Shown here piece after piece: positions 1-64,000 of a stretch of 64,000 nt of DNA. The notes below the pieces were generated by a model that saw only the letters and a program-made list of their open reading frames with translations, did not search any database and had not been told where the DNA came from. How positions within the stretch are numbered: the stretch's first letter is position 1; every line of letters starts with the position of its first letter. Location: assembly GCF_002095435.2 (NCBI RefSeq), contig NZ_MJEJ02000045.1, forward strand, positions 1-64,000, given 5' to 3'. Origin of the DNA: Williamsia sp. 1138 (GTDB lineage: Bacteria; Actinomycetota; Actinomycetes; Mycobacteriales; Mycobacteriaceae). The position numbers were made by a program, and so were the translations under genes.

Positions 1-26
1 CCGGCCGAACAGGCCGAATAATCAAA

Positions 27-98
27 AAACCCACACCTGTCTCAGACAGGTTGACAACTTCCGCCAGACCCGTGGGTTTGACCGGAACGGGTGGGTTT
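27..98. repeat. Inverted/direct repeat cluster at left edge
   Basis: The word AAACCCAC (27-34) is followed by two copies of its reverse complement GTGGGTTT (72-79 and 91-98). A separate small hairpin ACCTGTC/GACAGGT (35-41, 45-51, loop TCA) sits between them. The region lies upstream of the CitMHS gene and probably downstream of a gene outside the window. It may be a terminator or belong to the family of intergenic palindromes seen elsewhere in the window. Nothing else is recognisable in positions 1-231. Confidence 0.45.
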
Positions 99-231
99 GC
101 GCTGAGCGAGCGAAACGCGCAAAAGGCTACTAATGCGCTCAAGCGTGACTGTGATCTGGGGCACCTCCAGACTCTTTTTTGTAGCGCGGATCACTCCGGT
201 CCCGCAGTCCGCAAACGAGAGCGACGTCGTC

Positions 232-1656
232 ATGTTGGTAGCACTGGGCCTTGCGATGGTGGCCACATTCATGTTCCTGATCATCACCAAACGCGCCACC
301 CCGGTGGTGGCCCTGATCCTGGTGCCCGTCGCGTTCGGCCTGTTCGCCGGCGCGGGCATGGGGATCAGCGACATGATCACCGACGGCATCAAGGATCTCG
401 CGCCGACGGCCGCGATGCTGTTCTTCGCCATCATCTACTTCGGCATCATGATCGATGTCGGGCTCTTCGACCCCATCGTGCGCGGCGTCGTCAAAGCCGT
501 CCGCGCCGATCCCGCGCGACTTGTCGTGGGAACGGCACTGCTGGCGATGATCGTCTCGCTCGACGGTGACGGCTCGACGACGTTCATCATCGTCACGTCC
601 GCGTTGTTGCCGCTGTACCTCAAGCTGGGGGTGAGCCCGGTGGTCCTGACCGTCACGGCAGGCCTCGCCAACGGCACCCTGAACATCTTGCCCTGGGGCG
701 GCCCGACCGCTCGAGCCGCTGCCGCACTGGGCATCTCGCCGTCCGACGTCTTCATCCCGATGATCCCGTCCCTGGTTGCCGGCCTCGTCATCGTGTTGCT
801 GTTCTCGTACCACCTGGGCGTCATGGAGCGTCGCCGGATCGGCAAGATCGTCATCCGGGAATCGGTCCTGTCCCGGGAGAACGACGCCGTGCTGGTGGGT
901 ACCGGTGGTGGCACGGGCGGTACCGGTGGCTCGGGTCGCAGCGGTGGCACGACGGGTGGCGACGACGCAGCAGGGAAGAGCGACGATTCGACCGGCGGCG
1001 GATTCGTCGGCAACGCTCTCGACCCGAACCGCGCCACATTGCGCCCGAAGTTGTTCTGGATCAACGCCGCACTGACGATCGTGCTGCTCGCCGTCCTGGG
1101 CATGGACGTCATCGCGATCCCGGTGCTGTTCATGGTCGCGGCAGGTATCGCGCTGGTCATCAACTTCCCGCACGTCAAAGACCAGCAGTCGGCCATCACG
1201 CGGCATTCGTCCAGCATCGTCTCGGTGGTGGCGATGGTGCTGGCCGCCGCCGTGCTCACCGGGGTGTTCGCGGGAAGTGGCATGGTCGAGGCCATCGCCG
1301 AATGGCTGACGTCGATCTTGCCGGACGCCATGGGACCGCACCTGGCCGTGGTCGCCGGAGTGCTCTCCATCCCGTTCACGTTCCTGATGAGCAACGACGC
1401 CTTCTACTTCGGCATCCTGCCGGTGCTGTCCGAGACCGCCACCACCTACGGCATCGCTCCGGTGGAGATGGCACGCGCCTCGATCACCGGGCAGACCGTG
1501 CACATGCAGAGCCCGCTCGTGCCCGCGATCCTGCTGCTGGTCTCGCTGGCCGGTGTATCGCTGGCCGACCACCACAAGAAGGTGCTGTGGCGGGCCGTGG
1601 TGGTGTCCCTCGCCATGCTGGTGGTCGGAGTCCTCGTCGGCTCCATCCCGTTCTGA
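232..1656 (+). CDS. CitMHS-family citrate:H+/Mg2+ symporter
   Basis: Predicted polytopic membrane carrier of 474 residues that imports citrate, usually as a metal complex, by proton symport. Hydrophobic segments run through both halves. The N-terminus (MLVALGLAMVATFMFL) and the motif NDAFYFGILPV near residue 390 are typical of CitMHS proteins. The ATG at 232 is preferred because translation then begins directly with the first membrane helix. The upstream extension to 133 is poorly hydrophobic. Between the two halves is a glycine/threonine/serine-rich linker of about 35 residues (roughly 899-1010), probably a flexible cytoplasmic loop. A CitA/CitB-like two-component system follows directly and probably controls the gene. 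The substrate is inferred from family and neighbours. Confidence 0.87.
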   Translation: MLVALGLAMVATFMFLIITKRATPVVALILVPVAFGLFAGAGMGISDMITDGIKDLAPTAAMLFFAIIYFGIMIDVGLFDPIVRGVVKAVRADPARLVVGTALLAMIVSLDGDGSTTFIIVTSALLPLYLKLGVSPVVLTVTAGLANGTLNILPWGGPTARAAAALGISPSDVFIPMIPSLVAGLVIVLLFSYHLGVMERRRIGKIVIRESVLSRENDAVLVGTGGGTGGTGGSGRSGGTTGGDDAAGKSDDSTGGGFVGNALDPNRATLRPKLFWINAALTIVLLAVLGMDVIAIPVLFMVAAGIALVINFPHVKDQQSAITRHSSSIVSVVAMVLAAAVLTGVFAGSGMVEAIAEWLTSILPDAMGPHLAVVAGVLSIPFTFLMSNDAFYFGILPVLSETATTYGIAPVEMARASITGQTVHMQSPLVPAILLLVSLAGVSLADHHKKVLWRAVVVSLAMLVVGVLVGSIPF

Positions 1657-1672
1657 CACGCAGCACATGAAC

Positions 1673-1702
1673 GTAGGCACCCGCTTGGTGGCGGGTGCCT
1701 AC
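1673..1702 (+). terminator. Perfect 12-bp hairpin between transporter and sensor kinase
   Basis: The arms GTAGGCACCCGC (1673-1684) and GCGGGTGCCTAC (1691-1702) match perfectly around a 6-nt loop. The hairpin begins 17 nt after the transporter stop and ends just before the probable kinase start. There is no T-run after it. It could terminate part of the transporter transcripts or modulate kinase translation. Confidence 0.6.
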
Positions 1703-1711
1703 GCTGTTGTG

Positions 1712-3400
1712 ATGCGGCTGCGTAACCAGGTCTTGCTCCTGCAGGTGGTGGTGATCGTGGTCAGCCTCGCGGCAGGCGTCGGGGTGGTGATCTCCACCAG
1801 CGACGACCGGCTCCGTGATGAGTACGGACAACGTGCTCTCGCCATCGCACGAACGGTTGCCACGGACAACGATGTTCGCGAGGCCGTGGCGAGCTCGGGC
1901 GGTACCTCCCTCGACCCCGCCGAACTGGGAGCCCGTCCGCTGCAAGCACAGGCGCTCGCGGTGGCGATGCGCACCGACGCGCTGTTCGTGGTGATCGCCA
2001 ACGATCAGGGCATCCGGTTGGCTCATCCCGACCCCGCGGAGCTGGCCCTGCCCCTGAGTACCGATCCCACCCGTGCGCTGGCCGGACGGGAGGACCTCGC
2101 GACGGACCGCGGCACCCTCGGACAGTCGGTACGGGCCAAGGTGCCGATCTACGCGCCCGGCGGGACCGAGGTGGTGGGGCTGGTGAGTGTCGGGATATCC
2201 ACTGAAGAGATCGCCGACGATCTGCGCGGAGACATTCGCACGCTGGTGCTGATCGCGTTGTCCGCGTTGCTGATCGGAGTGGTGGGATCGGCTTTGCTTG
2301 CCCGCCGCTGGCGCCGGCTGACACTGGGTCTGGAACCCGACCAGCTGGCCGAACTCGTTCGCGAGCAGGAGGCGGTACTGCATTCGATGGGTGAAGGGGT
2401 GGTCGCGATCGACCCGAGCGGTGTGGTGCGCGTGATCAACGACAAAGCGAGGCTCTTGCTGGGCGTCACCGCTCAGACAGGTAGCCCGATCGATGCCGTC
2501 GGGCTCACGCCGCGGGTACTCGAGGTGGCCCGCACTCCGGTGGACATCCCGCGCTCGGCCACGGTCGCGGATCGGGTGGTGCTGGTGAGCTCACATCGCG
2601 TGGTGCGCGACGGAAAGGATCTCGGCATGGTGCTCTCGGTGGTCGACCGCACGGACGTGGAAGACCTGACCCGTCAGGTCGATTCGATCCGGTCGATGAC
2701 CGACGCACTGCGGGCACAACGACACGAATCCGCGAACCGGATGCATGTCGTCGCAGGACTCCTCCGGCAGGGCAACGCCGCCGCCGGCCTCGACTATCTG
2801 GACGAAGTGATGGGCACCGGTCCGTACGGCACCGAGCTGCCAGGTCTGGAGAACCTCACCGAACCCCACCTTCGAGCCTTTCTCGAGGCCAAAGCCGCTG
2901 CGGCCAGGGAGCGCGGGGTCGCGCTCACCCTCGGCGACCAGACCTTCCTCGACGGCACCCTGCGCGACCCCGTCGTCGTGACCACCGTCGTCGGCAACCT
3001 TATCGACAACGCAATAGAGGCGGCCTCCGGCCGGGCAATAGAGGCGGCCTCCGGCCGGGCAATCGAGGCGGCCTCGGGCAAAAACCAAGCCCTCGTGGAA
3101 GTCGAACTGATCGCCGACGATTCCACCTTGCTGGTCACCGTCGCCGATTCCGGGCCGGGCATCGGCTTCGAAGATCCCGACTCGGTCTTCGTCGAGGGGG
3201 TGACCACCCACGACGACCCGGCTGTTCCGGGTGGGCGGGGGATGGGCTTGGCGTTGGCCAGGCAACTGGCCCGCCGCGCCCGTGGCGATCTCGTCGTCGG
3301 CGACCCGGGCGGCGAGGCCGCAGCCGCCGACAATCCTTTCGGTGGCGCCGTCTTCGTGGCCCGACTGCCCGGCATCGTCGGGACAGGACATCCGGCATGA
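1712..3400 (+). CDS. CitA/DcuS-type sensor histidine kinase
   Basis: Membrane sensor kinase of about 562 residues. It has an N-terminal transmembrane helix (RLRNQVLLLQVVVIVVSLA), an extracytoplasmic sensory domain of about 140 residues in the style of CitA/DcuS, a second helix (LIALSALLIGVVGSALLA), a PAS domain, a dimerisation segment with RHESANRMHVVAGLL, and a HATPase domain (N box NLIDNAIEA, G boxes DSGPGIG and GGRGMGLAL). The start is ATG 1712, or GTG 1709 directly before it; an in-frame ATG at 1667 would put the 12-bp hairpin inside the coding region. It overlaps the response regulator by 4 bp. Its likely signal is extracellular citrate or another carboxylate. A 24-bp unit is repeated three times in frame in the N box. 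Confidence 0.9.
   Translation: MRLRNQVLLLQVVVIVVSLAAGVGVVISTSDDRLRDEYGQRALAIARTVATDNDVREAVASSGGTSLDPAELGARPLQAQALAVAMRTDALFVVIANDQGIRLAHPDPAELALPLSTDPTRALAGREDLATDRGTLGQSVRAKVPIYAPGGTEVVGLVSVGISTEEIADDLRGDIRTLVLIALSALLIGVVGSALLARRWRRLTLGLEPDQLAELVREQEAVLHSMGEGVVAIDPSGVVRVINDKARLLLGVTAQTGSPIDAVGLTPRVLEVARTPVDIPRSATVADRVVLVSSHRVVRDGKDLGMVLSVVDRTDVEDLTRQVDSIRSMTDALRAQRHESANRMHVVAGLLRQGNAAAGLDYLDEVMGTGPYGTELPGLENLTEPHLRAFLEAKAAAARERGVALTLGDQTFLDGTLRDPVVVTTVVGNLIDNAIEAASGRAIEAASGRAIEAASGKNQALVEVELIADDSTLLVTVADSGPGIGFEDPDSVFVEGVTTHDDPAVPGGRGMGLALARQLARRARGDLVVGDPGGEAAAADNPFGGAVFVARLPGIVGTGHPA
3011..3082 (+). repeat. Three 24-bp in-frame tandem repeats inside the kinase N box
   Basis: Units at 3011-3034, 3035-3058 and 3059-3082 each encode AIEAASGR (the last is AIEAASGK). 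The first two are identical and the third has diverged at a few bases. The reading frame is kept, adding 16 residues immediately after the conserved NLIDNA of the ATPase domain. Confidence 0.95.
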
Positions 3401-4074
3401 GCGCCGACGACTTCGGCGTCCTGATCGTCGACGACGACTTCCGGGTCGCCGGACTGCACGCATCGATCGTGAACGCGGTGTCGGGATTCACGGTCCTCGC
3501 GCAGGCAGGCACCCGCGAGGCGGCGGTCGCCGCCTTGACCGAGCATCCGGAGATCACCCTCGCCCTGATCGACGTCCACCTGCCCGACGGCCCCGGGCTC
3601 GACCTGTTGCCCCGCCTGAACTGCGACGCCTTCGTGATCAGCGCAGAGACCGACAGCGCGGCTGTACGTAAGGCCTTGCGCGGGGGCGCACTGACCTACC
3701 TGATCAAGCCGTTCGAGAACACGGAGCTGGCGCGGAGGCTCTCGGCGTATTCCCAGTACCGTCGCATCCTCGCCACACCCACCACCGAGCAGAGTGCCGT
3801 CGACGCCGCGCTCGGCGCCCTGCGGACCGGGCGTGCGCTCAAAGAAGTCGCCGAGACCGGTTCTCAGACGGAGGAACTCATCCTGGCGGCGTTCGACGAT
3901 GCGGACCACGTCATGTTCGCCGATGAGGTCTCGGCCGCCGTCGGTATCTCGCCGCCGACCGCGCGCAGGCACCTGGCGAACCTGGTCTCGTCGGGAAAAC
4001 TGACCATGAAGTTGCGTTACGGCGCGACCGGGCGACCGAAACAGGAGTACCGGCTTCCTTCGAGGCCCGGGTAG
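3397..4074 (+). CDS. CitB/DpiA-type response regulator
   Basis: A 225-residue partner of the preceding kinase, translationally coupled through an ATGA overlap. The receiver domain shows the acidic pair in VLIVDDDFRVA, the phospho-acceptor Asp in LALIDVHLPDGPGLD and the conserved Lys in YLIKPFEN. The C-terminal part (from about residue 140, ADEVSAAVGISPPTARRHLANLV) is a winged-helix/HTH output domain of the CitB/DcuR type. It probably activates the citrate transporter upstream in response to its substrate. The target is inferred from gene adjacency; no operator was identified. Confidence 0.9.
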   Translation: MSADDFGVLIVDDDFRVAGLHASIVNAVSGFTVLAQAGTREAAVAALTEHPEITLALIDVHLPDGPGLDLLPRLNCDAFVISAETDSAAVRKALRGGALTYLIKPFENTELARRLSAYSQYRRILATPTTEQSAVDAALGALRTGRALKEVAETGSQTEELILAAFDDADHVMFADEVSAAVGISPPTARRHLANLVSSGKLTMKLRYGATGRPKQEYRLPSRPG

Positions 4075-4102
4075 ATTGCCCTGAGGTCAACCGGCTGTAC
4101 GG

Positions 4103-5662
4103 GTGGGGGAGTGGATGAGGTTTCCGGGTCAGGAGTCGGACTTCGGTTCGGTGTTGCTCGGTTCGGCCACGGACACCGTCCGGCGTCAGCGGATCCGGAT
4201 CCAGTTGCTGATCACGGTGTCGCTGCTCACCGCCAACGCGATCGGCGCGGGCATGGCAATCCTGCTGGTGGTGGTGGGCATCCCGGAGCCGAGCGTGCTC
4301 GAGGCGCAGTTCTGGTGGGTCAACTTCATCGTGGTGCCGGTGTACGTCGGGATCGCGTTCGGTTTCGGCTGGGCGGTCGGTACGACGCGGGTGCTCCGCC
4401 GGTTGCGCTGGGCGCTGCGCGACGAACGCCCCACCCCCAAACAGGCTCGTGCAGCGCTGCGGGCACCGTGGGTGCTGACCAGACTCCAGCTCGGACTGTG
4501 GCTGGTGGCCGACGTGCTGTTCACGCTCTGCTACGGCATCCAGGACCCCGGATTGATCCCGAAGATCATGCTGGTCATCGGTCTGTCGGGCGCGGTCGTC
4601 TGCGCCATCTCGTACCTGCTGACGGAGTTCTCCCTGCGACCCGTCGCCGCGCAGGCCCTGGAGACCGGCATCACCCGCCGCAGCAGGCTGCGGACCCGCG
4701 GCATGCTCAGCTGGGTGCTGGGGTCGGGGATCCCGATCGTCGGGATGATGCTGGTGGTGCTGTTCGCCGTCTTCCGCGACGACACCACCAAGACCGACGT
4801 GTTCATCGCGATCATGGTCCTGGGCGCGACGGCCCTGTTCACCGGTCTGCTGCTGAACTACTTGAGTATCGATGCCATCAAGGCCCCGGTCGGGTCGGTC
4901 CGACAGGCGATGACCCGGGTCGAGGGTGGCGACACCGACGTGAGGGTCGTCGTCTACGACGGCACCGAGATCGGGGATCTGCAACGCGGATTCAACCTGA
5001 TGGTCGAAGGTCTCGGTGAACGCGAACGGATGCGCGACCTCTTCGGCCGCCACGTCGGCCGTGAGGTCGCCGAGGCGGCCCTGGCCCAGAATCCCGAACT
5101 CGGCGGTGCCGAGCGCGTGGTCGCGGTGGTGTTCATCGACGTCATCGGTTCCACCACGCTGGCTGCCACCCGGCCCCCGAACGAGGTCGTCGAGTTGCTC
5201 AACAGATTCTTCGCGGTGGTGGTCACCGCTGTCGAGAGACACCAGGGGCTGGTCAACAAGTTCGAGGGTGACGCGGTGCTCGCGGTGTTCGGGGCGCCCC
5301 TCGAACTGGGCGACGCCGCGACCGAGGCGCTCGCCGCGGCCCGGGAGATCTCGGTGGATCTCGCCGCCGACGTCGCCGAACTGGCAGCGGGAATCGGCGT
5401 ATCGCACGGCCCCGTCGTCGCGGGCAATGTCGGTGCCATCCAGCGCTTCGAATACACCGTCATCGGCGATGCGGTGAACGAGGCGGCGCGCCTCAGCGAA
5501 CTGGCGAAGAAGGATCCGACCCGGCCGCTGTCGTCGGGGACCGCGGTGGCTGCGGCCACCGATGTCGAGGCGGCGCAGTGGGATTGGCAGGAGAAGACCG
5601 AATTGCGCGGACGCTCCGAAGTGACCGAGGTGTATGCGGCGAAGCGCCCGTCGACCGACTAG
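4103..5662 (+). CDS. Membrane HAMP-domain class III adenylate cyclase
   Basis: Protein of 519 residues that would make cyclic AMP from ATP. The first ~260 residues contain about six hydrophobic segments. A HAMP segment follows (about residues 250-300, with LSIDAIKAPVGSVRQAMTRVEGGD), then a class III cyclase domain with FIDVIGSTTLA (metal-binding Asp), NKFEGDAVLAVFGAP and RFEYTVIGDAVNEAARL. The layout matches the mycobacterial Rv1318c/Rv1319c/Rv1320c/Rv3645 group. The start is GTG 4103 or ATG 4115. The gene is convergent with the antiporter and the two stop codons overlap. Confidence 0.9.
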   Translation: MGEWMRFPGQESDFGSVLLGSATDTVRRQRIRIQLLITVSLLTANAIGAGMAILLVVVGIPEPSVLEAQFWWVNFIVVPVYVGIAFGFGWAVGTTRVLRRLRWALRDERPTPKQARAALRAPWVLTRLQLGLWLVADVLFTLCYGIQDPGLIPKIMLVIGLSGAVVCAISYLLTEFSLRPVAAQALETGITRRSRLRTRGMLSWVLGSGIPIVGMMLVVLFAVFRDDTTKTDVFIAIMVLGATALFTGLLLNYLSIDAIKAPVGSVRQAMTRVEGGDTDVRVVVYDGTEIGDLQRGFNLMVEGLGERERMRDLFGRHVGREVAEAALAQNPELGGAERVVAVVFIDVIGSTTLAATRPPNEVVELLNRFFAVVVTAVERHQGLVNKFEGDAVLAVFGAPLELGDAATEALAAAREISVDLAADVAELAAGIGVSHGPVVAGNVGAIQRFEYTVIGDAVNEAARLSELAKKDPTRPLSSGTAVAAATDVEAAQWDWQEKTELRGRSEVTEVYAAKRPSTD

Positions 5663-7254
5663 AGCTGCTTGCGGCTGTCGCCGAGGCCCTCGGCCAGGTC
5701 GAGTTGCCGCAGCGCACTACGCAGCACCTCGTCGTCGATGCGCCCACGGTCCCGCTCGTCGATGAACACCTCGCGCTGAATCTGGATGAGCTCGTTGCGG
5801 ATCCGGTTGTACGCCTCGCTCGGGCTCTCTCCGAGTTCGTCGGAATCGCGACCGAGTCCCTCCCAGGCCAGGTTCTTTCTCGTCCGGATCCAGTGCCGCA
5901 GGATCTCGACCTGCTCACCGCGAGCATCGTCGGCGGGAATCGTCGCGGCGATCTCGTCGAGTCGCTTGATCGCAGCGCGCCCTGCGCGGTCCTGCGCCCG
6001 GGCGAGTGAGACCAGGTCGGCCTGATGGTCGTCGCCCTGGACGCCCAGCCATCTGATGATCAACGGCAACGTGGTGCCTTGCAGCAGCAGTGAGCCGACC
6101 ACCACGACGAAGGTCAGGAACAGGATCGCGTCGCGGGCCGGGAACTCCGAGCCGTCGTCGATGGTCAGCGGAATGGCGAAGGCGGCAGCCAGACTCACCA
6201 CCCCGCGCATGCCGGCCCACGACACGACGAAGACGGCGCCGGCCGTCGGTGCCACCTCACGGTTGCGGATCCGCGGGAACAGCCGCGCGCCGTACGTTGC
6301 CGTGTAGACCCACACGATCCGGATGACCACCGTGGCCAGGAAAACCGCCGCCGCGGCCCAGCAGATCCCACTGATCGACCGGCCGTCGAGGCCCTCGATG
6401 ACCTGAGGCAGTTGCAGTCCGATGAGCAGGAACACGAACGCTTCGAGGATTGCGTCGATCGATTTCCAGACCGCGTTGTCCTGCAAACGGGTGGCGTAAC
6501 CTTCGCGCACCGATCGCTGACCGAGGTAGAGGCCCGCCACCACCACGGCGATGACCCCGGAGGCGTGAACTTCCTCGGCCACGAAGTAGACGACGAACGG
6601 CGCGAGGATCCCCAGCGCCGTCTCTATCGGTGGGTCGTCGAGAAAGTGTCGGGCGAAGGCCACGGCGATACCGGCCGCCATCCCGATGACCACGCCACCG
6701 ATCGCGGCTTCGGCGAAGGCCAGGATTCCGTCCCACACCGTGGTGGTGGCGCCGATCGCGGCAGCGAGCGCGAGTCGATAGGCGGTCAGCGCGGTCGCGT
6801 CGTTGAGCAGACTCTCGCCACCGAGCAGCGTCATCACGCGACGCGGCAGGCCGAGGCGGCGTCCGACGGCCTGCGCGGACACGGCGTCCGGCGGTGCGAC
6901 GATGGCCCCCAGCACGAACGCGGCCGCCCACGGTAGATCGGGAACCGCGTAGTAGGCGACCACACCGACGCCTGCGGCCGTGGCCAGCGGCAACCCGACG
7001 GCGAGCAGCCCCACGGCCCGGATGTTCTTCCGGAGTGCGACGTAGGAGCTGTCCTGCGCTGCGGAGTAGAGCAGCGGCGGGAGTATTGCGAACAACACGA
7101 GCTCCGGTTCGAGCGTGAACTCGGGCAAACCCGGAATCCAGCCGACCCCGAGCCCCACCACGACCAGGACGAGTGGCCCCGACAACCCGTACCGACGGCA
7201 CAGCGCGGAGACGATCACCGCGACCACCGCGACGATGAGGAGCCCTTCGTTCAC
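5659..7254 (-). CDS. CPA1-family Na+/H+ antiporter
   Basis: Protein of 531 residues exchanging protons for sodium or other monovalent cations. About twelve membrane segments occupy the first 400 residues. Motifs typical of bacterial NhaP/CPA1 proteins include FVLGAIVAPPDAVSAQAVGRRLGLP and GGESLLNDATALTAYRLAL, with the transport-site acidic residues. The hydrophilic C-terminus of about 120 residues is presumably cytoplasmic and regulatory. GTG 7254 was chosen because GGGAGGAA lies 6 nt upstream and the protein then begins at the first helix; the open frame to 7407 lacks both features. Confidence 0.9.
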   Translation of the reverse strand: MNEGLLIVAVVAVIVSALCRRYGLSGPLVLVVVGLGVGWIPGLPEFTLEPELVLFAILPPLLYSAAQDSSYVALRKNIRAVGLLAVGLPLATAAGVGVVAYYAVPDLPWAAAFVLGAIVAPPDAVSAQAVGRRLGLPRRVMTLLGGESLLNDATALTAYRLALAAAIGATTTVWDGILAFAEAAIGGVVIGMAAGIAVAFARHFLDDPPIETALGILAPFVVYFVAEEVHASGVIAVVVAGLYLGQRSVREGYATRLQDNAVWKSIDAILEAFVFLLIGLQLPQVIEGLDGRSISGICWAAAAVFLATVVIRIVWVYTATYGARLFPRIRNREVAPTAGAVFVVSWAGMRGVVSLAAAFAIPLTIDDGSEFPARDAILFLTFVVVVGSLLLQGTTLPLIIRWLGVQGDDHQADLVSLARAQDRAGRAAIKRLDEIAATIPADDARGEQVEILRHWIRTRKNLAWEGLGRDSDELGESPSEAYNRIRNELIQIQREVFIDERDRGRIDDEVLRSALRQLDLAEGLGDSRKQL

Positions 7255-7418
7255 CTGAGAATTCCTCCCTGAGCTGACTTCTGGCCGAACCAGGCAAAGA
7301 TACGGGAGAATTGCCGGAGACGAAGCCGGCGGAAAAAGAGCTCGAAGAGACCACTGCCACACGCCAGAGGCGGAGCTCGACCAGATTGGACTGTATGCGA
7401 CTGCCACGAAGATCGGTG

Positions 7419-7733
7419 ATGCACCGAAACATCAAGGCCTCCGATGTGAAGGCGGACGACGACCTGTGCGTCGAACTGCGCGATGCGGCAGCGGTACCCG
7501 TAGAAGACACCGCCCCCGACGATGTGGGGGTCTGCCAGGACTGTGCCGCCGAGGGTGTCGATCACTGGGCGCACCTGCGGCGTTGCCTCGCCTGTGGGCA
7601 CGTCGCCTGCTGCGATTCGAGTCCGCGCAAGCACGCGACGACGCACTTCAAGGCCACCGGTCACCCTGTGATGCAGTCGGCCGAACCGGGTGAGACCTGG
7701 CGCTGGTGCTACGTCCACGCGCGGATGGACTGA
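7419..7733 (+). CDS. UBP-type zinc-finger protein
   Basis: Small protein of about 104 residues with a ZnF-UBP domain: CQDCAAEGVDHWAHLRRCLACGHVACCDSSPRKHATTHFKATGHPV supplies the cysteine and histidine ligands, shown here in short pieces CQDC, CLACGHVACCDSS and HATTHF. In bacteria this domain occurs alone or beside antiporters and is of unknown function. Here it is divergent from the Na+/H+ antiporter. ATG 7419, GTG 7416 and ATG 7395 are all possible starts; none has a strong ribosome-binding site. Confidence 0.75.
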   Translation: MHRNIKASDVKADDDLCVELRDAAAVPVEDTAPDDVGVCQDCAAEGVDHWAHLRRCLACGHVACCDSSPRKHATTHFKATGHPVMQSAEPGETWRWCYVHARMD

Positions 7734-7823
7734 TCGGCCCGTCGTCCCTCGGCGAACCCGATGTGAGAACCGCGGAGGTCCACCCGTACGAAAGCCGCTT
7801 CGTTTGCAGCTAGCCTTACAAAG

Positions 7824-9335
7824 GTGACTACGAATACCTCGGGGAGCGGCGTTGTCATCAACGCAGTGCCCGACCGTATCGGCACCCCCCTGACACCGGG
7901 CGCCACCAAGGTGATGCTCCTCGGCGCCGGAGAGCTCGGCAAAGAGGTGGTGATCGCCTTTCAACGGTTGGGCGTCGAGGTGATTGCCGTCGACCGCTAC
8001 CCCAATGCCCCCGGCCATCAGGTCGCACACCGTTCGCATGTGGTCGACATGACCGATCCCGTGGCGCTGCGGGCCGTGATCGAGGCTGAGCAGCCCGACT
8101 ATGTGGTCCCGGAGATCGAGGCAATCGCCACCGAGGTGCTCGTCGAGATCCACGAAGAAGGTTTCACGGAAGTCATCCCGACTGCCCGCGCGACCGCGCT
8201 GACGATGAACCGTGAGGGCATCCGCCGGCTCGCGGACGAACGGCTGGGTCTGCCGACGTCGCCGTACGCGTTCGCGGACTCGGCCGACGAGATCCGCGCG
8301 GCCACGGCCCGCGTCGGGTACCCGTGCGTGATCAAGCCCGTGATGTCGTCGTCGGGCAAGGGTCAGAGCGTGGTCCGGGGCCCCGATGAGATCGACGCCG
8401 CCTGGGATTATGCGGTCGCAGGCGGGCGCGTCAAGGGCGGCCGGGTGATCGTCGAGGGTTTCGTCGACTTCGATTACGAGATCACCCTGCTCACCGTCAG
8501 GGCGATGGACCCTGCGACCGGGCGGCTGGCGACCTATTTCTGCGCGCCCATCGGCCATCGCCAGCAGCATGGTGATTACGTCGAATCGTGGCAGCCCCAG
8601 CCGATGAGTGAGGTCGCGCTCGGTGGTGCGACGTCGGTGGCCGCGCGTATCGCCGCGGCTCTGGGCGATGGCCGCCTCGGTGGCCGCGGCATCTTCGGGG
8701 TCGAGATGTTCGTCAAGGACGACGATGTGTATTTCTCGGAGGTCAGTCCGAGGCCGCACGATACGGGTCTGGTGACGCTCGGCACCCAAAGGCTTTCGGA
8801 GTTCGAGATGCACGCCAGGGCGATCCTCGGCCTGCCCGTCGATGTCACGCTCGCCTCACCCGGAGCCTCTGCCGTGATCTATGGCGGTCTCGACGAGCCG
8901 GCGATTGCCTTCGAGAACGTGGCTGCGGCGCTGGCGATCCCGGAGACCGACATCCGGCTGTTCGGCAAACCCGAGAGCTTCGTACGCCGCCGCATGGGCG
9001 TGGTCATCGCGACGGCCGACGACGTGGGCACTGCGCGGCAACGGGCAGGCGACGCCGCTCGCCTGGTCCGCCCAATCAGCACGTCGCCGCAGGCCGACAC
9101 CGCTGCCGTGGCGGCGGCCAGCAGAGAACCGACGCCACAGCCGGCTGCGGCGCAGGACGACCTGGCGCAGACCCGCATGACCCGTAGGCCGCCGTCGCCT
9201 GCCGGGCCACCCCCGAACGCCGGGCCACCCCCGAACGCCGGGCCACCCCCGAACGCCGGGCGACCGCCGCAGCAGGCACCGCGTCCGGACGTTCGGCTTC
9301 AGAAGCCGGTCCGCTCCGGCGACGACCCCCGGTAG
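7824..9335 (+). CDS. purT: Formate-dependent GAR transformylase PurT
   Basis: ATP-grasp enzyme that uses formate and ATP to formylate glycinamide ribonucleotide in purine synthesis. The N-terminus ([23 protein letters not shown]) is the nucleotide-binding preATP-grasp fold. [16 protein letters not shown] and [27 protein letters not shown] are the ATP-grasp motifs. Residues to about 410 match the family; the last ~90 residues are an extra proline/alanine-rich tail with three exact copies of GPPPNA. The start GTG 7824 precedes MTTNTSGS. In M. tuberculosis purT adjoins the rhodanese and metZ genes, which here lie about 10 kb away. Confidence 0.93.
9204..9257 (+). repeat. Three exact 18-bp repeats in the purT 3' end
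   Basis: Units at 9204-9221, 9222-9239 and 9240-9257 are identical and encode GPPPNA three times in the disordered C-terminal tail of PurT. Zero divergence suggests recent slippage or an assembly ambiguity. Confidence 0.95.
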
Positions 9336-9340
9336 CGCGG

Positions 9341-9820
9341 ATGTCCCTAGTCGGCGAGCTCGTGGTCGCCGCGGTGATCTTCATCGGTCTCTGCGGCGTG
9401 GTGTTGCCCGTATTGCCGGGTTTGATCCTCATCCTGGCCGCAATCGGGGTCTGGGCGTTCGTCGTCGGCGGCTGGGCGTGGCTGGTGTTCGCCGTCGCAG
9501 CCGGTTTTCTGGGCGCAGCCGCGCTGGTCAAGTATCTCGTCGCGAACAAGTCGATGAAGAACTCGGGGGTTCCCGGACGCACGGTGATCGCCGGTGGACT
9601 TCTCGGTATCGTCGGTTTCTTCGTGATCCCGGTCGTCGGACTGATCATCGGGTTCGTGCTGGGTGCTTTTCTCGCCGAGTGGTATCGGAACAAGAGCATC
9701 GAAGCCGGCTGGCGCGGAGCGGTTGCCGCCACCAAGGCCGCGGGCATCGCGATGATCATCGAGCTGGCGGGCGCCCTGTTCGCCGCGTCGATCTGGCTGG
9801 GCGCGGCGTTCGTCTACTAG
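9341..9820 (+). CDS. DUF456-family membrane protein
   Basis: Protein of 159 residues with four or five hydrophobic segments and the glycine-rich signature of DUF456 (GVVLPVLPGLILILAAIGVWAF and GGLLGIVGFFVIPVVGLIIGFVLGAFLAE, read in pieces). Function is unknown in all members. It begins 5 bp after the purT stop, so the two are probably cotranscribed. It ends at a large palindrome shared with the convergent siderophore operon. Confidence 0.85.
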   Translation: MSLVGELVVAAVIFIGLCGVVLPVLPGLILILAAIGVWAFVVGGWAWLVFAVAAGFLGAAALVKYLVANKSMKNSGVPGRTVIAGGLLGIVGFFVIPVVGLIIGFVLGAFLAEWYRNKSIEAGWRGAVAATKAAGIAMIIELAGALFAASIWLGAAFVY

Positions 9821-9837
9821 CCCTCGACCGTGCCGAG

Positions 9838-9911
9838 CCGCAAACGCTCCGCCTTTGCAAAGACGCGCCACAAATAAGTGGCGCGTCTTCGTATTTGTGG
9901 AGCGTTTGCGG
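9838..9911. terminator. Nested bidirectional palindrome
   Basis: Outer arms CCGCAAACGCTCC (9838-9850) and GGAGCGTTTGCGG (9899-9911) enclose inner arms AAGACGCGCCAC (9860-9871) and GTGGCGCGTCTT (9878-9889); all are perfect. A competing pair CCACAAATA (9868-9876) with TATTTGTGG (9892-9900) overlaps both. It lies between convergent genes, so bidirectional termination is likely. Confidence 0.8.
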
Positions 9912-9924
9912 CGGGAGCGGGGTG

Positions 9925-10737
9925 CTAGCGCTTGCGGCCGATGGGGACGATCATCGGACCACCGGAGATCGGGTCGGTCATCACCTGAGACCGCAGACCG
10001 AACGCTTCCTGCAGCAGCTCGGTCGTGATGACGTCACCGGGCGCACCTTCGCGGATGATGGCGCCCTCGCGCATCACGACCAGCCAATCGCTATAGCGGA
10101 TGGCGAGATTGAGGTCGTGCAGCACCATGATGATCGTCTTGCCGTGCTTGCTGCAGAGGTCGTCGACGAGGTCGAGCACATCGATCGAGTGGGACAGATC
10201 GAGGTAGGTGGTGGGCTCGTCGAGCATCACCACATCGGTCTGCTGCGCCAGCGTCAGGGCGATCCAGACCCGCTGACGTTGTCCTCCGGAGAGTGCGTCG
10301 ATGGTCCGCTCGGCCAGTTCGGTGCAGTTGGTCTGCTCGAGGGCGGTGGCCACGGCGACCTCGTCTTCGTGCGACCACTGCCGATACCACGCCTGGTGCG
10401 GGTGACGGCCGCGGGAGACCAGGTCGACGACGGTCAAACCTTCGGGGGCGACGGGGTTCTGGGGGAGCAGACCCAGGATCCGCGCGACATCCTTGGTACG
10501 CAGGGTCGCGATGTCGCTGCCGTCGAGGAGTACCTGACCTCCGGTCGGTTTGAGCAGCCGCACGAGCGAGCGCAGCAGTGTCGACTTCCCGCAACCGTTC
10601 GGGCCGACGATGGTGGTGATCTTGCCGTCGGGGATGGTGACGTCGAGACCGTCGATGACGGTGCGTTCGCCGTAACCGACCTGCAGATCCGTCGCGGCGA
10701 CCCGTGACGTCGCCTTCTCCGAGAACGCGGCACTCAT
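9925..10737 (-). CDS. Siderophore ABC transporter ATPase (FepC/FhuC type)
   Basis: ATP-binding subunit of 270 residues that powers ferric-siderophore import at the inner membrane. It has Walker A GPNGCGKST, signature LSGGQRQRVWIAL, Walker B VVMLDEPTTYLDL and the switch His in MVLHDLNLA. ATG 10737 was chosen because it begins MSAAFSEKATSR and overlaps the permease stop (ATGA). It is the last gene of an operon with two permeases downstream of an IdeR-like box. The substrate-binding lipoprotein is encoded separately at about 18 kb. Confidence 0.93.
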   Translation of the reverse strand: MSAAFSEKATSRVAATDLQVGYGERTVIDGLDVTIPDGKITTIVGPNGCGKSTLLRSLVRLLKPTGGQVLLDGSDIATLRTKDVARILGLLPQNPVAPEGLTVVDLVSRGRHPHQAWYRQWSHEDEVAVATALEQTNCTELAERTIDALSGGQRQRVWIALTLAQQTDVVMLDEPTTYLDLSHSIDVLDLVDDLCSKHGKTIIMVLHDLNLAIRYSDWLVVMREGAIIREGAPGDVITTELLQEAFGLRSQVMTDPISGGPMIVPIGRKR

Positions 10738-11834
10738 ACCGAAGCCTTCCGGTTGATCTGGATCATGAGGTAGATCAGGGCGGGTCCGCCGATGCCCGCG
10801 GTCACCACGCCGACGGGGATGCCGGCCGGCAATACGGTGCGGCACAGCAGGTCTCCGCCGATGACCAGGCAGGCACCCATCAGGCCGGAGGTGATGGGAC
10901 CGGGGATCTCGGCGCGGGCGAGGCGCATCGCGATCTGCGGGGCGAGCAGCGCGACGAAGGCGATGGGGCCCGCCGAGGACACGGCGACCGCGGCGACGAC
11001 GACGGCCGCGATGAGGATCGCCGCCGACACCGCGTTGGCCCGCACCCCCAGCCCACGGCACACGTCTTCTCCGAGACTGAGAATCGCGAGGTTGCGGGAC
11101 TGGATCGTGACGAAGATGATCGCGGGGATCAGCACGATCAGTGGCGGCCACACGGCCTTCCAGCCCGCACTCGACACCGACCCCACGATCCAGAGCTGCG
11201 CCCGCTGCACTTCGTCGACGTTCGCGCGGGTCAGCAGGTAGGCGATCAGGGCCTGGAGCCCCCAGGTCAGGGCGACGCCCACGAGCACGAGGCGGATCGG
11301 GTCGATGCCTCTGCGCCAGGTCAGCAGGTACATCGCGAGAGCGGTCAGCAGACCGCCGAGGAGCGCCGCCACCGCGAGTCCGAGATCGGCGAGCCACGAT
11401 GCCCACGTCGATCCGAAGGCGATCACCGCGACGGCGGCGGCGCTGGCGCCGGAGGTGATCCCCAGCATGTCGGGGGTGGCGAGCGGGTTGCGGGCGATCA
11501 CCTGGGTCAGCGCGCCGGACATCCCGAGGCCGAAACCGACCAGCAGGCTCACCAGGCCGATGGGGAGCTGGGTGTCGAAGACGACCACGTTCTCGGCACG
11601 GGTTCCGCCGCCGAGCAGGATCCGGCCGACGTCGATGGGGCTCATCGGGAAGTCGCTGGTGCCGATACTCACCGCGAACAGGAGCAGCGCCGCCGCGGCC
11701 AGCACCAGGCCCACGCCGGTGGCCCAGGGCCGGATCACGAAGGTGCCGGCGCCGATCCGAACGACGGTGCGGCGCAGGTGGTGTGCGGGCAGCGGAGCCT
11801 GCGCGGTCTCCGGGGGCTCGGCGAATGTCGTCAT
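10734..11834 (-). CDS. FecCD-family iron-siderophore permease (second)
   Basis: Membrane permease of 366 residues with about nine or ten helices. Family motifs include FVALLAPQIAMRLAR, LGMSGALTQVIARNPLATPDMLGITSGA and LGEDVCRGLGV. It pairs with the permease upstream to form the heterodimeric channel. ATG 11834 (MTTFAEPPETAQ) is chosen; the longer frame reads back through the previous gene. The start lies in a 17-bp tandem duplication that separates it from the preceding stop. Confidence 0.92.
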   Translation of the reverse strand: MTTFAEPPETAQAPLPAHHLRRTVVRIGAGTFVIRPWATGVGLVLAAAALLLFAVSIGTSDFPMSPIDVGRILLGGGTRAENVVVFDTQLPIGLVSLLVGFGLGMSGALTQVIARNPLATPDMLGITSGASAAAVAVIAFGSTWASWLADLGLAVAALLGGLLTALAMYLLTWRRGIDPIRLVLVGVALTWGLQALIAYLLTRANVDEVQRAQLWIVGSVSSAGWKAVWPPLIVLIPAIIFVTIQSRNLAILSLGEDVCRGLGVRANAVSAAILIAAVVVAAVAVSSAGPIAFVALLAPQIAMRLARAEIPGPITSGLMGACLVIGGDLLCRTVLPAGIPVGVVTAGIGGPALIYLMIQINRKASV

Positions 11835-11865
11835 ACTGCGACCAACTTCATACTGCGACCAACTT
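11832..11865. repeat. 17-bp tandem duplication at the permease-permease junction
   Basis: CATACTGCGACCAACTT occurs at 11832-11848 and again at 11849-11865. Each copy carries, on the minus strand, the end of the upstream reading frame plus an ATGA. The duplication leaves a six-codon mini-frame (MKLVAV and a stop) between the two permease genes. Confidence 0.95.
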
Positions 11866-12855
11866 CTTGGCTCGGACCAACGCGATGAAGAACGGCGCAC
11901 CGACCGCCGCCAGGACGATCCCGGCCTGGATCTCCCCGGGCCGGGCGATCATCCGGCCGAGGACGTCGCAGGACACCAGTGCCACGGCGCCGATCAAGGC
12001 CGAGTACGGGACCACCCATCGATAATCGGGCCCGGTGAAGAACCGGGCCACGTGCGGCGCGACCAGGCCGAGGAAGACGATGGGTCCGCACGCAGCGGTG
12101 GCGGCGCCGACGAGCAGGGTGATCGCAACGATCCCGACGATGCGAACCTGCAGGATGCGGGACCCCAGAGCTTTCGTCATGTCGTCGCCGAGCGAGAGGA
12201 TGTTGAGAAAGAACCCGCTGGCCACAGCCAGGATGAGGCCCGGTATGACGAACGGGAGCGTCGCGGTGATGACGTCCCAGCCCCGGCCTGCGATGGAACC
12301 GACCTGCCAGAAGCGCCACGCCTCGAGCGAAGCGGTGTCGATGAGCACGATGGCCGAGGTGACGGCGATCAGCATCGCGGACAGTCCGGTGCCCGCGAGG
12401 GTGAGGGTCAGTGGGCTGGCGCCTTTGCCGACCGATGCGAGAAAGAAGACCAGGCTCGCCGCCAGCATCGCGCCGATCAGACCGAAGCCCATGTACTGGA
12501 TGGGGGTGGTGATACCGAGCAGATAGACGCCCGCGACCACCGCGCAAGCCGCGCCCGCGTTGACACCGAGGATGCCGGGGTCGGCCAGAGGGTTGCGGGT
12601 GTGACCCTGGGTGAGCGCTCCGGCTGCACCGATCGCCAGGCCGACGATCAATCCGAGCACGGTGCGGGGAATCCGCAGGGTCTGGACGATACCGACCGCG
12701 TCGGGGGCGCCGGGAACGTTGTCGGCCCAGAGTGCATCCCAGACCTCATGGAGGGGGATGACGCGGGATCCGATCGCAATCGACGCCGCGCACGCGATGA
12801 GGAGCAGCGTCAGCAACAGGATGGCGCCCGGTAGGCGCAGCGACTTCTTGCCCAA
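11848..12855 (-). CDS. FecCD-family iron-siderophore permease (first)
   Basis: Integral membrane permease of about 335 residues, first gene of the siderophore uptake operon. Motifs include GAAGALTQGHTRNPLADPGILGVNAGA, LGDDMTKALGS and VFLGLVAPHVARFF. TTG 12855 is the favoured start: AGGCAGGA lies about 9 nt upstream and the protein then begins just before the first helix. An ATG-type upstream frame would run through the iron box. An IdeR-like site lies about 45 bp upstream of this start, so repression under iron sufficiency is expected. Confidence 0.9.
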   Translation of the reverse strand: MGKKSLRLPGAILLLTLLLIACAASIAIGSRVIPLHEVWDALWADNVPGAPDAVGIVQTLRIPRTVLGLIVGLAIGAAGALTQGHTRNPLADPGILGVNAGAACAVVAGVYLLGITTPIQYMGFGLIGAMLAASLVFFLASVGKGASPLTLTLAGTGLSAMLIAVTSAIVLIDTASLEAWRFWQVGSIAGRGWDVITATLPFVIPGLILAVASGFFLNILSLGDDMTKALGSRILQVRIVGIVAITLLVGAATAACGPIVFLGLVAPHVARFFTGPDYRWVVPYSALIGAVALVSCDVLGRMIARPGEIQAGIVLAAVGAPFFIALVRAKKLVAV

Positions 12856-12900
12856 GACCCGGGTCCTGCCTCTTCGCGATCGACTGATTATCAACCTTGG

Positions 12901-12919
12901 CGAGGTTAGCCTAACTTGC
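12901..12919 (-). promoter_or_regulatory. IdeR/DtxR-type iron box upstream of siderophore permease
   Basis: The minus strand reads GCAAGTTAGGCTAACCTCG, matching the 19-bp iron-box consensus TTAGGTTAGGCTAACCTAA at 14 positions, with 13 in a row in the centre. It lies just upstream of the permease operon, as expected for IdeR repression. It could also influence the divergent secreted-protein gene. Confidence 0.8.
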
Positions 12920-13086
12920 CCACGTATCGCGAAACCGGAGCTCCCGCGACCCACTTCGATAACGGAAAGCTAACGAAACGAAGACATGGAGTTTCTTATC
13001 TGTTTCTTGGCTAACACTCAGGCTGTACACGACCGATTCACGTGCAAGGCCGCTGTGTCGGTGGCGTTCACGAAAAAGGAGTGAAG

Positions 13087-13500
13087 ATGAAGCAGAAAAT
13101 GGTTCGCGCTGCGGTCGCCGCAGCGGCGGCGGTCGGGATTGCGGCGGGGAGTGTCGTGGCTGCAGCTCCGGCTCAGGCGGCAGCGCCTGATCTGGCTCTC
13201 ACCGGTGGGGTCTACTGCTCGTTCGGCAAGCCTGGCGACCCCTGGCAGAACGCCTGGTACATGGTCCGTTGGATGGAGGTCACCGCACACGGCCGCAACT
13301 GGCCGAACGTGACCCTGCACGAGTTCGGTGGAGCCGAGAAGTTCTCCCCGAACCTCAAAGAAGGCCAGAAGCTGCGGATCGAGACGAAGTGGTTCGGCTG
13401 CTTCCCGAGCTCGATCTCCGGATACACCATCTCCAGCGACATCGATCCGCTGCAGAACAACATCGGCTTCTGGGCCAACGTTCGGCGGATCGACAACTAG
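13087..13500 (+). CDS. Secreted protein of unknown function
   Basis: A 137-residue precursor. The first ~32 residues form a clear Sec signal peptide (KQKMVRAA, alanine/valine core, PAQAAA cleavage site). The mature part of about 105 residues has two cysteines (in GGVYCSFGK and KWFGCFPSS) that could form one disulfide, and several aromatic residues. AAGGAG lies upstream of GTG 13081/ATG 13087; ATG is preferred. It is divergent from the iron-regulated permeases. No family was recognised. Confidence 0.8.
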   Translation: MKQKMVRAAVAAAAAVGIAAGSVVAAAPAQAAAPDLALTGGVYCSFGKPGDPWQNAWYMVRWMEVTAHGRNWPNVTLHEFGGAEKFSPNLKEGQKLRIETKWFGCFPSSISGYTISSDIDPLQNNIGFWANVRRIDN

Positions 13501-13530
13501 ACAACCAGGTCCTCTCACCCGCAGGTAAAT

Positions 13531-13589
13531 GATCCCTCTTCCTGACGTAGACCCCGCACATCGGTCTCGTCGGGGGGAGGGATCGTTTT
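13531..13589 (+). terminator. Stem-loop with T-run after the secreted-protein gene
   Basis: GATCCCTC (13531-13538) pairs with GAGGGATC (13577-13584), followed by GTTTT. The 38-nt loop contains GACG/CGTC and other short complementary pieces. It is 30 nt past the stop of the secreted-protein gene. Confidence 0.6.
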
Positions 13590-13704
13590 GTCCGCGGGTT
13601 CATCCGGAAGGGATGAGGGCATCGAGGACCGCAGGGGCCAGACTCGTTTGCAGGCTTTCACTTCGAAGACTGATCTGACCTCATCCTTCAAGAAGGAGAC
13701 ACCC

Positions 13705-14148
13705 ATGACGGAACCCGAGGCGGCCGAGGTCGGCCCCATCGACTATCTGGTGATCGAGTTTCCCGCCGACCGGACCCCCGATGGTTCGGCCTTGCCGCTG
13801 CTGGCCGACCTGGTGGATCGCGGGATCATCAAACTCCTCGACCTCGTCTTCGTCCGTAAAGAGCTCGACGGATCGATCTTTGCGGTCGCCGTGGAAGACT
13901 TCGACCTCTCCGGTGACTTCGACGTGTCGATCTTTGCCGGCGCGGCGTCTGGTCTGATCGTCCGAGAGGATCTCGACGAGGCGGCTTCCGCGCTCGAGCC
14001 CGGTTGTTCAGGTGCGATTCTGATCTACGAAAACCATTGGGCCGCACCGTTCGCGTCGGCCCTGCGGCGCAACGGCGCACAGTTGGTCGCCTCCGGACGC
14101 GTGGCCACCCAGGACCTGCTCGACTCCCTCGACGCGCTCGGCGTCTGA
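13705..14148 (+). CDS. DUF6325-family protein
   Basis: Acidic 147-residue protein of the kind annotated DUF6325 and often paired with SHOCT-domain genes in actinobacteria. Recognisable text includes GPIDYLVIEFP at the N-terminus, GLIVREDLDEAASALEPG and AILIYENHWAAPFASALRR. ATG 13705 is preceded by AGAAGGAG at a good distance. A SHOCT gene follows after 19 bp, so the two probably act together, perhaps in membrane or stress physiology. The biochemical role is unknown. Confidence 0.8.
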   Translation: MTEPEAAEVGPIDYLVIEFPADRTPDGSALPLLADLVDRGIIKLLDLVFVRKELDGSIFAVAVEDFDLSGDFDVSIFAGAASGLIVREDLDEAASALEPGCSGAILIYENHWAAPFASALRRNGAQLVASGRVATQDLLDSLDALGV

Positions 14149-14167
14149 ACTCAGCGAAGGAAAAGTC

Positions 14168-14455
14168 ATGCCTGGTCTCTTACGCGGCGTAGCCCGCACC
14201 GCCGTCATCGCCGGCACCGCGACGTCGGTGTCCAACCGTGTCTCCCGCCGGCAAGGCAACCGATGGGCGCAGCAGTCGCAACAACAGGCGCCACAGCAGC
14301 AGGCGCCGGCGCAGCCCGTCGCCGCACCGGTTGCGGCACCCGCGTCGAGCGTCGATCGGCTCAGCGCCCTCCGCGAACTCGGCGAACTCCGCGCTCAGGG
14401 CGTGCTGACCGAGGCGGAGTTCGCCGCCGAGAAGGCCAAGATCCTCGCCTCCTGA
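14168..14455 (+). CDS. SHOCT-domain protein
   Basis: A 95-residue protein with a short hydrophobic/basic N-terminus, a glutamine/proline/alanine-rich linker (QQSQQQAPQQQAPAQP) and a C-terminal SHOCT domain (SALRELGELRAQGVLTEAEFAAEKAKILAS, read in part). SHOCT is a small oligomerisation or localisation module. AAGGAAAAGTC precedes ATG 14168. It is likely cotranscribed with the DUF6325 gene upstream. Confidence 0.85.
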   Translation: MPGLLRGVARTAVIAGTATSVSNRVSRRQGNRWAQQSQQQAPQQQAPAQPVAAPVAAPASSVDRLSALRELGELRAQGVLTEAEFAAEKAKILAS

Positions 14456-14544
14456 ACTCTCCTCCACTCGCGGGGTGAGGAAAGATCTGCCCGCCGCGCG
14501 CGCGAGTTGACGCGCCGCGGCGGTGGGCGTGGTACGAGTTCTGC

Positions 14545-15192
14545 ATGCGTGATTCGGGTGAGCGGGTCCGGGTGGTTGTCGCCGACGACCATCCGATGAT
14601 CCGTGATGGCGTGGTCAGGGCTCTCTCGAGCAGCGGTTTCGTCGAGGTGGTGGCCGAGGCGGGTGACGGGCGCGAGGCACTGGTCGCGATCCAGCGCGAG
14701 CTGCCCGACGTCGCGCTGATCGATTTTCGGATGCCTGAGATGGACGGTGCGGAGGTGGCTGCGGCGGTTCGTCGAGACGGGCTCGCCACCAGGGTGCTGT
14801 TGCTCTCGGCGCACACCGAGAGCGCCATCGTCTACAACGCTCTGCAGCAGGGCGCCTACGGGTTCGTGTCCAAGGATGCAGGGCGCTCCCAAATCGTCGA
14901 TGCGGTGCTCGACTGTGCCGCCGGGCGTCCCGTGCTCACAGGCGAGCTCGCTGCCGGGCTCGTCGGGGAGATCCAGATGCGCCGGGACAGTACTGCGCCG
15001 GTTCTCTCTGCACGGGAGAAGGAAGTGCTCGGCATGATCGCCGAGGGCAAGAGCGTGCCCGCGATGGCCGAGAAGATGTTCGTCGCGCCCTCGACGGTGA
15101 AAACCCACGTGCAGCGGCTTTATCAGAAGCTCGGGGTCTCGGACCGGGGAGCGGCGGTTGCCGAGGCGATGCGGCACCGGTTACTCGAGTGA
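14545..15192 (+). CDS. NarL/LuxR-family response regulator
   Basis: DNA-binding regulator of 215 residues. The receiver domain has VVVADDHPMIRDG, the phospho-acceptor region VALIDFRMPEMDGAEV and the conserved Lys in GFVSKDAGR. The LuxR HTH is at the C-terminus (LSAREKEVLGMIAEGKSVPAMAEKMF and STVKTHVQRLYQKLGVSDRGAAV). It overlaps the kinase gene by 4 bp. Targets are unknown. Confidence 0.93.
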   Translation: MRDSGERVRVVVADDHPMIRDGVVRALSSSGFVEVVAEAGDGREALVAIQRELPDVALIDFRMPEMDGAEVAAAVRRDGLATRVLLLSAHTESAIVYNALQQGAYGFVSKDAGRSQIVDAVLDCAAGRPVLTGELAAGLVGEIQMRRDSTAPVLSAREKEVLGMIAEGKSVPAMAEKMFVAPSTVKTHVQRLYQKLGVSDRGAAVAEAMRHRLLE

Positions 15193-16349
15193 CCGGCCCT
15201 CAATCCTCCGCGGACGCGAGTCTGGTTCGTATCACCGCGGCACTGCGACTGCTGCTGGTGGTCCTGTTCGGGTTGCTCGGTGTGGCGATCCCGGACGGCG
15301 AAGTTAGTAGTCCCGGCTATTACGTCATACTGGCCGTCTACGCGCTCATCGCCGTCGGATGGTTTGCCGTGGTCTACCGGCGCCAGGCTCCTCCCCGCAT
15401 CCAGATCGCCTCTCCCGCAATCGATGTGCTCGGGCTGATCGGGCTCGCCGCGTTCTCCGGCGGAGCCACGTCGATGTTGCAGCCGGCGTTCTTCCTCATC
15501 CCCATCGCGGTCGCTTTCAAGGGAGCGCCCTGGGCCACCGGGTTGATCGGCGGCGTGACGTCGGTGGCCTATCTGGTTGTCTGGCTGACGGACCCGGGCG
15601 CCGCGGATGTCGACAGGAACGTCACCTGGCTGAACTTCGGATTCCTTCTCTGGCTGACCGCGGCCACCACCGGTCTGTCGTATGTGCTGCTGCGGCGCTC
15701 CCGGCGGATCGATGCCCTGCTCACCGCGCAGCGGCAATTGGTCACTCAGACGTTGGCCGCCTCCGATCGGGAGCGCGCCGTGCTCGCGGAGGCCCTGCAC
15801 GATCGTCCGCTGCAGACGTTGCTGGCCACGCGCATGGATCTCGAGGACGTCATGGACAGTCCGTCCGCCGCCGATCTGGCGCCGGTGATGGCGAACCTGC
15901 GGAGCACGGCCACCGAGCTTCGCGAGCTGGTGTCCGGCCTGCATCCTCAGGTGCTGGCGCAACTCGGACTGGTGCCCGCGCTCACGGAACTGGCCCGGCG
16001 GCACGAAGAGCGCACCGGGGTCCCCGTCCGACTCGAGCTGACGCCCGTCGACGCCGGTGAGCTGGCATCGCTGCTCTACAGCGCCGCGGGGGAGTTGCTG
16101 ACGAATGTCGTGAAGCATGCGCGCGCCGACGACGTCCTGCTCGAACTCGGCGGCGACGACACCACTCTGCGGCTGGTGGTCACCGACAACGGCGTCGGTT
16201 TCGACCCGTCGATCGTTCCGGACCGAATCGCGCAGGGTCACATCGGGATCGGAGCTCAGGCTGCCCGGGTGATCGGAGCCGGAGGCACCTTCACCATCTC
16301 CGAGCCGACCGGCGGCGGAACGCGTGTCGCGATCACCGTGCCACGGTAG
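15189..16349 (+). CDS. NarL-type sensor histidine kinase
   Basis: Membrane kinase of 386 residues paired with the preceding regulator through a GTGA overlap, which fixes the GTG start. About five or six hydrophobic segments occupy residues 15-170. The HisKA_3-like region has ALHDRPLQTLLATRMDLED with the phosphorylated His. The HATPase domain has ELLTNVVKHA, VVTDNGVGFDP and HIGIGAQAARV. The sensed signal is unknown. It ends 20 bp from the convergent ferredoxin reductase gene. Confidence 0.92.
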   Translation: MTGPQSSADASLVRITAALRLLLVVLFGLLGVAIPDGEVSSPGYYVILAVYALIAVGWFAVVYRRQAPPRIQIASPAIDVLGLIGLAAFSGGATSMLQPAFFLIPIAVAFKGAPWATGLIGGVTSVAYLVVWLTDPGAADVDRNVTWLNFGFLLWLTAATTGLSYVLLRRSRRIDALLTAQRQLVTQTLAASDRERAVLAEALHDRPLQTLLATRMDLEDVMDSPSAADLAPVMANLRSTATELRELVSGLHPQVLAQLGLVPALTELARRHEERTGVPVRLELTPVDAGELASLLYSAAGELLTNVVKHARADDVLLELGGDDTTLRLVVTDNGVGFDPSIVPDRIAQGHIGIGAQAARVIGAGGTFTISEPTGGGTRVAITVPR

Positions 16350-16369
16350 GGATCACCTGAGGCGAAGCC

Positions 16370-17758
16370 TCAACCCTTGTTTACCTTGTCCGGCTCGCTG
16401 GCGGCGAGCATGTCTTCGCGTTCGACGACCTTGACGCGTTCGCGGCCTTCGGCGGCGCCGAGTTTGCGTTCGTGTTCGTCGAGGCGGTACCAGCCGTCCC
16501 AGGTGGTGAAGGCGACGTTCTTGTTCTCGAGGTAGTCGATGATGGCGTCTTCGCCGGGGGTGGCGGGGTCGAGGACCTTGCCGGCGAGGGCGTCGTCGAG
16601 CAGGCAGTCGACGGTCTCGTTGGCGTCGCCCTTGGTGTGGCCGATGAGTCCGACGGGGCCGCGTTTGATCCAGCCGGTGGTGTACATGCCCGTCATGTGG
16701 GTGCCCTGGTCGAAGATGCGCCCGGCTTCGTTGGGGATGACCCCGGCCTGGTCGTCGAACGGGATCTGCGGCAGGTTGTCGGAGAGGTATCCGACGGCGC
16801 GGTAGACCGCGCCGAGGTCCCAGTCGGTGGTCTTGCCGGTGCCGCGGACGTTGCCGGTCCCGTCGAGTTCGGTGCGTTCGGTGCGCAGGCCGACGACTTT
16901 GCCGTCCTGGCCCAGGATCTCGGTGGGGCTTTCGAAGAAGTGCAGGAACAGCTTGTGCGGGCGGCCCTTGGGGTCGCGGATCGCGTACTGCTCGATGATG
17001 GTGGCGACCTGGTCGGTGATCTTCGACGAACGACGGGCCACGGTGGACCCTTCGTCGTAGTCGATGTCCTCGGGGTTGACGATGACGTCGATGGTCGGTG
17101 AGTGGTCGAGTTCTTTGAGCTCGAGGGGGGTGAACTTGGCCTGGGCCGGTCCACGGCGTCCGAAGACGTGGACTTCGACGGCCTTGTTGTTCTTGAGGCC
17201 GTCGTAGACGTTGGCGGGGATCTCGGTGGGCAGGAGTTCGTCGCCGGTCTTGGCGAGGACGCGGGCGACGTCGAGTGCGACGTTGCCGACGCCGATGACG
17301 GCGACCTTTTCCGCGTCCAGGGGCCAGGTGCGGGGGAAGTCGGGGTGTCCGTCGTACCAGGCCACGAACTGGGCGGCGCCGTAGCTGCCGTCGAGGTCGA
17401 TGCCGGGCAGGTCCATGATGCGGTCGTCGGTGGCGCCGGTGGAGAAGATGACGGCGTCGTACATCGACTGCAGGTCTTCCAGGGCGATGTCGGTGCCGTA
17501 GTCGACGTTGCCGATCAGCCGGATCTGCGGCTTGTCCAAGACCTTGTGCAGGGCGTTGATGATGCCCTTGATCCGCGGATGATCAGGCGCGACGCCGTAA
17601 CGGATCAACCCGAACGGGGCAGGCATCCGCTCGAACAAGTCGATCGAGACACCACGGTCTTTGGCCTTGTCCGACTTCATCAGGGCATCGGCGGCATAGA
17701 TCCCGGCAGGGCCCGCGCCAACGATGGCCACGCGAAGAGGACGGTTCTGATCGCTCAT
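16370..17758 (-). CDS. fprA: Ferredoxin/adrenodoxin-NADP+ reductase (FprA type)
   Basis: FAD enzyme of 462 residues that passes electrons from NADPH to ferredoxins, for example for cytochrome P450s. The N-terminus RVAIVGAGPAGIYAADALM is the FAD Rossmann motif. PFGLIRYGVAPDHPRIKGI is typical of the adrenodoxin-reductase group, and VIGVGNVALDVARVLAKTG binds NADP. TTGWIKRGPVGLIGHTKGDA is a conserved C-terminal element. There is no fused ferredoxin domain, unlike FprB. Its location beside siderophore uptake genes suggests a possible role in reductive iron release, but that is only inference. Confidence 0.9.
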   Translation of the reverse strand: MSDQNRPLRVAIVGAGPAGIYAADALMKSDKAKDRGVSIDLFERMPAPFGLIRYGVAPDHPRIKGIINALHKVLDKPQIRLIGNVDYGTDIALEDLQSMYDAVIFSTGATDDRIMDLPGIDLDGSYGAAQFVAWYDGHPDFPRTWPLDAEKVAVIGVGNVALDVARVLAKTGDELLPTEIPANVYDGLKNNKAVEVHVFGRRGPAQAKFTPLELKELDHSPTIDVIVNPEDIDYDEGSTVARRSSKITDQVATIIEQYAIRDPKGRPHKLFLHFFESPTEILGQDGKVVGLRTERTELDGTGNVRGTGKTTDWDLGAVYRAVGYLSDNLPQIPFDDQAGVIPNEAGRIFDQGTHMTGMYTTGWIKRGPVGLIGHTKGDANETVDCLLDDALAGKVLDPATPGEDAIIDYLENKNVAFTTWDGWYRLDEHERKLGAAEGRERVKVVEREDMLAASEPDKVNKG

Positions 17759-17851
17759 GAGTCGGAGTGCTTTCTCGTGCGAGTAGGAGTTCCGGCGCCC
17801 ACCGATGCGGGTACCCGGACGGGGCTCAACACCCCACGGTAGGCGTTGGAC

Positions 17852-17921
17852 CTGGCGGGAACCAAAATCGCCAGACGGTCTCGAGACGAACTCGACCGCC
17901 CGGGATTCTGGTTCCGGCCAG
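17852..17921. terminator. Long imperfect palindrome after the siderophore lipoprotein gene
   Basis: CTGGCGGGAACCAAAATC (17852-17869) pairs with GATTCTGGTTCCGGCCAG (17904-17921) with two mismatches in 18. The loop contains a smaller pair CGGTC/GACCG (17876-17880, 17894-17898). It is 24 nt beyond the lipoprotein stop and upstream of fprA, so it probably separates the two transcripts. Confidence 0.7.
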
Positions 17922-17944
17922 GCCCGGCGCTGAAGGAGAACCGG

Positions 17945-18964
17945 TCAGGCGCCCAGTTTGGGTGCTATCTGGTCGATTGCCCACGGGATCGTGAGGACGG
18001 TCGGCACCGACATCGCGGAGCCGATCTGCTGGTCCAGGTAGATCACTCCACCACGCTTGGCGATGTCGAGATTGTTGAAGATCGCGTTGTTCTTGAGCTT
18101 CTCGTTCGAACCCTCCCAATCGATCGCCACGACCTGGTCGAGGTTGTTGAGCAGGTTCAGGTTCTCGTTGGAGATCGTGCCGTAGAAGCCGCTGGTCACC
18201 AGGGGCTCGAGCTCGGCCGGGAAGACCTGGCCGAGATTGACGAGCATCTGGCCGCGTCCGTCACCGGGCCCATAGATGGAGATCGACCCGTCGGCGCCGG
18301 AGATGATGACGGCCGACTTCTTGCCGACCATGTTCGGGTACTGCGCCTTGGCCTCGTCGAACTTGGCGTTCGTCTGGTCGATCAGCTCCTGGGTCTCATC
18401 GGGCATCCCCACGGCGGTGCCGATCTCCTTGGTCGAGGCCGCCCACGGAATCAGCCAATCCTGGTACTGCGCCTCGCGAACGATGGTCGGAGCGACCTTG
18501 GTCAGGTTGTCGTACTGCTCGCGGGTGACCGCGTTGTTGACCGCGACGACGAAGTCCGGATTGGTCGCCAGTGCCTTCGGGATGTCGGCGCCCAGATTCT
18601 GAGTGGCCTGGCCGAGCGCGACGGGGGTGTTCTCCGCGATGTACTTCTCGTTCCAGGGTTCGATCACGTTCTTGCCCGTCGGATCGTTGAACGGGACGAT
18701 CGTGGTCGGGGTGATGCCCAGCGCCATGAGGATGTCCGCGTCACCGGGGCCGAGGGTCGCGATCCGGGCGGGCTCCGTCTTGATCTCGGTCTCGCCGAAG
18801 TTGTGGGTGACGGTGACCGGCAGGGCACCTTCTTCAGCGGTGACCGATGCGCCGGTGCTGTCCTCGTCGGGGGCCGAACAGGCCGTGATCCCGATCAGAG
18901 CGGCAACAGTCGCGGTCACCATTGCTGCGCGGGCAGTCGCTCGCCTGGGGTTCTTGATTCGCAC
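17945..18964 (-). CDS. Iron-siderophore substrate-binding lipoprotein
   Basis: Periplasm-facing receptor of about 339 residues for the siderophore ABC importer. GTG 18964 is preferred: GAGGAAGAG precedes it and the protein then begins MRIKNPRRA with a lipoprotein signal peptide ending in GITAC. The rest is a FecB/FhuD-type binding protein with ARIATLGPGDADILMALGITPT, NPDFVVAVNNAV and a SAVIISGADG segment. An IdeR-like box lies about 45 bp upstream. The matching permeases and ATPase are about 5 kb away at 9.9-12.9 kb. Confidence 0.9.
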   Translation of the reverse strand: MRIKNPRRATARAAMVTATVAALIGITACSAPDEDSTGASVTAEEGALPVTVTHNFGETEIKTEPARIATLGPGDADILMALGITPTTIVPFNDPTGKNVIEPWNEKYIAENTPVALGQATQNLGADIPKALATNPDFVVAVNNAVTREQYDNLTKVAPTIVREAQYQDWLIPWAASTKEIGTAVGMPDETQELIDQTNAKFDEAKAQYPNMVGKKSAVIISGADGSISIYGPGDGRGQMLVNLGQVFPAELEPLVTSGFYGTISNENLNLLNNLDQVVAIDWEGSNEKLKNNAIFNNLDIAKRGGVIYLDQQIGSAMSVPTVLTIPWAIDQIAPKLGA

Positions 18965-19007
18965 GATCTCTTCCTCACAGTCATGGAACAACCCGAAACG
19001 CCGAAAA

Positions 19008-19026
19008 TTAGGGTTGGCTCACCAAT
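19008..19026 (+). promoter_or_regulatory. IdeR/DtxR-like iron box upstream of the siderophore lipoprotein
   Basis: TTAGGGTTGGCTCACCAAT matches the 19-bp iron-box consensus at 14 positions. It lies about 45 bp upstream of the lipoprotein start, the same arrangement as at the permease operon. Weaker than the 12.9-kb box because matches are interrupted. Confidence 0.6.
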
Positions 19027-19089
19027 GTCAGAGGCCAGCGTCTCACGGCGGTGGTAGCCCGGGCAAATACGGGTTATAAGCTCGCGACC

Positions 19090-19560
19090 ATGGCATCAAC
19101 CGACAAGAATGCGGTACCACCGCTGGAAGATGACGAGCGACGGACGCCGTGGCCGTTCCTCATCGCGGTCGCGATCGTGGTTCTGGTGCTCGGTGCGATC
19201 GGCGTGATGCACGTCGTGCGACCCGCGGAGGACCGCCTCACGGAGGAGTCGAAGGTCTCCCGGACGATCAACGACTATTACACGGCGCAGAACGCCCTCA
19301 ACTACAGCAACTTCCGCGCCCTGACCTGCGCCGCGCAGCGCGATTCGGCAGACTTCCCGACCGAGGATGCCTTCTCGGAGGAGCAAACCGAGGCCCGCGA
19401 GGCCGATGGCCAGATCGAGATCAGCAACATCTCGGAGACCGTGGTCAACGGCGATCGGGCGACCGCGAATGTCCATTCGTTCCGTAAGCAGAAGACGCAG
19501 ACCCAGATCACTCCGGTCACACTGGTCAAGGAAAGCGACTCCTGGAAGGTGTGTGCATGA
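19090..19560 (+). CDS. Single-pass membrane protein with NTF2-like extracytoplasmic domain
   Basis: A 156-residue protein: a short acidic cytoplasmic start, one helix (WPFLIAVAIVVLVLGAIGVM) and an outward domain of about 100 residues. That domain resembles the DUF4878/Mce-associated type (SRTINDYYTAQNALNYSNFRALTC, and a C-terminal VTLVKESDSWKVC). Two cysteines could pair. The last bases overlap the rhodanese gene (ATGA). Function unknown. Confidence 0.8.
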   Translation: MASTDKNAVPPLEDDERRTPWPFLIAVAIVVLVLGAIGVMHVVRPAEDRLTEESKVSRTINDYYTAQNALNYSNFRALTCAAQRDSADFPTEDAFSEEQTEAREADGQIEISNISETVVNGDRATANVHSFRKQKTQTQITPVTLVKESDSWKVCA

Positions 19561-19970
19561 GTTACGCAGGTGACCTGACCCCGCAAGAGGCATGGAAGAT
19601 CATCACCGAGGATCCGACCGCGGTGCTGGTCGACTGCCGCACCAGGGCCGAATGGACCTACGTCGGGGTACCCGATCTCACCGAGGCCGGCAAAGAGACG
19701 GTGTTCATCGAGTGGGTGAGCTTCCCGGACGGCGCAAAGAACTCAGACTTCGTCGGACAACTGCGTGCCGCGGGGGTGACCGACGACCAGCAGGTGGTGT
19801 TCCTGTGCCGCTCCGGCCAGCGTTCGATCGGAGCCGCGCAGGCCGCGACTGCCGACGGCGTCGCCAAGGCTTACAACGTGCTCGACGGCTTCGAGGGGGC
19901 CACCGACGCGGACGGTCATCGGGGCGCGGTCGGCTGGAAGGCCCTCGGTCTCCCGTGGCGCCAGTCGTAG
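19557..19970 (+). CDS. Rhodanese-domain sulfurtransferase
   Basis: A 137-residue single rhodanese domain. AVLVDCRTRAEWTYVG is the N-terminal signature and VVFLCRSGQRSIGAAQ is the active-site loop with the catalytic Cys. ATG 19557 overlaps the stop of the previous gene. metZ follows 46 bp later; the same rhodanese-metZ pair exists as Rv0390-Rv0391 in M. tuberculosis. It probably mobilises sulfane sulfur near homocysteine formation. Confidence 0.9.
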   Translation: MSYAGDLTPQEAWKIITEDPTAVLVDCRTRAEWTYVGVPDLTEAGKETVFIEWVSFPDGAKNSDFVGQLRAAGVTDDQQVVFLCRSGQRSIGAAQAATADGVAKAYNVLDGFEGATDADGHRGAVGWKALGLPWRQS

Positions 19971-20016
19971 CACCCCGATCACCCATGCGCGGCACCACCA
20001 CACACGGAGGATGACA

Positions 20017-21213
20017 GTGAACAGTCCACTGCCCGACGGCGTCTCGCCGGACACGCTGGCGGTACGCGGCGGTCTGGCCCGCTCGAACTTCGAAGAGACC
20101 TCCGAGGCGCTCTATCTGACCTCCGGATATGTCTACTCCTCGGCGGCCGCCGCCGAACGTGCCTTCACGGGTGAAGACGAGCGATTCGTGTACTCCCGCT
20201 ACGGGAATCCGACGGTCGCGATGTTCCAGGAGCGACTTCGGTTGCTCGACGGCGCCGAAGCCTGTTTCGCCACCGCGAGCGGGATGGCCGCAGTGTTCGT
20301 CGCGCTGGGTGCCCTGCTCAAAGCCGGGGATCGCCTCGTCGCCGCCCGCAGCCTGTTCGGCTCCTGTTTCGTGGTGTGCAACGAGATCTTGCCGCGCTGG
20401 GGTGTGGAGACGGTGTTCGTCGACGGAGAAGACCTCGAACAGTGGGAGCAGGCGCTGTCGGTGCCGACCACGGCGGTCTTCTTCGAGACTCCGTCGAACC
20501 CGATGCAGACGCTCGTCGACGTCGAGAAGGTGTGTGAGCTCGCGCATGCGGCCGGCGCACAGGTGGTACTGGACAACGTCTTCGCGACGCCGTTGCTACA
20601 ACGCGGCCTCGACCTCGGTGCCGACGTCATCGTCTACTCCGGGACGAAACACATCGACGGGCAGGGCCGGGTGATGGGTGGGGCCGTCCTCGGTTCGGCC
20701 GAGTACATCGACGGTCCGGTGCAGACACTGATGCGGCACACCGGTCCGGCAATGAGCCCGTTCAACGCCTGGACCTTGCTCAAGGGTCTCGAGACGCTGC
20801 GGCTGCGGGTGGATCACTCCACGAGTTCGGCACTGCGCATCGCTGAGTTCCTCGAGGCGGATCCACGGGTTGCCTGGGTGAAATACCCATTCCTGAAATC
20901 ACATCCGCAACACGATCTGGCGGTCGGCCAGATGTCGGGCGGCGGCACGGTGGTGACGTTCGAACTCGCCGATTCGGCCGGCGCGTCAGGTAAGGCGAGA
21001 GCCTTCGAGGTGCTCGATGCACTGAGGATCGTCGACATCTCGAACAATCTCGGGGACTCGAAGTCACTGATCACGCACCCGGCCACGACCACGCACCGTG
21101 CGATGGGGCCGGAGGGCCGCGCTGCGATCGGGCTGTCGGACTCTGTCGTACGTTTGTCCGTAGGCCTTGAAGGCATCGACGATCTGCTGGGCGACATCGA
21201 TCAAGCGCTGTAG
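20017..21213 (+). CDS. metZ: O-succinylhomoserine sulfhydrylase
   Basis: PLP-dependent gamma-replacement enzyme of about 398 residues that makes homocysteine from O-succinylhomoserine and sulfide. YSRYGNPTVAMFQERL, ATASGMAAVFVAL and VVLDNVFATPLLQ are Cys/Met-metabolism motifs, and the PLP lysine is in YSGTKHIDGQGRV. GTG 20017 is favoured over ATG 20011 because ACGGAGG ends at 20010, giving a proper 6-nt spacing only to the GTG. Confidence 0.92.
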   Translation: MNSPLPDGVSPDTLAVRGGLARSNFEETSEALYLTSGYVYSSAAAAERAFTGEDERFVYSRYGNPTVAMFQERLRLLDGAEACFATASGMAAVFVALGALLKAGDRLVAARSLFGSCFVVCNEILPRWGVETVFVDGEDLEQWEQALSVPTTAVFFETPSNPMQTLVDVEKVCELAHAAGAQVVLDNVFATPLLQRGLDLGADVIVYSGTKHIDGQGRVMGGAVLGSAEYIDGPVQTLMRHTGPAMSPFNAWTLLKGLETLRLRVDHSTSSALRIAEFLEADPRVAWVKYPFLKSHPQHDLAVGQMSGGGTVVTFELADSAGASGKARAFEVLDALRIVDISNNLGDSKSLITHPATTTHRAMGPEGRAAIGLSDSVVRLSVGLEGIDDLLGDIDQAL

Positions 21214-21253
21214 GTAAGCGGCACAGAGGGGACGGTGGGTCATCCTGCACTCG

Positions 21254-21877
21254 GTGGCCGACTGGATCGTGTCGGTTGTTCAGTCGACGCCGCCCTGGGC
21301 GGTGTATCTCATCGTGTGCGGCGTCGTATTCGGTGAGGCCGCCGCCTTGCTCGGCCTGGTGTTACCCGGCGAGACCGTGCTGCTGGCGGGCGCCGTCGCC
21401 GCGGCGATCGGCAGCACCAACATCGCCTGGCTGATCGTCGCGGCGAGCGTGGCCGCGGTGCTCGGTGACTGGACCGGTTACCTGATCGGCAGACGTTCGG
21501 GTGACCGGATCACCCACTCCCGGTTCGGTGGCTGGATCGGCGAAGAGCGGTGGGCCCGTGCCGAGACGCTGATCCGGGACGGCGGCGTCGTCACAGTGGT
21601 CAGCGCCCGGTGGATCGGATACGTCCGCACCGTCACCCCGTTCGTCGCCGGCATGAGTCACATGCCGACAAAGCAGTACCTGATCGCGAATGTGGTCGGC
21701 GGGGTGCTCTGGGTGGTGGTGGTCTGCGTGGTCGGGTACGCGCTCGGTCAGACGCTCGGGGCCAGCCTGCTGCTGTACTTCGCGGTCGGTGCCGCCCTGG
21801 TGGTGGTCATGTATTTCGGGATCCGGCGGTTGTGGCGACGACGGTCCGCGGTGCACGTCGGACCTCCTGCAGAGTGA
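21254..21877 (+). CDS. DedA-family membrane protein
   Basis: Protein of 207 residues with about five helices. GEAAALLGLVLPGETVLLAGA and GDWTGYLIGRRSGDRI are DedA/SNARE-associated motifs, as is VSARWIGYVRTVTPFVAGMSHM with the conserved arginines. Members are undecaprenyl-phosphate or phospholipid transport proteins. GTG 21254 is the probable start. It follows metZ by 40 bp. Confidence 0.9.
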   Translation: MADWIVSVVQSTPPWAVYLIVCGVVFGEAAALLGLVLPGETVLLAGAVAAAIGSTNIAWLIVAASVAAVLGDWTGYLIGRRSGDRITHSRFGGWIGEERWARAETLIRDGGVVTVVSARWIGYVRTVTPFVAGMSHMPTKQYLIANVVGGVLWVVVVCVVGYALGQTLGASLLLYFAVGAALVVVMYFGIRRLWRRRSAVHVGPPAE

Positions 21878-22024
21878 TCGCTCGCCCGTCGACTAACAAT
21901 CATGACGACTTTTAGCCGCCGGGAAATAGTTCGCCACAGCTAAGTTGTTGTTCGAGGAAGACCTGGTTCGACCGGTGGAATTCGATCCGACCTGAACAGC
22001 AACGCGAAAGGAACGTCTGAGGCG

Positions 22025-22846
22025 ATGGTCCCAGTGCCGGATCCCAAAGATGTACTCGCCGGTTTCGTGCGCGCCCGCGTCGACGACCGGGTGCTGTTCG
22101 CGGATGACGTCGACGAGGCGATCGCGCTGATCACAACGCCCCTCTCCGGCGACGTCGTACTCCTGGACGTACGCGGCGACCTGGAGACCTCCACCGCCTC
22201 ACCCGGCTTCCGGAGGGTTGCCGCGCAAGTCGATCTCGCGCACACCCTCGCAGCGTTGGAAGCCGAGTTCGTCGCCCGCGAGGCCGAACTCCTGATCGTC
22301 CCCGGAGTCGTCGATGCCACGGGTGAGGTGTTACCGCTGCCGAGGCTGGCCGCGATCGCCCATCGCCATGGCGCCCGGCTCCTGGTCGATGCGGGCGAGC
22401 TCGCCACGCGTCGTGTCATCAACCTCACCAGCCACGGCATCGATTACGTCGTGCTCTCCGGCGCGATCATCGCCGGGTTCGGGCCCGCAGTGGTCATCGG
22501 ACGCGGAGACGGGCTGCCGCCGGTCGACTCCGCTCACGTCGACACCGCGGTGGCCCACGGGTTGGCGCAGGCGGCGATCGCCGTCGTGGATCTCGGTTTC
22601 GACTGGATCGGTCTGCACGAGGAGTCGCTGTCCGCGGTGGTCGACGACGCCGTGCGCGCGCTGCCCGGTGCCCGCAGGCTGCGCCTGTGGCCCGACGTCC
22701 GCGATCGCGTCGGGCTCGCCGAGATCGCCGTGGCCGGCCGATACGAACCCGTGTCCATCAGATGGGGCATCGGCACGGGTCACAAAGAACTTGCACGACA
22801 GTTGAATACCTTGGCACACGTTGTTTTCGAGCAGGAGGCGTCATGA
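22025..22846 (+). CDS. Degenerate aminotransferase-V/SHMT-like fold protein
   Basis: A 273-residue protein resembling the large domain of fold-type I PLP enzymes: PRLAAIAHRHGARLLVDAGELATRR corresponds to the PLP-ring Asp strand and HGIDYVVLSGAIIAGFGPAVVIGR to the strand where the Schiff-base lysine normally lies. No lysine is present there. It is also short and lacks the small C-terminal domain. It may be a non-catalytic relative or bind another ligand. ATG 22025 follows AAAGGAACG. It overlaps the next gene by 4 bp. Assignment is from motif reading only. Confidence 0.5.
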   Translation: MVPVPDPKDVLAGFVRARVDDRVLFADDVDEAIALITTPLSGDVVLLDVRGDLETSTASPGFRRVAAQVDLAHTLAALEAEFVAREAELLIVPGVVDATGEVLPLPRLAAIAHRHGARLLVDAGELATRRVINLTSHGIDYVVLSGAIIAGFGPAVVIGRGDGLPPVDSAHVDTAVAHGLAQAAIAVVDLGFDWIGLHEESLSAVVDDAVRALPGARRLRLWPDVRDRVGLAEIAVAGRYEPVSIRWGIGTGHKELARQLNTLAHVVFEQEAS

Positions 22847-23313
22847 CAGGTCGGACTCGACCGGAATTGCTGGTTGCGATCGACGGCGCGGCACCGATCG
22901 CGTGGAGCGGGCCGCGGCCTGTCGACGCCCATGCTTCCGTGGTGCGCCGGATCCGCCAGCCGGAGTTGCGCGGCGGGATCAAGGAGCGCGCCCAACTGCG
23001 GGCGAGCTGGCAGCACCTCGGCGACGACCCGGCCGACCTGGTGGTGGCACTCGAGATCGACGTACTGATCGCCGCCGACGCCGCGACGGCCCGTGCGGAG
23101 CTGCTGAAGCTGGGCGAGTCGCGCTTCGGCGACACCGTGCGCTATGTCGGTACCGCTGCAGGCCTGCTGACCCTGATCCTGGACGTGTACACCGCCGAGG
23201 TCGCGGACGCGGTCATTCTGCGGCCGCTCGATGGAGCAGCGGTTTCCGGCTCGGCCGAGCTCATCGCCGAGCAGGTGCTGCCGCGACTGCGTGAGCGGGC
23301 CGCGGCGGCCTGA
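22843..23313 (+). CDS. Protein resembling a luciferase-like monooxygenase C-terminus
   Basis: A 156-residue protein coupled to the preceding gene by ATGA. The second half (VALEIDVLIAADAATARAEL, RYVGTAAGLLTLILDVYTAE, VADAVILRPL, LIAEQVLPRLRERA) looks like the end of NtaA/SnaA-type flavin monooxygenases, where a GTP..VAD segment and a final helix complete the barrel. The N-terminal half of the barrel is missing. It may be a remnant or a distinct small partner of the upstream protein. GCAGGAGGCGTC precedes the start. Confidence 0.45.
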   Translation: MTGRTRPELLVAIDGAAPIAWSGPRPVDAHASVVRRIRQPELRGGIKERAQLRASWQHLGDDPADLVVALEIDVLIAADAATARAELLKLGESRFGDTVRYVGTAAGLLTLILDVYTAEVADAVILRPLDGAAVSGSAELIAEQVLPRLRERAAAA

Positions 23314-23327
23314 TCAGTCCCACACAG

Positions 23328-23389
23328 AAGCACACCGTTCAGTCACGACCAGACCTCGCAACGTGTGCCTGTGACTGAACGGTGTGCTT
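23328..23389. terminator. Perfect 19-bp bidirectional palindrome
   Basis: AAGCACACCGTTCAGTCAC (23328-23346) pairs exactly with GTGACTGAACGGTGTGCTT (23371-23389), followed by TTG. It lies between convergent genes. The loop carries GTGTGC, a second partner for the left-arm GCACAC. Confidence 0.85.
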
Positions 23390-23395
23390 TTGTCG

Positions 23396-24436
23396 TCAGG
23401 CCGGGGGCTGCGCGCGTTCGCCGTGGTCCCAGCGGTCGATGATCTCGGCGCGCGCGTTGTCGGTGAGCTGGCCGTAGAGCCGCAAGCGTGCCATGCCGCC
23501 GTCGGGAAAGATGTCCATGCGGGCTTCGGTGAGTGGCCGGTCGACGTCGACGAGGAACCGGTGGCGCGTGTCGGGCTGCAGGGCGCTGCGTGGCAGCAAC
23601 TCGAACCATTCGCCGTTCTCACCGTCGCGTCCGCGGATCATCGCCGAGCCGGGCGCGTTGCCCAGGAAGTAGCTGGTGTCGAGTTCGGCGAGGCCGACCG
23701 TGGACTCGCCCGCCAGCTTGATCTGGACCCAGTCGTTTCCGGAGTCGCGGCGACGGGATGTTTCCCAGCCCTCACCCATGGTGCGGGCGCGCCCGGGCAT
23801 CAACAGGTTGTTCGGCGAGCCGTAGAACATGTTGGAGCACGCCGTGATCATGCCGCCGTTCTCCAGGGCCGCGAGGTCGAAGTGCCCGTACGACAAGAAC
23901 TTCGGGTCAGGCGTTCCTCGCCCGTGGACACGGAACCGCGCGACACCACCGTCGGGATAAATCGACAGACGGACGTGGGTGAACCGCTCCATGGAATCGA
24001 CCCGGAATGGGTTCCGGGTATCGCCGTTGACCTCGACCCGTTCGACGATCGTCTTCCACTCTGTCTCCTCGACCAACTGCGCGGTGGTCGGAATGCCTTC
24101 CACCGCAGCGGCTTCGACAGAGACATACGGGGGGTAGTTGCCCACGAACCACGAGGTGTCGACGACGACGCCGTAGATGATTCCAGGCACTCCGAGGCGG
24201 ATGATCGCTTGGTCCACGCCTTCTTCTCGACGCCGTCTGGTCTCCCAGCCGTCGTAGACCTGACCCTTGTGGCCGAATGTGGCCGGCTGGTATTCCGCTG
24301 CCGGGGTCTTGATGAGGTTCTGCGCCTCCGCGAACAGGTCGTCGTTGGTCCAGACGACCGCGCCGCCGAGGGTTCGCAACGCCAGATCCGGCATCGAGGT
24401 GAAATGCGGGCGCGATGCGGGAGGCGATGGGGTCAC
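23396..24436 (-). CDS. alc: Allantoicase
   Basis: Enzyme of about 346 residues that splits allantoate into ureidoglycolate and urea in purine degradation. The protein shows the two-repeat allantoicase architecture: WTNDDLFAEAQNLI, GQVYDGWETRRRR and FVGNYPP in the first half, and NLLMPGRARTMGEGWETSRRR, WVQIKLAG and SYFLGNAPGSA in the second. GTG 24436 or a downstream ATG could be the start; no clear ribosome-binding site distinguishes them. No other ureide-pathway gene lies within the window, which is unusual. Confidence 0.88.
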   Translation of the reverse strand: MTPSPPASRPHFTSMPDLALRTLGGAVVWTNDDLFAEAQNLIKTPAAEYQPATFGHKGQVYDGWETRRRREEGVDQAIIRLGVPGIIYGVVVDTSWFVGNYPPYVSVEAAAVEGIPTTAQLVEETEWKTIVERVEVNGDTRNPFRVDSMERFTHVRLSIYPDGGVARFRVHGRGTPDPKFLSYGHFDLAALENGGMITACSNMFYGSPNNLLMPGRARTMGEGWETSRRRDSGNDWVQIKLAGESTVGLAELDTSYFLGNAPGSAMIRGRDGENGEWFELLPRSALQPDTRHRFLVDVDRPLTEARMDIFPDGGMARLRLYGQLTDNARAEIIDRWDHGERAQPPA

Positions 24437-24610
24437 GACACTTGAGATTAGTGCGCGGGAGGTGGTGGGTCGAACCGACCTCATCGATCACCGGTGGTTG
24501 CAGTGCAGATCTGGTTACGCGCATACTTGCGGCGATCAATTAGTTGTGGGGCGAAACTCGTTGATCGCCGAAAGGACAACGGTGAGAGCCGAGAGGGGTC
24601 GTGGAACGCG

Positions 24611-25081
24611 ATGACACGGGTTGATCAGGTCGACGATCTCATAGAGGTCCTCGCCCGGTACGCGCAGATCCGCGAGCGACTCGCGGCGATGCGACTGCGG
24701 ACGCCCGACGGGATCGTCGAGACCGCTGCCTACAACTGCCTGTTCCGCCTCGCGGATGCCCCCGCCCGCTCGGGTGAGCTGGCCGAAGCGATGTTCGCCG
24801 ACCCCTCGACCATCAGCAGGCACGTCGCCCACCTCGTCCGACTCGGATACGTGCGCCGGGAGGCCGATCCGAACGACGGGCGCGCGACGATCCTGGTCGC
24901 CACCGACACCGGGCGCGAACGAGTCGCCGAGTTGCGCACCCGTCGAGGAGAGCAACTCAGGGCGATGATGAACGACTGGGCAGAAGAGGACGTCAGCGCC
25001 CTCACCACTCTGATGGGCCGTTTCGTCGAGGACGCCGAGGCGACCCTGGCGTGCTCGGTGACCGAGGAGGGGGCGAGTTGA
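24611..25081 (+). CDS. MarR-family regulator
   Basis: Winged-helix regulator of 156 residues: NCLFRLADAPARSGELAEAMFADPSTISRHVAHLVRLGYVRREADPNDGRATI covers the recognition helix and wing (read in pieces). The start ATG 24611 follows a region with AGAGGGG. The next gene, an efflux pump, begins with an overlapping TTGA, so the regulator probably represses its own operon and responds to a pump substrate. Confidence 0.92.
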   Translation: MTRVDQVDDLIEVLARYAQIRERLAAMRLRTPDGIVETAAYNCLFRLADAPARSGELAEAMFADPSTISRHVAHLVRLGYVRREADPNDGRATILVATDTGRERVAELRTRRGEQLRAMMNDWAEEDVSALTTLMGRFVEDAEATLACSVTEEGAS

Positions 25082-26769
25082 CCGGGCCCGCCGAGCCGGC
25101 CGTCGCCGGTAGCGAGCTCTCGCACCGCAAGATCTTGACGATCCTCGGCGGTCTCATGCTGGGCATGTTCCTGGCCGCCCTGGACCAGACCATCGTCTCG
25201 ACGGCCATCCGGACCATCGCCGACGACCTCCAGGGCTACTCACTACAGGCCTGGGTCACCACCGCCTACCTGGTGACCGCGACCATCGTCACGCCGCTCT
25301 ACGGCAAGTTGTCCGACATGTACGGCCGCAAGGCGCTGTTCATGACCGCGATCTCGATCTTCATCGTGGGGTCGCTGCTGTGTAGCACCGCGACGTCGAT
25401 GTACCAACTCGCCGGCTATCGCGCGCTGCAAGGCCTCGGTGCCGGTGGCCTGATGTCGCTGGCTCTGACGATCGTCGGCGATATCGTGCCGCCTCGCGAG
25501 CGCGCCAAATACCAGGGTTACTTCCTCGCGGTCTTCGGGACCTCGAGTGTCATCGGTCCCGTGCTCGGCGGATTGCTCGCCGGCCAGGACTCGATCCTCT
25601 GGGTCTCGGGATGGCGCTGGGTGTTCCTCGTCAACGTCCCCATCGGACTCGTGGCGCTGCTCGTCGTGTTCCGCGTGCTCGACTACGACCAGATCCGCAA
25701 CGTGCGTCAGCGGGTGGACTGGTGGGGCGCGGGGCTGCTCGCGCTCGGTGTGGTGCCGCTGCTGATCGTGGCCGAGCAGGGCCGCATCTGGGGATGGGGC
25801 AGCGGCTGGGCGTTGACCTGCTACATCACCGGAGTCGTCGGCATCGCCGCATTCGTCTGGGTCGAACACAAGATGGGAGAGGCGGCGATCATCCCGCTGC
25901 GGATCTTCCAGAACCGGATCTTCGCGCAGGGCATCGTGATCTCCGTGGTCGTCGGGATGGTGATGTTCGGCGGAATCTCCATGCTGCCGCAGTACTTCCA
26001 GGTCATCCGCGGATCGAGCCCGACCATGGCCGGCCTGCAGATGCTGCCCATGGTGCTCGGTCTGATGAGCGCGTCCATCATCTCCGGGCAGCTCATCTCC
26101 CGCACGGGTCACTACCGCATCTACCCCGTCGTCGGCTCCGTGCTGCTCACCGTCTCCACGTTCCTGCTGCACCTGATGAGCGTCGACACCCCGGTCTCGC
26201 TCGTGATGGTGATGGCATTCGGGCTCGGATTCGGCCTCGGCAACATGCTCCAGCCGCTGACGCTGGCGCTGCAGAATGTGCTGCCCCCGAAAGACATGGG
26301 GGTCTCGACCGCGTCTGCGACGTTCTTCCGGCAGATCGGCGGCACTCTCGGTGTCGCGGTGTTCTTCTCGGTGTTGTTCAGCCTGATGGGCCCGAACATC
26401 ACCGACGGTCTGAAGGACGAGGCGAGCTCGCCGCAATTCCGCCAGGCCGTGGCTCAGGCGGTGCAGAGTCCCGATGCCCAGGTCTCGGAGTTCGGCAAGG
26501 GACTGGCCGCCGCGGCCCAGAATCCGGGGGCTCCGGGCGGGCAGGCCGGCAGCGTCATGGACGACACGTCTGTCATAGCCAAACTGCCCGAACCGATCTC
26601 ACGGCCCATCAAGGTCGGATTCGCCGACGCGATGGACAAGGTGTTCCTGAGCGTCTCGATCGTGTCGTTGATCGCACTGGTGCTGGTGCTGTTCTGGAAA
26701 GAAGTGCCACTACGTACCCAATCAGGCATGCAGGCAGCCCGGGACAAACCCGACGCCGTGGAACCGTAG
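25078..26769 (+). CDS. DHA2-family MFS multidrug exporter (EmrB/QacA type)
   Basis: Proton-driven exporter of about 563 residues with 14 predicted helices. LDQTIVSTAIRTIADDLQGY and LYGKLSDMYGRKALFM are the MFS motifs D1 and A; GPVLGGLLAGQDSILWVSGWRWVFLVNVPIGL is motif C and its neighbour, read in part. TTG 25078 overlaps the stop of the MarR gene, with GAGGAGGGGG upstream, so the pair is coupled. A strong terminator follows at 26781. Confidence 0.92.
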   Translation: MTGPAEPAVAGSELSHRKILTILGGLMLGMFLAALDQTIVSTAIRTIADDLQGYSLQAWVTTAYLVTATIVTPLYGKLSDMYGRKALFMTAISIFIVGSLLCSTATSMYQLAGYRALQGLGAGGLMSLALTIVGDIVPPRERAKYQGYFLAVFGTSSVIGPVLGGLLAGQDSILWVSGWRWVFLVNVPIGLVALLVVFRVLDYDQIRNVRQRVDWWGAGLLALGVVPLLIVAEQGRIWGWGSGWALTCYITGVVGIAAFVWVEHKMGEAAIIPLRIFQNRIFAQGIVISVVVGMVMFGGISMLPQYFQVIRGSSPTMAGLQMLPMVLGLMSASIISGQLISRTGHYRIYPVVGSVLLTVSTFLLHLMSVDTPVSLVMVMAFGLGFGLGNMLQPLTLALQNVLPPKDMGVSTASATFFRQIGGTLGVAVFFSVLFSLMGPNITDGLKDEASSPQFRQAVAQAVQSPDAQVSEFGKGLAAAAQNPGAPGGQAGSVMDDTSVIAKLPEPISRPIKVGFADAMDKVFLSVSIVSLIALVLVLFWKEVPLRTQSGMQAARDKPDAVEP

Positions 26770-26780
26770 TTCCCGAGCGA

Positions 26781-26809
26781 AAGGCCCGACCCTGGTGGGG
26801 TCGGGCCTT
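26781..26809. terminator. Intrinsic-type terminator after the MFS exporter
   Basis: AAGGCCCGACCC (26781-26792) pairs perfectly with GGGTCGGGCCTT (26798-26809) over a 5-nt loop, followed by CCTG. It lies between the exporter and the convergent ppa gene. Confidence 0.85.
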
Positions 26810-26826
26810 CCTGTCGATAAATGCTG

Positions 26827-27339
26827 TCAGCCTCGGGAAGGCTCGTTCGCCTCGTGCGGGTTCTCGGCCAGGCGGTCGATGGCCTCCTGGGCGATCTTCT
26901 CGGCGTCGGCTTTGCCTGTCCAGCCACCGGGGAAGACCTCCTTGCCCGGCTCGAGGTCTTTGTAGTGCTCGAAGAAGTGGGCGATTGCCTTGAGTTCGAA
27001 CTCCGGCACGTCACCGATGTCCTGGATGTGATTCCAGCGGACGTCCTTGGCGGGTACGGCCAGCAACTTGTCGTCGCCGCCTGCCTCGTCGGTCATCCGG
27101 AACATGCCGACGATCCGGGCGCGGACGATCACGCCCGGGAACACCGACTCGGGTAGCAAGACCATCGCGTCCAGGGGATCGCCATCCTCACCGAGGGTCC
27201 CGTCGATGAATCCGTAGTCGGCCGGATAGCCCATCGAGGTGTACAAATAGCGGTCGAGGTACACCTTTCCGGATTCATGGTCGACCTCGTACTTGTTGCG
27301 CTGTCCCTTGGGGATCTCGATGGTGACGTCGAAGTCCAC
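26827..27339 (-). CDS. ppa: Inorganic pyrophosphatase
   Basis: Cytoplasmic family I pyrophosphatase of 170 residues, which hydrolyses PPi from biosynthetic reactions. [22 protein letters not shown] and the catalytic region [20 protein letters not shown], with its metal-binding aspartates, are clear. GTG 27339 is chosen because GGAGGCACC precedes it. It is divergent from dacB, the same arrangement as Rv3628/Rv3627c in M. tuberculosis. Confidence 0.96.
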
Positions 27340-27457
27340 GGTGCCTCCTGGTGCTTTGTGCGTAGCCGGTCCCAAAATCGACTCAACGATACTGTGGAGA
27401 CCTGGGACCGTCGCGCTCGGCGGGACCAAGGAGTGAAACTCTGACCGGAGGTAATCA

Positions 27458-28831
27458 GTGGCAGGCAGTGCGCGCAGCCGCAAGGGGCTGCTGTGGACGC
27501 TGGTTCCGGTGGTGGTTCTGATCGTGGTCGCCGCAATCGTGCTGGTGATCGCACTTCGTGTCGATCAGGACTCCGATGCCCTCCCGGAGGGCGCTGTTCC
27601 CCAGCCCGCGCCTGCTTCACTGACGCCGCGGATCAACCCGGTGGCCGCGGATGCCCCGTCGCCGACCCCGGATGGCGTCCGTGCCGATCTGACGCAGGCC
27701 CTGGCCAACCCCGATCTCGGGCAGCTCTCCGGGGAGATCTCCGACGCCGTGAGTGGTGAGACCCTCTGGTCTGCCACTCCCAACCAGCCGATGGTGCCCG
27801 CGTCGACGATCAAGGTCCTCACCGCCTCTGCCGCGCTCGTGTCGCTGCCGCACGACAAGCGCATCACGACGACGGTGGTCGCGGGCAAGGCAGGTCAGGT
27901 GATCCTGGTCGGCGCCGGCGATCCGACACTGTCGGTGCAGCCCGCGGGCGAGGAGACGTTCTTCACCGATGCCCCGCGGATCAGTGACCTCGCCGAGCAG
28001 ATCAAAAAGACGGGGATGAAGGTCACGTCGGTGGCCGTCGACACCAGCGGTTTCAGCGGCCCGACCATGACGGAGAGCTGGGATCCGGCAGACATCGCCG
28101 GGGGCAACATCACGCCGATCGAGTCGCTGATCGCCGATTCGGGCAGGGTCGAGCCCCTCGAGATCGACTCGCCCCGTACCGCGACCCCTGCCGTCACGGC
28201 CGGGGCCGCGCTGGCGTCCGAGCTCGGGGTGGACGGCGCGGTGGTGCAGGCCACGGCGCCTGCCGGGGCACAGGTTATCGCTCAAGTGGAGTCTGCGCCG
28301 CTGGTCACCAGGCTCGGCGACATGATGAGGGCGAGTGACAACGTCCTCGCCGAAACCGTGTCCATCGAGATCGCCATGGCCACCGGTGGCAGACCCACCA
28401 TGGCAGGTGGAATCGATGCGGTGCGGAAAGCGTTGAGCGACTATGGGTTCAACATGAACGGCACCGTGATCGCCGACGTCAGCGGACTGTCGGAAGACAA
28501 TCGGGTCTCCGCGGGGCTGCTGGACAAGGTGGTCAACGCAGGCGCAGGAACGGCGCAGCCGAAACTCCGGCCATTGCTGGACATGCTGCCGGTGGCCGGG
28601 GCGACGGGCACTCTCGCCGAACGTTTCGCGACCGAGAACAAGGCGGGAGCGGGCTGGGTCCGGGCCAAGACCGGGACCCTGACGGGCGCGAGCGCGCTGG
28701 TCGGAGTCGTGCAGACGAGAGAAGGTCGCGTGCTGAGTTTCGCCCTGATGTCCAACGGGACGTCGCCGGATGTCGCGAGACCCGCGCTCGACACGATCGC
28801 GGTGGCGCTGCGGGATTGTGGGTGTCGATGA
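27458..28831 (+). CDS. dacB: D-alanyl-D-alanine carboxypeptidase/endopeptidase (PBP4, S13)
   Basis: Peptidoglycan-modifying enzyme of 457 residues anchored by one N-terminal helix ([21 protein letters not shown]). The three catalytic motifs are present: SxxK in [11 protein letters not shown], SxN in [10 protein letters not shown] and KTG in [11 protein letters not shown]. Expected to act on the cell-wall side of the membrane. GTG 27458 starts the protein. It overlaps the next gene by 4 bp. Confidence 0.93.
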
Positions 28832-29844
28832 GTATCGACTGGCAGCTTGCCGCGACGATCGGCAAGAAGGTCGCCCGCCCCGGACCGATCACCACCGGGT
28901 ACACGCTGACCGCGGCCCGTGAAGAGCTGGCTACGTCCGCGGTGGCAGCAGAAGCGCCGGTCCGCGAGGTCACCGGCCTGGCCGATGGTCTACCGGTCCC
29001 GACGGCGCGGATCCTCGACCGCGGCGGCTGGATCGAGGCGGCGACGCGATCGATGTCGGCGATGCTCGACGCCGACGACGAGAGTTCGAAGCCCGGGATC
29101 AGCGGACGCCTGGCCGGTGTTCAGGCGGGCGGATTGCTGGCGCTGCTCTCCGGAGCGATACTCGGGCAATACGACCCGTTCACCCCGGACCCGGAGTCCG
29201 GCAATGACGGTGTGCTGATGTTGGTCACTCCCAACATCATCGCCGTCGAGCGTGCGTTGCGCGTGGTGCCCAGCGACTTCCGGTTGTGGGTGTGCCTGCA
29301 CGAGGTGACCCACCGGGTGCAATTCTCGGCCAATCCCTGGCTGCGCGACTACATGTCGTCGAACGTCGAGTCGCTCACCGCGGAGAACAGCGAATCGAGC
29401 AGCGAGATGGTCGGTCGCATCAGTGCCGCCCTCAAGAACGGCCAGCAGCGCGAGAAGGGGATCGTCGGCGCGATGCAACTGCTGCAGTCGCCCGAGCAAT
29501 ACGAGGCCTTCAGCCGGATGATGATGCTCGGAACGCTGCTCGAAGGCCACGCCGACCACGTCATGGATGCCGTGGGACCGGCCAAGGTCCCCACCGTCGA
29601 CCGGATCCGCAGCGCCTTCGACAAACGCCGCACCAGGCCGCAGAACCCGGTGCAGCGAGTTCTGCGCGCGCTGATGGGCATGGATGCCAAACTCGCGCAA
29701 TACATTCGAGGCAAGGCATTCGTGGACGAGGTGGTGGGAACCGTGGGCATGACCCGGTTCAACGCCATCTGGACCGGGCCCGAGACCATGCCGCTGCCTG
29801 CTGAGATCGAGCAGCCACGGTTGTGGATCGACCGGGTGCTGTGA
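28828..29844 (+). CDS. Zinc-dependent metalloprotease-like protein (DUF2342)
   Basis: A 338-residue protein of the family once called coenzyme F420 biosynthesis-associated. LHEVTHRVQFSANPWL contains HEVTH, a zincin HEXXH motif, and LLEGHADHVMDAVG supplies a likely third ligand. ATG 28828 overlaps the dacB stop. The order dacB-this gene-tilS-hpt is that of Rv3627c-Rv3624c. Substrate unknown. Confidence 0.9.
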   Translation: MSIDWQLAATIGKKVARPGPITTGYTLTAAREELATSAVAAEAPVREVTGLADGLPVPTARILDRGGWIEAATRSMSAMLDADDESSKPGISGRLAGVQAGGLLALLSGAILGQYDPFTPDPESGNDGVLMLVTPNIIAVERALRVVPSDFRLWVCLHEVTHRVQFSANPWLRDYMSSNVESLTAENSESSSEMVGRISAALKNGQQREKGIVGAMQLLQSPEQYEAFSRMMMLGTLLEGHADHVMDAVGPAKVPTVDRIRSAFDKRRTRPQNPVQRVLRALMGMDAKLAQYIRGKAFVDEVVGTVGMTRFNAIWTGPETMPLPAEIEQPRLWIDRVL

Positions 29845-30791
29845 ACTCTGCTGCGGTCGCCGAGATCACCGGCGCCGTGGCCGACTTTGCCGAACGACAC
29901 CTCGCGAGCACCGACGTCTGCGTCGCGCTGTCGGGGGGTGCGGATTCGCTGGCGCTGACCGCTGCGGCAGTTCGCTCGGGTCTCGGTGTCCGGGCGTTGA
30001 TCGTCGATCACGGCCTACAATCCGGTTCCGCGCAGGTGGCAGAGAGCGCCGCCCTTGCCGCGACCGAACTGGGGGCGGACGCACGGGTGCTGCGCGTCGA
30101 GGTGGGCCGTATCGGTGGGTTGGAGGCAGCCGCCCGGACAGCGCGCTATCGAGCTCTGGAGGATGCGCGCGACGGTGTGCCGGTGCTACTCGGACACACG
30201 CTCGACGATCAGGCCGAGACCGTCCTGCTGGGACTGGCGCGGGGCTCGGGCGCCCGTTCGATCGCCGGGATGCAGCCGTGGACAGCGCCTCTGGGCAGGC
30301 CGTTGCTGACGATCAGGCGGGCGGCCACCCGCGCCGCATGCGCCGATCTCGGGCTCTCGCCCCATGACGACCCGCACAACGCCGACCCCCGGTTCACCCG
30401 GGTGCGGCTACGCGCCGAGGTGCTGCCGCTGCTCGAAGAGGTCTTGCACGGGGGAGTGGCGCAGGCGCTGGCCCGCACCGCCGGACAACTGCGCGACGTT
30501 CTCGACGTCGTCGAGAACGTCGTCGACCAGCACAGCGCGGTGATCGCCGGCGACACCGTCGACTGCGGCCACCTCGCGCCACTGGCGCCGGCGATCCGCT
30601 CGCGTCTGTTGCGGCGCTGGTTGACCCGGCAGGGGGCGACCGAGCCGACGGAGACCGTCGTCAGGGCGGTCGGGTTGTTGGTGACCGGGTGGCGCGGACA
30701 GGGGCCGGTCGCCATCGGCGGCGACCACGATCACCGACTGGAGATAGCAAGACGCGACGCCCGACTCGTGGTCGAACGCCGCGTCCGCTGA
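29841..30791 (+). CDS. tilS: tRNA(Ile)-lysidine synthetase
   Basis: Modifies C34 of the AUA-decoding isoleucine tRNA with lysine using ATP. The P-loop is VCVALSGGADSLALTA, and LLGHTLDDQAETVLLGLARGSG is the second conserved block, read in part. At 316 residues it is the short actinobacterial form. GTG 29841 overlaps the preceding stop by GTGA, so it is coupled to the metalloprotease-like gene. Confidence 0.94.
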   Translation: MNSAAVAEITGAVADFAERHLASTDVCVALSGGADSLALTAAAVRSGLGVRALIVDHGLQSGSAQVAESAALAATELGADARVLRVEVGRIGGLEAAARTARYRALEDARDGVPVLLGHTLDDQAETVLLGLARGSGARSIAGMQPWTAPLGRPLLTIRRAATRAACADLGLSPHDDPHNADPRFTRVRLRAEVLPLLEEVLHGGVAQALARTAGQLRDVLDVVENVVDQHSAVIAGDTVDCGHLAPLAPAIRSRLLRRWLTRQGATEPTETVVRAVGLLVTGWRGQGPVAIGGDHDHRLEIARRDARLVVERRVR

Positions 30792-30800
30792 AGCTGCTTG

Positions 30801-31451
30801 CTAGTTCGCCGGTGGGGTGAACGGCGAATTGATCGTGTTGAAGAACTGGATCGCTGCTCCGACCAGGGTCGGGCCGCCGACGGCGATGGTCCCGATGATC
30901 GTGCCGATCCCGGCTCCGGCGACCAGACCCGGGAAGCAGCCGACGCCGCCGAAGAACGCCCCGACCACGCAGCCGAGCACGCCTCCGACGATGGTGCCGA
31001 TCAGGCCACCGACTGCAACCGACACCGACACGTAGGTGCCGAGGGTGGAGAGGGCCTGGGTGTCGCGTTCTTCTCGGGTCTGCGGTCCGTCGGCGACCTG
31101 CTTGCGCACGGTGTCGCTGACCTCTACCTTGGTGCCACCTTCGCGGACAGGGGTCAGGGTTGCGGTGTTGCCGGTGATGTCGGCGATGATCGGGAATTGC
31201 TGATCTTCGAGGTTGTAGAGAAGGGGGATCGAGGCGGCGACGTTGCCCTTGGCGTCGACGATCTGGAACTGGTCACCTGAGGTGCGGAGGCTGCCGACAT
31301 CGGTGGTCAGCACGACGTGGTCGCCCACAACGTCTGCCTGGTAGCCGATCTCCCCGGACTGCGGGGCGGCGCTTGCCTGGGTGGCGGTGACGAATCCGGC
31401 GGTCATCGCGACACTCGCGACGGTTGCTATTAGTGCGGTCCTGAACTTCAT
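30801..31451 (-). CDS. Secreted protein with glycine-zipper C-terminus
   Basis: A 216-residue precursor. Residues 1-28 are a Sec signal (KFRTALIATVASVAMTAGFV, ASAAP cleavage). The mature N-terminal ~90 residues look like a small beta domain; the C-terminal ~80 residues are hydrophobic and glycine-rich (GGLIGTIVGGVLGCVVGAFF, GLVAGAGIGTIIGTIAVGG), which could insert into a membrane. Related proteins are widespread in mycolata but lack a known role. It is convergent with tilS and interrupts the tilS-hpt pair found in M. tuberculosis. Confidence 0.75.
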   Translation of the reverse strand: MKFRTALIATVASVAMTAGFVTATQASAAPQSGEIGYQADVVGDHVVLTTDVGSLRTSGDQFQIVDAKGNVAASIPLLYNLEDQQFPIIADITGNTATLTPVREGGTKVEVSDTVRKQVADGPQTREERDTQALSTLGTYVSVSVAVGGLIGTIVGGVLGCVVGAFFGGVGCFPGLVAGAGIGTIIGTIAVGGPTLVGAAIQFFNTINSPFTPPAN

Positions 31452-31712
31452 GTGGGCACGGTCCTATCTGCTGTGTGGTTCGATAAATCCCCCCACGTGC
31501 CCATTTCGCGAAACCGGTGTCGTGCCGCCCCCGACGGCTGATTGACATCGAACCCAAGCCTCGCTCGGTGACGTGGATCTCATGGCCTGCTGATCTCAAG
31601 CCGTCGTCATTAAATCAAAAATGAGTCAGAAGATCACATCGTTTGGCGAGGTTCATTCGGTCGATGGATCGTCAGGTCGCATCCACGCGGAGGCGTTCGG
31701 CCGGTTTGAGGC

Positions 31713-32291
31713 ATGATGAGTCACGTGATGCAGCAGCGCGACCCATATGGCAACGACATCGAGGCGATTGTGGTCACCGAGGAGCAGATCTCGGCACGGA
31801 TCGCCGAACTCGCGCAGACCGTGGGGGAGCGATATCGGGACGCTCCCGACGACCTGGTGCTGATCGGGGTGCTCAAGGGTGCGGTGATGTTCATGACGGA
31901 CTTCGCGCGGGCGCTTCCCATCCCATCGCAGCTGGAATTCATGGCGGTCAGCTCGTACGGATCATCGACGTCCTCGTCGGGTGTCGTCCGGATCCTCAAA
32001 GACCTCGATCGCGACATCCACGACCGCGACGTCGTCATCGTCGAAGACATCATCGACTCGGGCCTGACCTTGTCCTGGTTGATCAAGAACCTTCGGACAC
32101 GGCACCCGCGGTCACTCGAGGTGTGCACCCTGCTGCGCAAACCCGACGCGATCCGCGTCGACGTCCAGGTCAAAGACGTCGGCTTCGACATCCCCAACGA
32201 GTTCGTCGTCGGTTACGGCCTCGACTACGCGGAGCGGTACCGCGATCTGCCGTACGTCGGCCGACTGCACCCGCAGGTCTACACGGACTGA
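31713..32291 (+). CDS. hpt: Hypoxanthine phosphoribosyltransferase
   Basis: Purine salvage enzyme of 192 residues converting hypoxanthine/guanine and PRPP to IMP/GMP. The PRPP-binding loop is [17 protein letters not shown], and [19 protein letters not shown] is the N-terminal core. ATG 31713 is taken; ATG 31728 is possible. The 260 bp upstream are AT-richer and contain no gene; they presumably hold the promoter. Confidence 0.95.
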
Positions 32292-32303
32292 GGCCACCCC
32301 ACC

Positions 32304-33665
32304 ATGACTGCTGTTGAGATCGCCGCGAGAGTACGCGCCGGGCAAGTGGATCCGGTGGCAGTGACCAGGGAATCGCTGGAACGGATCGCACAGCGTGACG
32401 GTGCGATCGGGGCCTTCGTGAAGGTGCGGGCGGACAAGGCGATTGCCGAGGCGGAGCTGCTCACCGCCCACCCGGATCTGGCGAAGCTGCCCCTGGCAGG
32501 CGTGCCGATCGCCATCAAGGACAACGTCCCCGTCGCCGGCGAACCGATGACAATCGGATCCGAAGCGACCTCGCGGGCGCCCCAGCTCACCGATCACACC
32601 GTTGTTCGCCGACTGCGCGCCGCCGGTGCGGTGGTGGTCGGCCTGACTGCGGTCCCGGAGCTGTGTATGTGGGGCACCACGGACAACCCGGCGATCACCA
32701 CACGAAACCCCTGGAACGAGAAGCGAACCCCCGGCGGGTCGTCCGGTGGGTCGGCGGCCGCGGTCGCCAGCGGACAGGTGGTGCTGGCGCACGGAAACGA
32801 CGGTCTCGGCTCGATCCGGATCCCCGCCGCAGATTGCGGTCTGTTCGGGATCAAACCCGGCTTGGGCGTGGTGCCGCGGGAGTTCGGCGGCAACGGCTGG
32901 TTCAACATGAGCGAGAACGGGCCGCTGGCGACCACCGTCGCCGACGCGGCGCTGATGCTGGGCGTGATGGCCGACGATCTCGAGCTTGCGCGTGCCGGGG
33001 CCGACGCCGATCCCGGACATCTGAGAATTGTTGTGGCGGAGAACTTCCCGTTGGCAGTGGGTAAGGCCGACAAACATTGGGCCCAGGCACAGGCCAGTTG
33101 CAGTGGGGTGCTGGCGGATCTGGGGCACCGCGTCCCGCACGCCGACCTGCCGTACCCGACCAACCCGGCTCCGTTGCTGTTCCGGTGGTTCGCGGGCGCC
33201 GCGGCAGATGCGGAGAGCATCGCCGAGGCAGGCGGTGATCTGGACAAGCTGCAGCGACGCAGCAAGACCCACACGGCCATCGGTCGGGCCGTCAGCCGAT
33301 TCGACCTGGTCCACGACGTCCAGGTGAGCAGGGTGGAGCAGAAGGTGCTCGCCTATCTCGATCGCAACAAGGCCGATCTGCTGCTCACCCCGACTCTGGC
33401 CACACCGCCTCTGAAGGCGCAGCAGTGGAGCGCCAAGGGCTGGGCGTCGAACATCTGGGCCAACGTCAACTACGCGCCGTACGCCGGACTGTTCAATCTG
33501 CTCGGCTGGCCGGCAATGTCGGTCCCCTTCGGCGTCCATCCCGTCTCCCGGACCCCGATGGCGGTGCAATTCGCAGGACGACCCGGGTCGGAAGCGCTGC
33601 TGTTGAAGCTCGCCGCTCAGCTCGAGATCGCCCGCCCCTGGCAGAAGGTCGCTCCCGGGTTCTGA
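32304..33665 (+). CDS. Amidase-signature family amidase
   Basis: Hydrolase of 453 residues with the Ser-Ser-Lys triad: Lys in PIAIKDNVPV, and the serines in TPGGSSGGSAAAVASG and GLGSIRIPAADCGLFGIKP. Likely cleaves a small amide; the substrate is not predictable. It starts 12 bp after hpt and is probably cotranscribed with it. Confidence 0.9.
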   Translation: MTAVEIAARVRAGQVDPVAVTRESLERIAQRDGAIGAFVKVRADKAIAEAELLTAHPDLAKLPLAGVPIAIKDNVPVAGEPMTIGSEATSRAPQLTDHTVVRRLRAAGAVVVGLTAVPELCMWGTTDNPAITTRNPWNEKRTPGGSSGGSAAAVASGQVVLAHGNDGLGSIRIPAADCGLFGIKPGLGVVPREFGGNGWFNMSENGPLATTVADAALMLGVMADDLELARAGADADPGHLRIVVAENFPLAVGKADKHWAQAQASCSGVLADLGHRVPHADLPYPTNPAPLLFRWFAGAAADAESIAEAGGDLDKLQRRSKTHTAIGRAVSRFDLVHDVQVSRVEQKVLAYLDRNKADLLLTPTLATPPLKAQQWSAKGWASNIWANVNYAPYAGLFNLLGWPAMSVPFGVHPVSRTPMAVQFAGRPGSEALLLKLAAQLEIARPWQKVAPGF

Positions 33666-33746
33666 GCGAAGTCGAAGCCTACGGAACCGAGGCTGAGCCC
33701 ACTGCGTCCAATGTCTCGATACCGGGGGCATGGAGCTGGGGGATTG

Positions 33747-35528
33747 ATGGGGCAGAGAAATGGTGAACCTACTACTACCGGTGACCGTGCCGTAGTCCTT
33801 CGTGAAACCGTTGTAAGACAGGCATGTTCGCTGTTCGCCGTGCTCCTGTCGGCAGTTGTCGTCACCTTCGTCTGGGGTGCGTGGGTGTACTTCCACGGGG
33901 TGACCGCCAATGTCTTCGACCCGGCTCGCGCCGCGAGCGAACCAGGGTCGAATGTGCACGACGCTGCTCGAGCTCTCGGTTTCAGTGCCGCGGCGGTTGC
34001 GCTCGGTGTCGTCACTATCCTCATCCAGGCAACTACGCCGTCCCCGAACATCTCGGTGCGACGATTCAAGGCTCGGGTCTTGATGTGGCTGTGGGTGACG
34101 GCGGTGGTGCCCGTCGTGGCCGCGGCGATCTGGTTTCGCGATGTGAACTTCGTTCGGCCGGAACTCGTAGACGAGAACTCCTCCATCGGTTACCTGCTGA
34201 TGTGCATCTCGGCACTACTGCTCGTCGCGGCGGCTGCAATCGGGACGGTCGTCGTCGTCCTCGGTCAGCCATTCGAGCGTTGGAGGCGACCGTCGACGGC
34301 CGCTCTGCTCGGCGCGGTGGGGTGGGCCGCGCTGGTCTGCATCACCGTCGTCTGCGCGCTGTCGGTATCGAACTCGATACTGCCCATGCGCGACGAATTC
34401 GGGCCAGGGGCGGTCGCAGACATGACACCTAGGGTGCCCGGCCTTCACATGGCTCGCGCGCAGGCCGCGCCGCCGGCGGTGGCGAGCCAACCCTGGCTGG
34501 TGACTGCAGCTGGGTTGGTGGGTGAGATCGACGACGTTGTGGTGGCGATCGACCCGTTCAGTGGCGACGTCCGGTGGTCACTCCGGAAATCAGGCACCCC
34601 TGACGGTGCCTGGTATATCGACGTGGTCGGAGATGGGAGGGTTGTCCTGGTCAGATGGCCGAACCTCGGTTTGAAGATGGTCCATGCGTACGCAGCCGAT
34701 ACCGGTAGGTATCTATGGCATGGTGAGGTCACGGATGAATCCGGGTGGGACGAGGTCGAGTTCAGCGATGAGGCTCGCTGGACGGTGCGGGACCCGTGGA
34801 CGGGCGACACTCAACTCCTGCTCGACGCCGACACAATCTGCCCGTTCGTGCCGCAGATTTATGCGCGCGGTGAAATCGTCTACGCCGAATGTAAGGACCC
34901 CGACGCCGACCCCAATGACGGCAACTCGGCCCACACGTTGGTGGCACTGCGCCGCAGTGATGGAACAGAGTTGTGGCGCACCGATTATTTCGGCTATTCA
35001 CACCTCGGCACCGAAACCCTCGACGTTTATGGGTGTCCCAAGATTTCATTGGATCTCAAGACCGGGTCGGTGATCGGGAACAGGCCCTGCCGAGAATATG
35101 GGCAATACACTGACGCCGGGTCGTATCTGGTCGATGTGACCGAACCCGAGAACTCACCCGGCCGGTTCGCTGTTGTCGACCGCAGCGGTGTCCGTGGTCC
35201 GACCGTCGACCTCGGACCACAGATCTATGTCTTCGACCCCGCGGGCGGTACGCGCGACCACGTCTTCGTCCGTGCACTCGACGGCAGATCCGACGCAGCC
35301 TGGCTGATCGCAGCGGACAACCGTACGGGCGCGGTCGAAGTCCTGGTCGGTCTCGACGCCATGCCCGGCGGTGCCGAGCCACTCGTGCGAGCGGCGGTCA
35401 GCGATGACGGCACGATTGTGTACGCGGCGCCCTGGGGTGTGGTGATCGGTGCCGGTCGGACGCCCAGGCCTGGCGAGCCGCGCGGGTGGGTGCAACCGCA
35501 ACTGGTGATCCCGGCGGCCCCACGATGA
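33747..35528 (+). CDS. Membrane protein with PQQ-like beta-propeller domain
   Basis: A 593-residue protein with about four helices in the first ~200 residues (LFAVLLSAVVVTFVWGAWVYF, FSAAAVALGVVTILIQA, LMWLWVTAVVPVVAAAIWF, GYLLMCISALLLVAAAAIG) and an outer ~390-residue domain. That domain has propeller-like blades (DVVVAIDPFSGDVRWSLRKSG, TLVALRRSDGTELWRTDYFG). GGGGGATTG precedes ATG 33747. Codon use is noticeably less GC-biased than in its neighbours, suggesting acquisition or relaxed selection. Function unknown. Confidence 0.75.
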   Translation: MGQRNGEPTTTGDRAVVLRETVVRQACSLFAVLLSAVVVTFVWGAWVYFHGVTANVFDPARAASEPGSNVHDAARALGFSAAAVALGVVTILIQATTPSPNISVRRFKARVLMWLWVTAVVPVVAAAIWFRDVNFVRPELVDENSSIGYLLMCISALLLVAAAAIGTVVVVLGQPFERWRRPSTAALLGAVGWAALVCITVVCALSVSNSILPMRDEFGPGAVADMTPRVPGLHMARAQAAPPAVASQPWLVTAAGLVGEIDDVVVAIDPFSGDVRWSLRKSGTPDGAWYIDVVGDGRVVLVRWPNLGLKMVHAYAADTGRYLWHGEVTDESGWDEVEFSDEARWTVRDPWTGDTQLLLDADTICPFVPQIYARGEIVYAECKDPDADPNDGNSAHTLVALRRSDGTELWRTDYFGYSHLGTETLDVYGCPKISLDLKTGSVIGNRPCREYGQYTDAGSYLVDVTEPENSPGRFAVVDRSGVRGPTVDLGPQIYVFDPAGGTRDHVFVRALDGRSDAAWLIAADNRTGAVEVLVGLDAMPGGAEPLVRAAVSDDGTIVYAAPWGVVIGAGRTPRPGEPRGWVQPQLVIPAAPR

Positions 35529-35748
35529 GACCGTATGAACTTGGCTCATTGAACGTCGCCGTGCTCGTGAAATTCCGCGAGCAAGGCGCAGGAAAGTGAG
35601 CGAAGTCTAAATTCTGCCGGGAGGGAACGCTCGACCACGACGAATCGTTGACAGGTAGCCTGATGATTCAGACATCCCGACTGGAAGGACGCGCCGAGAT
35701 CACAGCGAGGGCCACTGCGTGGCCGTCGGGATCGGCTGACACACCTCA

Positions 35749-38163
35749 ATGAACCGCAAGACTGTCTTTCGCAACCTGGCGATCGTCGCCGTAATCGTGC
35801 TGGCGATCTGGGGCTGGACCGTGCTCCGCGACGGCAACCGTGACTACAAGGCCGTCGACACCTCGGTGGCGATGACGCAGCTCAACATCAAGAATGTCGA
35901 CGAGGTCCAGATCGACGACCGTGAGCAGACGCTCCGGATGACGTTGAAAGACCCCGTCAACGGCGACAAGAAGATCTCCTCGAAGTACCCGGCGCAGACC
36001 ACCGAAGAGGTCTTCGACCGGGTGGACGCCTCGGGCGCCGTCTATCAGACGAACGTCAACAAAGAGTCGTTTCTGATGCAGATGCTGATCTTCATCCTGC
36101 CGCTGATCCTGCTCTTCGGACTGTTCTTCTTCGTGATGAGCCGGATGCAGGGTGGTGGCAAGGGCGGGGTCATGGGCTTCGGCAAGTCCAAGGCAAAAGA
36201 GCTGAACAAAGACATGCCGAGCACCACGTTCGCGGATGTCGCGGGCGCGGACGAGGCCGTGGAAGAACTGTTCGAGATCAAGGACTTCCTGCAGAATCCC
36301 GCCCGCTACCAGGCCCTCGGTGCCAAGATCCCGAAGGGCGTCCTGCTGTTCGGTCCTCCCGGAACGGGTAAGACCCTGCTCGCCCGCGCCGTGGCAGGCG
36401 AGGCCGGAGTGCCGTTCTTCACGATCTCGGGCTCGGACTTCGTCGAGATGTTCGTCGGTGTGGGTGCATCGCGGGTGCGCGACATGTTCGAGCAGGCCAA
36501 GAAGAACAGCCCCTGCATCATCTTCGTCGACGAGATCGATGCCGTGGGACGCCAGCGCGGCGCCGGCCTCGGTGGCGGGCACGATGAGCGCGAGCAGACC
36601 CTCAACCAGCTCCTCGTCGAGATGGACGGGTTCGGTGAGCGTTCTGGGGTCATCCTCATCGCAGCGACGAACCGCCCCGACATACTCGACCCCGCACTGC
36701 TGCGCCCGGGCCGTTTCGACAGGCAGATCCCGGTCGGCAACCCCGACATCGCAGGCCGTAAGGCGATCCTGAACGTCCATGCGCAGGGCAAGCCCATCGA
36801 CGCCGACGCCGACCTCGACGGTCTGGCCAAGCGCACCCCGGGCATGTCCGGTGCTGACCTGGCCAACGTCATCAACGAGGCCGCTCTCCTCGCGGCCCGC
36901 GAGAACCGCACCTCCATCACCGCCGAACTCCTCGAGGAGTCCGTCGACCGGGTGGTGGGTGGTCCGCGCCGCAAGAGCCGGATCATCAGCGAGCACGAAA
37001 AGAAGATCGTCGCCTATCACGAGGGCGGGCACACGCTCGCCGCATGGGCGATGCCCGATCTCGACCCCATCTACAAGGTCACGATCCTGGCTCGTGGACG
37101 CACCGGCGGTCATGCGCTGGCAGTTCCTGAGCAGGACAAGGACCTGATGACCCGCTCGGAGATGATCGCCCGCCTGGTGATGGCCATGGGTGGCCGCGCC
37201 GCCGAAGAACTGGTCTTCCACGAGCCGACCACCGGCGCCTCGTCCGACATCGACCAGGCGACCAAGATCGCCAGGGCCATGGTCACCGAATACGGCATGA
37301 GCGCGCGCCTCGGTGCGGTTCGCTACGGCCAGGAACAGGGCGACCCGTTCCTCGGCCGCTCGATGGGAGCGCACTCCGACTACTCGGCCGAGATCGCCGG
37401 GGAGATCGACGACGAGGTGCGCCGGCTGATCGAGGCCGCGCACACCGAGGCGTGGGCGATTCTCACCGAGTACCGCGACATCCTCGACGTCTTGGCCACC
37501 CAGTTGCTCGAGCGAGAGACCCTGACGCGTAAGGACCTCGAGAAGATCTTCGACAAGGTCGAGAAGCGTCCGCGCATCACCACCTTCAACGAGTTCGGCG
37601 AGCGCACCCCCAGCGACAAGCCTCCGGTGAAGACGCCTGGCGAGCTGGCGAAGGAGCGGGGCGAGCCATGGCCACCCGAGCCGCCGCGTTCACCGGAGCT
37701 CGCCAAGGTCGGGCCGCATGCGGGCCCGGGCCCCGGTGAGTTGCCGGGTCAGCAGTACCCACCCCAGACCCCGTATCCGCAGCATCAGGGCACACCGCAG
37801 CAGGGCGGCGCACCGGGCGGGACCCGTCCCGACTACGGCGCTCCCGCGGGCTGGTCGGCGCCGGGGTGGCCTCCCACCGGTGGTGGCCCGAACGGAGCCG
37901 GCAGCAGTGGCGGGCCCCAGAACGGTGCTGCTCACAACGGCGGCTACCAGAACGGTGGCTACCAGAATGGCGGCTACCAAAACGGTGGTTACCAGAATGG
38001 CGGCTACCAGAACGGTGCACCGTCGAACGGCGGACAGCCGCCGACGAACCCGTACGGTCAGCCCGGCAGTCCCTATGGACAGCCACCGACGAATGGCCAT
38101 CACAACGACGGTCATGATGGTCAGAACGACCAGCCGCCCTCGAACGGACAGAACGGACAATGA
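35749..38163 (+). CDS. ftsH: ATP-dependent zinc metalloprotease FtsH
   Basis: Membrane AAA+ protease of 804 residues for quality control of membrane and regulatory proteins. Helices at about residues 10-25 and 105-125 flank a small outer domain. Walker A is GPPGTGKT, Walker B is IIFVDEID and the zinc site is HEGGH. The C-terminal ~170 residues are a proline/glycine/asparagine-rich tail with seven or so NGGYQ-like repeats (about 37935-38020), absent from enteric FtsH. A TTGACA element at 35648 may belong to its promoter; the upstream 220 bp hold no gene. folE overlaps its stop. Confidence 0.95.
37935..38022 (+). repeat. 15-bp repeats encoding NGGYQ in the ftsH tail
   Basis: About five near-identical 15-bp units of the form AACGGCGGCTACCAG follow each other in frame, giving repeated NGGYQ. 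Silent differences (GGC/GGT, CAG/CAA) separate the copies, so the array is not very recent. Confidence 0.9.
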
Positions 38164-38762
38164 CGTCTCGCGAAAAGCTGACCGCTGTCAACCCCTTCGA
38201 CGCCGATCGAGCAGAGCGCGCTGTGCGCGAGCTGCTCATCGCGGTCGGGGAGGATCCTGATCGCGACGGGCTCAAAGAAACCCCTGCCCGGGTGGCCAGG
38301 GCGTATCAGGAAATGTTCGGGGGGCTGCACTCGGACCCGGACGAGGTCCTGGCGACCACCTTCGACGTCGGGCACGACGAGTTGGTGCTCGTCAAGGACA
38401 TCCCGATGTACTCCACCTGTGAGCATCACCTGGTCTCGTTCCACGGCGTCGCGCACGTCGGGTACATCCCGGGCGCCAGCGGCCAGGTGACCGGATTGTC
38501 CAAGCTGGCCCGCGTCGTCGATCTGTACGCGCGCCGCCCGCAGGTCCAGGAACGACTGACCACGCAGATCGCCGACGCACTCGTCCGCAAACTCGATCCT
38601 CGCGGTGTGATCGTGGTGATCGAGGCCGAGCACCTGTGCATGGCCATGCGAGGCATCCGCAAGCCCGGCGCGTCCACCACGACCTCCGCGGTTCGCGGGC
38701 AGTTCAAGACCAGCGCGGTCTCGCGCGGCGAAGCCCTGGATTTGATCTCTCGACGGAGTTGA
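38160..38762 (+). CDS. folE: GTP cyclohydrolase I
   Basis: First enzyme of folate synthesis, GTP to dihydroneopterin triphosphate; 200 residues. [21 protein letters not shown] contains the zinc Cys and His, and [22 protein letters not shown] is the conserved core. Its start overlaps the ftsH stop (ATGA). It begins the fol gene run. Confidence 0.96.
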
Positions 38763-38787
38763 TTTCCGTAGGGGAGGGGCTGACGAC

Positions 38788-39681
38788 ATGAGCACGGTCA
38801 TCATGGGTGTCGTGAACGTGACTGCGGATTCGTTCTCCGACGGCGGGCGGTATCTCGATGCCGACGCGGCCATCGCTCACGGGGTCGCTCTCGCGGCGGG
38901 CGGCGCCGACATCATCGACGTCGGTGGTGAGTCGACCAGACCGGGGGCCCAGCGCGTCGACCCCGACCTCGAGATCGCCCGGGTGGCGCCGGTCATCGAG
39001 GGCCTCTCCGCCCGCGGCATCGCGACATCGGTCGACACGATGCGCGCCGTGGTCGCCGAGCGGGCTATCGAGGCAGGCGCCGCGATCGTCAACGATGTGT
39101 CGGGTGGCCGTAGCGATGCCGACATGGCAAGGGTCGTGGCAAATGCCCGCGTCCCGTGGATCCTGATGCACTGGCGCCCGTCCGATCCTTCTTTCACCCA
39201 TCGCCGCGGTGAGAAGGGTGGCTATCGCGACGTGGTCGCGGAGGTGAGCGGCGAACTGCTGGCACAGGTGGACGCAGCCACCAGTGCGGGGGTCGACCCC
39301 GAGGCGCTGATCCTGGATCCGGGACTGGGCTTTGCCAAGACCGCCGAACACAATTGGGCGCTACTCCATGCGCTGCCGACTCTCGTCGGTCTCGGGTTCC
39401 CGGTGCTGGTGGGCGCCTCGCGGAAGCGTTTCCTCGGTTCATTGCTCGCCGGAGCCGATGGTGAGCCCCGCCCTCCTGACGGTCGGGAGGTGGCGACGGC
39501 TGCGCTCAGCGCGTTGGCTGCCGCGAACGGGGCCTGGGGTGTGCGCGTGCACGACGTCGCTGCGAGCCGGGACGCGGTGGCTGTCGCCGAGGCCTGGGCG
39601 GCAGGCGCCGCGCGGCCGGTGCAGGAGCACGGAACTCGACCACGGTATCGGGTCGTTGATGCGAAGGGACACGATGGCTGA
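38788..39681 (+). CDS. folP: Dihydropteroate synthase
   Basis: Condenses pterin pyrophosphate with p-aminobenzoate; target of sulfonamides. It is 297 residues long. [15 protein letters not shown] is the N-terminal signature, [14 protein letters not shown] the second and DPGLGFAKT the third. GGGGAGGGGC precedes ATG 38788. The last 8 bp overlap folB. Confidence 0.96.
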
Positions 39682-40048
39682 TCGAATCGAATTGCGCGGG
39701 TTGAAGGTTCGGGGCAATCACGGCGTTTTTGATCACGAGCGGCAGGACGGTCAGGACTTCGGCGTCGATGTCATCCTGTGGGTGGATTCGCGGATCGCGG
39801 CGGCCACCGACGATCTCGCCGACACCGTCGACTACGGGGCTCTGGCTCACCTGGCGCACGACATCGTCGCCGGGACCCCGCGCAATCTCATCGAGACGGT
39901 CGCCGCCGAGATCGCGGACCGGGTGATGCTCGAGACCGAACAGGTACTGGCCTGCGAGGTGACACTTCACAAACCCTCGGCTCCAATCGATCTGGCGTTC
40001 GACGACGTGGCGGTGGTGGCCCGCCGCTCGCGCAAGGGGTCGCAGTGA
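39674..40048 (+). CDS. folB: Dihydroneopterin aldolase
   Basis: A 124-residue enzyme that cleaves dihydroneopterin to 6-hydroxymethyl-dihydropterin and glycolaldehyde. [21 protein letters not shown] and [16 protein letters not shown] are family motifs, and [13 protein letters not shown] contains the helix near the active site. It starts inside the end of folP and overlaps folK by GTGA. Confidence 0.95.
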
Positions 40049-40578
40049 GCCGGGCAGTGCTGTCCATCGGATCCAACATCGGCGACCGGCTCACCCATCT
40101 GCAGTCGGTGTGCGACGGCCTCGGGACCGCTGTCGTCGCCGCGTCCGGGGTGTACTCGACCCCGCCCTGGGGTGGTGTGGAGCAGCAGGACTTCCTCAAC
40201 GCCGTCCTGATCGTCGATGATGCCGACCGTGATGCCGGGCAGTGGCTCAAAGCCGGACAGGAATTGGAGCAGCAGGCGGATCGGAAACGCGTGCAGCGCT
40301 GGGGCCCAAGGACTCTCGACGTGGATGTGATCTCGGTGCCGCACGACGACGGCGAGGTCATCTCGGATGATCCGGTGCTGACCTTGCCGCACCCGCGCGC
40401 CGCCGAACGTGCTTTCGTACTCGTCCCGTGGCTCGACGCCGATGCCGACGCCGCCTTGTGGCATGCCGGGGCTCGGGTGCCGGTGACGAAGTTGCTTGCT
40501 GCGCTGCCGACATCGGAGCGCGAGGGCGTGACCCGCACGGATGATCGGCTCGTCATCACCGGCAGCGAGCCGCGATGA
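40045..40578 (+). CDS. folK: HPPK, 6-hydroxymethyl-dihydropterin pyrophosphokinase
   Basis: Activates hydroxymethyl-dihydropterin with ATP for FolP. It is 177 residues long. [17 protein letters not shown] is the N-terminal motif, and [15 protein letters not shown] is the signature with metal-binding aspartates. GTG 40045 is fixed by the overlap with the folB stop. It overlaps the next gene by ATGA. Confidence 0.95.
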
Positions 40579-41075
40579 GAGGCGATCCGCCCGAGAACGA
40601 CAACGCCATGGGTCCCACCCGTGTGCGGGACCTGACCATCCTGGCCGCGGTGATCGCTGTGATCGTCTTCCTCGTGGTCCGGATCAGTTACGGGTCCATG
40701 CCGCCGCTACCACTGCTCGCCGGGATCGTTCTGTATGTGCTTGCCGCACTTGAGGTTGTCATCGCGTTTGTGGTCCGATCCCGGGTTGCCGGCAGGCAGA
40801 TCGGCGCCCATCGCGGCCAGCTGCATCCGCTGACCGCTGCTCGGGTACTGGCTCTGGCCAAGGCTTCGGCGATTCTCGGTGCGATCGCCACCGGTGTGTG
40901 GGCCGGCACGCTGGTGTATCTGCTGACCAGGCAGGGCGATCTGGCCGCGGCAGAGCACGATCGCCCCGGGACGATCATCGGATTGATCGGTGGTGTGTTG
41001 CTGGCGGCTGCGGCGCTGTGGCTCGAATACTGCTGCCGTACGCCTGACGATCCGTCCGACGACTTGGCCACATGA
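40575..41075 (+). CDS. DUF3180 membrane protein
   Basis: A 166-residue protein with four helices ([80 protein letters not shown]). The R[14 protein letters not shown] segment is typical of the family. It always follows folK in mycolata (Rv3605c); function unknown. It is coupled to folK by ATGA. Confidence 0.9.
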
Positions 41076-41185
41076 GGCCCGAAGCGAGGAGAGATCGGGC
41101 AAAAAGACAAGCGATCGGGCGACTATGACGGGACTTGCCGGGTGAGTTGGCGAATCGAGGCGATCTCGAACGGTATGTTTGCCCA

Positions 41186-42358
41186 ATGACCACCTCCGCT
41201 GGCCGATCGGCTGATGCCAGAAGAGCCCGCCGTGGTCCCGGACAGTGGCTGCTCGGCGTACTGCTGCTGTTCGCGCTGGTTTCCAGTGTCTTCATGATCA
41301 TCACCTCGGAGATGAGCATCGCCGGGTCGCTGGCGGTGATCACCGCACTCTGGGCTGCCGTCATCGGTGCGATCCTGGTGACCAAGTACCGCAGGCAGGC
41401 CGACTCCTCCGAGGCGAAGGCACGCGACCTGCGGCTGGTGTACGAGCTGCAGCTCGAACGGGAGATCACGGCGCGAAGGCAATACGAACTCGGCGTCGAA
41501 TCGCAGATTCGCAAGGAAGTCGGCGCCGAGGCCGGCGAAGAACTGCGGGCCCTCAAGTCCGAGCTTGCGTCGCTGCGGGCAAGTCTGGAGCAACTGCTCG
41601 GTGAGCTGCCCGACGAACGGATCGCGCTGGTACGCGAGCGCCTGCCCGAGCTCGAGCATCGCTCGCGGCAGAGCGGTTTCGGTGGCGCAGACCCCGACCG
41701 GCAGACGAGCGGGTTCGCGTATTCCGAACCTTCCTTTGGGAGTGCTCCGCTCGTCCCGGACGACGGGACTGTCGCAGAACGCGACTTCGCCTCCACGGCG
41801 CCGCCGTCGGATCAGCCAGAGCGCGGTGACCGGAACGAGATGACAGAGGTCATCCCCGTCGTCACCGATGACGACCCGCTGCCTGCCGAGCCCGCGGATC
41901 CGCCGGCCGCCCCGGTGACGTACGACCCCCCTTTCGACCCCGAGGCCTACGGCTCGGAACCCGACGTCCCGCAGCCGCTCGACCCGGAGCTGGTCGAGGA
42001 CAGCTCGGCGCAACCAGAACCCCTCCGGGTGCCCGTGGCCGCTGCGGAGGAGCCGGCCGCGGTCTCTGCGGCTGGGCGGCACTCCGGTGGCACCCGTCAC
42101 CGCGCCCAGACGCCTACCGATGAGCAGACTGCCGCAGACGACCAGCCGGTACCGGAGTTCGTGGACGAGACCCCGACCGATGAATGGGAGGTCGCCGCGC
42201 CCCCTGCCGGCGGCATACCCGATGCGCTGCTGGCCGACGACGCCGACAGCTTGCCCGAACTACCCGGAGCCCATGCCTCCGGTCGCTCGGTGTCCGAACT
42301 GCTGACGGGATTCGAGTCCTCGGCCCCCAGCGGTGGCCGTCGCCGTCGTCGCGACTGA
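41186..42358 (+). CDS. DUF6779-type membrane protein
   Basis: A 390-residue protein corresponding in position to Rv3604c. Two helices (QWLLGVLLLFALVSSVFMII, GSLAVITALWAAVIGAILV) precede a coiled-coil segment (about residues 70-150, rich in Glu, Arg and Leu) and a long acidic, proline-rich disordered region ending in the basic GGRRRRRD. ATG 41186 begins MTTSAGRSAD. It may be a scaffold at the membrane, but no role is known. Confidence 0.82.
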   Translation: MTTSAGRSADARRARRGPGQWLLGVLLLFALVSSVFMIITSEMSIAGSLAVITALWAAVIGAILVTKYRRQADSSEAKARDLRLVYELQLEREITARRQYELGVESQIRKEVGAEAGEELRALKSELASLRASLEQLLGELPDERIALVRERLPELEHRSRQSGFGGADPDRQTSGFAYSEPSFGSAPLVPDDGTVAERDFASTAPPSDQPERGDRNEMTEVIPVVTDDDPLPAEPADPPAAPVTYDPPFDPEAYGSEPDVPQPLDPELVEDSSAQPEPLRVPVAAAEEPAAVSAAGRHSGGTRHRAQTPTDEQTAADDQPVPEFVDETPTDEWEVAAPPAGGIPDALLADDADSLPELPGAHASGRSVSELLTGFESSAPSGGRRRRRD

Positions 42359-42495
42359 CACACCGCAGCACCCGCATCGGGTGAGCCCGGTCACACGCAT
42401 TGGCGGTTCGGCTCGTGCTGGTTCTATCCTCGCTGCGGAACGTCTGGTACCCGCAGCTGAGAAATCAGTGGGACTGGAACGAATGGAGGACGACG

Positions 42496-43383
42496 GTGAC
42501 CTCGACGGGGATTACCAATTGGCCCGCGCCTGCGCGCCTGACGGTGGGCATCGTGTCCGCGGGTCGAGTGGGAACCACGATCGGTCAGGCGCTCGAGCGT
42601 GCCGACCACGTGGTCGGTGCCGTGTCTGCCGGGTCTGCCGAATCCCGCGACCGGGCGCGGCGCCGTCTCCCTGAGTCCGAGGTCCTTGCGCCTGCAGAGG
42701 TCGCGGCGCGATGTGAACTGTTGATCCTCGCAGTCCCCGACGACCGGCTGGCGACGGTGATCGCCGACCTTGCAGCGTCCGGCGCGGTGCGGTCCGGCAC
42801 GATCGTCGCCCACACCGCAGGCGCGCTCGGTGTGCGGGTCCTCGATCCGCTGACCGAACTGGGGGCCCTGCCGCTGGCCCTGCACCCGGCGATGACCTTC
42901 ATCGGCTCGGAAGAAGACACCGATCGCCTGCGTTCGTGCTGCTTCGGGATCACCGCCGCCGACGACATCGGACTGGCGATCGGGCAATCCCTGGTGCTGG
43001 AGATGGGGGCAGAACCCGTCCACATCCGCGAGAGTGACAGAACGCTCTACCACGCCGCCGTCGCGCACGGCGCCAATCATCTGATGGCCCTGGTCAGCGA
43101 CGCTGCCGCGGCCTTGCGAACGGTGCTCGACGGGCAGGACGTCAGCGCGGAGCGAGTGCTGGGACCCATCCTCGTCGCGGCGCTGGACAACACGCTGCGG
43201 TCGGGCCCGAAGGCCTTGACCGGCCCTGTGATGCGAGGCGACACCGCTGCCGTCGCGCGGCATCTCTCGGCCCTGTCGGCCACAGACGAGGGCATCGCGC
43301 AGAGTTATCGGGCCATGGCCAGGCGTGCGGCCTCCTACACCGACCCACCGGCCGACATGATCGAACTGCTCGAGGGCAACTGA
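42496..43383 (+). CDS. DUF2520/Rossmann-like protein
   Basis: A 295-residue NAD(P)-binding-type protein (Rv3603c equivalent). [22 protein letters not shown] is the Rossmann glycine motif, [17 protein letters not shown] the second strand region, and [14 protein letters not shown] begins the conserved middle. It lies directly upstream of panC and is coupled to it (TGATG), and some members are suspected of a pantothenate role; that is not established. GTG 42496 is chosen because ATGGAGGACGAC precedes it. Confidence 0.88.
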
Positions 43384-44300
43384 TGACCAGGAGTGATGTG
43401 ACCGCCGAGAAGCCTTACACCGCAGGACAACTGACAGTCCACCGGGATCCGGCAGTGCTGAACAAGATCAGCCGGGCACTGCGTGCGACCGGCAAGCGCG
43501 TGGTGTTGGTGCCGACGATGGGTGCTCTGCACGACGGGCACCTCGAACTCGTCAGGGCAGCAAAGGGGAAGGGCGACGCGGTCGTCATCGTCTCGATCTT
43601 CGTCAACCCGCTACAGTTCGGTGCCGGCGAGGACCTCGACGCCTACCCGCGCACGTTCAAGAAGGACTGCGACCTGCTGCGCAGGGCCGGTGTCGAATTG
43701 GTGTTCGCCCCAGGGGTCTCCGGCATGTATCCCAACGGACCCCGGACCACCGTGCATCCCGGACCGTTGGGGAGCGAACTCGAAGGTGGCTCACGACCAA
43801 CGCATTTCGCTGGAATGCTCACCGTGGTACTCAAGCTGCTGAACATCGCGGCGCCGATGGCGGCCTACTTCGGGGAGAAGGACTACCAGCAGTTGGTGCT
43901 GATCCGGCAGATGGTCGGCGACCTCGATCTGGACGTGGAGATCGTCGGCGTGCCGACGGTGCGAGAGTCCGACGGGCTCGCGATGTCATCGCGCAACCGC
44001 TACCTCGACGCCACCCAGCGTGAGCTGGCGACCTCGTTGTCCGCGGCACTGGTGGCGGGCGCCCACGCGGCCGCAGGCGGCGAGGCGGCAATCCTCGACA
44101 CCGCGCGTTCGGTGCTGGCCCATCACCCGGAGGTCGAGGTCGACTATCTCGAACTGCGCGGAACGGGCCTGCAGGCTCCGCCCGAACGCGGCGACGGCAG
44201 GTTGCTGGTCGCCGCCCGGATCGGTGGCACCCGGCTCATCGACAACGTCGGCGTCGCCATCGGCACCGGTTTTCTTGGAAGAGGAGAGAACACAGCATGA
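43383..44300 (+). CDS. panC: Pantothenate synthetase
   Basis: Joins pantoate to beta-alanine with ATP; 305 residues. [19 protein letters not shown] has the ATP-binding His, [17 protein letters not shown] and SRNRYL are conserved. Its start overlaps the stop of the DUF2520 gene and its stop overlaps panD, making a coupled panC-panD-coaX segment for coenzyme A synthesis. Confidence 0.96.
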
Positions 44301-44755
44301 TTCGCACCATGATGACATCGAAGATCCACCGCGCGACCGTGACGCAGGCCGACTTGCACTACGTCGGCTCGGTGACGGTCGACACCGATCTGCTCGATGC
44401 GGCGGGCTTGATCGAGGGGGAACAGGTCTCGATCGTCGACATCACGAACGGCGCCCGCCTCGAGACGTACGTGATCGCCGGCCCGCGCGGCTCCGGCGTC
44501 ATCGGGATCAACGGCGCTGCGGCGCATCTCGTGCATCCGGGCGATCTCGTGATCCTGATCGCGTATGGCGGTCTGAACGAGGAAGAAGTGAAGCAGTATC
44601 GGCCCCGCGTGGTGTTCGTCGACGAGCAGAACAAGATCGTCGAACTCGGCGCCGACCCCGCGCATGCGCCCGCGGGTACCGATCTGAGGGACCCGAGAGA
44701 ACTCGATCCAGAGAAGTTCGCAGCCGGGGAACTGCTCACGGGCAGTACGGCCTGA
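44297..44755 (+). CDS. panD: Aspartate 1-decarboxylase proenzyme
   Basis: Makes beta-alanine from aspartate. The precursor is self-cleaved at the Gly-Ser bond in HYVGSVTVD to form the pyruvoyl group. [20 protein letters not shown] is the usual N-terminus. It has 152 residues; ATGA overlap with panC. Confidence 0.96.
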
Positions 44756-44756
44756 C

Positions 44757-45569
44757 ATGCTGCTCGCCCTGGACGTCGGTAACACCAACATCCACCTCGG
44801 TGTCTATGCCGGATCGGGTGACCATGCCCGGCTCGTCCGGGATTGGCGGATGCGCACCGAACCCCGGATGACCGCCGACGAACTGGCGCTGAACCTGCGT
44901 GGTCTGCTCGGATCCGACATCGACCAGGTGACGGCGGTGGTCGGCCTCTCGACGGTGCCGTCGCTCCTTCGGGAGATGCGCGTGATGGTGGGCAAGTATT
45001 ACGGAGCCGGACCCCACGTCCTGCTGGAACCCGGTGTGCGAACCGGGGTTCCGCTCCTGGTGGACAACCCCAAAGAGGTGGGTACCGACCGGGTGGCGAA
45101 TGCCCTGGCCGCCTACACCGCCTACCAGCGCGGTTGCATCGTGGTCGACTTCGGTACCACGACCCTGGTCGACGTGGTCTCGGCCAAAGGCGAGTTCCTC
45201 GGCGGCGCGATCGCGCCCGGTATAGACCTCGCGGTGGACGCCCTGGCCGCTCGAACCGTCACGCTGCGCACGGTCGAATTGTTGCCCCCTCGCAGCGTGG
45301 TCGGCAAGAACACCGTCGAAGCGCTGCAATCGGGCATCCTGTACGGCTTCGCGGGGCAGGTCGACGGACTGGTGTCGCGGGTACGACGCGAGGTACCCGG
45401 CTTCGACGGAGATGCCATCGCTGTGATCGCGACCGGTTACCTGGCGCCGCTCGTGTTCGACGAATGCGTGACGCTGCAGCACCACGAGCCGACCCTGACT
45501 CTCGATGGTCTGCGGCTGGTCTACGAACGGCAGCGGGACGCCCGCGCGCGATCGCGGTCGCAGATGTGA
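44757..45569 (+). CDS. coaX: Type III pantothenate kinase
   Basis: First step from pantothenate to coenzyme A; 270 residues. LLALDVGNTNIHLGVY is the phosphate-1 motif, VGTDRVANALAAY and VDFGTTTLVDVVS follow, and GAIAPGIDLAVDALAARTV is typical. It begins 1 bp after the panD stop. Confidence 0.95.
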   Translation: MLLALDVGNTNIHLGVYAGSGDHARLVRDWRMRTEPRMTADELALNLRGLLGSDIDQVTAVVGLSTVPSLLREMRVMVGKYYGAGPHVLLEPGVRTGVPLLVDNPKEVGTDRVANALAAYTAYQRGCIVVDFGTTTLVDVVSAKGEFLGGAIAPGIDLAVDALAARTVTLRTVELLPPRSVVGKNTVEALQSGILYGFAGQVDGLVSRVRREVPGFDGDAIAVIATGYLAPLVFDECVTLQHHEPTLTLDGLRLVYERQRDARARSRSQM

Positions 45570-45615
45570 TCGGGTCTGGTGTGGCCGGGCCGGGTATGGC
45601 ACAATCCTCACCGTG

Positions 45616-45651
45616 ATGAACCGGAGCTGTCAGGAGTGTTGTCGGGGCTGA
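45616..45651 (+). CDS. Putative cysteine-rich leader peptide
   Basis: An 11-codon frame, MNRSCQECCRG, with three cysteine codons including a Cys-Cys pair close to the stop. It lies 70 bp upstream of a rhodanese-like gene. GTG 45613 directly precedes ATG 45616; no ribosome-binding site is visible and CACAAT (45600-45605) ends 7 nt before the GTG, which would suit a leaderless transcript. Actinobacterial sulfur genes often carry short Cys-rich leaders that respond to Cys-tRNA supply. Translation is not shown. Confidence 0.5.
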   Translation: MNRSCQECCRG

Positions 45652-45681
45652 ATGCCTCTCGATGACCCCTGTGCCCGTTCT

Positions 45682-45700
45682 CGGCGGCTGATGACCGCCG
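45682..45700 (+). promoter_or_regulatory. Small hairpin between leader and rhodanese-like gene
   Basis: CGGCGG (45682-45687) and CCGCCG (45695-45700) flank a 7-nt loop. It lies between the putative leader peptide and the gene it may control, where an attenuation structure would be expected. Short, so chance is possible. Confidence 0.35.
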
Positions 45701-45721
45701 AACACATCTGAAAGCTCCCCG

Positions 45722-46189
45722 ATGTCAGTGCTCACTGCACCCCTGTCAGACGTCCACCCCAGCCGCGACGCAGAGATTCGTCCCGGCGAACCGATGACCG
45801 CGCGCGTCAGCGCTCCGTTGTCCATCTCTGCTGATCAATTCGGTCCTGCCCTGCACAGTGGTGCCACGGCGGTCGACATCCGTAGCCAATCCGATCGAGA
45901 CCGCGACGGGATCCTGCTGGGCGCCTTGGCGATTCCGGCTGATGACGTTCTCGCGAGGCTCGTGCCCGGCACCGCGGTCTCGCTGTCCGGTGCTGAGTTC
46001 GGTCGGCGATGGGTGCTGGTCGGTCGCGATGGCCACGACGCCGAGATGCTGACCTGGCGGCTGCAGGCGCTCGGTGTCACGGGCGCGCGGTTCGTCGCAG
46101 GAGGACAACAGATGCTGTCGCGCTCGGCCACCCGTGGACCGCTCGGCGCGCACACCGCCCGCGATCTGGAGACCTACGCCGCGCACTGA
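45722..46189 (+). CDS. Cysteine-free rhodanese-like protein
   Basis: A 155-residue protein that follows the rhodanese outline: ATAVDIRSQSDRDRDGILLGALAIP matches the first half (Asp-Ile-Arg near the CDC25-like loop), and RRWVLVGRDGHDAEMLTWRLQALGVTGARFVAGG matches the active-site strand and loop. The position of the catalytic Cys is Gly-Arg-Asp-Gly, and no cysteine occurs anywhere. It is therefore unlikely to be a sulfurtransferase; binding or regulation is possible. ATG 45722 is used, but ATG 45794 cannot be excluded. It sits between coaX and lysS. Confidence 0.65.
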   Translation: MSVLTAPLSDVHPSRDAEIRPGEPMTARVSAPLSISADQFGPALHSGATAVDIRSQSDRDRDGILLGALAIPADDVLARLVPGTAVSLSGAEFGRRWVLVGRDGHDAEMLTWRLQALGVTGARFVAGGQQMLSRSATRGPLGAHTARDLETYAAH

Positions 46190-46261
46190 TCGAGCGGATG
46201 CTGTACCTCCTGCGGCGTAATGAATTCGGCAGTGTTCTGCGCGGCCGATAGGGTCGCCTGT

Positions 46262-47812
46262 GTGAATGAAGTCCGTGGCCGAGGCCGTAACACCCCAGAT
46301 GTCGACACCACTCCCGAATCAGAGGGCGCTGATCAGACCCCGGAGCAGCTCCGGATCCGGCGCGCGAAGCGGGAGAAGATCCTCACCGAGGGCGGCGAGG
46401 CGTATCCGGTGTCGGTACCGCGAACACATTCACTTGCCGAGATCCGGGCAAAATATCCCGATCTCGAGGTCGATACCCAGACCGGCGACATCGTCGGGGT
46501 CGCCGGACGCGTCATCTTCGTCCGCAACACCGGCAAGCTCTGTTTCGCCACGCTGCAGGAAGGTGACGGCACCCAACTGCAGGCGATGATCAGTCTCGGG
46601 GGAGTCGGAGAGGAAGCGCTGGCCTCGTGGAAGGCCGACGTCGATCTCGGCGATTTCGTCTTCGTCCACGGTGAGGTCATCAGCTCGCGGCGCGGTGAGC
46701 TCAGTGTGCTCGCCGACACCTGGCAGATGGCGTCCAAGGCGTTGCGCCCACTTCCGGTGGCGCACAAGGACATGAGCGAAGAGGCGCGGGTCCGGCAGCG
46801 GTACCTCGACCTGATCATCCGGCCGCAGGCACGGGAAACGGCGCGAATCAGGGTCGCGGTCATGCGAGAACTGCGCGCCGCACTGGAACGACGCGGTTTC
46901 CTCGAGATCGAGACGCCGATGCTCCAGACCCTGCATGGCGGTGCTGCGGCGCGGCCGTTCGTCACCCACTCGAACGCCTTCGACATCGACCTGTACCTGC
47001 GCATCGCGCCGGAGCTCTTCCTGAAGCGGGCTGTGGTCGGCGGAATCGAGCGCGTCTTCGAGATCAATCGCAACTTCCGGAACGAGGGTGCCGACTCGAC
47101 GCACTCTCCGGAGTTCGCGATGCTCGAGACCTATCAGGCTTACGGCACGTACGACGATTCTGCGCGGATGACGCGGGAGGTCATCCAGGAGGTCGCGTTG
47201 GGTGCACTCGGCACGCTGACCCCGGAGATGGCGGACGGGACCACGTACGACCTCAGCGGTGACTGGCGGTCGGTGGAGATGTATCCGTCGTTGTCGCAGG
47301 CCATCGACGAAGAGGTCACCCCGCAGACGTCGGTGGAGAGGCTGCTCGAGATCAGTGCGCGAGTGGGCCTCGAGGTTCCCCCGAACAAGGGATACGGGCA
47401 CGGCAAGCTGGTCGAAGAGCTGTGGGAGCACACGGTGGGCGACGAGCTGTCGGGACCGGTGTTCGTGCGAGATTTCCCGATCGAGACCTCCCCGCTGGTG
47501 CGAGAGCACCGCACCATCGAAGGTGTGACAGAGAAGTGGGACCTCTATATGAGGGGTTTCGAATTGGCAACCGGGTACTCAGAATTGATCGACCCGGTCA
47601 TTCAACGCGAGCGGTTCATCGATCAGGCCCGCCTTGCGCGGGCCGGCGATGACGAGGCAATGGTGCTCGATGAGGACTTTCTTGCCGCCATGGAGCAAGG
47701 CATGCCGCCGACCACCGGTACGGGAATGGGCATTGATCGACTACTGATGGCACTTACCGGACTCGGCATTCGGGAAACTATCCTCTTTCCACTTGTGAAG
47801 CCGCAGCAATGA
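46262..47812 (+). CDS. lysS: Lysyl-tRNA synthetase (class II)
   Basis: Charges tRNA-Lys; about 516 residues. An N-terminal OB-fold ([24 protein letters not shown]) is followed by the class II core: RYLDLIIRP (motif 1), [24 protein letters not shown] (motif 2) and [15 protein letters not shown] (motif 3). GTG 46262 is preferred; the frame extends back to 46220 without a conserved sequence. lsr2 follows after 146 bp, as in M. tuberculosis. Confidence 0.94.
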
Positions 47813-47859
47813 TCTAAGAAGTCATTTCTCCACTATTAGCGCGGACGGTTCTTTCGCGC

Positions 47860-47865
47860 TATGCT
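47860..47865 (+). promoter_or_regulatory. Candidate -10 element upstream of lsr2
   Basis: TATGCT fits the actinobacterial TANNNT -10 pattern and lies about 95 bp before the lsr2 start. No convincing -35 is seen. A direct repeat GGCGGCC occurs just downstream (47867-47881 region). Confidence 0.3.
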
Positions 47866-47958
47866 GGCGGCCGATAGGCGGCCACTATGAATATGTTTGT
47901 TCGTGTTGGGTGCCCGATCCATCAAAGAAAGTCTCGGAGCCATCACGAATGGAGCACA

Positions 47959-48291
47959 ATGGCTAAGAAAGTTACGGTCACGCTGGTCGATGATGTCGAC
48001 GACAGCAAGACTGCGGATGAGACCGTGGAGTTCGGCGTCGACGGCGTCACCTACGAGATCGACCTGTCTACCAAGAACGCGGACAAACTGCGCGATGACG
48101 TCGCCAAATGGGCTGAGCACGCCCGTCGTGTGAGCGGCCGTAAGCGCGCAAAGGGCCTCGCGACGAAGGCTTCGGTGGATCGTGAGCAGACCGCTGCTAT
48201 TCGCGACTGGGCGCGGCGCAGTGGCCACCAGGTGTCCTCACGTGGGCGTATAGCCGCGGGCATCGTGGAAGCGTACAACGAGGCCCACTAA
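47959..48291 (+). CDS. lsr2: Nucleoid-associated protein Lsr2
   Basis: DNA-bridging, xenogeneic-silencing protein of 110 residues, functional analogue of H-NS. The N-terminal dimerisation part ([22 protein letters not shown]) and the C-terminal DNA-binding domain ([27 protein letters not shown]) with the RGR minor-groove element are intact. ATG 47959 follows TGGAGCACA. It is monocistronic with its own terminator. Confidence 0.96.
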
Positions 48292-48322
48292 GCCGGTTTC
48301 TGACAACGGATGTAGTCCGAAA

Positions 48323-48356
48323 AAACGAGCGACCCGAGTAAACGGGTCGCTCGTTT
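48323..48356 (+). terminator. Intrinsic terminator of lsr2
   Basis: AAACGAGCGACCCG (48323-48336) pairs perfectly with CGGGTCGCTCGTTT (48343-48356) over a 6-nt loop, followed by TCTG and preceded by an A-run. It lies 31 nt after the lsr2 stop. The next 115 bp to the fadD3 stop are AT-rich with no gene. Confidence 0.9.
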
Positions 48357-48474
48357 TCTGTCTGAACTGTCGATCGATTGAATTGTAGATGGCGCGAAAG
48401 CTCAAACAATCTTAAACAATTATGACCGTCGCGATCATTTGTGCACCTGTGTTTCCAGAATTGATTCCGTCGGT

Positions 48475-50076
48475 TTAAGAAAGTTCTCGTTTCAAGATCT
48501 TGCCCGCCGCATTGCGGGGGAACTCATCGATGAAGACGACCGATCGGGGAATCTTGAAGTTCGCCAGTTTCTCGCGAGCGTGAGAGATGATGGAACCCTC
48601 ATCTATGGAGGCGCCGGGCGCCGTCGTGATATATGCCCGCCCTACTTCGCCCAGTCGGTCGTCAGGGATGCCGATTACTGCGACCTCGGTCACGCCATTG
48701 ATTCGCGCGAGAACCTGCTCGATCTCGGCGGGATAGACGTTGAATCCACCACAGATGTACATGTCTTTGAGTCGATCCGTGATCGTCAGGTTCCCTTTTG
48801 CATCAATTGTTCCGATGTCCCCGGTGTGCAACCAGCCGTCCGGATCGATGGCCTCTGCCGTGGCCTCGGGATCGTCCAGGTATCCGGCCATCACCATCTT
48901 TCCGCGGGCGAGCACCTCGCCGGCGTCTGAGAGCTTGAACTCCATACCCGCGAACGGTCGCCCGCAGGTGTTCGCGACGGTCTCGTTGTCGTCATCCGGG
49001 GTACAGGTGGACACGAACCCGCTGGTCTCGGTCAGTCCGTAGGCGGTGATCACCGTCTCGATACCCAGATCGGTCTGCATCCTCTCCACCAGGACCACCG
49101 GGACGATGGCCGCGCCGGTGACGGCCAGGCGTAGGGACGACAGGTCGTGGTCGGCGCGGTCGGGGGCGTCGAGGATCGTCTGGAAGATCGTGGGCGCACC
49201 CGGGAAGACGGTGGCCTGTCGGGTTTCGATCAGACGCATCGCTTCGGTGGGCGAGTACACCGCCAGCGGCACCATGGTCGTGCCCATGAGAGTGCACGGT
49301 AGGATGCCCGCCTTGTAGCCGAAGGTGTGGAAGAAGGGATTGGCCATCAGATAGGTGTCCTGTGGCCCCAGTCGGCCGTTCTGGGCCCACGCCCGCGCTC
49401 CGGCGATGGTCTGCTGGTGCTCGGCCAGGGCGCCTTTCGACTTACCGGTGGTGCCGGAGGTGAAGAGCACGTCGGAGATGGTGGTCGGGCCCACCGCGGC
49501 CGCGCGGGCCCGCGCCTCGGTGGCGTCGTGATCGATCACTGATGCCAGGAAGTCGTTCCAGTCGACCCCGACGGTGCCGCGATGGTCGTCGGCCTCGAGC
49601 CGGATCCGGACGGCCACGGACAGGTTCGTCTGGCCGTCGAGATCACCGCCGGCGGCCTCGGCGAGGCGGGCCAGCCGATCGGTGCCCAGGAAATTGCCGG
49701 CCACGACCAGGGCCGTGGCCTCGGTCCGCTGGATGATCTCGAGTGCCTCGGACGCGGTGTACCGCGTGTTGAGAGGCACGACGGTGCCGCCTGCGACATG
49801 CACGCCGAGTGCGGCGATCGGCCAGTGGAAGCTGTTCGGCGACCAGATCGCAACGCGGTCCCCGGCGTTGATCCCGTGCTCGATGAGAGCCGTCGCGAAC
49901 GTGTGGACCGTCTCCCGTAGTTCAGACCAGGTCAGTTCGACCGTGTCGCCCCACTGGTCGTCGATGATCGCCTGCCGGCCGGGCCACAGTCGGGCCGCGC
50001 GTTCCAGCGCCGCAGGGGTAGTGGTGACGTCTTCGACGTCGATGATGTCTGCTGAACGATCTGGGGTCGCGGACAC
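48475..50076 (-). CDS. fadD3: HIP-CoA ligase FadD3
   Basis: Acyl-CoA synthetase of 533 residues. By family and context it activates HIP, the methylhexahydroindanedione propionate left after rings A and B of steroids are removed. FTSGTTGKSKGALAEH is the AMP-binding P-loop; GLTETSGFVS and DGWLHTGDIGTIDAKGNLTITDRLKDMYI are the later motifs, and the C-terminus ends in NAAGKILKREL with the catalytic Lys. GTG 50076 is chosen because GGGAGGAATTC precedes it. It is divergent from fadE30 across a KstR2-like box. Confidence 0.9.
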   Translation of the reverse strand: MSATPDRSADIIDVEDVTTTPAALERAARLWPGRQAIIDDQWGDTVELTWSELRETVHTFATALIEHGINAGDRVAIWSPNSFHWPIAALGVHVAGGTVVPLNTRYTASEALEIIQRTEATALVVAGNFLGTDRLARLAEAAGGDLDGQTNLSVAVRIRLEADDHRGTVGVDWNDFLASVIDHDATEARARAAAVGPTTISDVLFTSGTTGKSKGALAEHQQTIAGARAWAQNGRLGPQDTYLMANPFFHTFGYKAGILPCTLMGTTMVPLAVYSPTEAMRLIETRQATVFPGAPTIFQTILDAPDRADHDLSSLRLAVTGAAIVPVVLVERMQTDLGIETVITAYGLTETSGFVSTCTPDDDNETVANTCGRPFAGMEFKLSDAGEVLARGKMVMAGYLDDPEATAEAIDPDGWLHTGDIGTIDAKGNLTITDRLKDMYICGGFNVYPAEIEQVLARINGVTEVAVIGIPDDRLGEVGRAYITTAPGASIDEGSIISHAREKLANFKIPRSVVFIDEFPRNAAGKILKRELS

Positions 50077-50178
50077 GAATTCCTCCCGGTTTGACACCTG
50101 TTCGAATATGCTGCTCCCGTCGTGGTCGACGAGGGTCCTGAAAGCAAAAACCTAGCACTTGCTTGGGTGGTCCGACCG

Positions 50179-50192
50179 AGCAAGTGCTTGGT
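50179..50192. promoter_or_regulatory. KstR2-like operator between fadD3 and fadE30
   Basis: AGCAAGTGCTTGGT matches the KstR2 pattern AnCAAGnnCTTGnT at every fixed position. A weaker copy, AGCACTTGCTTGGG, lies at 50154-50167. The site is 17 bp from the fadE30 start and serves both divergent genes. Confidence 0.85.
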
Positions 50193-50209
50193 CGGTTATG
50201 GTGGTCGAC

Positions 50210-51463
50210 ATGACGGCGATCAACCTCGCTGACCGAGGCGTGGACCTGGCGCAATGGGATGGAACGACGGCAGACTTCGCCGATTCCGTCCGAACGTGGC
50301 TGGACCAACATCTGTCGGGAGAATTCGAGAATCTCAAGTCCCGCGGCGGCCCGGGTAGCGAGCACGAGTTCTTCGCCCGCAGGCTGGAGTGGGACCGATT
50401 GCTGGCCGAAGCGGGCTGGACGTGCCTCGGGTGGCCGACGGAGCACGGCGGCCGGGGGGCCTCGATCGAGCAGCGGATCATCTTTCATCAGGAGTACGCG
50501 CGATCCGGTGCTCCGGCGCGGGTCAGTCACGTCGGTGAAGAGCTACTCGGCCCGACCTTGATCGCGTTCGGTACCGACGAACAGAAGCGCCGCTTTCTGC
50601 CCGGCATCAGGGACGTCGAAGAACTCTGGGCGCAGGGGTACTCGGAGCCCGGGGCCGGGTCCGACCTCGCGAACATCTCGACGACCGCGCGCCTGGACGG
50701 CGACAAGTGGGTCATCAACGGCCAGAAGGTGTGGACGTCGCTGGCGCACGTCGCGCAGTGGGCTTTTGTCCTGTGCCGTACCGAACCGGGCTCGAGCCGG
50801 CATCAAGGCCTCAGCTTTCTGCTCGTGCCGCTGGATCAACCAGGCGTGACCGTTCGTCCCATCCAGCAACTCACCGGGACCTCGGAGTTCAACGAGGTCT
50901 TCTTCGACGACGCCACCACAGAGGCGTCACTCGTGGTCGGCGAGCCCGGCGAGGGCTGGAAGGTGGCCATGGGGCTGCTGCAGTTCGAGCGTGGCGTCTC
51001 CACCCTCGGCCAGCAGGTCGGGTTCTCCCGTGAGTTGGATCATGTCGTCGAGATGGCCAAGGCAAATGGCACGGCGAGCGATCCCGTCATCCGGGAACGG
51101 ATCGCCAGGGCCTCGCTGGAGCTGCGGGTGATGCGGGCGCATGCCCAGCGGACATTGGCAATCGTGGACACCGGCGGTTCTGGTGGTGAGGCCTCGGTGG
51201 CGAAGTTGTTGTGGGCCAACTGGCATCGCGACCTCGGGGAGCTGGCGATGGCGGTGCAGGGTGCACCGTCGCTGATCGCGCCGGACGCCACCAGTGAAGG
51301 CGTGCCGAACGACATCCACGATCCGGAGCACCTCGAACTGGACCTGTGGCAAAGACTGTTCCTCTTCACCCGCGCCGACACCATCTACGGCGGGTCCAAC
51401 GAAGTGCAGCGCAACATCATCGCCGAGCGGGTGCTCGGACTACCTCGAGAGGCACGATCGTGA
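50210..51463 (+). CDS. fadE30: Acyl-CoA dehydrogenase FadE30
   Basis: Flavoenzyme of 417 residues that dehydrogenates the propionyl-CoA side chain of the HIP-derived CoA ester (family knowledge). WAQGYSEPGAGSDLANISTTARLDGD is the FAD/substrate motif, NEVFFDDATTEASLVVGEPGEGW follows, and LFLFTRADTIYGGSNEVQRNIIAERVLGLPRE is the C-terminal signature, read in pieces. ATG 50210 is close to the operator with no strong ribosome-binding site, so the message may be leaderless. It overlaps the SDR gene (GTGA). Confidence 0.88.
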   Translation: MTAINLADRGVDLAQWDGTTADFADSVRTWLDQHLSGEFENLKSRGGPGSEHEFFARRLEWDRLLAEAGWTCLGWPTEHGGRGASIEQRIIFHQEYARSGAPARVSHVGEELLGPTLIAFGTDEQKRRFLPGIRDVEELWAQGYSEPGAGSDLANISTTARLDGDKWVINGQKVWTSLAHVAQWAFVLCRTEPGSSRHQGLSFLLVPLDQPGVTVRPIQQLTGTSEFNEVFFDDATTEASLVVGEPGEGWKVAMGLLQFERGVSTLGQQVGFSRELDHVVEMAKANGTASDPVIRERIARASLELRVMRAHAQRTLAIVDTGGSGGEASVAKLLWANWHRDLGELAMAVQGAPSLIAPDATSEGVPNDIHDPEHLELDLWQRLFLFTRADTIYGGSNEVQRNIIAERVLGLPREARS

Positions 51464-52275
51464 CCGTTTCCGAACATCGGCCCAGTCCGCTGGCCACCGC
51501 CCCCGACGAGATACCGGGCCACGGCTTGCTGGCCGGGCGAAAGGTGGTGGTCACCGCCGCTGCCGGAACGGGGATCGGGTTCGCCTCCGCGCGCAGGGCA
51601 TTGCTGGAGGGCGCCGACGTGCTGGTCAGCGACTGGCATGAGAGACGGCTCGGCGAGACCGCCGAGAAGCTGCACGCCGAGTTCGGCGACCAGGTGGTGG
51701 CGCAGGCCGTGTGCAACGTCCAGAAGACCTCTGAGGTGAACGACCTGATCGCGACGGCCGCAGATCAACTCGGCCGCATCGACATCCTGATCAACAACGC
51801 CGGCCTCGGCGGCGAGACCCCGGTCGTGGACATGGACGACGACGAGTGGGATCGCGTCATCGACATCACCCTCAACGGGACGTTCCGCGCGACCAGGGCC
51901 GCACTGCGCTACTTCCGCGACGCTCCGCAAGGCGGCGTCATCGTCAACAATGCCTCGGTTCTGGGCTGGCGCGCCCAGCACAGTCAATCGCATTACGCCG
52001 CAGCAAAAGCCGGAGTGATGGCGCTGACCCGCTGCGCCGCGGTCGAGGCCGCGGAATACGGGGTGCGCATCAACGCCGTGGCGCCGTCGATCGCCCGGCA
52101 TCCGTTCCTCGCGAAGGTGACCAGCGAAGAGTTGCTCGCCGACCTCGCCTCCCGCGAGGCCTACGGTCGGGCCGCCGAGGTGTGGGAGATCGCCGCCACC
52201 ATCGCCATGCTGGCCAGTGACTACACCACCTACCTGACCGGCGAGGTCGTCTCGATCTCCAGTCAGCGCGCTTGA
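51460..52275 (+). CDS. ipdF: SDR-family oxidoreductase (IpdF-like)
   Basis: Short-chain dehydrogenase of 271 residues, positional equivalent of Rv3559c. VVVTAAAGTGIGFASARRALL is the cofactor motif, ILINNAGLGGETP the NNAG element and HSQSHYAAAKAGVMAL the YxxxK catalytic pair. It likely oxidises the hydroxyl group of the 5-OH intermediate of HIP-CoA breakdown. GTG 51460 overlaps the fadE30 stop. Symbol assigned by context. Confidence 0.82.
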   Translation: MTVSEHRPSPLATAPDEIPGHGLLAGRKVVVTAAAGTGIGFASARRALLEGADVLVSDWHERRLGETAEKLHAEFGDQVVAQAVCNVQKTSEVNDLIATAADQLGRIDILINNAGLGGETPVVDMDDDEWDRVIDITLNGTFRATRAALRYFRDAPQGGVIVNNASVLGWRAQHSQSHYAAAKAGVMALTRCAAVEAAEYGVRINAVAPSIARHPFLAKVTSEELLADLASREAYGRAAEVWEIAATIAMLASDYTTYLTGEVVSISSQRA

Positions 52276-52298
52276 ATCCGAAAACACAGGAGAAGAAC

Positions 52299-53453
52299 AT
52301 GTCTGCACCACAGGCCTACATCGTCGAAGCACTGCGGACCCCGGTGGGCAAACGAAACGGATCGCTCGCCGGGGTACATCCGGCCGACCTCGGGGCCCAC
52401 GTCATCAAGGCCGTGATCGAGCGCACCGGGATCGACCCGATGGTCGTCGACGATGTGATCTTCGGTTGCGTCGACACCATCGGCGCGCAGGCGGGCAACA
52501 TCGCCCGCACCGCGTGGCTCACCGCTGGCCTGCCCCTGGACATCCCGGGAACCACGGTTGACCGTCAGTGCGGATCATCGCAGCAGGCAATCCATTTCGC
52601 CGCGCAGGCCGTGATGAGTGGCACCCAGGACGTCGTGATCGCCGGTGGCCTGCAGAACATGAGCGCCATCCCCATCTCCGCCGCGATGCTCGCCGGCCGG
52701 GAATACGGCTACTCCACTCCGACCGCCGAATCCCCGGGTTGGACCGAGCGGTTCGGAGACGCAGAGATCTCACAGTTCGTCGGAGCCGACATGATGGCCA
52801 AGAAATGGGACATCAGCCGCCTCGACATGGAGCAGTGGGCGCTGCAGTCGCACCAGCGGGCCCGCCGGGCGATCGACGAGGGCCGCTTCGCCGCGGAGAC
52901 CGTGCCGCTGGGGGAGTGCGTCGTCGACGAGTGCCCCCGCGAGACGACCCTGGAGAAGATGGCAGGGCTGAAGGTGCTGGCCGAAGGGTCGCAGCTGACC
53001 GCCGCCGTTGCCTCACAGATCTGCGACGGAGCGTCGGCAACATTGGTGGTGTCCGAGGCGGCACTCAAGGCCTACAACCTGACCCCGCGGGCGCGCATCC
53101 ACCACATCTCGGTGCGCGGAGACGATCCGGTGATGATGCTGTCGGCGCCGATCCCGGCGACCAAGTACGCGCTCGAGAAGACGGGCCTGAGCATCGACGA
53201 CATCGACGTCGTCGAGATCAATGAGGCCTTCGCACCCGTGGTCCTGGCCTGGCTGAAGGAGACCGGCGCAGATCCGGCGCGGGTCAACCCGAACGGCGGC
53301 GGTATCGCACTCGGCCATCCGCTGGGTGCAACCGGCGCGAAGCTGTTCGCCACCCTGCTGCACGAACTCGAGCGCACCGGCGGCCGCTACGGCCTGCAGA
53401 CGATGTGCGAGGGCGGCGGCACCGCCAACGTCACGATCATCGAGCGCCTTTAG
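52299..53453 (+). CDS. fadA6: Acetyl-CoA acetyltransferase FadA6
   Basis: Thiolase of 384 residues that releases acetyl- or propionyl-type units from the opened ring product. The nucleophilic Cys is in DRQCGSSQQAIHFAAQ. The C-terminal motifs NEAFAPVVL, GGGIALGHPLGATGAKL and QTMCEGGGTANVTIIE are complete. AGGAGAAGAAC precedes ATG 52299. It is part of the fadE30-ipdF-fadA6 operon and ends at a nested palindrome. Confidence 0.9.
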   Translation: MSAPQAYIVEALRTPVGKRNGSLAGVHPADLGAHVIKAVIERTGIDPMVVDDVIFGCVDTIGAQAGNIARTAWLTAGLPLDIPGTTVDRQCGSSQQAIHFAAQAVMSGTQDVVIAGGLQNMSAIPISAAMLAGREYGYSTPTAESPGWTERFGDAEISQFVGADMMAKKWDISRLDMEQWALQSHQRARRAIDEGRFAAETVPLGECVVDECPRETTLEKMAGLKVLAEGSQLTAAVASQICDGASATLVVSEAALKAYNLTPRARIHHISVRGDDPVMMLSAPIPATKYALEKTGLSIDDIDVVEINEAFAPVVLAWLKETGADPARVNPNGGGIALGHPLGATGAKLFATLLHELERTGGRYGLQTMCEGGGTANVTIIERL

Positions 53454-53465
53454 TAGCTCCGCCCA

Positions 53466-53525
53466 CCCACCCGTTTTTGCGCCGCCCACCCGCTATTGCA
53501 GGTGGGCGGCGCGAATTCGGGTGGG
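53466..53525. terminator. Nested palindrome after fadA6
   Basis: Outer arms CCCACCCG (53466-53473) and CGGGTGGG (53518-53525) enclose a perfect 12-bp inner stem GCGCCGCCCACC (53479-53490)/GGTGGGCGGCGC (53501-53512). The word CCCACCCG recurs inside the inner arm (53485-53492). It separates fadA6 from the aldehyde dehydrogenase. Confidence 0.75.
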
Positions 53526-53594
53526 GGATGGGGTCTGCTGAGGTGCCCGGTGGCGCGGTCGGTGTGAGTTGGCGCATACTGGTTTGCGACATAC

Positions 53595-53626
53595 TTGGAA
53601 AATCGTTCCAACGTTTCGCATGCGAA
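53595..53626. promoter_or_regulatory. Two palindromes upstream of the aldehyde dehydrogenase
   Basis: TTGGAA (53595-53600) and TTCCAA (53606-53611) form a dyad with 5-nt spacer, and TTCGCATGCGAA (53615-53626) is a perfect 12-bp palindrome. Both lie within 60 bp of the start codon and do not match the KstR2 pattern. They may be operators for a separate regulator. Confidence 0.45.
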
Positions 53627-53651
53627 CCAGAAGCACTTGGAGGTCTCCGCC

Positions 53652-55166
53652 ATGACCAAACCCGCAGACGTGGCAAAGAAACAGGTCAGCGAGAACACAT
53701 CCGCCGACACGTTGTCGTTGCAGGCACTGCTCGACCTACAGCGAGCGGCGTTCCTGCGCGACGGGATCCCTGACGCCGAGACCCGTATCGATCGGATCGT
53801 CCGGCTGCAGGCGCTGCTGCTCGACAACGCAGAGGAGCTTGCTGAAGCGCTTGCCGCCGATTTCGGATCACGTCCGCGCGAGCTGTCCATGGCCGCAGAC
53901 ATCGCCGGCTGCATGATCGATCTCGCCCACCAGAAGAAGCACGTCGCCAAGTGGATGGAGACGTCCACCCCCGGCAAGATCCTGGCCCGCGCAGGTTTCC
54001 GCCAGGAGGTCCGTCACGACCCCAAGGGTGTCGTCGGGATCATGGGTCCGTGGAACTTTCCCCTCAATCTGACGATCGTCCCGGCCGGGTCCGCATTCGC
54101 CGCCGGTAACCGCGTGCTGATCCGGCCGTCGTCGGTCACCGCGAAGACCACCGCGGTCTTGGCCAAGCACGCTCCCCGGTATTTCGACCTCGAAGAGCTG
54201 GCCGTGCTCACCAGTGCACACGGAGGCGGCTCCGACTTCGCGAAGCTCAGGGTCGACCACATGTTCTTCACCGGTTCGCCCGAGGTGGGTGCGTCGGTCG
54301 CCACCGAGGCCGGCAAGAACCTGGTGCCCGTCACCCTCGAACTGGGTGGCAAGAACCCGGTGGTCGTCGACGTCGATGCCGACATCGAGAAGGCTGCCAC
54401 CCGGATCGCGGATGCGCGCCTGGTCAACGGTGGCCAGGTCTGCCTGTGCCCCGACTACGTGTGGGTGCCCGAGGCGAAGCTCGGTGAGTTCACCGACCGC
54501 GTGCTGGCACGCTGGCGCGCCAACCTGCCGTCGATCAAAGACAACCCGCAGTACACCTCGACCATCAACACCAAGAACTTCGAGCGCATCGTCGACCTCA
54601 TCGACGACGCCGAATCGCTGGGTGCCACCAAGCATCAGGTGATCCCTGCCGGGGAGAAGCTGCCCGACGCCGACACCCGCAAGATCCCGCCGACCCTGCT
54701 CACGGGCGTGAAGGCCGGGATGAAGATCGAAGAGGACGAGGTCTTCGGTCCGGTGCTGACCGTGTACCCGTACCGCGAGCTCGACGAGGCGATCACGCAC
54801 ATCACCAGCCACCCGCATCCGTTGACGATGTACTGGCACGGCGACCGCAACGACCGGTTCTACAAGCTTGCCGACTCGACCCAGTCGGGTTCGATCAACG
54901 GCAACGACTTCGCCATCAACATGTTCGGTCCGGACCTGCCATTCGGCGGCGTCGGCAAGAGCGGCATGGGCGGCTACCACGGCAAATACGGCTTCGACAT
55001 CTTCTCGCACACCCGTGCAGTGGCGTTCTCGACGCTGAAGATCGCGGTGTCGGAAATGATGTCGGCTCCGTTCACAGCCAAGGACACGAAGAACACCAAC
55101 GCGCAGCTGAAGCTGTGGAAGTTCTTCAACAACCGCGCTCGCAAGAAGCTCGGCCACAAGTACTGA
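53652..55166 (+). CDS. Coniferyl-aldehyde-dehydrogenase-like ALDH
   Basis: NAD(P)-dependent aldehyde dehydrogenase of 504 residues. GIMGPWNFPLNLTIVP and FFTGSPEVGASVATEAGKNLVPVTLELGGKNP carry the nucleotide-binding and catalytic Glu elements, and NGGQVCLCPDYVW holds the catalytic Cys. The GPWNFPLNL form and the tail ALKIAVS-type end place it with membrane-associated or coniferyl-type ALDHs. GGAGGTCTCCGCC precedes ATG 53652. It sits inside the steroid-ring cluster but has no KstR2 box of its own; substrate unknown. Confidence 0.85.
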   Translation: MTKPADVAKKQVSENTSADTLSLQALLDLQRAAFLRDGIPDAETRIDRIVRLQALLLDNAEELAEALAADFGSRPRELSMAADIAGCMIDLAHQKKHVAKWMETSTPGKILARAGFRQEVRHDPKGVVGIMGPWNFPLNLTIVPAGSAFAAGNRVLIRPSSVTAKTTAVLAKHAPRYFDLEELAVLTSAHGGGSDFAKLRVDHMFFTGSPEVGASVATEAGKNLVPVTLELGGKNPVVVDVDADIEKAATRIADARLVNGGQVCLCPDYVWVPEAKLGEFTDRVLARWRANLPSIKDNPQYTSTINTKNFERIVDLIDDAESLGATKHQVIPAGEKLPDADTRKIPPTLLTGVKAGMKIEEDEVFGPVLTVYPYRELDEAITHITSHPHPLTMYWHGDRNDRFYKLADSTQSGSINGNDFAINMFGPDLPFGGVGKSGMGGYHGKYGFDIFSHTRAVAFSTLKIAVSEMMSAPFTAKDTKNTNAQLKLWKFFNNRARKKLGHKY

Positions 55167-55179
55167 GCCGCTCCGCATA

Positions 55180-55249
55180 ACAAACCCAGTCGCTCCAGGT
55201 ACACCCAGTTGTTGCAGGAGCTGGGTGTGCCTGGGACGACTGGGTTTGT
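55180..55249. terminator. Double nested palindrome after the aldehyde dehydrogenase
   Basis: Outer arms ACAAACCCAGTCG (55180-55192) and CGACTGGGTTTGT (55237-55249) are perfect. Inner arms CCAGGTACACCCAG (55195-55208) and CTGGGTGTGCCTGG (55221-55234) pair with one G-U. The word ACCCAG occurs in both left arms. It lies 14 nt after the ALDH stop and close before the KstR2 promoter. Confidence 0.8.
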
Positions 55250-55266
55250 GTGCAGCCGGTGAGTCA

Positions 55267-55280
55267 AGCAAGCGCTTGCT
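55267..55280. promoter_or_regulatory. KstR2-like operator upstream of kstR2
   Basis: AGCAAGCGCTTGCT matches AnCAAGnnCTTGnT perfectly and lies 12 bp from the kstR2 start, implying autoregulation and possibly a leaderless message. Confidence 0.85.
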
Positions 55281-55291
55281 AGGCTGTTCGC

Positions 55292-55921
55292 GTGGCATCG
55301 AGACGGAGCGAGACGACATCTGCCGGCCCGTCCAGCGAGGGTACCCGGGTCTCGCGACGCGATGAACTGCTCGCCGTCGCGAGCGGGTTGTTCGCCGAAC
55401 GCGGGCTGCGCACCACCACGGTGCGCGACATCGCCGACGCCGCCGGGATTCTGTCGGGGAGTCTCTATCACCATTTCGACTCCAAGGAGACGATGGTCGA
55501 CGAGATCCTCCAGGGGTTTCTTGATTCACTGTTCGAGAACTATCGCAAGGTCGTGGCAGCAGGCCTGCCCGCCCGGGAGACGCTGACCAGTCTGGTCACC
55601 GTCTCTTTCGAGAGCATCGACCGTGATCACTCGGCGGTGGCGATCTACCAGGACGAGGCGAAGCGACTGTCCGGCCAGGACCGGTTCGCCTACATCCGCG
55701 AACGAAACGTCGAGTTCCGCGCTCTGTGGAGCGACGTACTCAACAGCGGCGTCGCCGACGGCAGCTTTCGCGAGGATCTCGACACCGAACTCGTCTACCG
55801 ATTCATGCGCGATACCGTCTGGGTCGCGGTGCGCTGGTATCGGCCGGGCGGCGAGATGACCGCCCAGCAGGTCGCAGACCAGTATCTGAGCGTCGTACTC
55901 GACGGCATCATTCCCCGCTGA
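55292..55921 (+). CDS. kstR2: TetR-family repressor KstR2
   Basis: A 209-residue TetR regulator. The HTH is LFAERGLRTTTVRDIADAAGILSGSLYHHFDSKETMVDEIL, read in pieces, with SGSLYHHFDSKE as the recognition helix region. Known KstR2 proteins repress the HIP catabolic genes and release DNA on binding HIP-CoA. The neighbouring gene set and the matching operators support this identity. GTG 55292 is the start; a basic, serine-rich N-terminal arm of ~25 residues precedes the HTH. Confidence 0.9.
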   Translation: MASRRSETTSAGPSSEGTRVSRRDELLAVASGLFAERGLRTTTVRDIADAAGILSGSLYHHFDSKETMVDEILQGFLDSLFENYRKVVAAGLPARETLTSLVTVSFESIDRDHSAVAIYQDEAKRLSGQDRFAYIRERNVEFRALWSDVLNSGVADGSFREDLDTELVYRFMRDTVWVAVRWYRPGGEMTAQQVADQYLSVVLDGIIPR

Positions 55922-55932
55922 CCCCCGATTTT

Positions 55933-55988
55933 GGTGGGTTTCGGCGACGTTGACCTGCGGAAATGCTCGCCAGAACCCACCATTTCCG
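55933..55988. repeat. Interleaved inverted repeats (pseudoknot-like) after kstR2
   Basis: GGTGGGTT (55933-55940) pairs with AACCCACC (55974-55981), enclosing GGCGA/TCGCC (55943-55947, 55967-55971). CGGAAATG (55958-55965) pairs with CATTTCCG (55981-55988). The second pair crosses the first, so the two stems are either alternatives or form an H-type pseudoknot. It lies 12 nt after the kstR2 stop and about 30 nt before the DUF389 start. Confidence 0.75.
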
Positions 55989-56020
55989 GGTGTTGGGGGC
56001 CGCAGTGGCAAGGTGTGCCC

Positions 56021-56995
56021 ATGATGTTGTTACGGGTGGTCTCGCCTGCCGAGCACACGCAATCGATCGCAGACCTGCTCGCCGACGACACCGCGGTCAG
56101 TAACGTCGCAGTTCATCGAGGCGTCTCGGTGAAGCCTGCAGGCGACATCATCGAGGCAGACATCGCACGAGAAGGCGTCAACGAGATCGTCGATGTCCTC
56201 TTGCGCATGGACATCCACAAATCCGGGACCATCCAGCTCACCGATGTCCCGACGTGGATGTCCCAGAAAGGCTTCGAGGCCGATCTCGTCACGCCCGGGG
56301 CCAGCGCAGACGCCGTGGTCTGGAGCGAGGTCACCCAGACCGCGTACGAGGACTCCGAATTCAACTGGACCTTCGTCAGTTTCATGTTCCTGGCCACGGT
56401 GCTGGTGGCCATCGCCATCCTGCTGAACTCGACGATCCTGCTCATCGGGGCGATGGTCCTCGGGCCCGAATTCGGCGCGGTCGCCGCGCTCGGTGTGGCA
56501 CTGGTGCGCCGCCGCGCCACACTGCTGCGACGGGCCGCGGCCACGCTCGCCGGAGGCTTCGTGATCGCGATTGCAGCCACCACCGTCCTGGCGCTCGTCG
56601 CGCGGGCACTGGGATGGATCACGGTGGTCGACGTGGTCGAATCCCGCCCGGACACCGAGTTCATCTACTCCCCGGACAAGTGGTCGTTCATCGTCGCAGT
56701 GCTCGCCGGGGCCGCCGGCGTCCTGTCCGTGACCTCGGCGAAGCTGGGCGGGCTGTCAGGAGTGTTCATCTCCGTGACGACGATTCCCGCGGCAGGCAAC
56801 GTCGCACTCGGTCTCGCCTTCGGGCTCCGGGACACCGTCGTCGGAAGCGCTCTGCAACTGCTTCTCAATCTCGCGGGTATGGCGGTCGCGGGGTGGCTGA
56901 CCCTGGCATTGCAGCAGGCGAGTTGGGGCCGGGCCTCGGCCTATCGTGCCAAACTCCTCAGAAACCGCCCGACGCGAGGACGGCCCGACCTCTAG
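56021..56995 (+). CDS. DUF389-family membrane protein
   Basis: A 324-residue protein with an N-terminal soluble ~110-residue domain and about six helices ([63 protein letters not shown] and others). The glycine/glutamate-containing [11 protein letters not shown] is the DUF389 signature. Function is unknown. AAGGTGTGCCC precedes ATG 56021 (or ATG 56024). It lies in the steroid cluster, convergent with ipdC. Confidence 0.85.
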
Positions 56996-57014
56996 CCAAT
57001 GGCCGGCGGAGTGC

Positions 57015-58097
57015 TCACAGCTTCCCGAGGCGCTCCAACCGGTTCCACGCCTGCGTCATGATCGACTGGATGAGGTCGTCGCAGCTGGGCAGGTCGTCGA
57101 TCATCCCGACCACCTGACCTGAGGCGAGAACGCCGGCGTCGGTGTTGCCCTCGACCAGGCCGGCGCGCAGCAGCATCGGGGTGTTGCCGGCCATGATGAT
57201 CTGCTGCCACGTCCGTTCGCCGGACTTGCGCATGGTGCGGCCGTCCTTGAGCATCGTCGACCACTTCATGCCGGTCAGCTGCTTGAACTTGTTGGCGTTG
57301 TTTGCCGCAGCCGCCAGAGCTGTTGCGCTGTTGCCCGATTCGAGTTTGTCCACGAGTTCTGTCCGCAGTACCCGGTGCGGCATCCCGTCGACTTTCGTGG
57401 AGACGACGGTGTCCCCGAGGCCGCGCGCGATGTATTCCTTCTTGACGGCGTCGGGCACCGCGCTGTCCGACGTCAGCAGGAATCGGGTCCCCATCGCGAC
57501 ACCTTCGGCGCCGTAGGACAGGGCTGCGACGAGCCCGCGCCCGTCGAAGAAGCCGCCGGCAGCCACGACTGGAATGCCTTCTGGACCAAGCGCATCGAGC
57601 ACGCTCGGCAGCAGCAGGGTGGTTGCGACCGGCCCGGTGTGGCCGCCGCCCTCGCCGCCTTGGACGATCACCGCGTCCGCACCCCAGGAGGCAACCTTGA
57701 CCGCGTGCTTCGCCGCCCCGATCGACGGGATGACGACGATGCCGTGGTCTTTCAGCTTGGCGATGAGCTCAGGCTTGGGTGCCAGTGCAAACGATGCGAC
57801 CTTGACCTTTTCGCGGATCAGCAGATCGATTCGCTCGGGTGCGTCGGTGGCATCGGCACGAAGGTTGACGCCGAATGGTTTGTCCGTCAACGTCTTCGTC
57901 TTGGTGATGGCCGTCTCGAGCTCGGGATAGGTCATCGTGGCCGACGCCAGGATGCCGAGGCCGCCGGCGTTCGACGTCGCCGAGGTCAGCGAGGGGCCCG
58001 ACACCCAGCCCATCCCGGTCTGCACGATCGGATACTTGATCCCGACCAAGTCCGTGAAACGCGTGGCGAGCGCGGGCGCGGGTTGCGGGGTGGTCAC
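57015..58097 (-). CDS. ipdC: Flavin-dependent reductase IpdC
   Basis: Nitronate-monooxygenase-like FMN protein of 360 residues. KYPIVQTGMGWVSGPSLTSATSNAGGLGILASATMT begins the TIM barrel, and GGEGGGHTGPVATTLLLP and VVAAGGFFDGRGLVAALSYGAEGVAMGTRFLLT bind FMN (read in pieces). In HIP catabolism IpdC introduces unsaturation into the HIC-CoA intermediate so that EchA20 can open ring D. GTG 58097 overlaps the ipdB stop. Confidence 0.9.
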   Translation of the reverse strand: MTTPQPAPALATRFTDLVGIKYPIVQTGMGWVSGPSLTSATSNAGGLGILASATMTYPELETAITKTKTLTDKPFGVNLRADATDAPERIDLLIREKVKVASFALAPKPELIAKLKDHGIVVIPSIGAAKHAVKVASWGADAVIVQGGEGGGHTGPVATTLLLPSVLDALGPEGIPVVAAGGFFDGRGLVAALSYGAEGVAMGTRFLLTSDSAVPDAVKKEYIARGLGDTVVSTKVDGMPHRVLRTELVDKLESGNSATALAAAANNANKFKQLTGMKWSTMLKDGRTMRKSGERTWQQIIMAGNTPMLLRAGLVEGNTDAGVLASGQVVGMIDDLPSCDDLIQSIMTQAWNRLERLGKL

Positions 58098-58873
58098 TTG
58101 GTCGCCTCCACCGGCTTGACTTCTCTCTCCCGCAAGCCTTTCGGGTCGATGACCTCGCGGATGAGCCGGAGTTCCTCGGCAGAGGGGAGGCGGGTCACCC
58201 CCGCGGTCTCGAGTTCCGCGACCTCGAAGCCGGTGTTGTCCGCGACCTCGTCCGCCTCGACCCCCGGATGCAGGCTCAAGGCGCGCATCGTGTGACCCGG
58301 ACCCCCGAAGTCGAAGACGCCGAGGTTGGTCACCACTCGGTAGATGTTGAGGTATTTGTAGGCGGGGTTCTCCGGATCGACCTTGTCGTAACCAACCCCG
58401 GACACCACGTCCACCACACCGCCGAACACCCGTGAGGAGTGTTTGGCGACCCAGTAGCTCGTCGGATGGTTGATGGTGTTGCCCGGTGCGCCGCGTGAGC
58501 CGAACATCTGGCGCGTCGGTTGCTGCAGTGGACCGAAGGCCGACAGGTTCTGGTTGCCGTAGCGGTCAATCTGGTTGGCGCCCATCACCACATGGCGTCG
58601 GCCGGAGGCGACGACGTCGAAGACCTTCCGGAACGGCATGTAGCCCTCGATGGCTCCGGACTTTCCCACGGCGGGGGTGTCGGCGAAGATCAGGGCCTCA
58701 CCGTCGGTGATCAGCAGGTCGGGCTCAGTGGTCAGGCGCGCCAGCCGGACTCCGATGAGGGGTGTGGTGGCCATCGGTGATGCCATGGTCTCGCCGGCGC
58801 CGGCGAAGATCTCGGCGCACGCGATCACACAGCTCTCTGCGCGGGTGACGTCTGCGGCCTGGGGTTCGCTCAT
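58094..58873 (-). CDS. ipdB: COCHEA-CoA hydrolase beta subunit IpdB
   Basis: A 259-residue CoA-transferase-like subunit; with IpdA it opens the last steroid ring (ring C) of COCHEA-CoA. GVRLARLTTEPDLLITDGEAL, MGANQIDRYGNQNLSAFG and TNLGVFDFGGPGHTM are recognisable. ATG 58873 (MSEPQAADV) overlaps the ipdA stop, so the longer frame is not used. Confidence 0.9.
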   Translation of the reverse strand: MSEPQAADVTRAESCVIACAEIFAGAGETMASPMATTPLIGVRLARLTTEPDLLITDGEALIFADTPAVGKSGAIEGYMPFRKVFDVVASGRRHVVMGANQIDRYGNQNLSAFGPLQQPTRQMFGSRGAPGNTINHPTSYWVAKHSSRVFGGVVDVVSGVGYDKVDPENPAYKYLNIYRVVTNLGVFDFGGPGHTMRALSLHPGVEADEVADNTGFEVAELETAGVTRLPSAEELRLIREVIDPKGLREREVKPVEATK

Positions 58874-59775
58874 TTTCCCGACTCCTTCGCGTTGGTCGCC
58901 TGTTCGGTGGCCCATGTGCTGATCTCGCTCTGGTACTGCGCTTCGTCGACGGTGAGGAAGCGGTCGGAGAAGGCCTGCCACGCCTCGGGGGTCTTGGCCG
59001 ACTCCGCGTAGAACCGCTGGAATGCTTCGTCCCGGCCGTAGTCGCCCGCGAAGGTGAAATGGGCGCCGTTCGGGGTGTGCACCACGCGGTCGACGTTGAG
59101 CCGGTTGAGCAACACCCGTTGCAGCGGCACAGATTCGATCAGTTCCTCGGTGGAGACCAGGCGATCGGTCTCGAGATACCGGCGCTTGGCGGCCCCGCAG
59201 TAGAGATCGTCGAAATAGGGGTCGACTCCGGTGTAGGCGGCGTTGCCGTGCTTGTCGGCAAGGTCGAGGTGCACGAACGCGGCGTCGAGGTTGAGGGCGG
59301 GCATCGCGATGAGGGTCTGGTGCCTACCGTCTTCGTCGGGATAGGGCGAAGTGACCGTGGACAATTCACCGTCCCAGAAGTTCGGCACATCGGAGCCGAG
59401 GCCGGCGCGGATCGGCAAGAACGGCAGTCGGGCGGCGGCGGCCTCGAGCCCGCACTTGACCATGCCCTCGTCCATCTCACGGACCGTGATCGCGCCGGAG
59501 GTGCGGGCGGCGGCGAACCATGGGTCGTAGAACGGTGGTGAGTCCAGTGAGACGAACCCGTAGTAGGCCTTGCTGACCTTGCCTGCGGCACAGAGCAATC
59601 CGAGGTCGGGTCCGCCGTAGGTGACCACGGTCAGGTCCGTCACCTCCGACCGGGCAAGGGCTCTCACCAGCGCCATCGGTTTGCGGCGTGAACCCCAGCC
59701 GCCGATGCCGATGGTCATGCCGCTCTCGATCTCGCCGATGACGTCGTCGAGCGTGCTCGTCTTGTCCTTCGCCAT
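58870..59775 (-). CDS. ipdA: COCHEA-CoA hydrolase alpha subunit IpdA
   Basis: A 301-residue partner of IpdB with class I CoA-transferase fold. MTIGIGGWGSRRKPMALVRALARS and VVTYGGPDLGLLCAAGKVSKAYYGFVSLDS open the protein, and VHLDLADKHGNAAYTGVDPYFDDL lies later. It starts 2 bp after the echA20 stop and is coupled to ipdB. Confidence 0.9.
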   Translation of the reverse strand: MAKDKTSTLDDVIGEIESGMTIGIGGWGSRRKPMALVRALARSEVTDLTVVTYGGPDLGLLCAAGKVSKAYYGFVSLDSPPFYDPWFAAARTSGAITVREMDEGMVKCGLEAAAARLPFLPIRAGLGSDVPNFWDGELSTVTSPYPDEDGRHQTLIAMPALNLDAAFVHLDLADKHGNAAYTGVDPYFDDLYCGAAKRRYLETDRLVSTEELIESVPLQRVLLNRLNVDRVVHTPNGAHFTFAGDYGRDEAFQRFYAESAKTPEAWQAFSDRFLTVDEAQYQSEISTWATEQATNAKESGK

Positions 59776-59777
59776 TG

Positions 59778-60575
59778 TTATTCCGACCCTCCGCCGCTGT
59801 GTGAACTCTGTTGAGGTGAACTCGTCTTGGGCTTGCCGGTCTCGACGAAGGCGTCGCGGTGCTCGTCGGCGACACCGGCGAGGTTGAGCTCGAATGTGAA
59901 GCCCTGCTCGAAGCGGTAACTCGATTTCACGTCGACGGGATCGATGCCGTTGAACGCTTCCTTGGCAGCCCGGATGACCCTGGTGTCCTTGGCCGCAATC
60001 TTGCGGGCGATCTCCAGCGCAGCGGCGTCGAGCTGCTCGCGTGGGACCACCTTCTGTACCGACCCGAAGTGCTCGAGCTGCTGGGCGGTGACGTTCTGAG
60101 CGGTGTAATACAGGGCGCGCATCGTGTGCTGGGGGACGAGTCGCGACAGATGGGTGGCTGCTCCGAGGGCACCACGATCGACTTCGGGGAGTCCGAAGAC
60201 CGCGTCGTCAGAGGCAACGATGATGTCGGCGTTTCCGACGAGGCCGACCCCGCCCCCCACGCAGAAGCCGTTGACCGCCGCGATGACCGGGACAGCGCAG
60301 TCGTACACCCCGGAGAAGGCGACGGCGCATCCGCGGTTGGCGGCGATGAGCGCTCCGTAGCCCTCGGTCGCCTGCATCTCCTTGATGTCGACGCCGGCGT
60401 TGAAGCCCCTGCCCTCGGCCCGCAGGATCACCACGTGGGTGTTCGGGTCGCGTCCGGCCGCGAGTATCGCTTCCCCCAATTCGAACCAGGCGGCCGACGG
60501 AAGGGCGTTGACCGGCGGAAAGTCGACAGTGACCGCGACGATCCCTGGTTCGACGGTGGATGTGGTGATGGGCAT
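59778..60575 (-). CDS. echA20: HIEC-CoA hydrolase EchA20 (crotonase family)
   Basis: A 265-residue crotonase-fold enzyme that opens ring D of HIEC-CoA. ILRAEGRGFNAGVDIKEMQ is the first oxyanion-hole loop, AAVNGFCVGGGVGLVGNADIIVASDDAVFGLPEVDRGALGAA the second. ATG 60575 (MPITTSTV) is chosen because CGAGGAGC precedes it. It leads the echA20-ipdA-ipdB-ipdC operon, divergent from two SDR genes. Confidence 0.9.
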   Translation of the reverse strand: MPITTSTVEPGIVAVTVDFPPVNALPSAAWFELGEAILAAGRDPNTHVVILRAEGRGFNAGVDIKEMQATEGYGALIAANRGCAVAFSGVYDCAVPVIAAVNGFCVGGGVGLVGNADIIVASDDAVFGLPEVDRGALGAATHLSRLVPQHTMRALYYTAQNVTAQQLEHFGSVQKVVPREQLDAAALEIARKIAAKDTRVIRAAKEAFNGIDPVDVKSSYRFEQGFTFELNLAGVADEHRDAFVETGKPKTSSPQQSSHSGGGSE

Positions 60576-60609
60576 CGATGCTCCTCGCGTACCGTACGTC
60601 TGTAGACCA

Positions 60610-60627
60610 ACCAAGCAATTGCTTGGT
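60610..60627. promoter_or_regulatory. KstR2-like operator between echA20 and the SDR genes
   Basis: ACCAAGCAATTGCTTGGT is a perfect 18-bp palindrome. Read as AGCAATTGCTTGGT it fits the KstR2 pattern with one mismatch. It lies 35 bp from echA20 and about 40 bp from the SDR start, so both divergent operons are likely controlled. Confidence 0.8.
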
Positions 60628-60666
60628 ACTTTAACACCCTTGTGGTCATGACAGATGGGGCAGTGG

Positions 60667-61437
60667 ATGGACTTGGGATTGTCGGGGCAGGTGGTGCTCG
60701 TGACCGGAGGCGTGCGCGGAGTCGGCGCGGGTATCAGTGCGGTCCTGACGGAGCTGGGTGCGACGGTGGTCGCCTGCGCAAGGCGGCCCGCCGACGAGGG
60801 ATCGCCGGCGCCCTATGCCGAGTTCGTCAGCTGCGACATCCGTGACGCCGACGCGGTGACCGCCATGATCAAGCAGGTGGTGGAGCAGCACGGCCGGCTC
60901 AGTGGTGTCGTGAACAATGCCGGTGGTGCGCCGTTCGCGATGGCGGCGGACGCCTCGCCGCGCTTTCATTCGAAGATCGTGGAACTCAACCTGCTCGCTC
61001 CGCTGATCATCGCGCAGGCTGCCAACAAGGTCATGCAGCAACAGGACTCCGGCGGCTCGATCGTGAACGTGTCCAGCATGTCCGGGCGCAGGCCGTCGCC
61101 GGGAACGGCGGGCTACGGTGCTGCCAAGGCGGGGCTCGACTCACTGACCGGGTCGCTGGCTGTGGAGTGGGCTCCGCGGGTGCGGGTCAATTCCGTGGTC
61201 GCGGGTGCGGTACGCACCGAGCTCGCGGACATGTTCTACGGCGACGACGACGGCGTAGCAGCCGTGGCGCGGACCATCCCGATGGGTCGCCTGGCGCTTC
61301 CCGAGGACGTCGGCAACGCTGTGGCATTCCTGTTGTCCCCGTTGGCTTCCTACATGACCGGATCGACGATGGAAGTCCACGGCGGCGGCGAACGCCTCGC
61401 CTTCTGGGACGTCGGATCCAACGAGATCCCCAGCTGA
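60667..61437 (+). CDS. SDR-family oxidoreductase (Rv3549c-like)
   Basis: Short-chain dehydrogenase of 256 residues. VVLVTGGVRGVGAGISAVL is the cofactor loop, VVNNAGGAPFA the NNAG motif, NVSSMSGRRPSPGTAGYGAAKAGLDSL the Ser-Tyr-Lys site. ATG 60667 (MDLGLSG) has GGGGC upstream; ATG 60655 is less likely. It matches the position of Rv3549c in the KstR2 regulon, whose step is not firmly known. Confidence 0.85.
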   Translation: MDLGLSGQVVLVTGGVRGVGAGISAVLTELGATVVACARRPADEGSPAPYAEFVSCDIRDADAVTAMIKQVVEQHGRLSGVVNNAGGAPFAMAADASPRFHSKIVELNLLAPLIIAQAANKVMQQQDSGGSIVNVSSMSGRRPSPGTAGYGAAKAGLDSLTGSLAVEWAPRVRVNSVVAGAVRTELADMFYGDDDGVAAVARTIPMGRLALPEDVGNAVAFLLSPLASYMTGSTMEVHGGGERLAFWDVGSNEIPS

Positions 61438-61489
61438 TCAGCGGGCGCAGAACTCATGACGACATCGACAAACCGAAGGAGCTGATTTG

Positions 61490-62410
61490 ATGAGTGGAAT
61501 CGTGGCCGGCCGAGTGGTCATCGTGACAGGGGCGGGCCGGGGCATCGGCCGTGAGCACGCACTGGCATTCGCGGCCGAGGGCGCCAAGGTCGTTGTGAAC
61601 GACATCGGGGCCGGTTTGGACGGCTCGAATACCGGCGAGAGCCCTGCCGAGCAGGTGGTGGCGGAGATCAAGGCAGCGGGCGGCGAGGCCGTGGTCAACG
61701 GCGACGACGTCGCCAGCTGGGCCGGCGCCGAAAACCTGATACGGACAGCAATCGATTCCTTTGGAGCGCTGGACATCCTGGTCAACAATGCCGGATTCCT
61801 CCGCGACAAGATGCTCGTCTCGATGAGTGAAGAGGACTGGGACAACGTGATCCGGGTCCACCTGAAGGGACACTTCGCGACCTTGCGGCACGCCGCCGCA
61901 TACTGGCGGGCCGAATCGAAGGCCGGCAATCCGAGGCAGGCGCGGGTGATCAACACGTCCTCTGGCGCTGGGTTGTACGGCTCTGTCGGACAGGGAAACT
62001 ACTCCGCGGCGAAGGCTGCCATCGCGGAACTGACGATTCAGGCGGCAGCCGAGATGAAAGCATATGGTGTGGCGGTGAATGCCATCGCGCCGTCGGCCCG
62101 GACCCGGATGACCACCAGTTCCGGCGACGCGATGGCCGCGCAGATGGCCGCACCCGAGGACGGTTCGTTCGACGCGATGGACCCGGCGAACATCTCGCCG
62201 CTGGTGGTCTGGCTCGGCTCGGTCGAAGCCGGCTCGGTCAGCGGAAGGGTCTTCGAGGTCGAGGGCGGCACGGTGTCGGTGACCGATGGTTGGCAGCGAA
62301 GCGTCAAACGCGACAAAGGTGCTCGGTGGGACCCGGCCGAACTCGGGCCTGTGGTCGAGGAGATCCTGGCACAGGCCCCGACCCCGATGCCGGTGTACGG
62401 CGCACGATAA
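61490..62410 (+). CDS. SDR-family oxidoreductase (Rv3548c-like)
   Basis: Short-chain dehydrogenase of 306 residues of the longer, FabG4/MFE-like type. VVIVTGAGRGIGREHALAFAAEGAKVVVNDIG binds the cofactor, ILVNNAGFLRDKMLVSMSEEDWD follows, and SVGQGNYSAAKAAIAEL holds Tyr and Lys. AAGGAG precedes ATG 61490. It is probably a beta-oxidation-type hydroxyacyl-CoA dehydrogenase in the same pathway. Confidence 0.85.
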   Translation: MSGIVAGRVVIVTGAGRGIGREHALAFAAEGAKVVVNDIGAGLDGSNTGESPAEQVVAEIKAAGGEAVVNGDDVASWAGAENLIRTAIDSFGALDILVNNAGFLRDKMLVSMSEEDWDNVIRVHLKGHFATLRHAAAYWRAESKAGNPRQARVINTSSGAGLYGSVGQGNYSAAKAAIAELTIQAAAEMKAYGVAVNAIAPSARTRMTTSSGDAMAAQMAAPEDGSFDAMDPANISPLVVWLGSVEAGSVSGRVFEVEGGTVSVTDGWQRSVKRDKGARWDPAELGPVVEEILAQAPTPMPVYGAR

Positions 62411-62495
62411 AAGGGCAGGCACGATAGAAGGGCAGGCACGATAGAGGGCAGGCACGATAGAAGGGCACACACGATAGAAGGGGCAGGCACGATGA
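62402..62495 (+). repeat. 17-18-bp tandem repeats upstream of the NTF2-like gene
   Basis: About five imperfect units of GCACGATAGAAGGGCAG run from the SDR stop to the start codon of the next gene. Each unit carries a Shine-Dalgarno-like GAAGGG/GGGG followed by CACGAT; only the last one has ATG instead of ATA. Confidence 0.9.
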
Positions 62496-62860
62496 GCACG
62501 GATACCGACCTGATCGCCGCGGCGAAAGCCTACGTCGACGCCCTGGTCAGTCACGATCCGTCGGCAGTGCCGTTCCATCCGGACTGCGTGCGCATCGAGA
62601 TGGGCGCCAAGACCGGACGTAGCGGCGATCACCTGACGCGCAGTCTGGCCAGGGGGCCGCAGTACCGCGTCATCCACAGGATCAGTGACTTCAGCCCGCG
62701 TGTCGAGGGGCCGGTGGTGTACGTGAGTTTCTATGTGCACGTGCAGCCGAAGCCGTTGAAATTGGCCGCCAGGGTGACCGAGAGTTTCGAGTTCGACGAT
62801 GACGGCAGGATCGTCAAGATCATCGCGAAGTTCGGCATCCCACGGCGCCGGCCCACCTAG
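62492..62860 (+). CDS. NTF2-like/SnoaL-like protein
   Basis: A 122-residue alpha+beta protein: IAAAKAYVDALVSHDPSAVPFHPDCVRIEMG opens the cone-shaped fold and RVTESFEFDDDGRIVKIIAKFGIPRR closes it. Members are isomerases, hydratases or non-catalytic. Coming after two SDR genes in a steroid cluster it may handle a ketone or enol intermediate, which is inference. GAAGGGGCAGGC precedes ATG 62492 inside a tandem repeat. Confidence 0.78.
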   Translation: MSTDTDLIAAAKAYVDALVSHDPSAVPFHPDCVRIEMGAKTGRSGDHLTRSLARGPQYRVIHRISDFSPRVEGPVVYVSFYVHVQPKPLKLAARVTESFEFDDDGRIVKIIAKFGIPRRRPT

Positions 62861-62879
62861 CCCCCCAGCCGCGCCGGAT

Positions 62880-62919
62880 ATACGAAGACGATCCACCTAG
62901 AGGTGGATCGTCTTCGTAT
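62880..62919. terminator. Perfect 40-bp palindrome between convergent genes
   Basis: ATACGAAGACGATCCACCT (62880-62898) and its exact complement (62901-62919) flank only AG, so the loop must open a few pairs. GGATCGT, part of the right arm, occurs again at 62924-62930. It is 20 nt after the NTF2-like stop and 19 nt from the GNAT stop, so it should act in both directions. Confidence 0.85.
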
Positions 62920-62937
62920 GAATGGATCGTTTCCGGG

Positions 62938-63591
62938 TCAGGAACCGGGCGCGCGGATGACCAGGGGGACACCGGGGAAGTAGGCGGCCAGTTCGGACCG
63001 CGAACGACGCAGGGCTGAAGTGCCGTAGCCCTTCTTGCGATGCTCGGGAGCGATCCAGATCCGAACGTGGACCTCACCGTCGGATAGTTCACCGAACACG
63101 AGTCCGATCTTGTCCGACCCTTCGGTGGCTACCAGCCAGACGGCCTCTTCGGCGTGCATCCGGCTGTTGGCGGCCGAGATCTCATCGGCGATTCCCGAAG
63201 CGGGAGAACCGCTCCCGTCGCCGGCGGCACCCACGTCGGAGGTCCGCTTCTCGAAGATGTCGGCATCGGCGTCGGTGAACTGGCGCAGCGTAAGGGTCTC
63301 GGACGTGCTGGCCGGGCGCTCGGTCTGCGTGAACGTCAGCTGTGAGTTGAGATCCTCGAGCTCGGCAGCATTCTCGCGCCGCGCCGTGACAGTCAAGCGG
63401 TCGAAGGACATCCCCAGGACGGCCTCGGCACCGATCGCAGGGACCGAGAGCAGGGTGGCGATGGAGTTGATGGCCGACGCGCGGTCCTCGGCCTCCACGA
63501 TCGCGTCGAGGACTTCGTGGCGCCGTTCGAAGGCGGCTTCGAGGGCGGCAGTGATGTCGCGGCGCGTCGCCGCACGGTCTGGAGCAGTCAT
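62938..63591 (-). CDS. GNAT acetyltransferase with GyrA-like N-terminal segment
   Basis: A 217-residue protein. The C-terminal ~100 residues look like a GNAT domain (AVWLVATEGSDKIGLVFGEL, EVHVRIWIAPEHRKKGYGTSALRRSRSELAA, with acetyl-CoA loop RKKGYG). The first ~75 residues (RRHEVLDAIVEAEDRASAINSIATLL, AEAVLGMSFDRLTVTARRENAAELEDLNSQL) resemble the coiled-coil/hinge of GyrA/ParC that follows the active-site domain. ATG 63591 begins MTAPDRAATR. Substrate unknown; this fusion recurs in actinobacteria as far as I recall. Confidence 0.75.
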   Translation of the reverse strand: MTAPDRAATRRDITAALEAAFERRHEVLDAIVEAEDRASAINSIATLLSVPAIGAEAVLGMSFDRLTVTARRENAAELEDLNSQLTFTQTERPASTSETLTLRQFTDADADIFEKRTSDVGAAGDGSGSPASGIADEISAANSRMHAEEAVWLVATEGSDKIGLVFGELSDGEVHVRIWIAPEHRKKGYGTSALRRSRSELAAYFPGVPLVIRAPGS

Positions 63592-63644
63592 GCAGCCAAG
63601 TCTATTGCGAATGCCTCCGGGTGGTCGGCTGACCCCGGTAAAGC

Positions 63645-64000
63645 TCACCCGACTTTCATCGGGTGGTTCTGCGACCCGACTCGGAACGTCAGCGGGGTCG
63701 TTCCGTCCCATATCTCGGCGGCCACCGAACCGGTGGCGCCCACGGGGATGGTCACCGCCCCGTTGGTGCGGGCGATGTGGTCGGCGATGGTGTCGCTGCG
63801 TTTGACATCGACGTGCAGTGACCCCGGGAGACCGATGCCTGTGAGTCCGAATGTGTAGTCACCGTCGGTGTCTCGGCCGACCGAAACCGTGCTGCCGGGC
63901 AGGAGGTTCAGGCCGGTTCCCTCGGCAGCCACGGACCAGTCCGCTTCCTCGCTCGCGACCGTCAGCCGTGGAGAGACCGGGAACGAACTCGCCAGGGCGA
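63645..64000 (-). CDS. Partial hypothetical protein (5' end beyond window)
   Basis: The frame is open from the right edge to a stop at 63645, giving the last ~118 residues of a longer protein. The sequence is beta-rich with many Thr, Gly and Val (TVSVGRDTDGDYTFGLTGIG, GSLHVDVKRSDTIADHIARTNGAV, RVGSQNHPMKVG). No family was recognised. It lies upstream of the GNAT gene, 53 bp away, on the same strand. Confidence 0.7.
   Translation of the reverse strand, partial: ALASSFPVSPRLTVASEEADWSVAAEGTGLNLLPGSTVSVGRDTDGDYTFGLTGIGLPGSLHVDVKRSDTIADHIARTNGAVTIPVGATGSVAAEIWDGTTPLTFRVGSQNHPMKVG

Follow-up and report, generated by a model that had tools for sequence, protein, structure and literature searches.

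A conserved cysteine-codon leader before a pseudo-rhodanese gene of Williamsia, a likely Cys-tRNA-sensing attenuator

A short upstream reading frame with three cysteine codons precedes a pseudo-rhodanese gene in Williamsia sp. 1138, and we consider it likely to be a leaderless, cis-acting translational attenuator that senses Cys-tRNA. It lies in what we call the window, the whole 64,000-nucleotide stretch of DNA that was analysed. What we observe directly is that the leader is conserved and linked to the gene that follows, and that in 54 leaders from other genera a sequestering hairpin shows covariation.

Results

The leader frame in the window

The leader frame (GTG-ATG..., M(M)NRSCQECCRG, stop TGA; 45613..45651, forward strand) has conserved Cys codons. 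The peptide MNRSCQECCRG runs from ATG 45616 to TGA 45651 with 3 Cys in 11 codons, and GTG 45613 is in frame one codon 5' of the ATG. An invariant core, GAG-TGT-TGT (E-C-C; 45634..45642, forward strand), is the candidate stall site from leader comparison. The stop codon is separated by 70 nt from the start of the pseudo-rhodanese gene (45722..46189, forward strand), whose 155-codon product contains zero Cys. The flanking genes are coaX (type III pantothenate kinase; 44757..45569, forward strand) and lysS (46262..47812, forward strand). The first-pass annotation had described the leader, its distance from a Cys-free product and the position between coaX and lysS in the same terms, and the sequence bears it out on each.

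The extended -10-like motif TGGCACAAT (45597..45605, forward strand) ends 7 nt before GTG 45613, hence a leaderless mRNA is predicted. TGGCA(C/G)AAT and the 7 nt spacing to GTG are kept in 9/9 Williamsia loci, the window genome counted, which suggests that the window's leader transcript begins at GTG 45613. A consensus scan of 45400-46400 returned no intrinsic terminator and no consensus sigma-70 promoter, and a search of 44700-46400 with 4227 Rfam families gave three matches up to E 10, every one under its gathering score. The probable ribosome-binding site (RBS) of the pseudo-rhodanese gene, GAAAG (45710..45714, forward strand), is conserved in the 9 rows of alignment A4. Beyond this leader, TGGCAnAAT with 8 nt to GTG was seen with near-identical spacers across several genera (g6, g10 and g23), perhaps marking further conserved leaderless starts.

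By Cys count alone the leader is not significant: at least three Cys occur in 7 of the 554 window frames of 6-15 codons (both strands, nested starts counted). The pattern CxECCxG has 6 sites in the window's genome, and the 5 besides the window leader were judged non-leaders. Two patterns that require three Cys codons ahead of a stop matched 20 and 19 times, no more often than their reversed-pattern controls (20 and 19). Among the three-Cys loci L243-L271 the scored frames were a dioxygenase leader, a frame inside a transporter-like gene and the CCC frame of L264/L271. The last (G000:C39) is a 23-codon GTG frame ending CCC, 19 nt 5' of a long frame that, by eye, looks unrelated to sulfur genes.

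Conservation in close relatives

The first-pass annotation had proposed comparing the Cys codons among close relatives, and its idea withstood this check: the codons are kept in those relatives and across the family, with TGT as the fixed choice. The leader is present in 9/9 Williamsia genomes compared (its own included) with equal spacing to the -10-like motif, and a Cys-codon leader stands at 26/26 named Williamsia, Gordonia and Jongsikchunia orthologue loci. E-C-C is present in 25 of these; the deviant leaders are L084, which reads SCQVCR, and L088, which is without the first Cys. Over the first 65 bases of the transcript, identity to L067-L069 is 65, 64 and 65 bases, respectively, whereas dS against the same three relatives is 0.30-0.62 for the pseudo-rhodanese gene and 0.17-0.59 for coaX. 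The leader is significant because it is conserved in the genus and its 65 bases are nearly identical despite the downstream dS of 0.30-0.62. A chance origin is thus ruled out by conservation and not by the Cys count.

Within the fetched stretches of the 26 loci lysS was found in 26/26 (about 1 kb farther in L079) and coaX in 18. In Williamsia sterculiae (L080) the leader and the pseudo-rhodanese gene sit together between coaX and lysS but on the other strand, hence they appear to have been inverted jointly.

The pseudo-rhodanese

The 155-residue product is rhodanese-like, with Gly at the catalytic Cys position (LVGRDGHDAE). The PF00581 profile scores the window protein at 14.3 bits, under the curated cut-off of 22.2, and, as to a rhodanese fold, profile comparison reaches 2hhg_A at E 0.01. 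The dN/dS ratio of about 0.12-0.16 (against three relatives) points to purifying selection.

The first-pass annotation had made the absence of Cys from the product its central point. This does not hold across the orthologues: counted from the first ATG, 19 of the 26 named ones are Cys-free and 7 contain Cys. The constant feature is instead the loss of the catalytic Cys, which is replaced by Gly, Ser or Thr in 27/27 Williamsia, Gordonia and Jongsikchunia sequences. In a tree of 28 of 31 rhodanese rows (three were dropped as their catalytic residue was not recognised, and g27 is absent) one branch with support 95/94 splits Cys-less from Cys-keeping rhodaneses. A role in sulfur metabolism, regulatory or through binding, is probable for the Cys-less rhodanese relative of Williamsia and Gordonia.

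Family-wide distribution and the coaX-lysS slot

The E-C-C-R-G-stop pattern is found in 136 of 251 genomes of the family, the reversed-pattern control giving 5. Thirty of these loci were fetched. In 22 the match is a leader with a dioxygenase or rhodanese gene behind it; the other 8 are not of this kind, and 7 of them deviate at the GAG/TGT/TGT codons. With a stricter pattern 4 of 148 genomes of the class were positive, all from the same family, and none of the 138 among them that belong to other families. GAG-TGT-TGT is present in 107/107 distinct leaders, synonymous choice included, where part of the set was chosen from rows already reading GAG-TGT-TGT and 57 were found with the pattern GA[AG]TG[CT]TG[CT]. 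The next gene is a dioxygenase in 54 of the 107 and a rhodanese in 53.

The leader stands directly before a dioxygenase gene in 12 genera (g2, g6, g10, g15, g19, g21, g22, g23, g25, g26, g28 and g29), with a gap of 39-71 nt and a PF05995 match above the family cut-off. One of the dioxygenase proteins matches solved cysteine dioxygenases at 5e-15, and a PF05995 gene is present somewhere in the genome in 45 of 61 relatives. In the 9 loci shown, the next gene after the dioxygenase encodes a rhodanese whose C-[SED]-x-G loop is intact. The window's gene had been described as lying outside any sulfur operon, a view that the slot itself contradicts, as coaX is upstream in 11 of the 12 dioxygenase-first genera and lysS is also within reach in 9.

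Elsewhere the coaX-lysS slot holds the leader and a rhodanese, with the dioxygenase absent within the stretch read. In three g27 genomes (L272, L273 and L274) and one g13 genome the catalytic residue of the slot rhodanese is Ser, whereas two g23 genomes and one g52 genome keep the Cys. The relatives' slot encodes both a CDO_I (PF05995) and a rhodanese (PF00581) protein, whereas the dioxygenase is absent from the Williamsia/Gordonia slot and the rhodanese relative there is without the catalytic Cys. Among arrangements with a working-looking switch the three g27 loci match the window's most closely, and leaders of this genus have the RBS hairpin intact. In another locus (L020; G031:C3) a cupin/dioxygenase-like region and a Cys-keeping rhodanese seem to be joined in a single long frame.

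A covarying hairpin in the leaders of other genera

Alignment A2 comprises 54 short-gap leaders (38 dioxygenase-first, 16 rhodanese-first); loci L176 and L178 were dropped as no gene start was obtained. The leader on one side and the Shine-Dalgarno (SD) sequence and start codon on the other make up a long hairpin of 18 pairs, in which 95.7% of cells are paired. Double-change cells number 26 compared with 6.8 in shuffles (0 of 500 reach 26) and at most 9 when the alignment is slid; the pairs showing double change are 5, a figure equalled by 43 of 500 shuffles. The start-codon pair is UA in 32, UG in 10 and CG in 8, so that the leaders change along with ATG and GTG starts. Invariance extends to those Cys-codon bases which the consensus leaves unpaired.

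Minimum free energy (MFE) folds agree with this structure. The start codon is paired to the leader in 36/38 dioxygenase-first and 16/16 rhodanese-first loci, the SD window in 37/38 and 16/16, and the mean fold z is -3.9 and -5.1, respectively. From alignment and folding, we take an RBS-sequestering mRNA structure with the leader as one strand to hold for the 54 hairpin-type homologues. The best match of a hairpin-type covariance model in the window is the leader region itself (45613-45730; 20.5 bits, E 0.041 over 176 kb), the next reaching 12.8 bits. A strict whole-genome search with this model gave zero Williamsia matches; 12 of 61 genomes were positive, all from the same family.

RNA structure in the window's own lineage

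In the window a leader hairpin can form between CAGGAGTGTTGTCGGGGC (45631-45648) and GCCTCTCGATGACCCCTG (45654-45671), together 45631..45671 on the forward strand, and nearly all of its bases are invariant in 9 Williamsia genomes. Directly 5' of the RBS, ACACATCTG (45702..45710, forward strand) can pair with the leader sequence CAGGAGTGT (45631-45639), and this pairing is the counterpart of the helix in the hairpin-type leaders. Folding of the window gives a closed and an open structure of equal energy, -44.4 kcal/mol. This is matched by 36 of 60 shuffles, and the alternative-fold behaviour differs among the window's relatives.

At Williamsia/Gordonia-type loci, the window included, MFE pairing to the leader involves the start codon in 5/42 and the SD window in 4/42. 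The z of the leader-RBS duplex averages -0.2 over 31 such loci, among which the gene starts of L003, L006-L010 and L076 are mis-set. Simulating a stalled ribosome lifts accessibility only from 0.46 to 0.49 in the Williamsia/Gordonia type; in the other set, whose 67 members are labelled CDO and include rhodanese-first loci too, the change is from 0.35 to 0.44. Duplex z, accessibility and sampling therefore give weak or negative evidence of RBS sequestration in the Williamsia/Gordonia loci, and judged by these models the RBS in the window's lineage is not convincingly sequestered by the leader. Pairing of the first six bases of the mRNA to bases immediately 5' of the SD is seen in 28 Gordonia-type loci, with 96.4% of cells paired and 4 double changes; in the window this 5'-end helix carries one mismatch.

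A second cysteine leader before the relocated dioxygenase

Elsewhere in the Williamsia genome (G000:C47) a dioxygenase and a rhodanese with its active Cys are retained. Before this relocated dioxygenase is a second leaderless-looking Cys leader, VTVRPNPLWNRMCCC (L123 778-825; G000:C47 about 43077-43124), of the form M..LWNRMCC[CR], which ends MCCC or MCCR 43-45 nt before the gene. It folds onto the SD and start codon of the relocated cysteine dioxygenase: 6-7 bases of the SD window pair with the leader in 8/8 loci (7 distinct), the start codon is paired in 3/8, and one locus has a z of only -1.3.

Discussion

Mechanism and alternatives

In the mechanism that we propose, ribosomes would initiate at the first codon of the leaderless mRNA. 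When charged Cys-tRNA is scarce, a ribosome would halt at TGT-TGT. There it would mask the leader strand and keep it from pairing around the RBS of the next gene, and that gene would be translated. When Cys-tRNA is plentiful, ribosomes would run off and the mRNA would refold to its closed form. The element would belong to the coaX-lysS slot, serving a dioxygenase in 12 genera (with a rhodanese behind it in the loci inspected) and a rhodanese alone in others. We infer the transcription start, the stalling, its polarity and the continued switching of the remodelled Williamsia RNA.

Cys-tRNA sensing had been suggested by the first-pass annotation. As the best-supported mechanism it stands, mainly through the homologous dioxygenase and rhodanese leaders and the relocated Williamsia leader, but the window's own RBS sequestration is not better than that of shuffled sequences. 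The attenuator reading predicts that the switch is on under cysteine shortage. Induction of a cysteine-oxidising enzyme by starvation is physiologically odd, and this counts against it.

A polarity more sensible for such an enzyme would follow if the nascent QECCRG acted as an arrest peptide: with cysteine or one of its derivatives in ample supply it would stall the ribosome on or close to the stop codon and so turn the dioxygenase on in excess. Stalling of leader arrest peptides controls catabolic genes in TnaC and SpeFL, and these resemble the present case in having leader stalling before a catabolic enzyme. The distance from E-C-C to the stop is also fixed in most leaders, and the stall position would open the hairpin too. 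We nonetheless consider an arrest peptide unlikely. Several leaders have Q for R, and A, S or R for G; the relocated Williamsia dioxygenase leader reads NRMCC[CR] instead; much of the conservation is accounted for by RNA pairing; and rhodanese targets without a dioxygenase are left unexplained. In contrast to TnaC and SpeFL, the present case fits codon sensing better, and the C-terminal peptide differs between the two Williamsia leaders. We prefer codon sensing to a specific arrest peptide because the features common to those two leaders are a Cys-Cys close to the stop and their pairing architecture.

Expression data from relatives bear on polarity, although in neither case are the loci matched to ours. 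According to the portion of the Gordonia NB4-1Y study available (PMC7661421), a cysteine dioxygenase and four sulfurtransferases are raised on sulfonates as sole sulfur source compared with sulfate. With the loci not matched, this agrees in direction with a switch that is on in cysteine shortage and speaks against an arrest peptide acting in excess. In Rhodococcus IGTS8 on dibenzothiophene two rhodanese-annotated proteins are down, as given in the accessible text of PMC8557817; these data, again with loci not matched, do not speak for shortage induction.

It is quite unlikely, in our judgement, that the Williamsia/Gordonia leader is a decaying, functionless remnant of a former attenuator. The RBS pairing is weak at most of these loci, the slot is without the dioxygenase and the leaders of L084 and L088 are degenerate, all as expected of a relic. 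A relic is hard to reconcile, however, with 64-65 of 65 first transcript bases identical in three relatives whose nearby synonymous sites have diverged, with compensatory changes in the Gordonia 5'-end helix and with purifying selection on the downstream gene. That the conserved stretch acts as an RNA or promoter element with an incidental reading frame would suit the strong structure and the frozen synonymous sites (107/107 at three codons), but is very improbable given that Cys-codon bases unpaired in the consensus are invariant as well, that frame and stop are preserved and that the differently worded relocated leader again has Cys-Cys near its stop.

Returning to the attenuator as the preferred reading of the window's leader, we tentatively extend it to the family as a whole, where an RNA switch may tie Cys decoding to a cysteine-oxidising enzyme and a rhodanese. 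It could be shortage-induced, for sulfur scavenging and not disposal, or a QECCRG arrest peptide could induce in excess; in the dioxygenase-less slots the rhodanese alone, in several cases without the catalytic cysteine, may be a sulfur-status effector. If true, Cys-codon attenuation would no longer be confined to assimilation genes: it would also govern a cysteine-oxidising enzyme in 12 genera and, in others, stand-alone rhodaneses, by a compact element whose covariation extends to the start codon itself. It would also bear on the role of actinobacterial dioxygenases, since starvation-induced control would argue for sulfur recovery and not disposal.

Relation to known leaders

A 2005 study predicted Cys-codon leaders before cys operons, reporting no conserved terminator hairpin and an unknown mode, as stated in the available part of that paper (PMC1262725). 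The leaders given there (acnes; cbs in B. longum) share with ours the runs of Cys codons near the stop of a short leader, and differ in that ours has a conserved RBS-sequestering structure and other genes. Mycobacterial Cys-codon leaders were reported in 2015 (Shell 2015, PMC4633059), and polycysteine leaders were described as attenuators in 2020 (Canestrari 2020, as related in passages of PMC9094748, PMC13236596 and PMC9031893). The genes named for them in these passages are cysA2/Msmeg_5788, Rv0485/Msmeg_0932 and nirA/Msmeg_4527.

As far as these passages go, the mycobacterial leaders share with the present one a short frame with Cys codons just before sulfur genes (in the window, a rhodanese-like gene). 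This frame opens an mRNA that is leaderless there and predicted to be so here, and in both cases ribosome stalling is proposed to free the RBS. They differ in their targets, which here are cysteine dioxygenase and rhodaneses, some without the catalytic Cys, and in that the leaders described here have a family-wide E-C-C core whose codons are fixed and a hairpin whose covariation takes in the start codon. In the open-licence literature searched we recognised no description of the leader, of Cys attenuation of a dioxygenase operon, of a start-codon hairpin or of retargeting to a Cys-less rhodanese; most matches were judged by their listing, and a prior mention is possible.

Further observations at the locus

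One locus, L073 (NZ_JNYV01000006.1), is titled Kitasatospora arboriphila and carries a coaX-leader-lysS arrangement like that of Williamsia muralis; the entry looks mislabelled or contaminated. In the window, TAGGGT at 46249 lies shortly 5' of GTG 46262, the start of lysS. From this closeness lysS may have a transcript start of its own, possibly a leaderless one 3' of the ATG 46220 frame.
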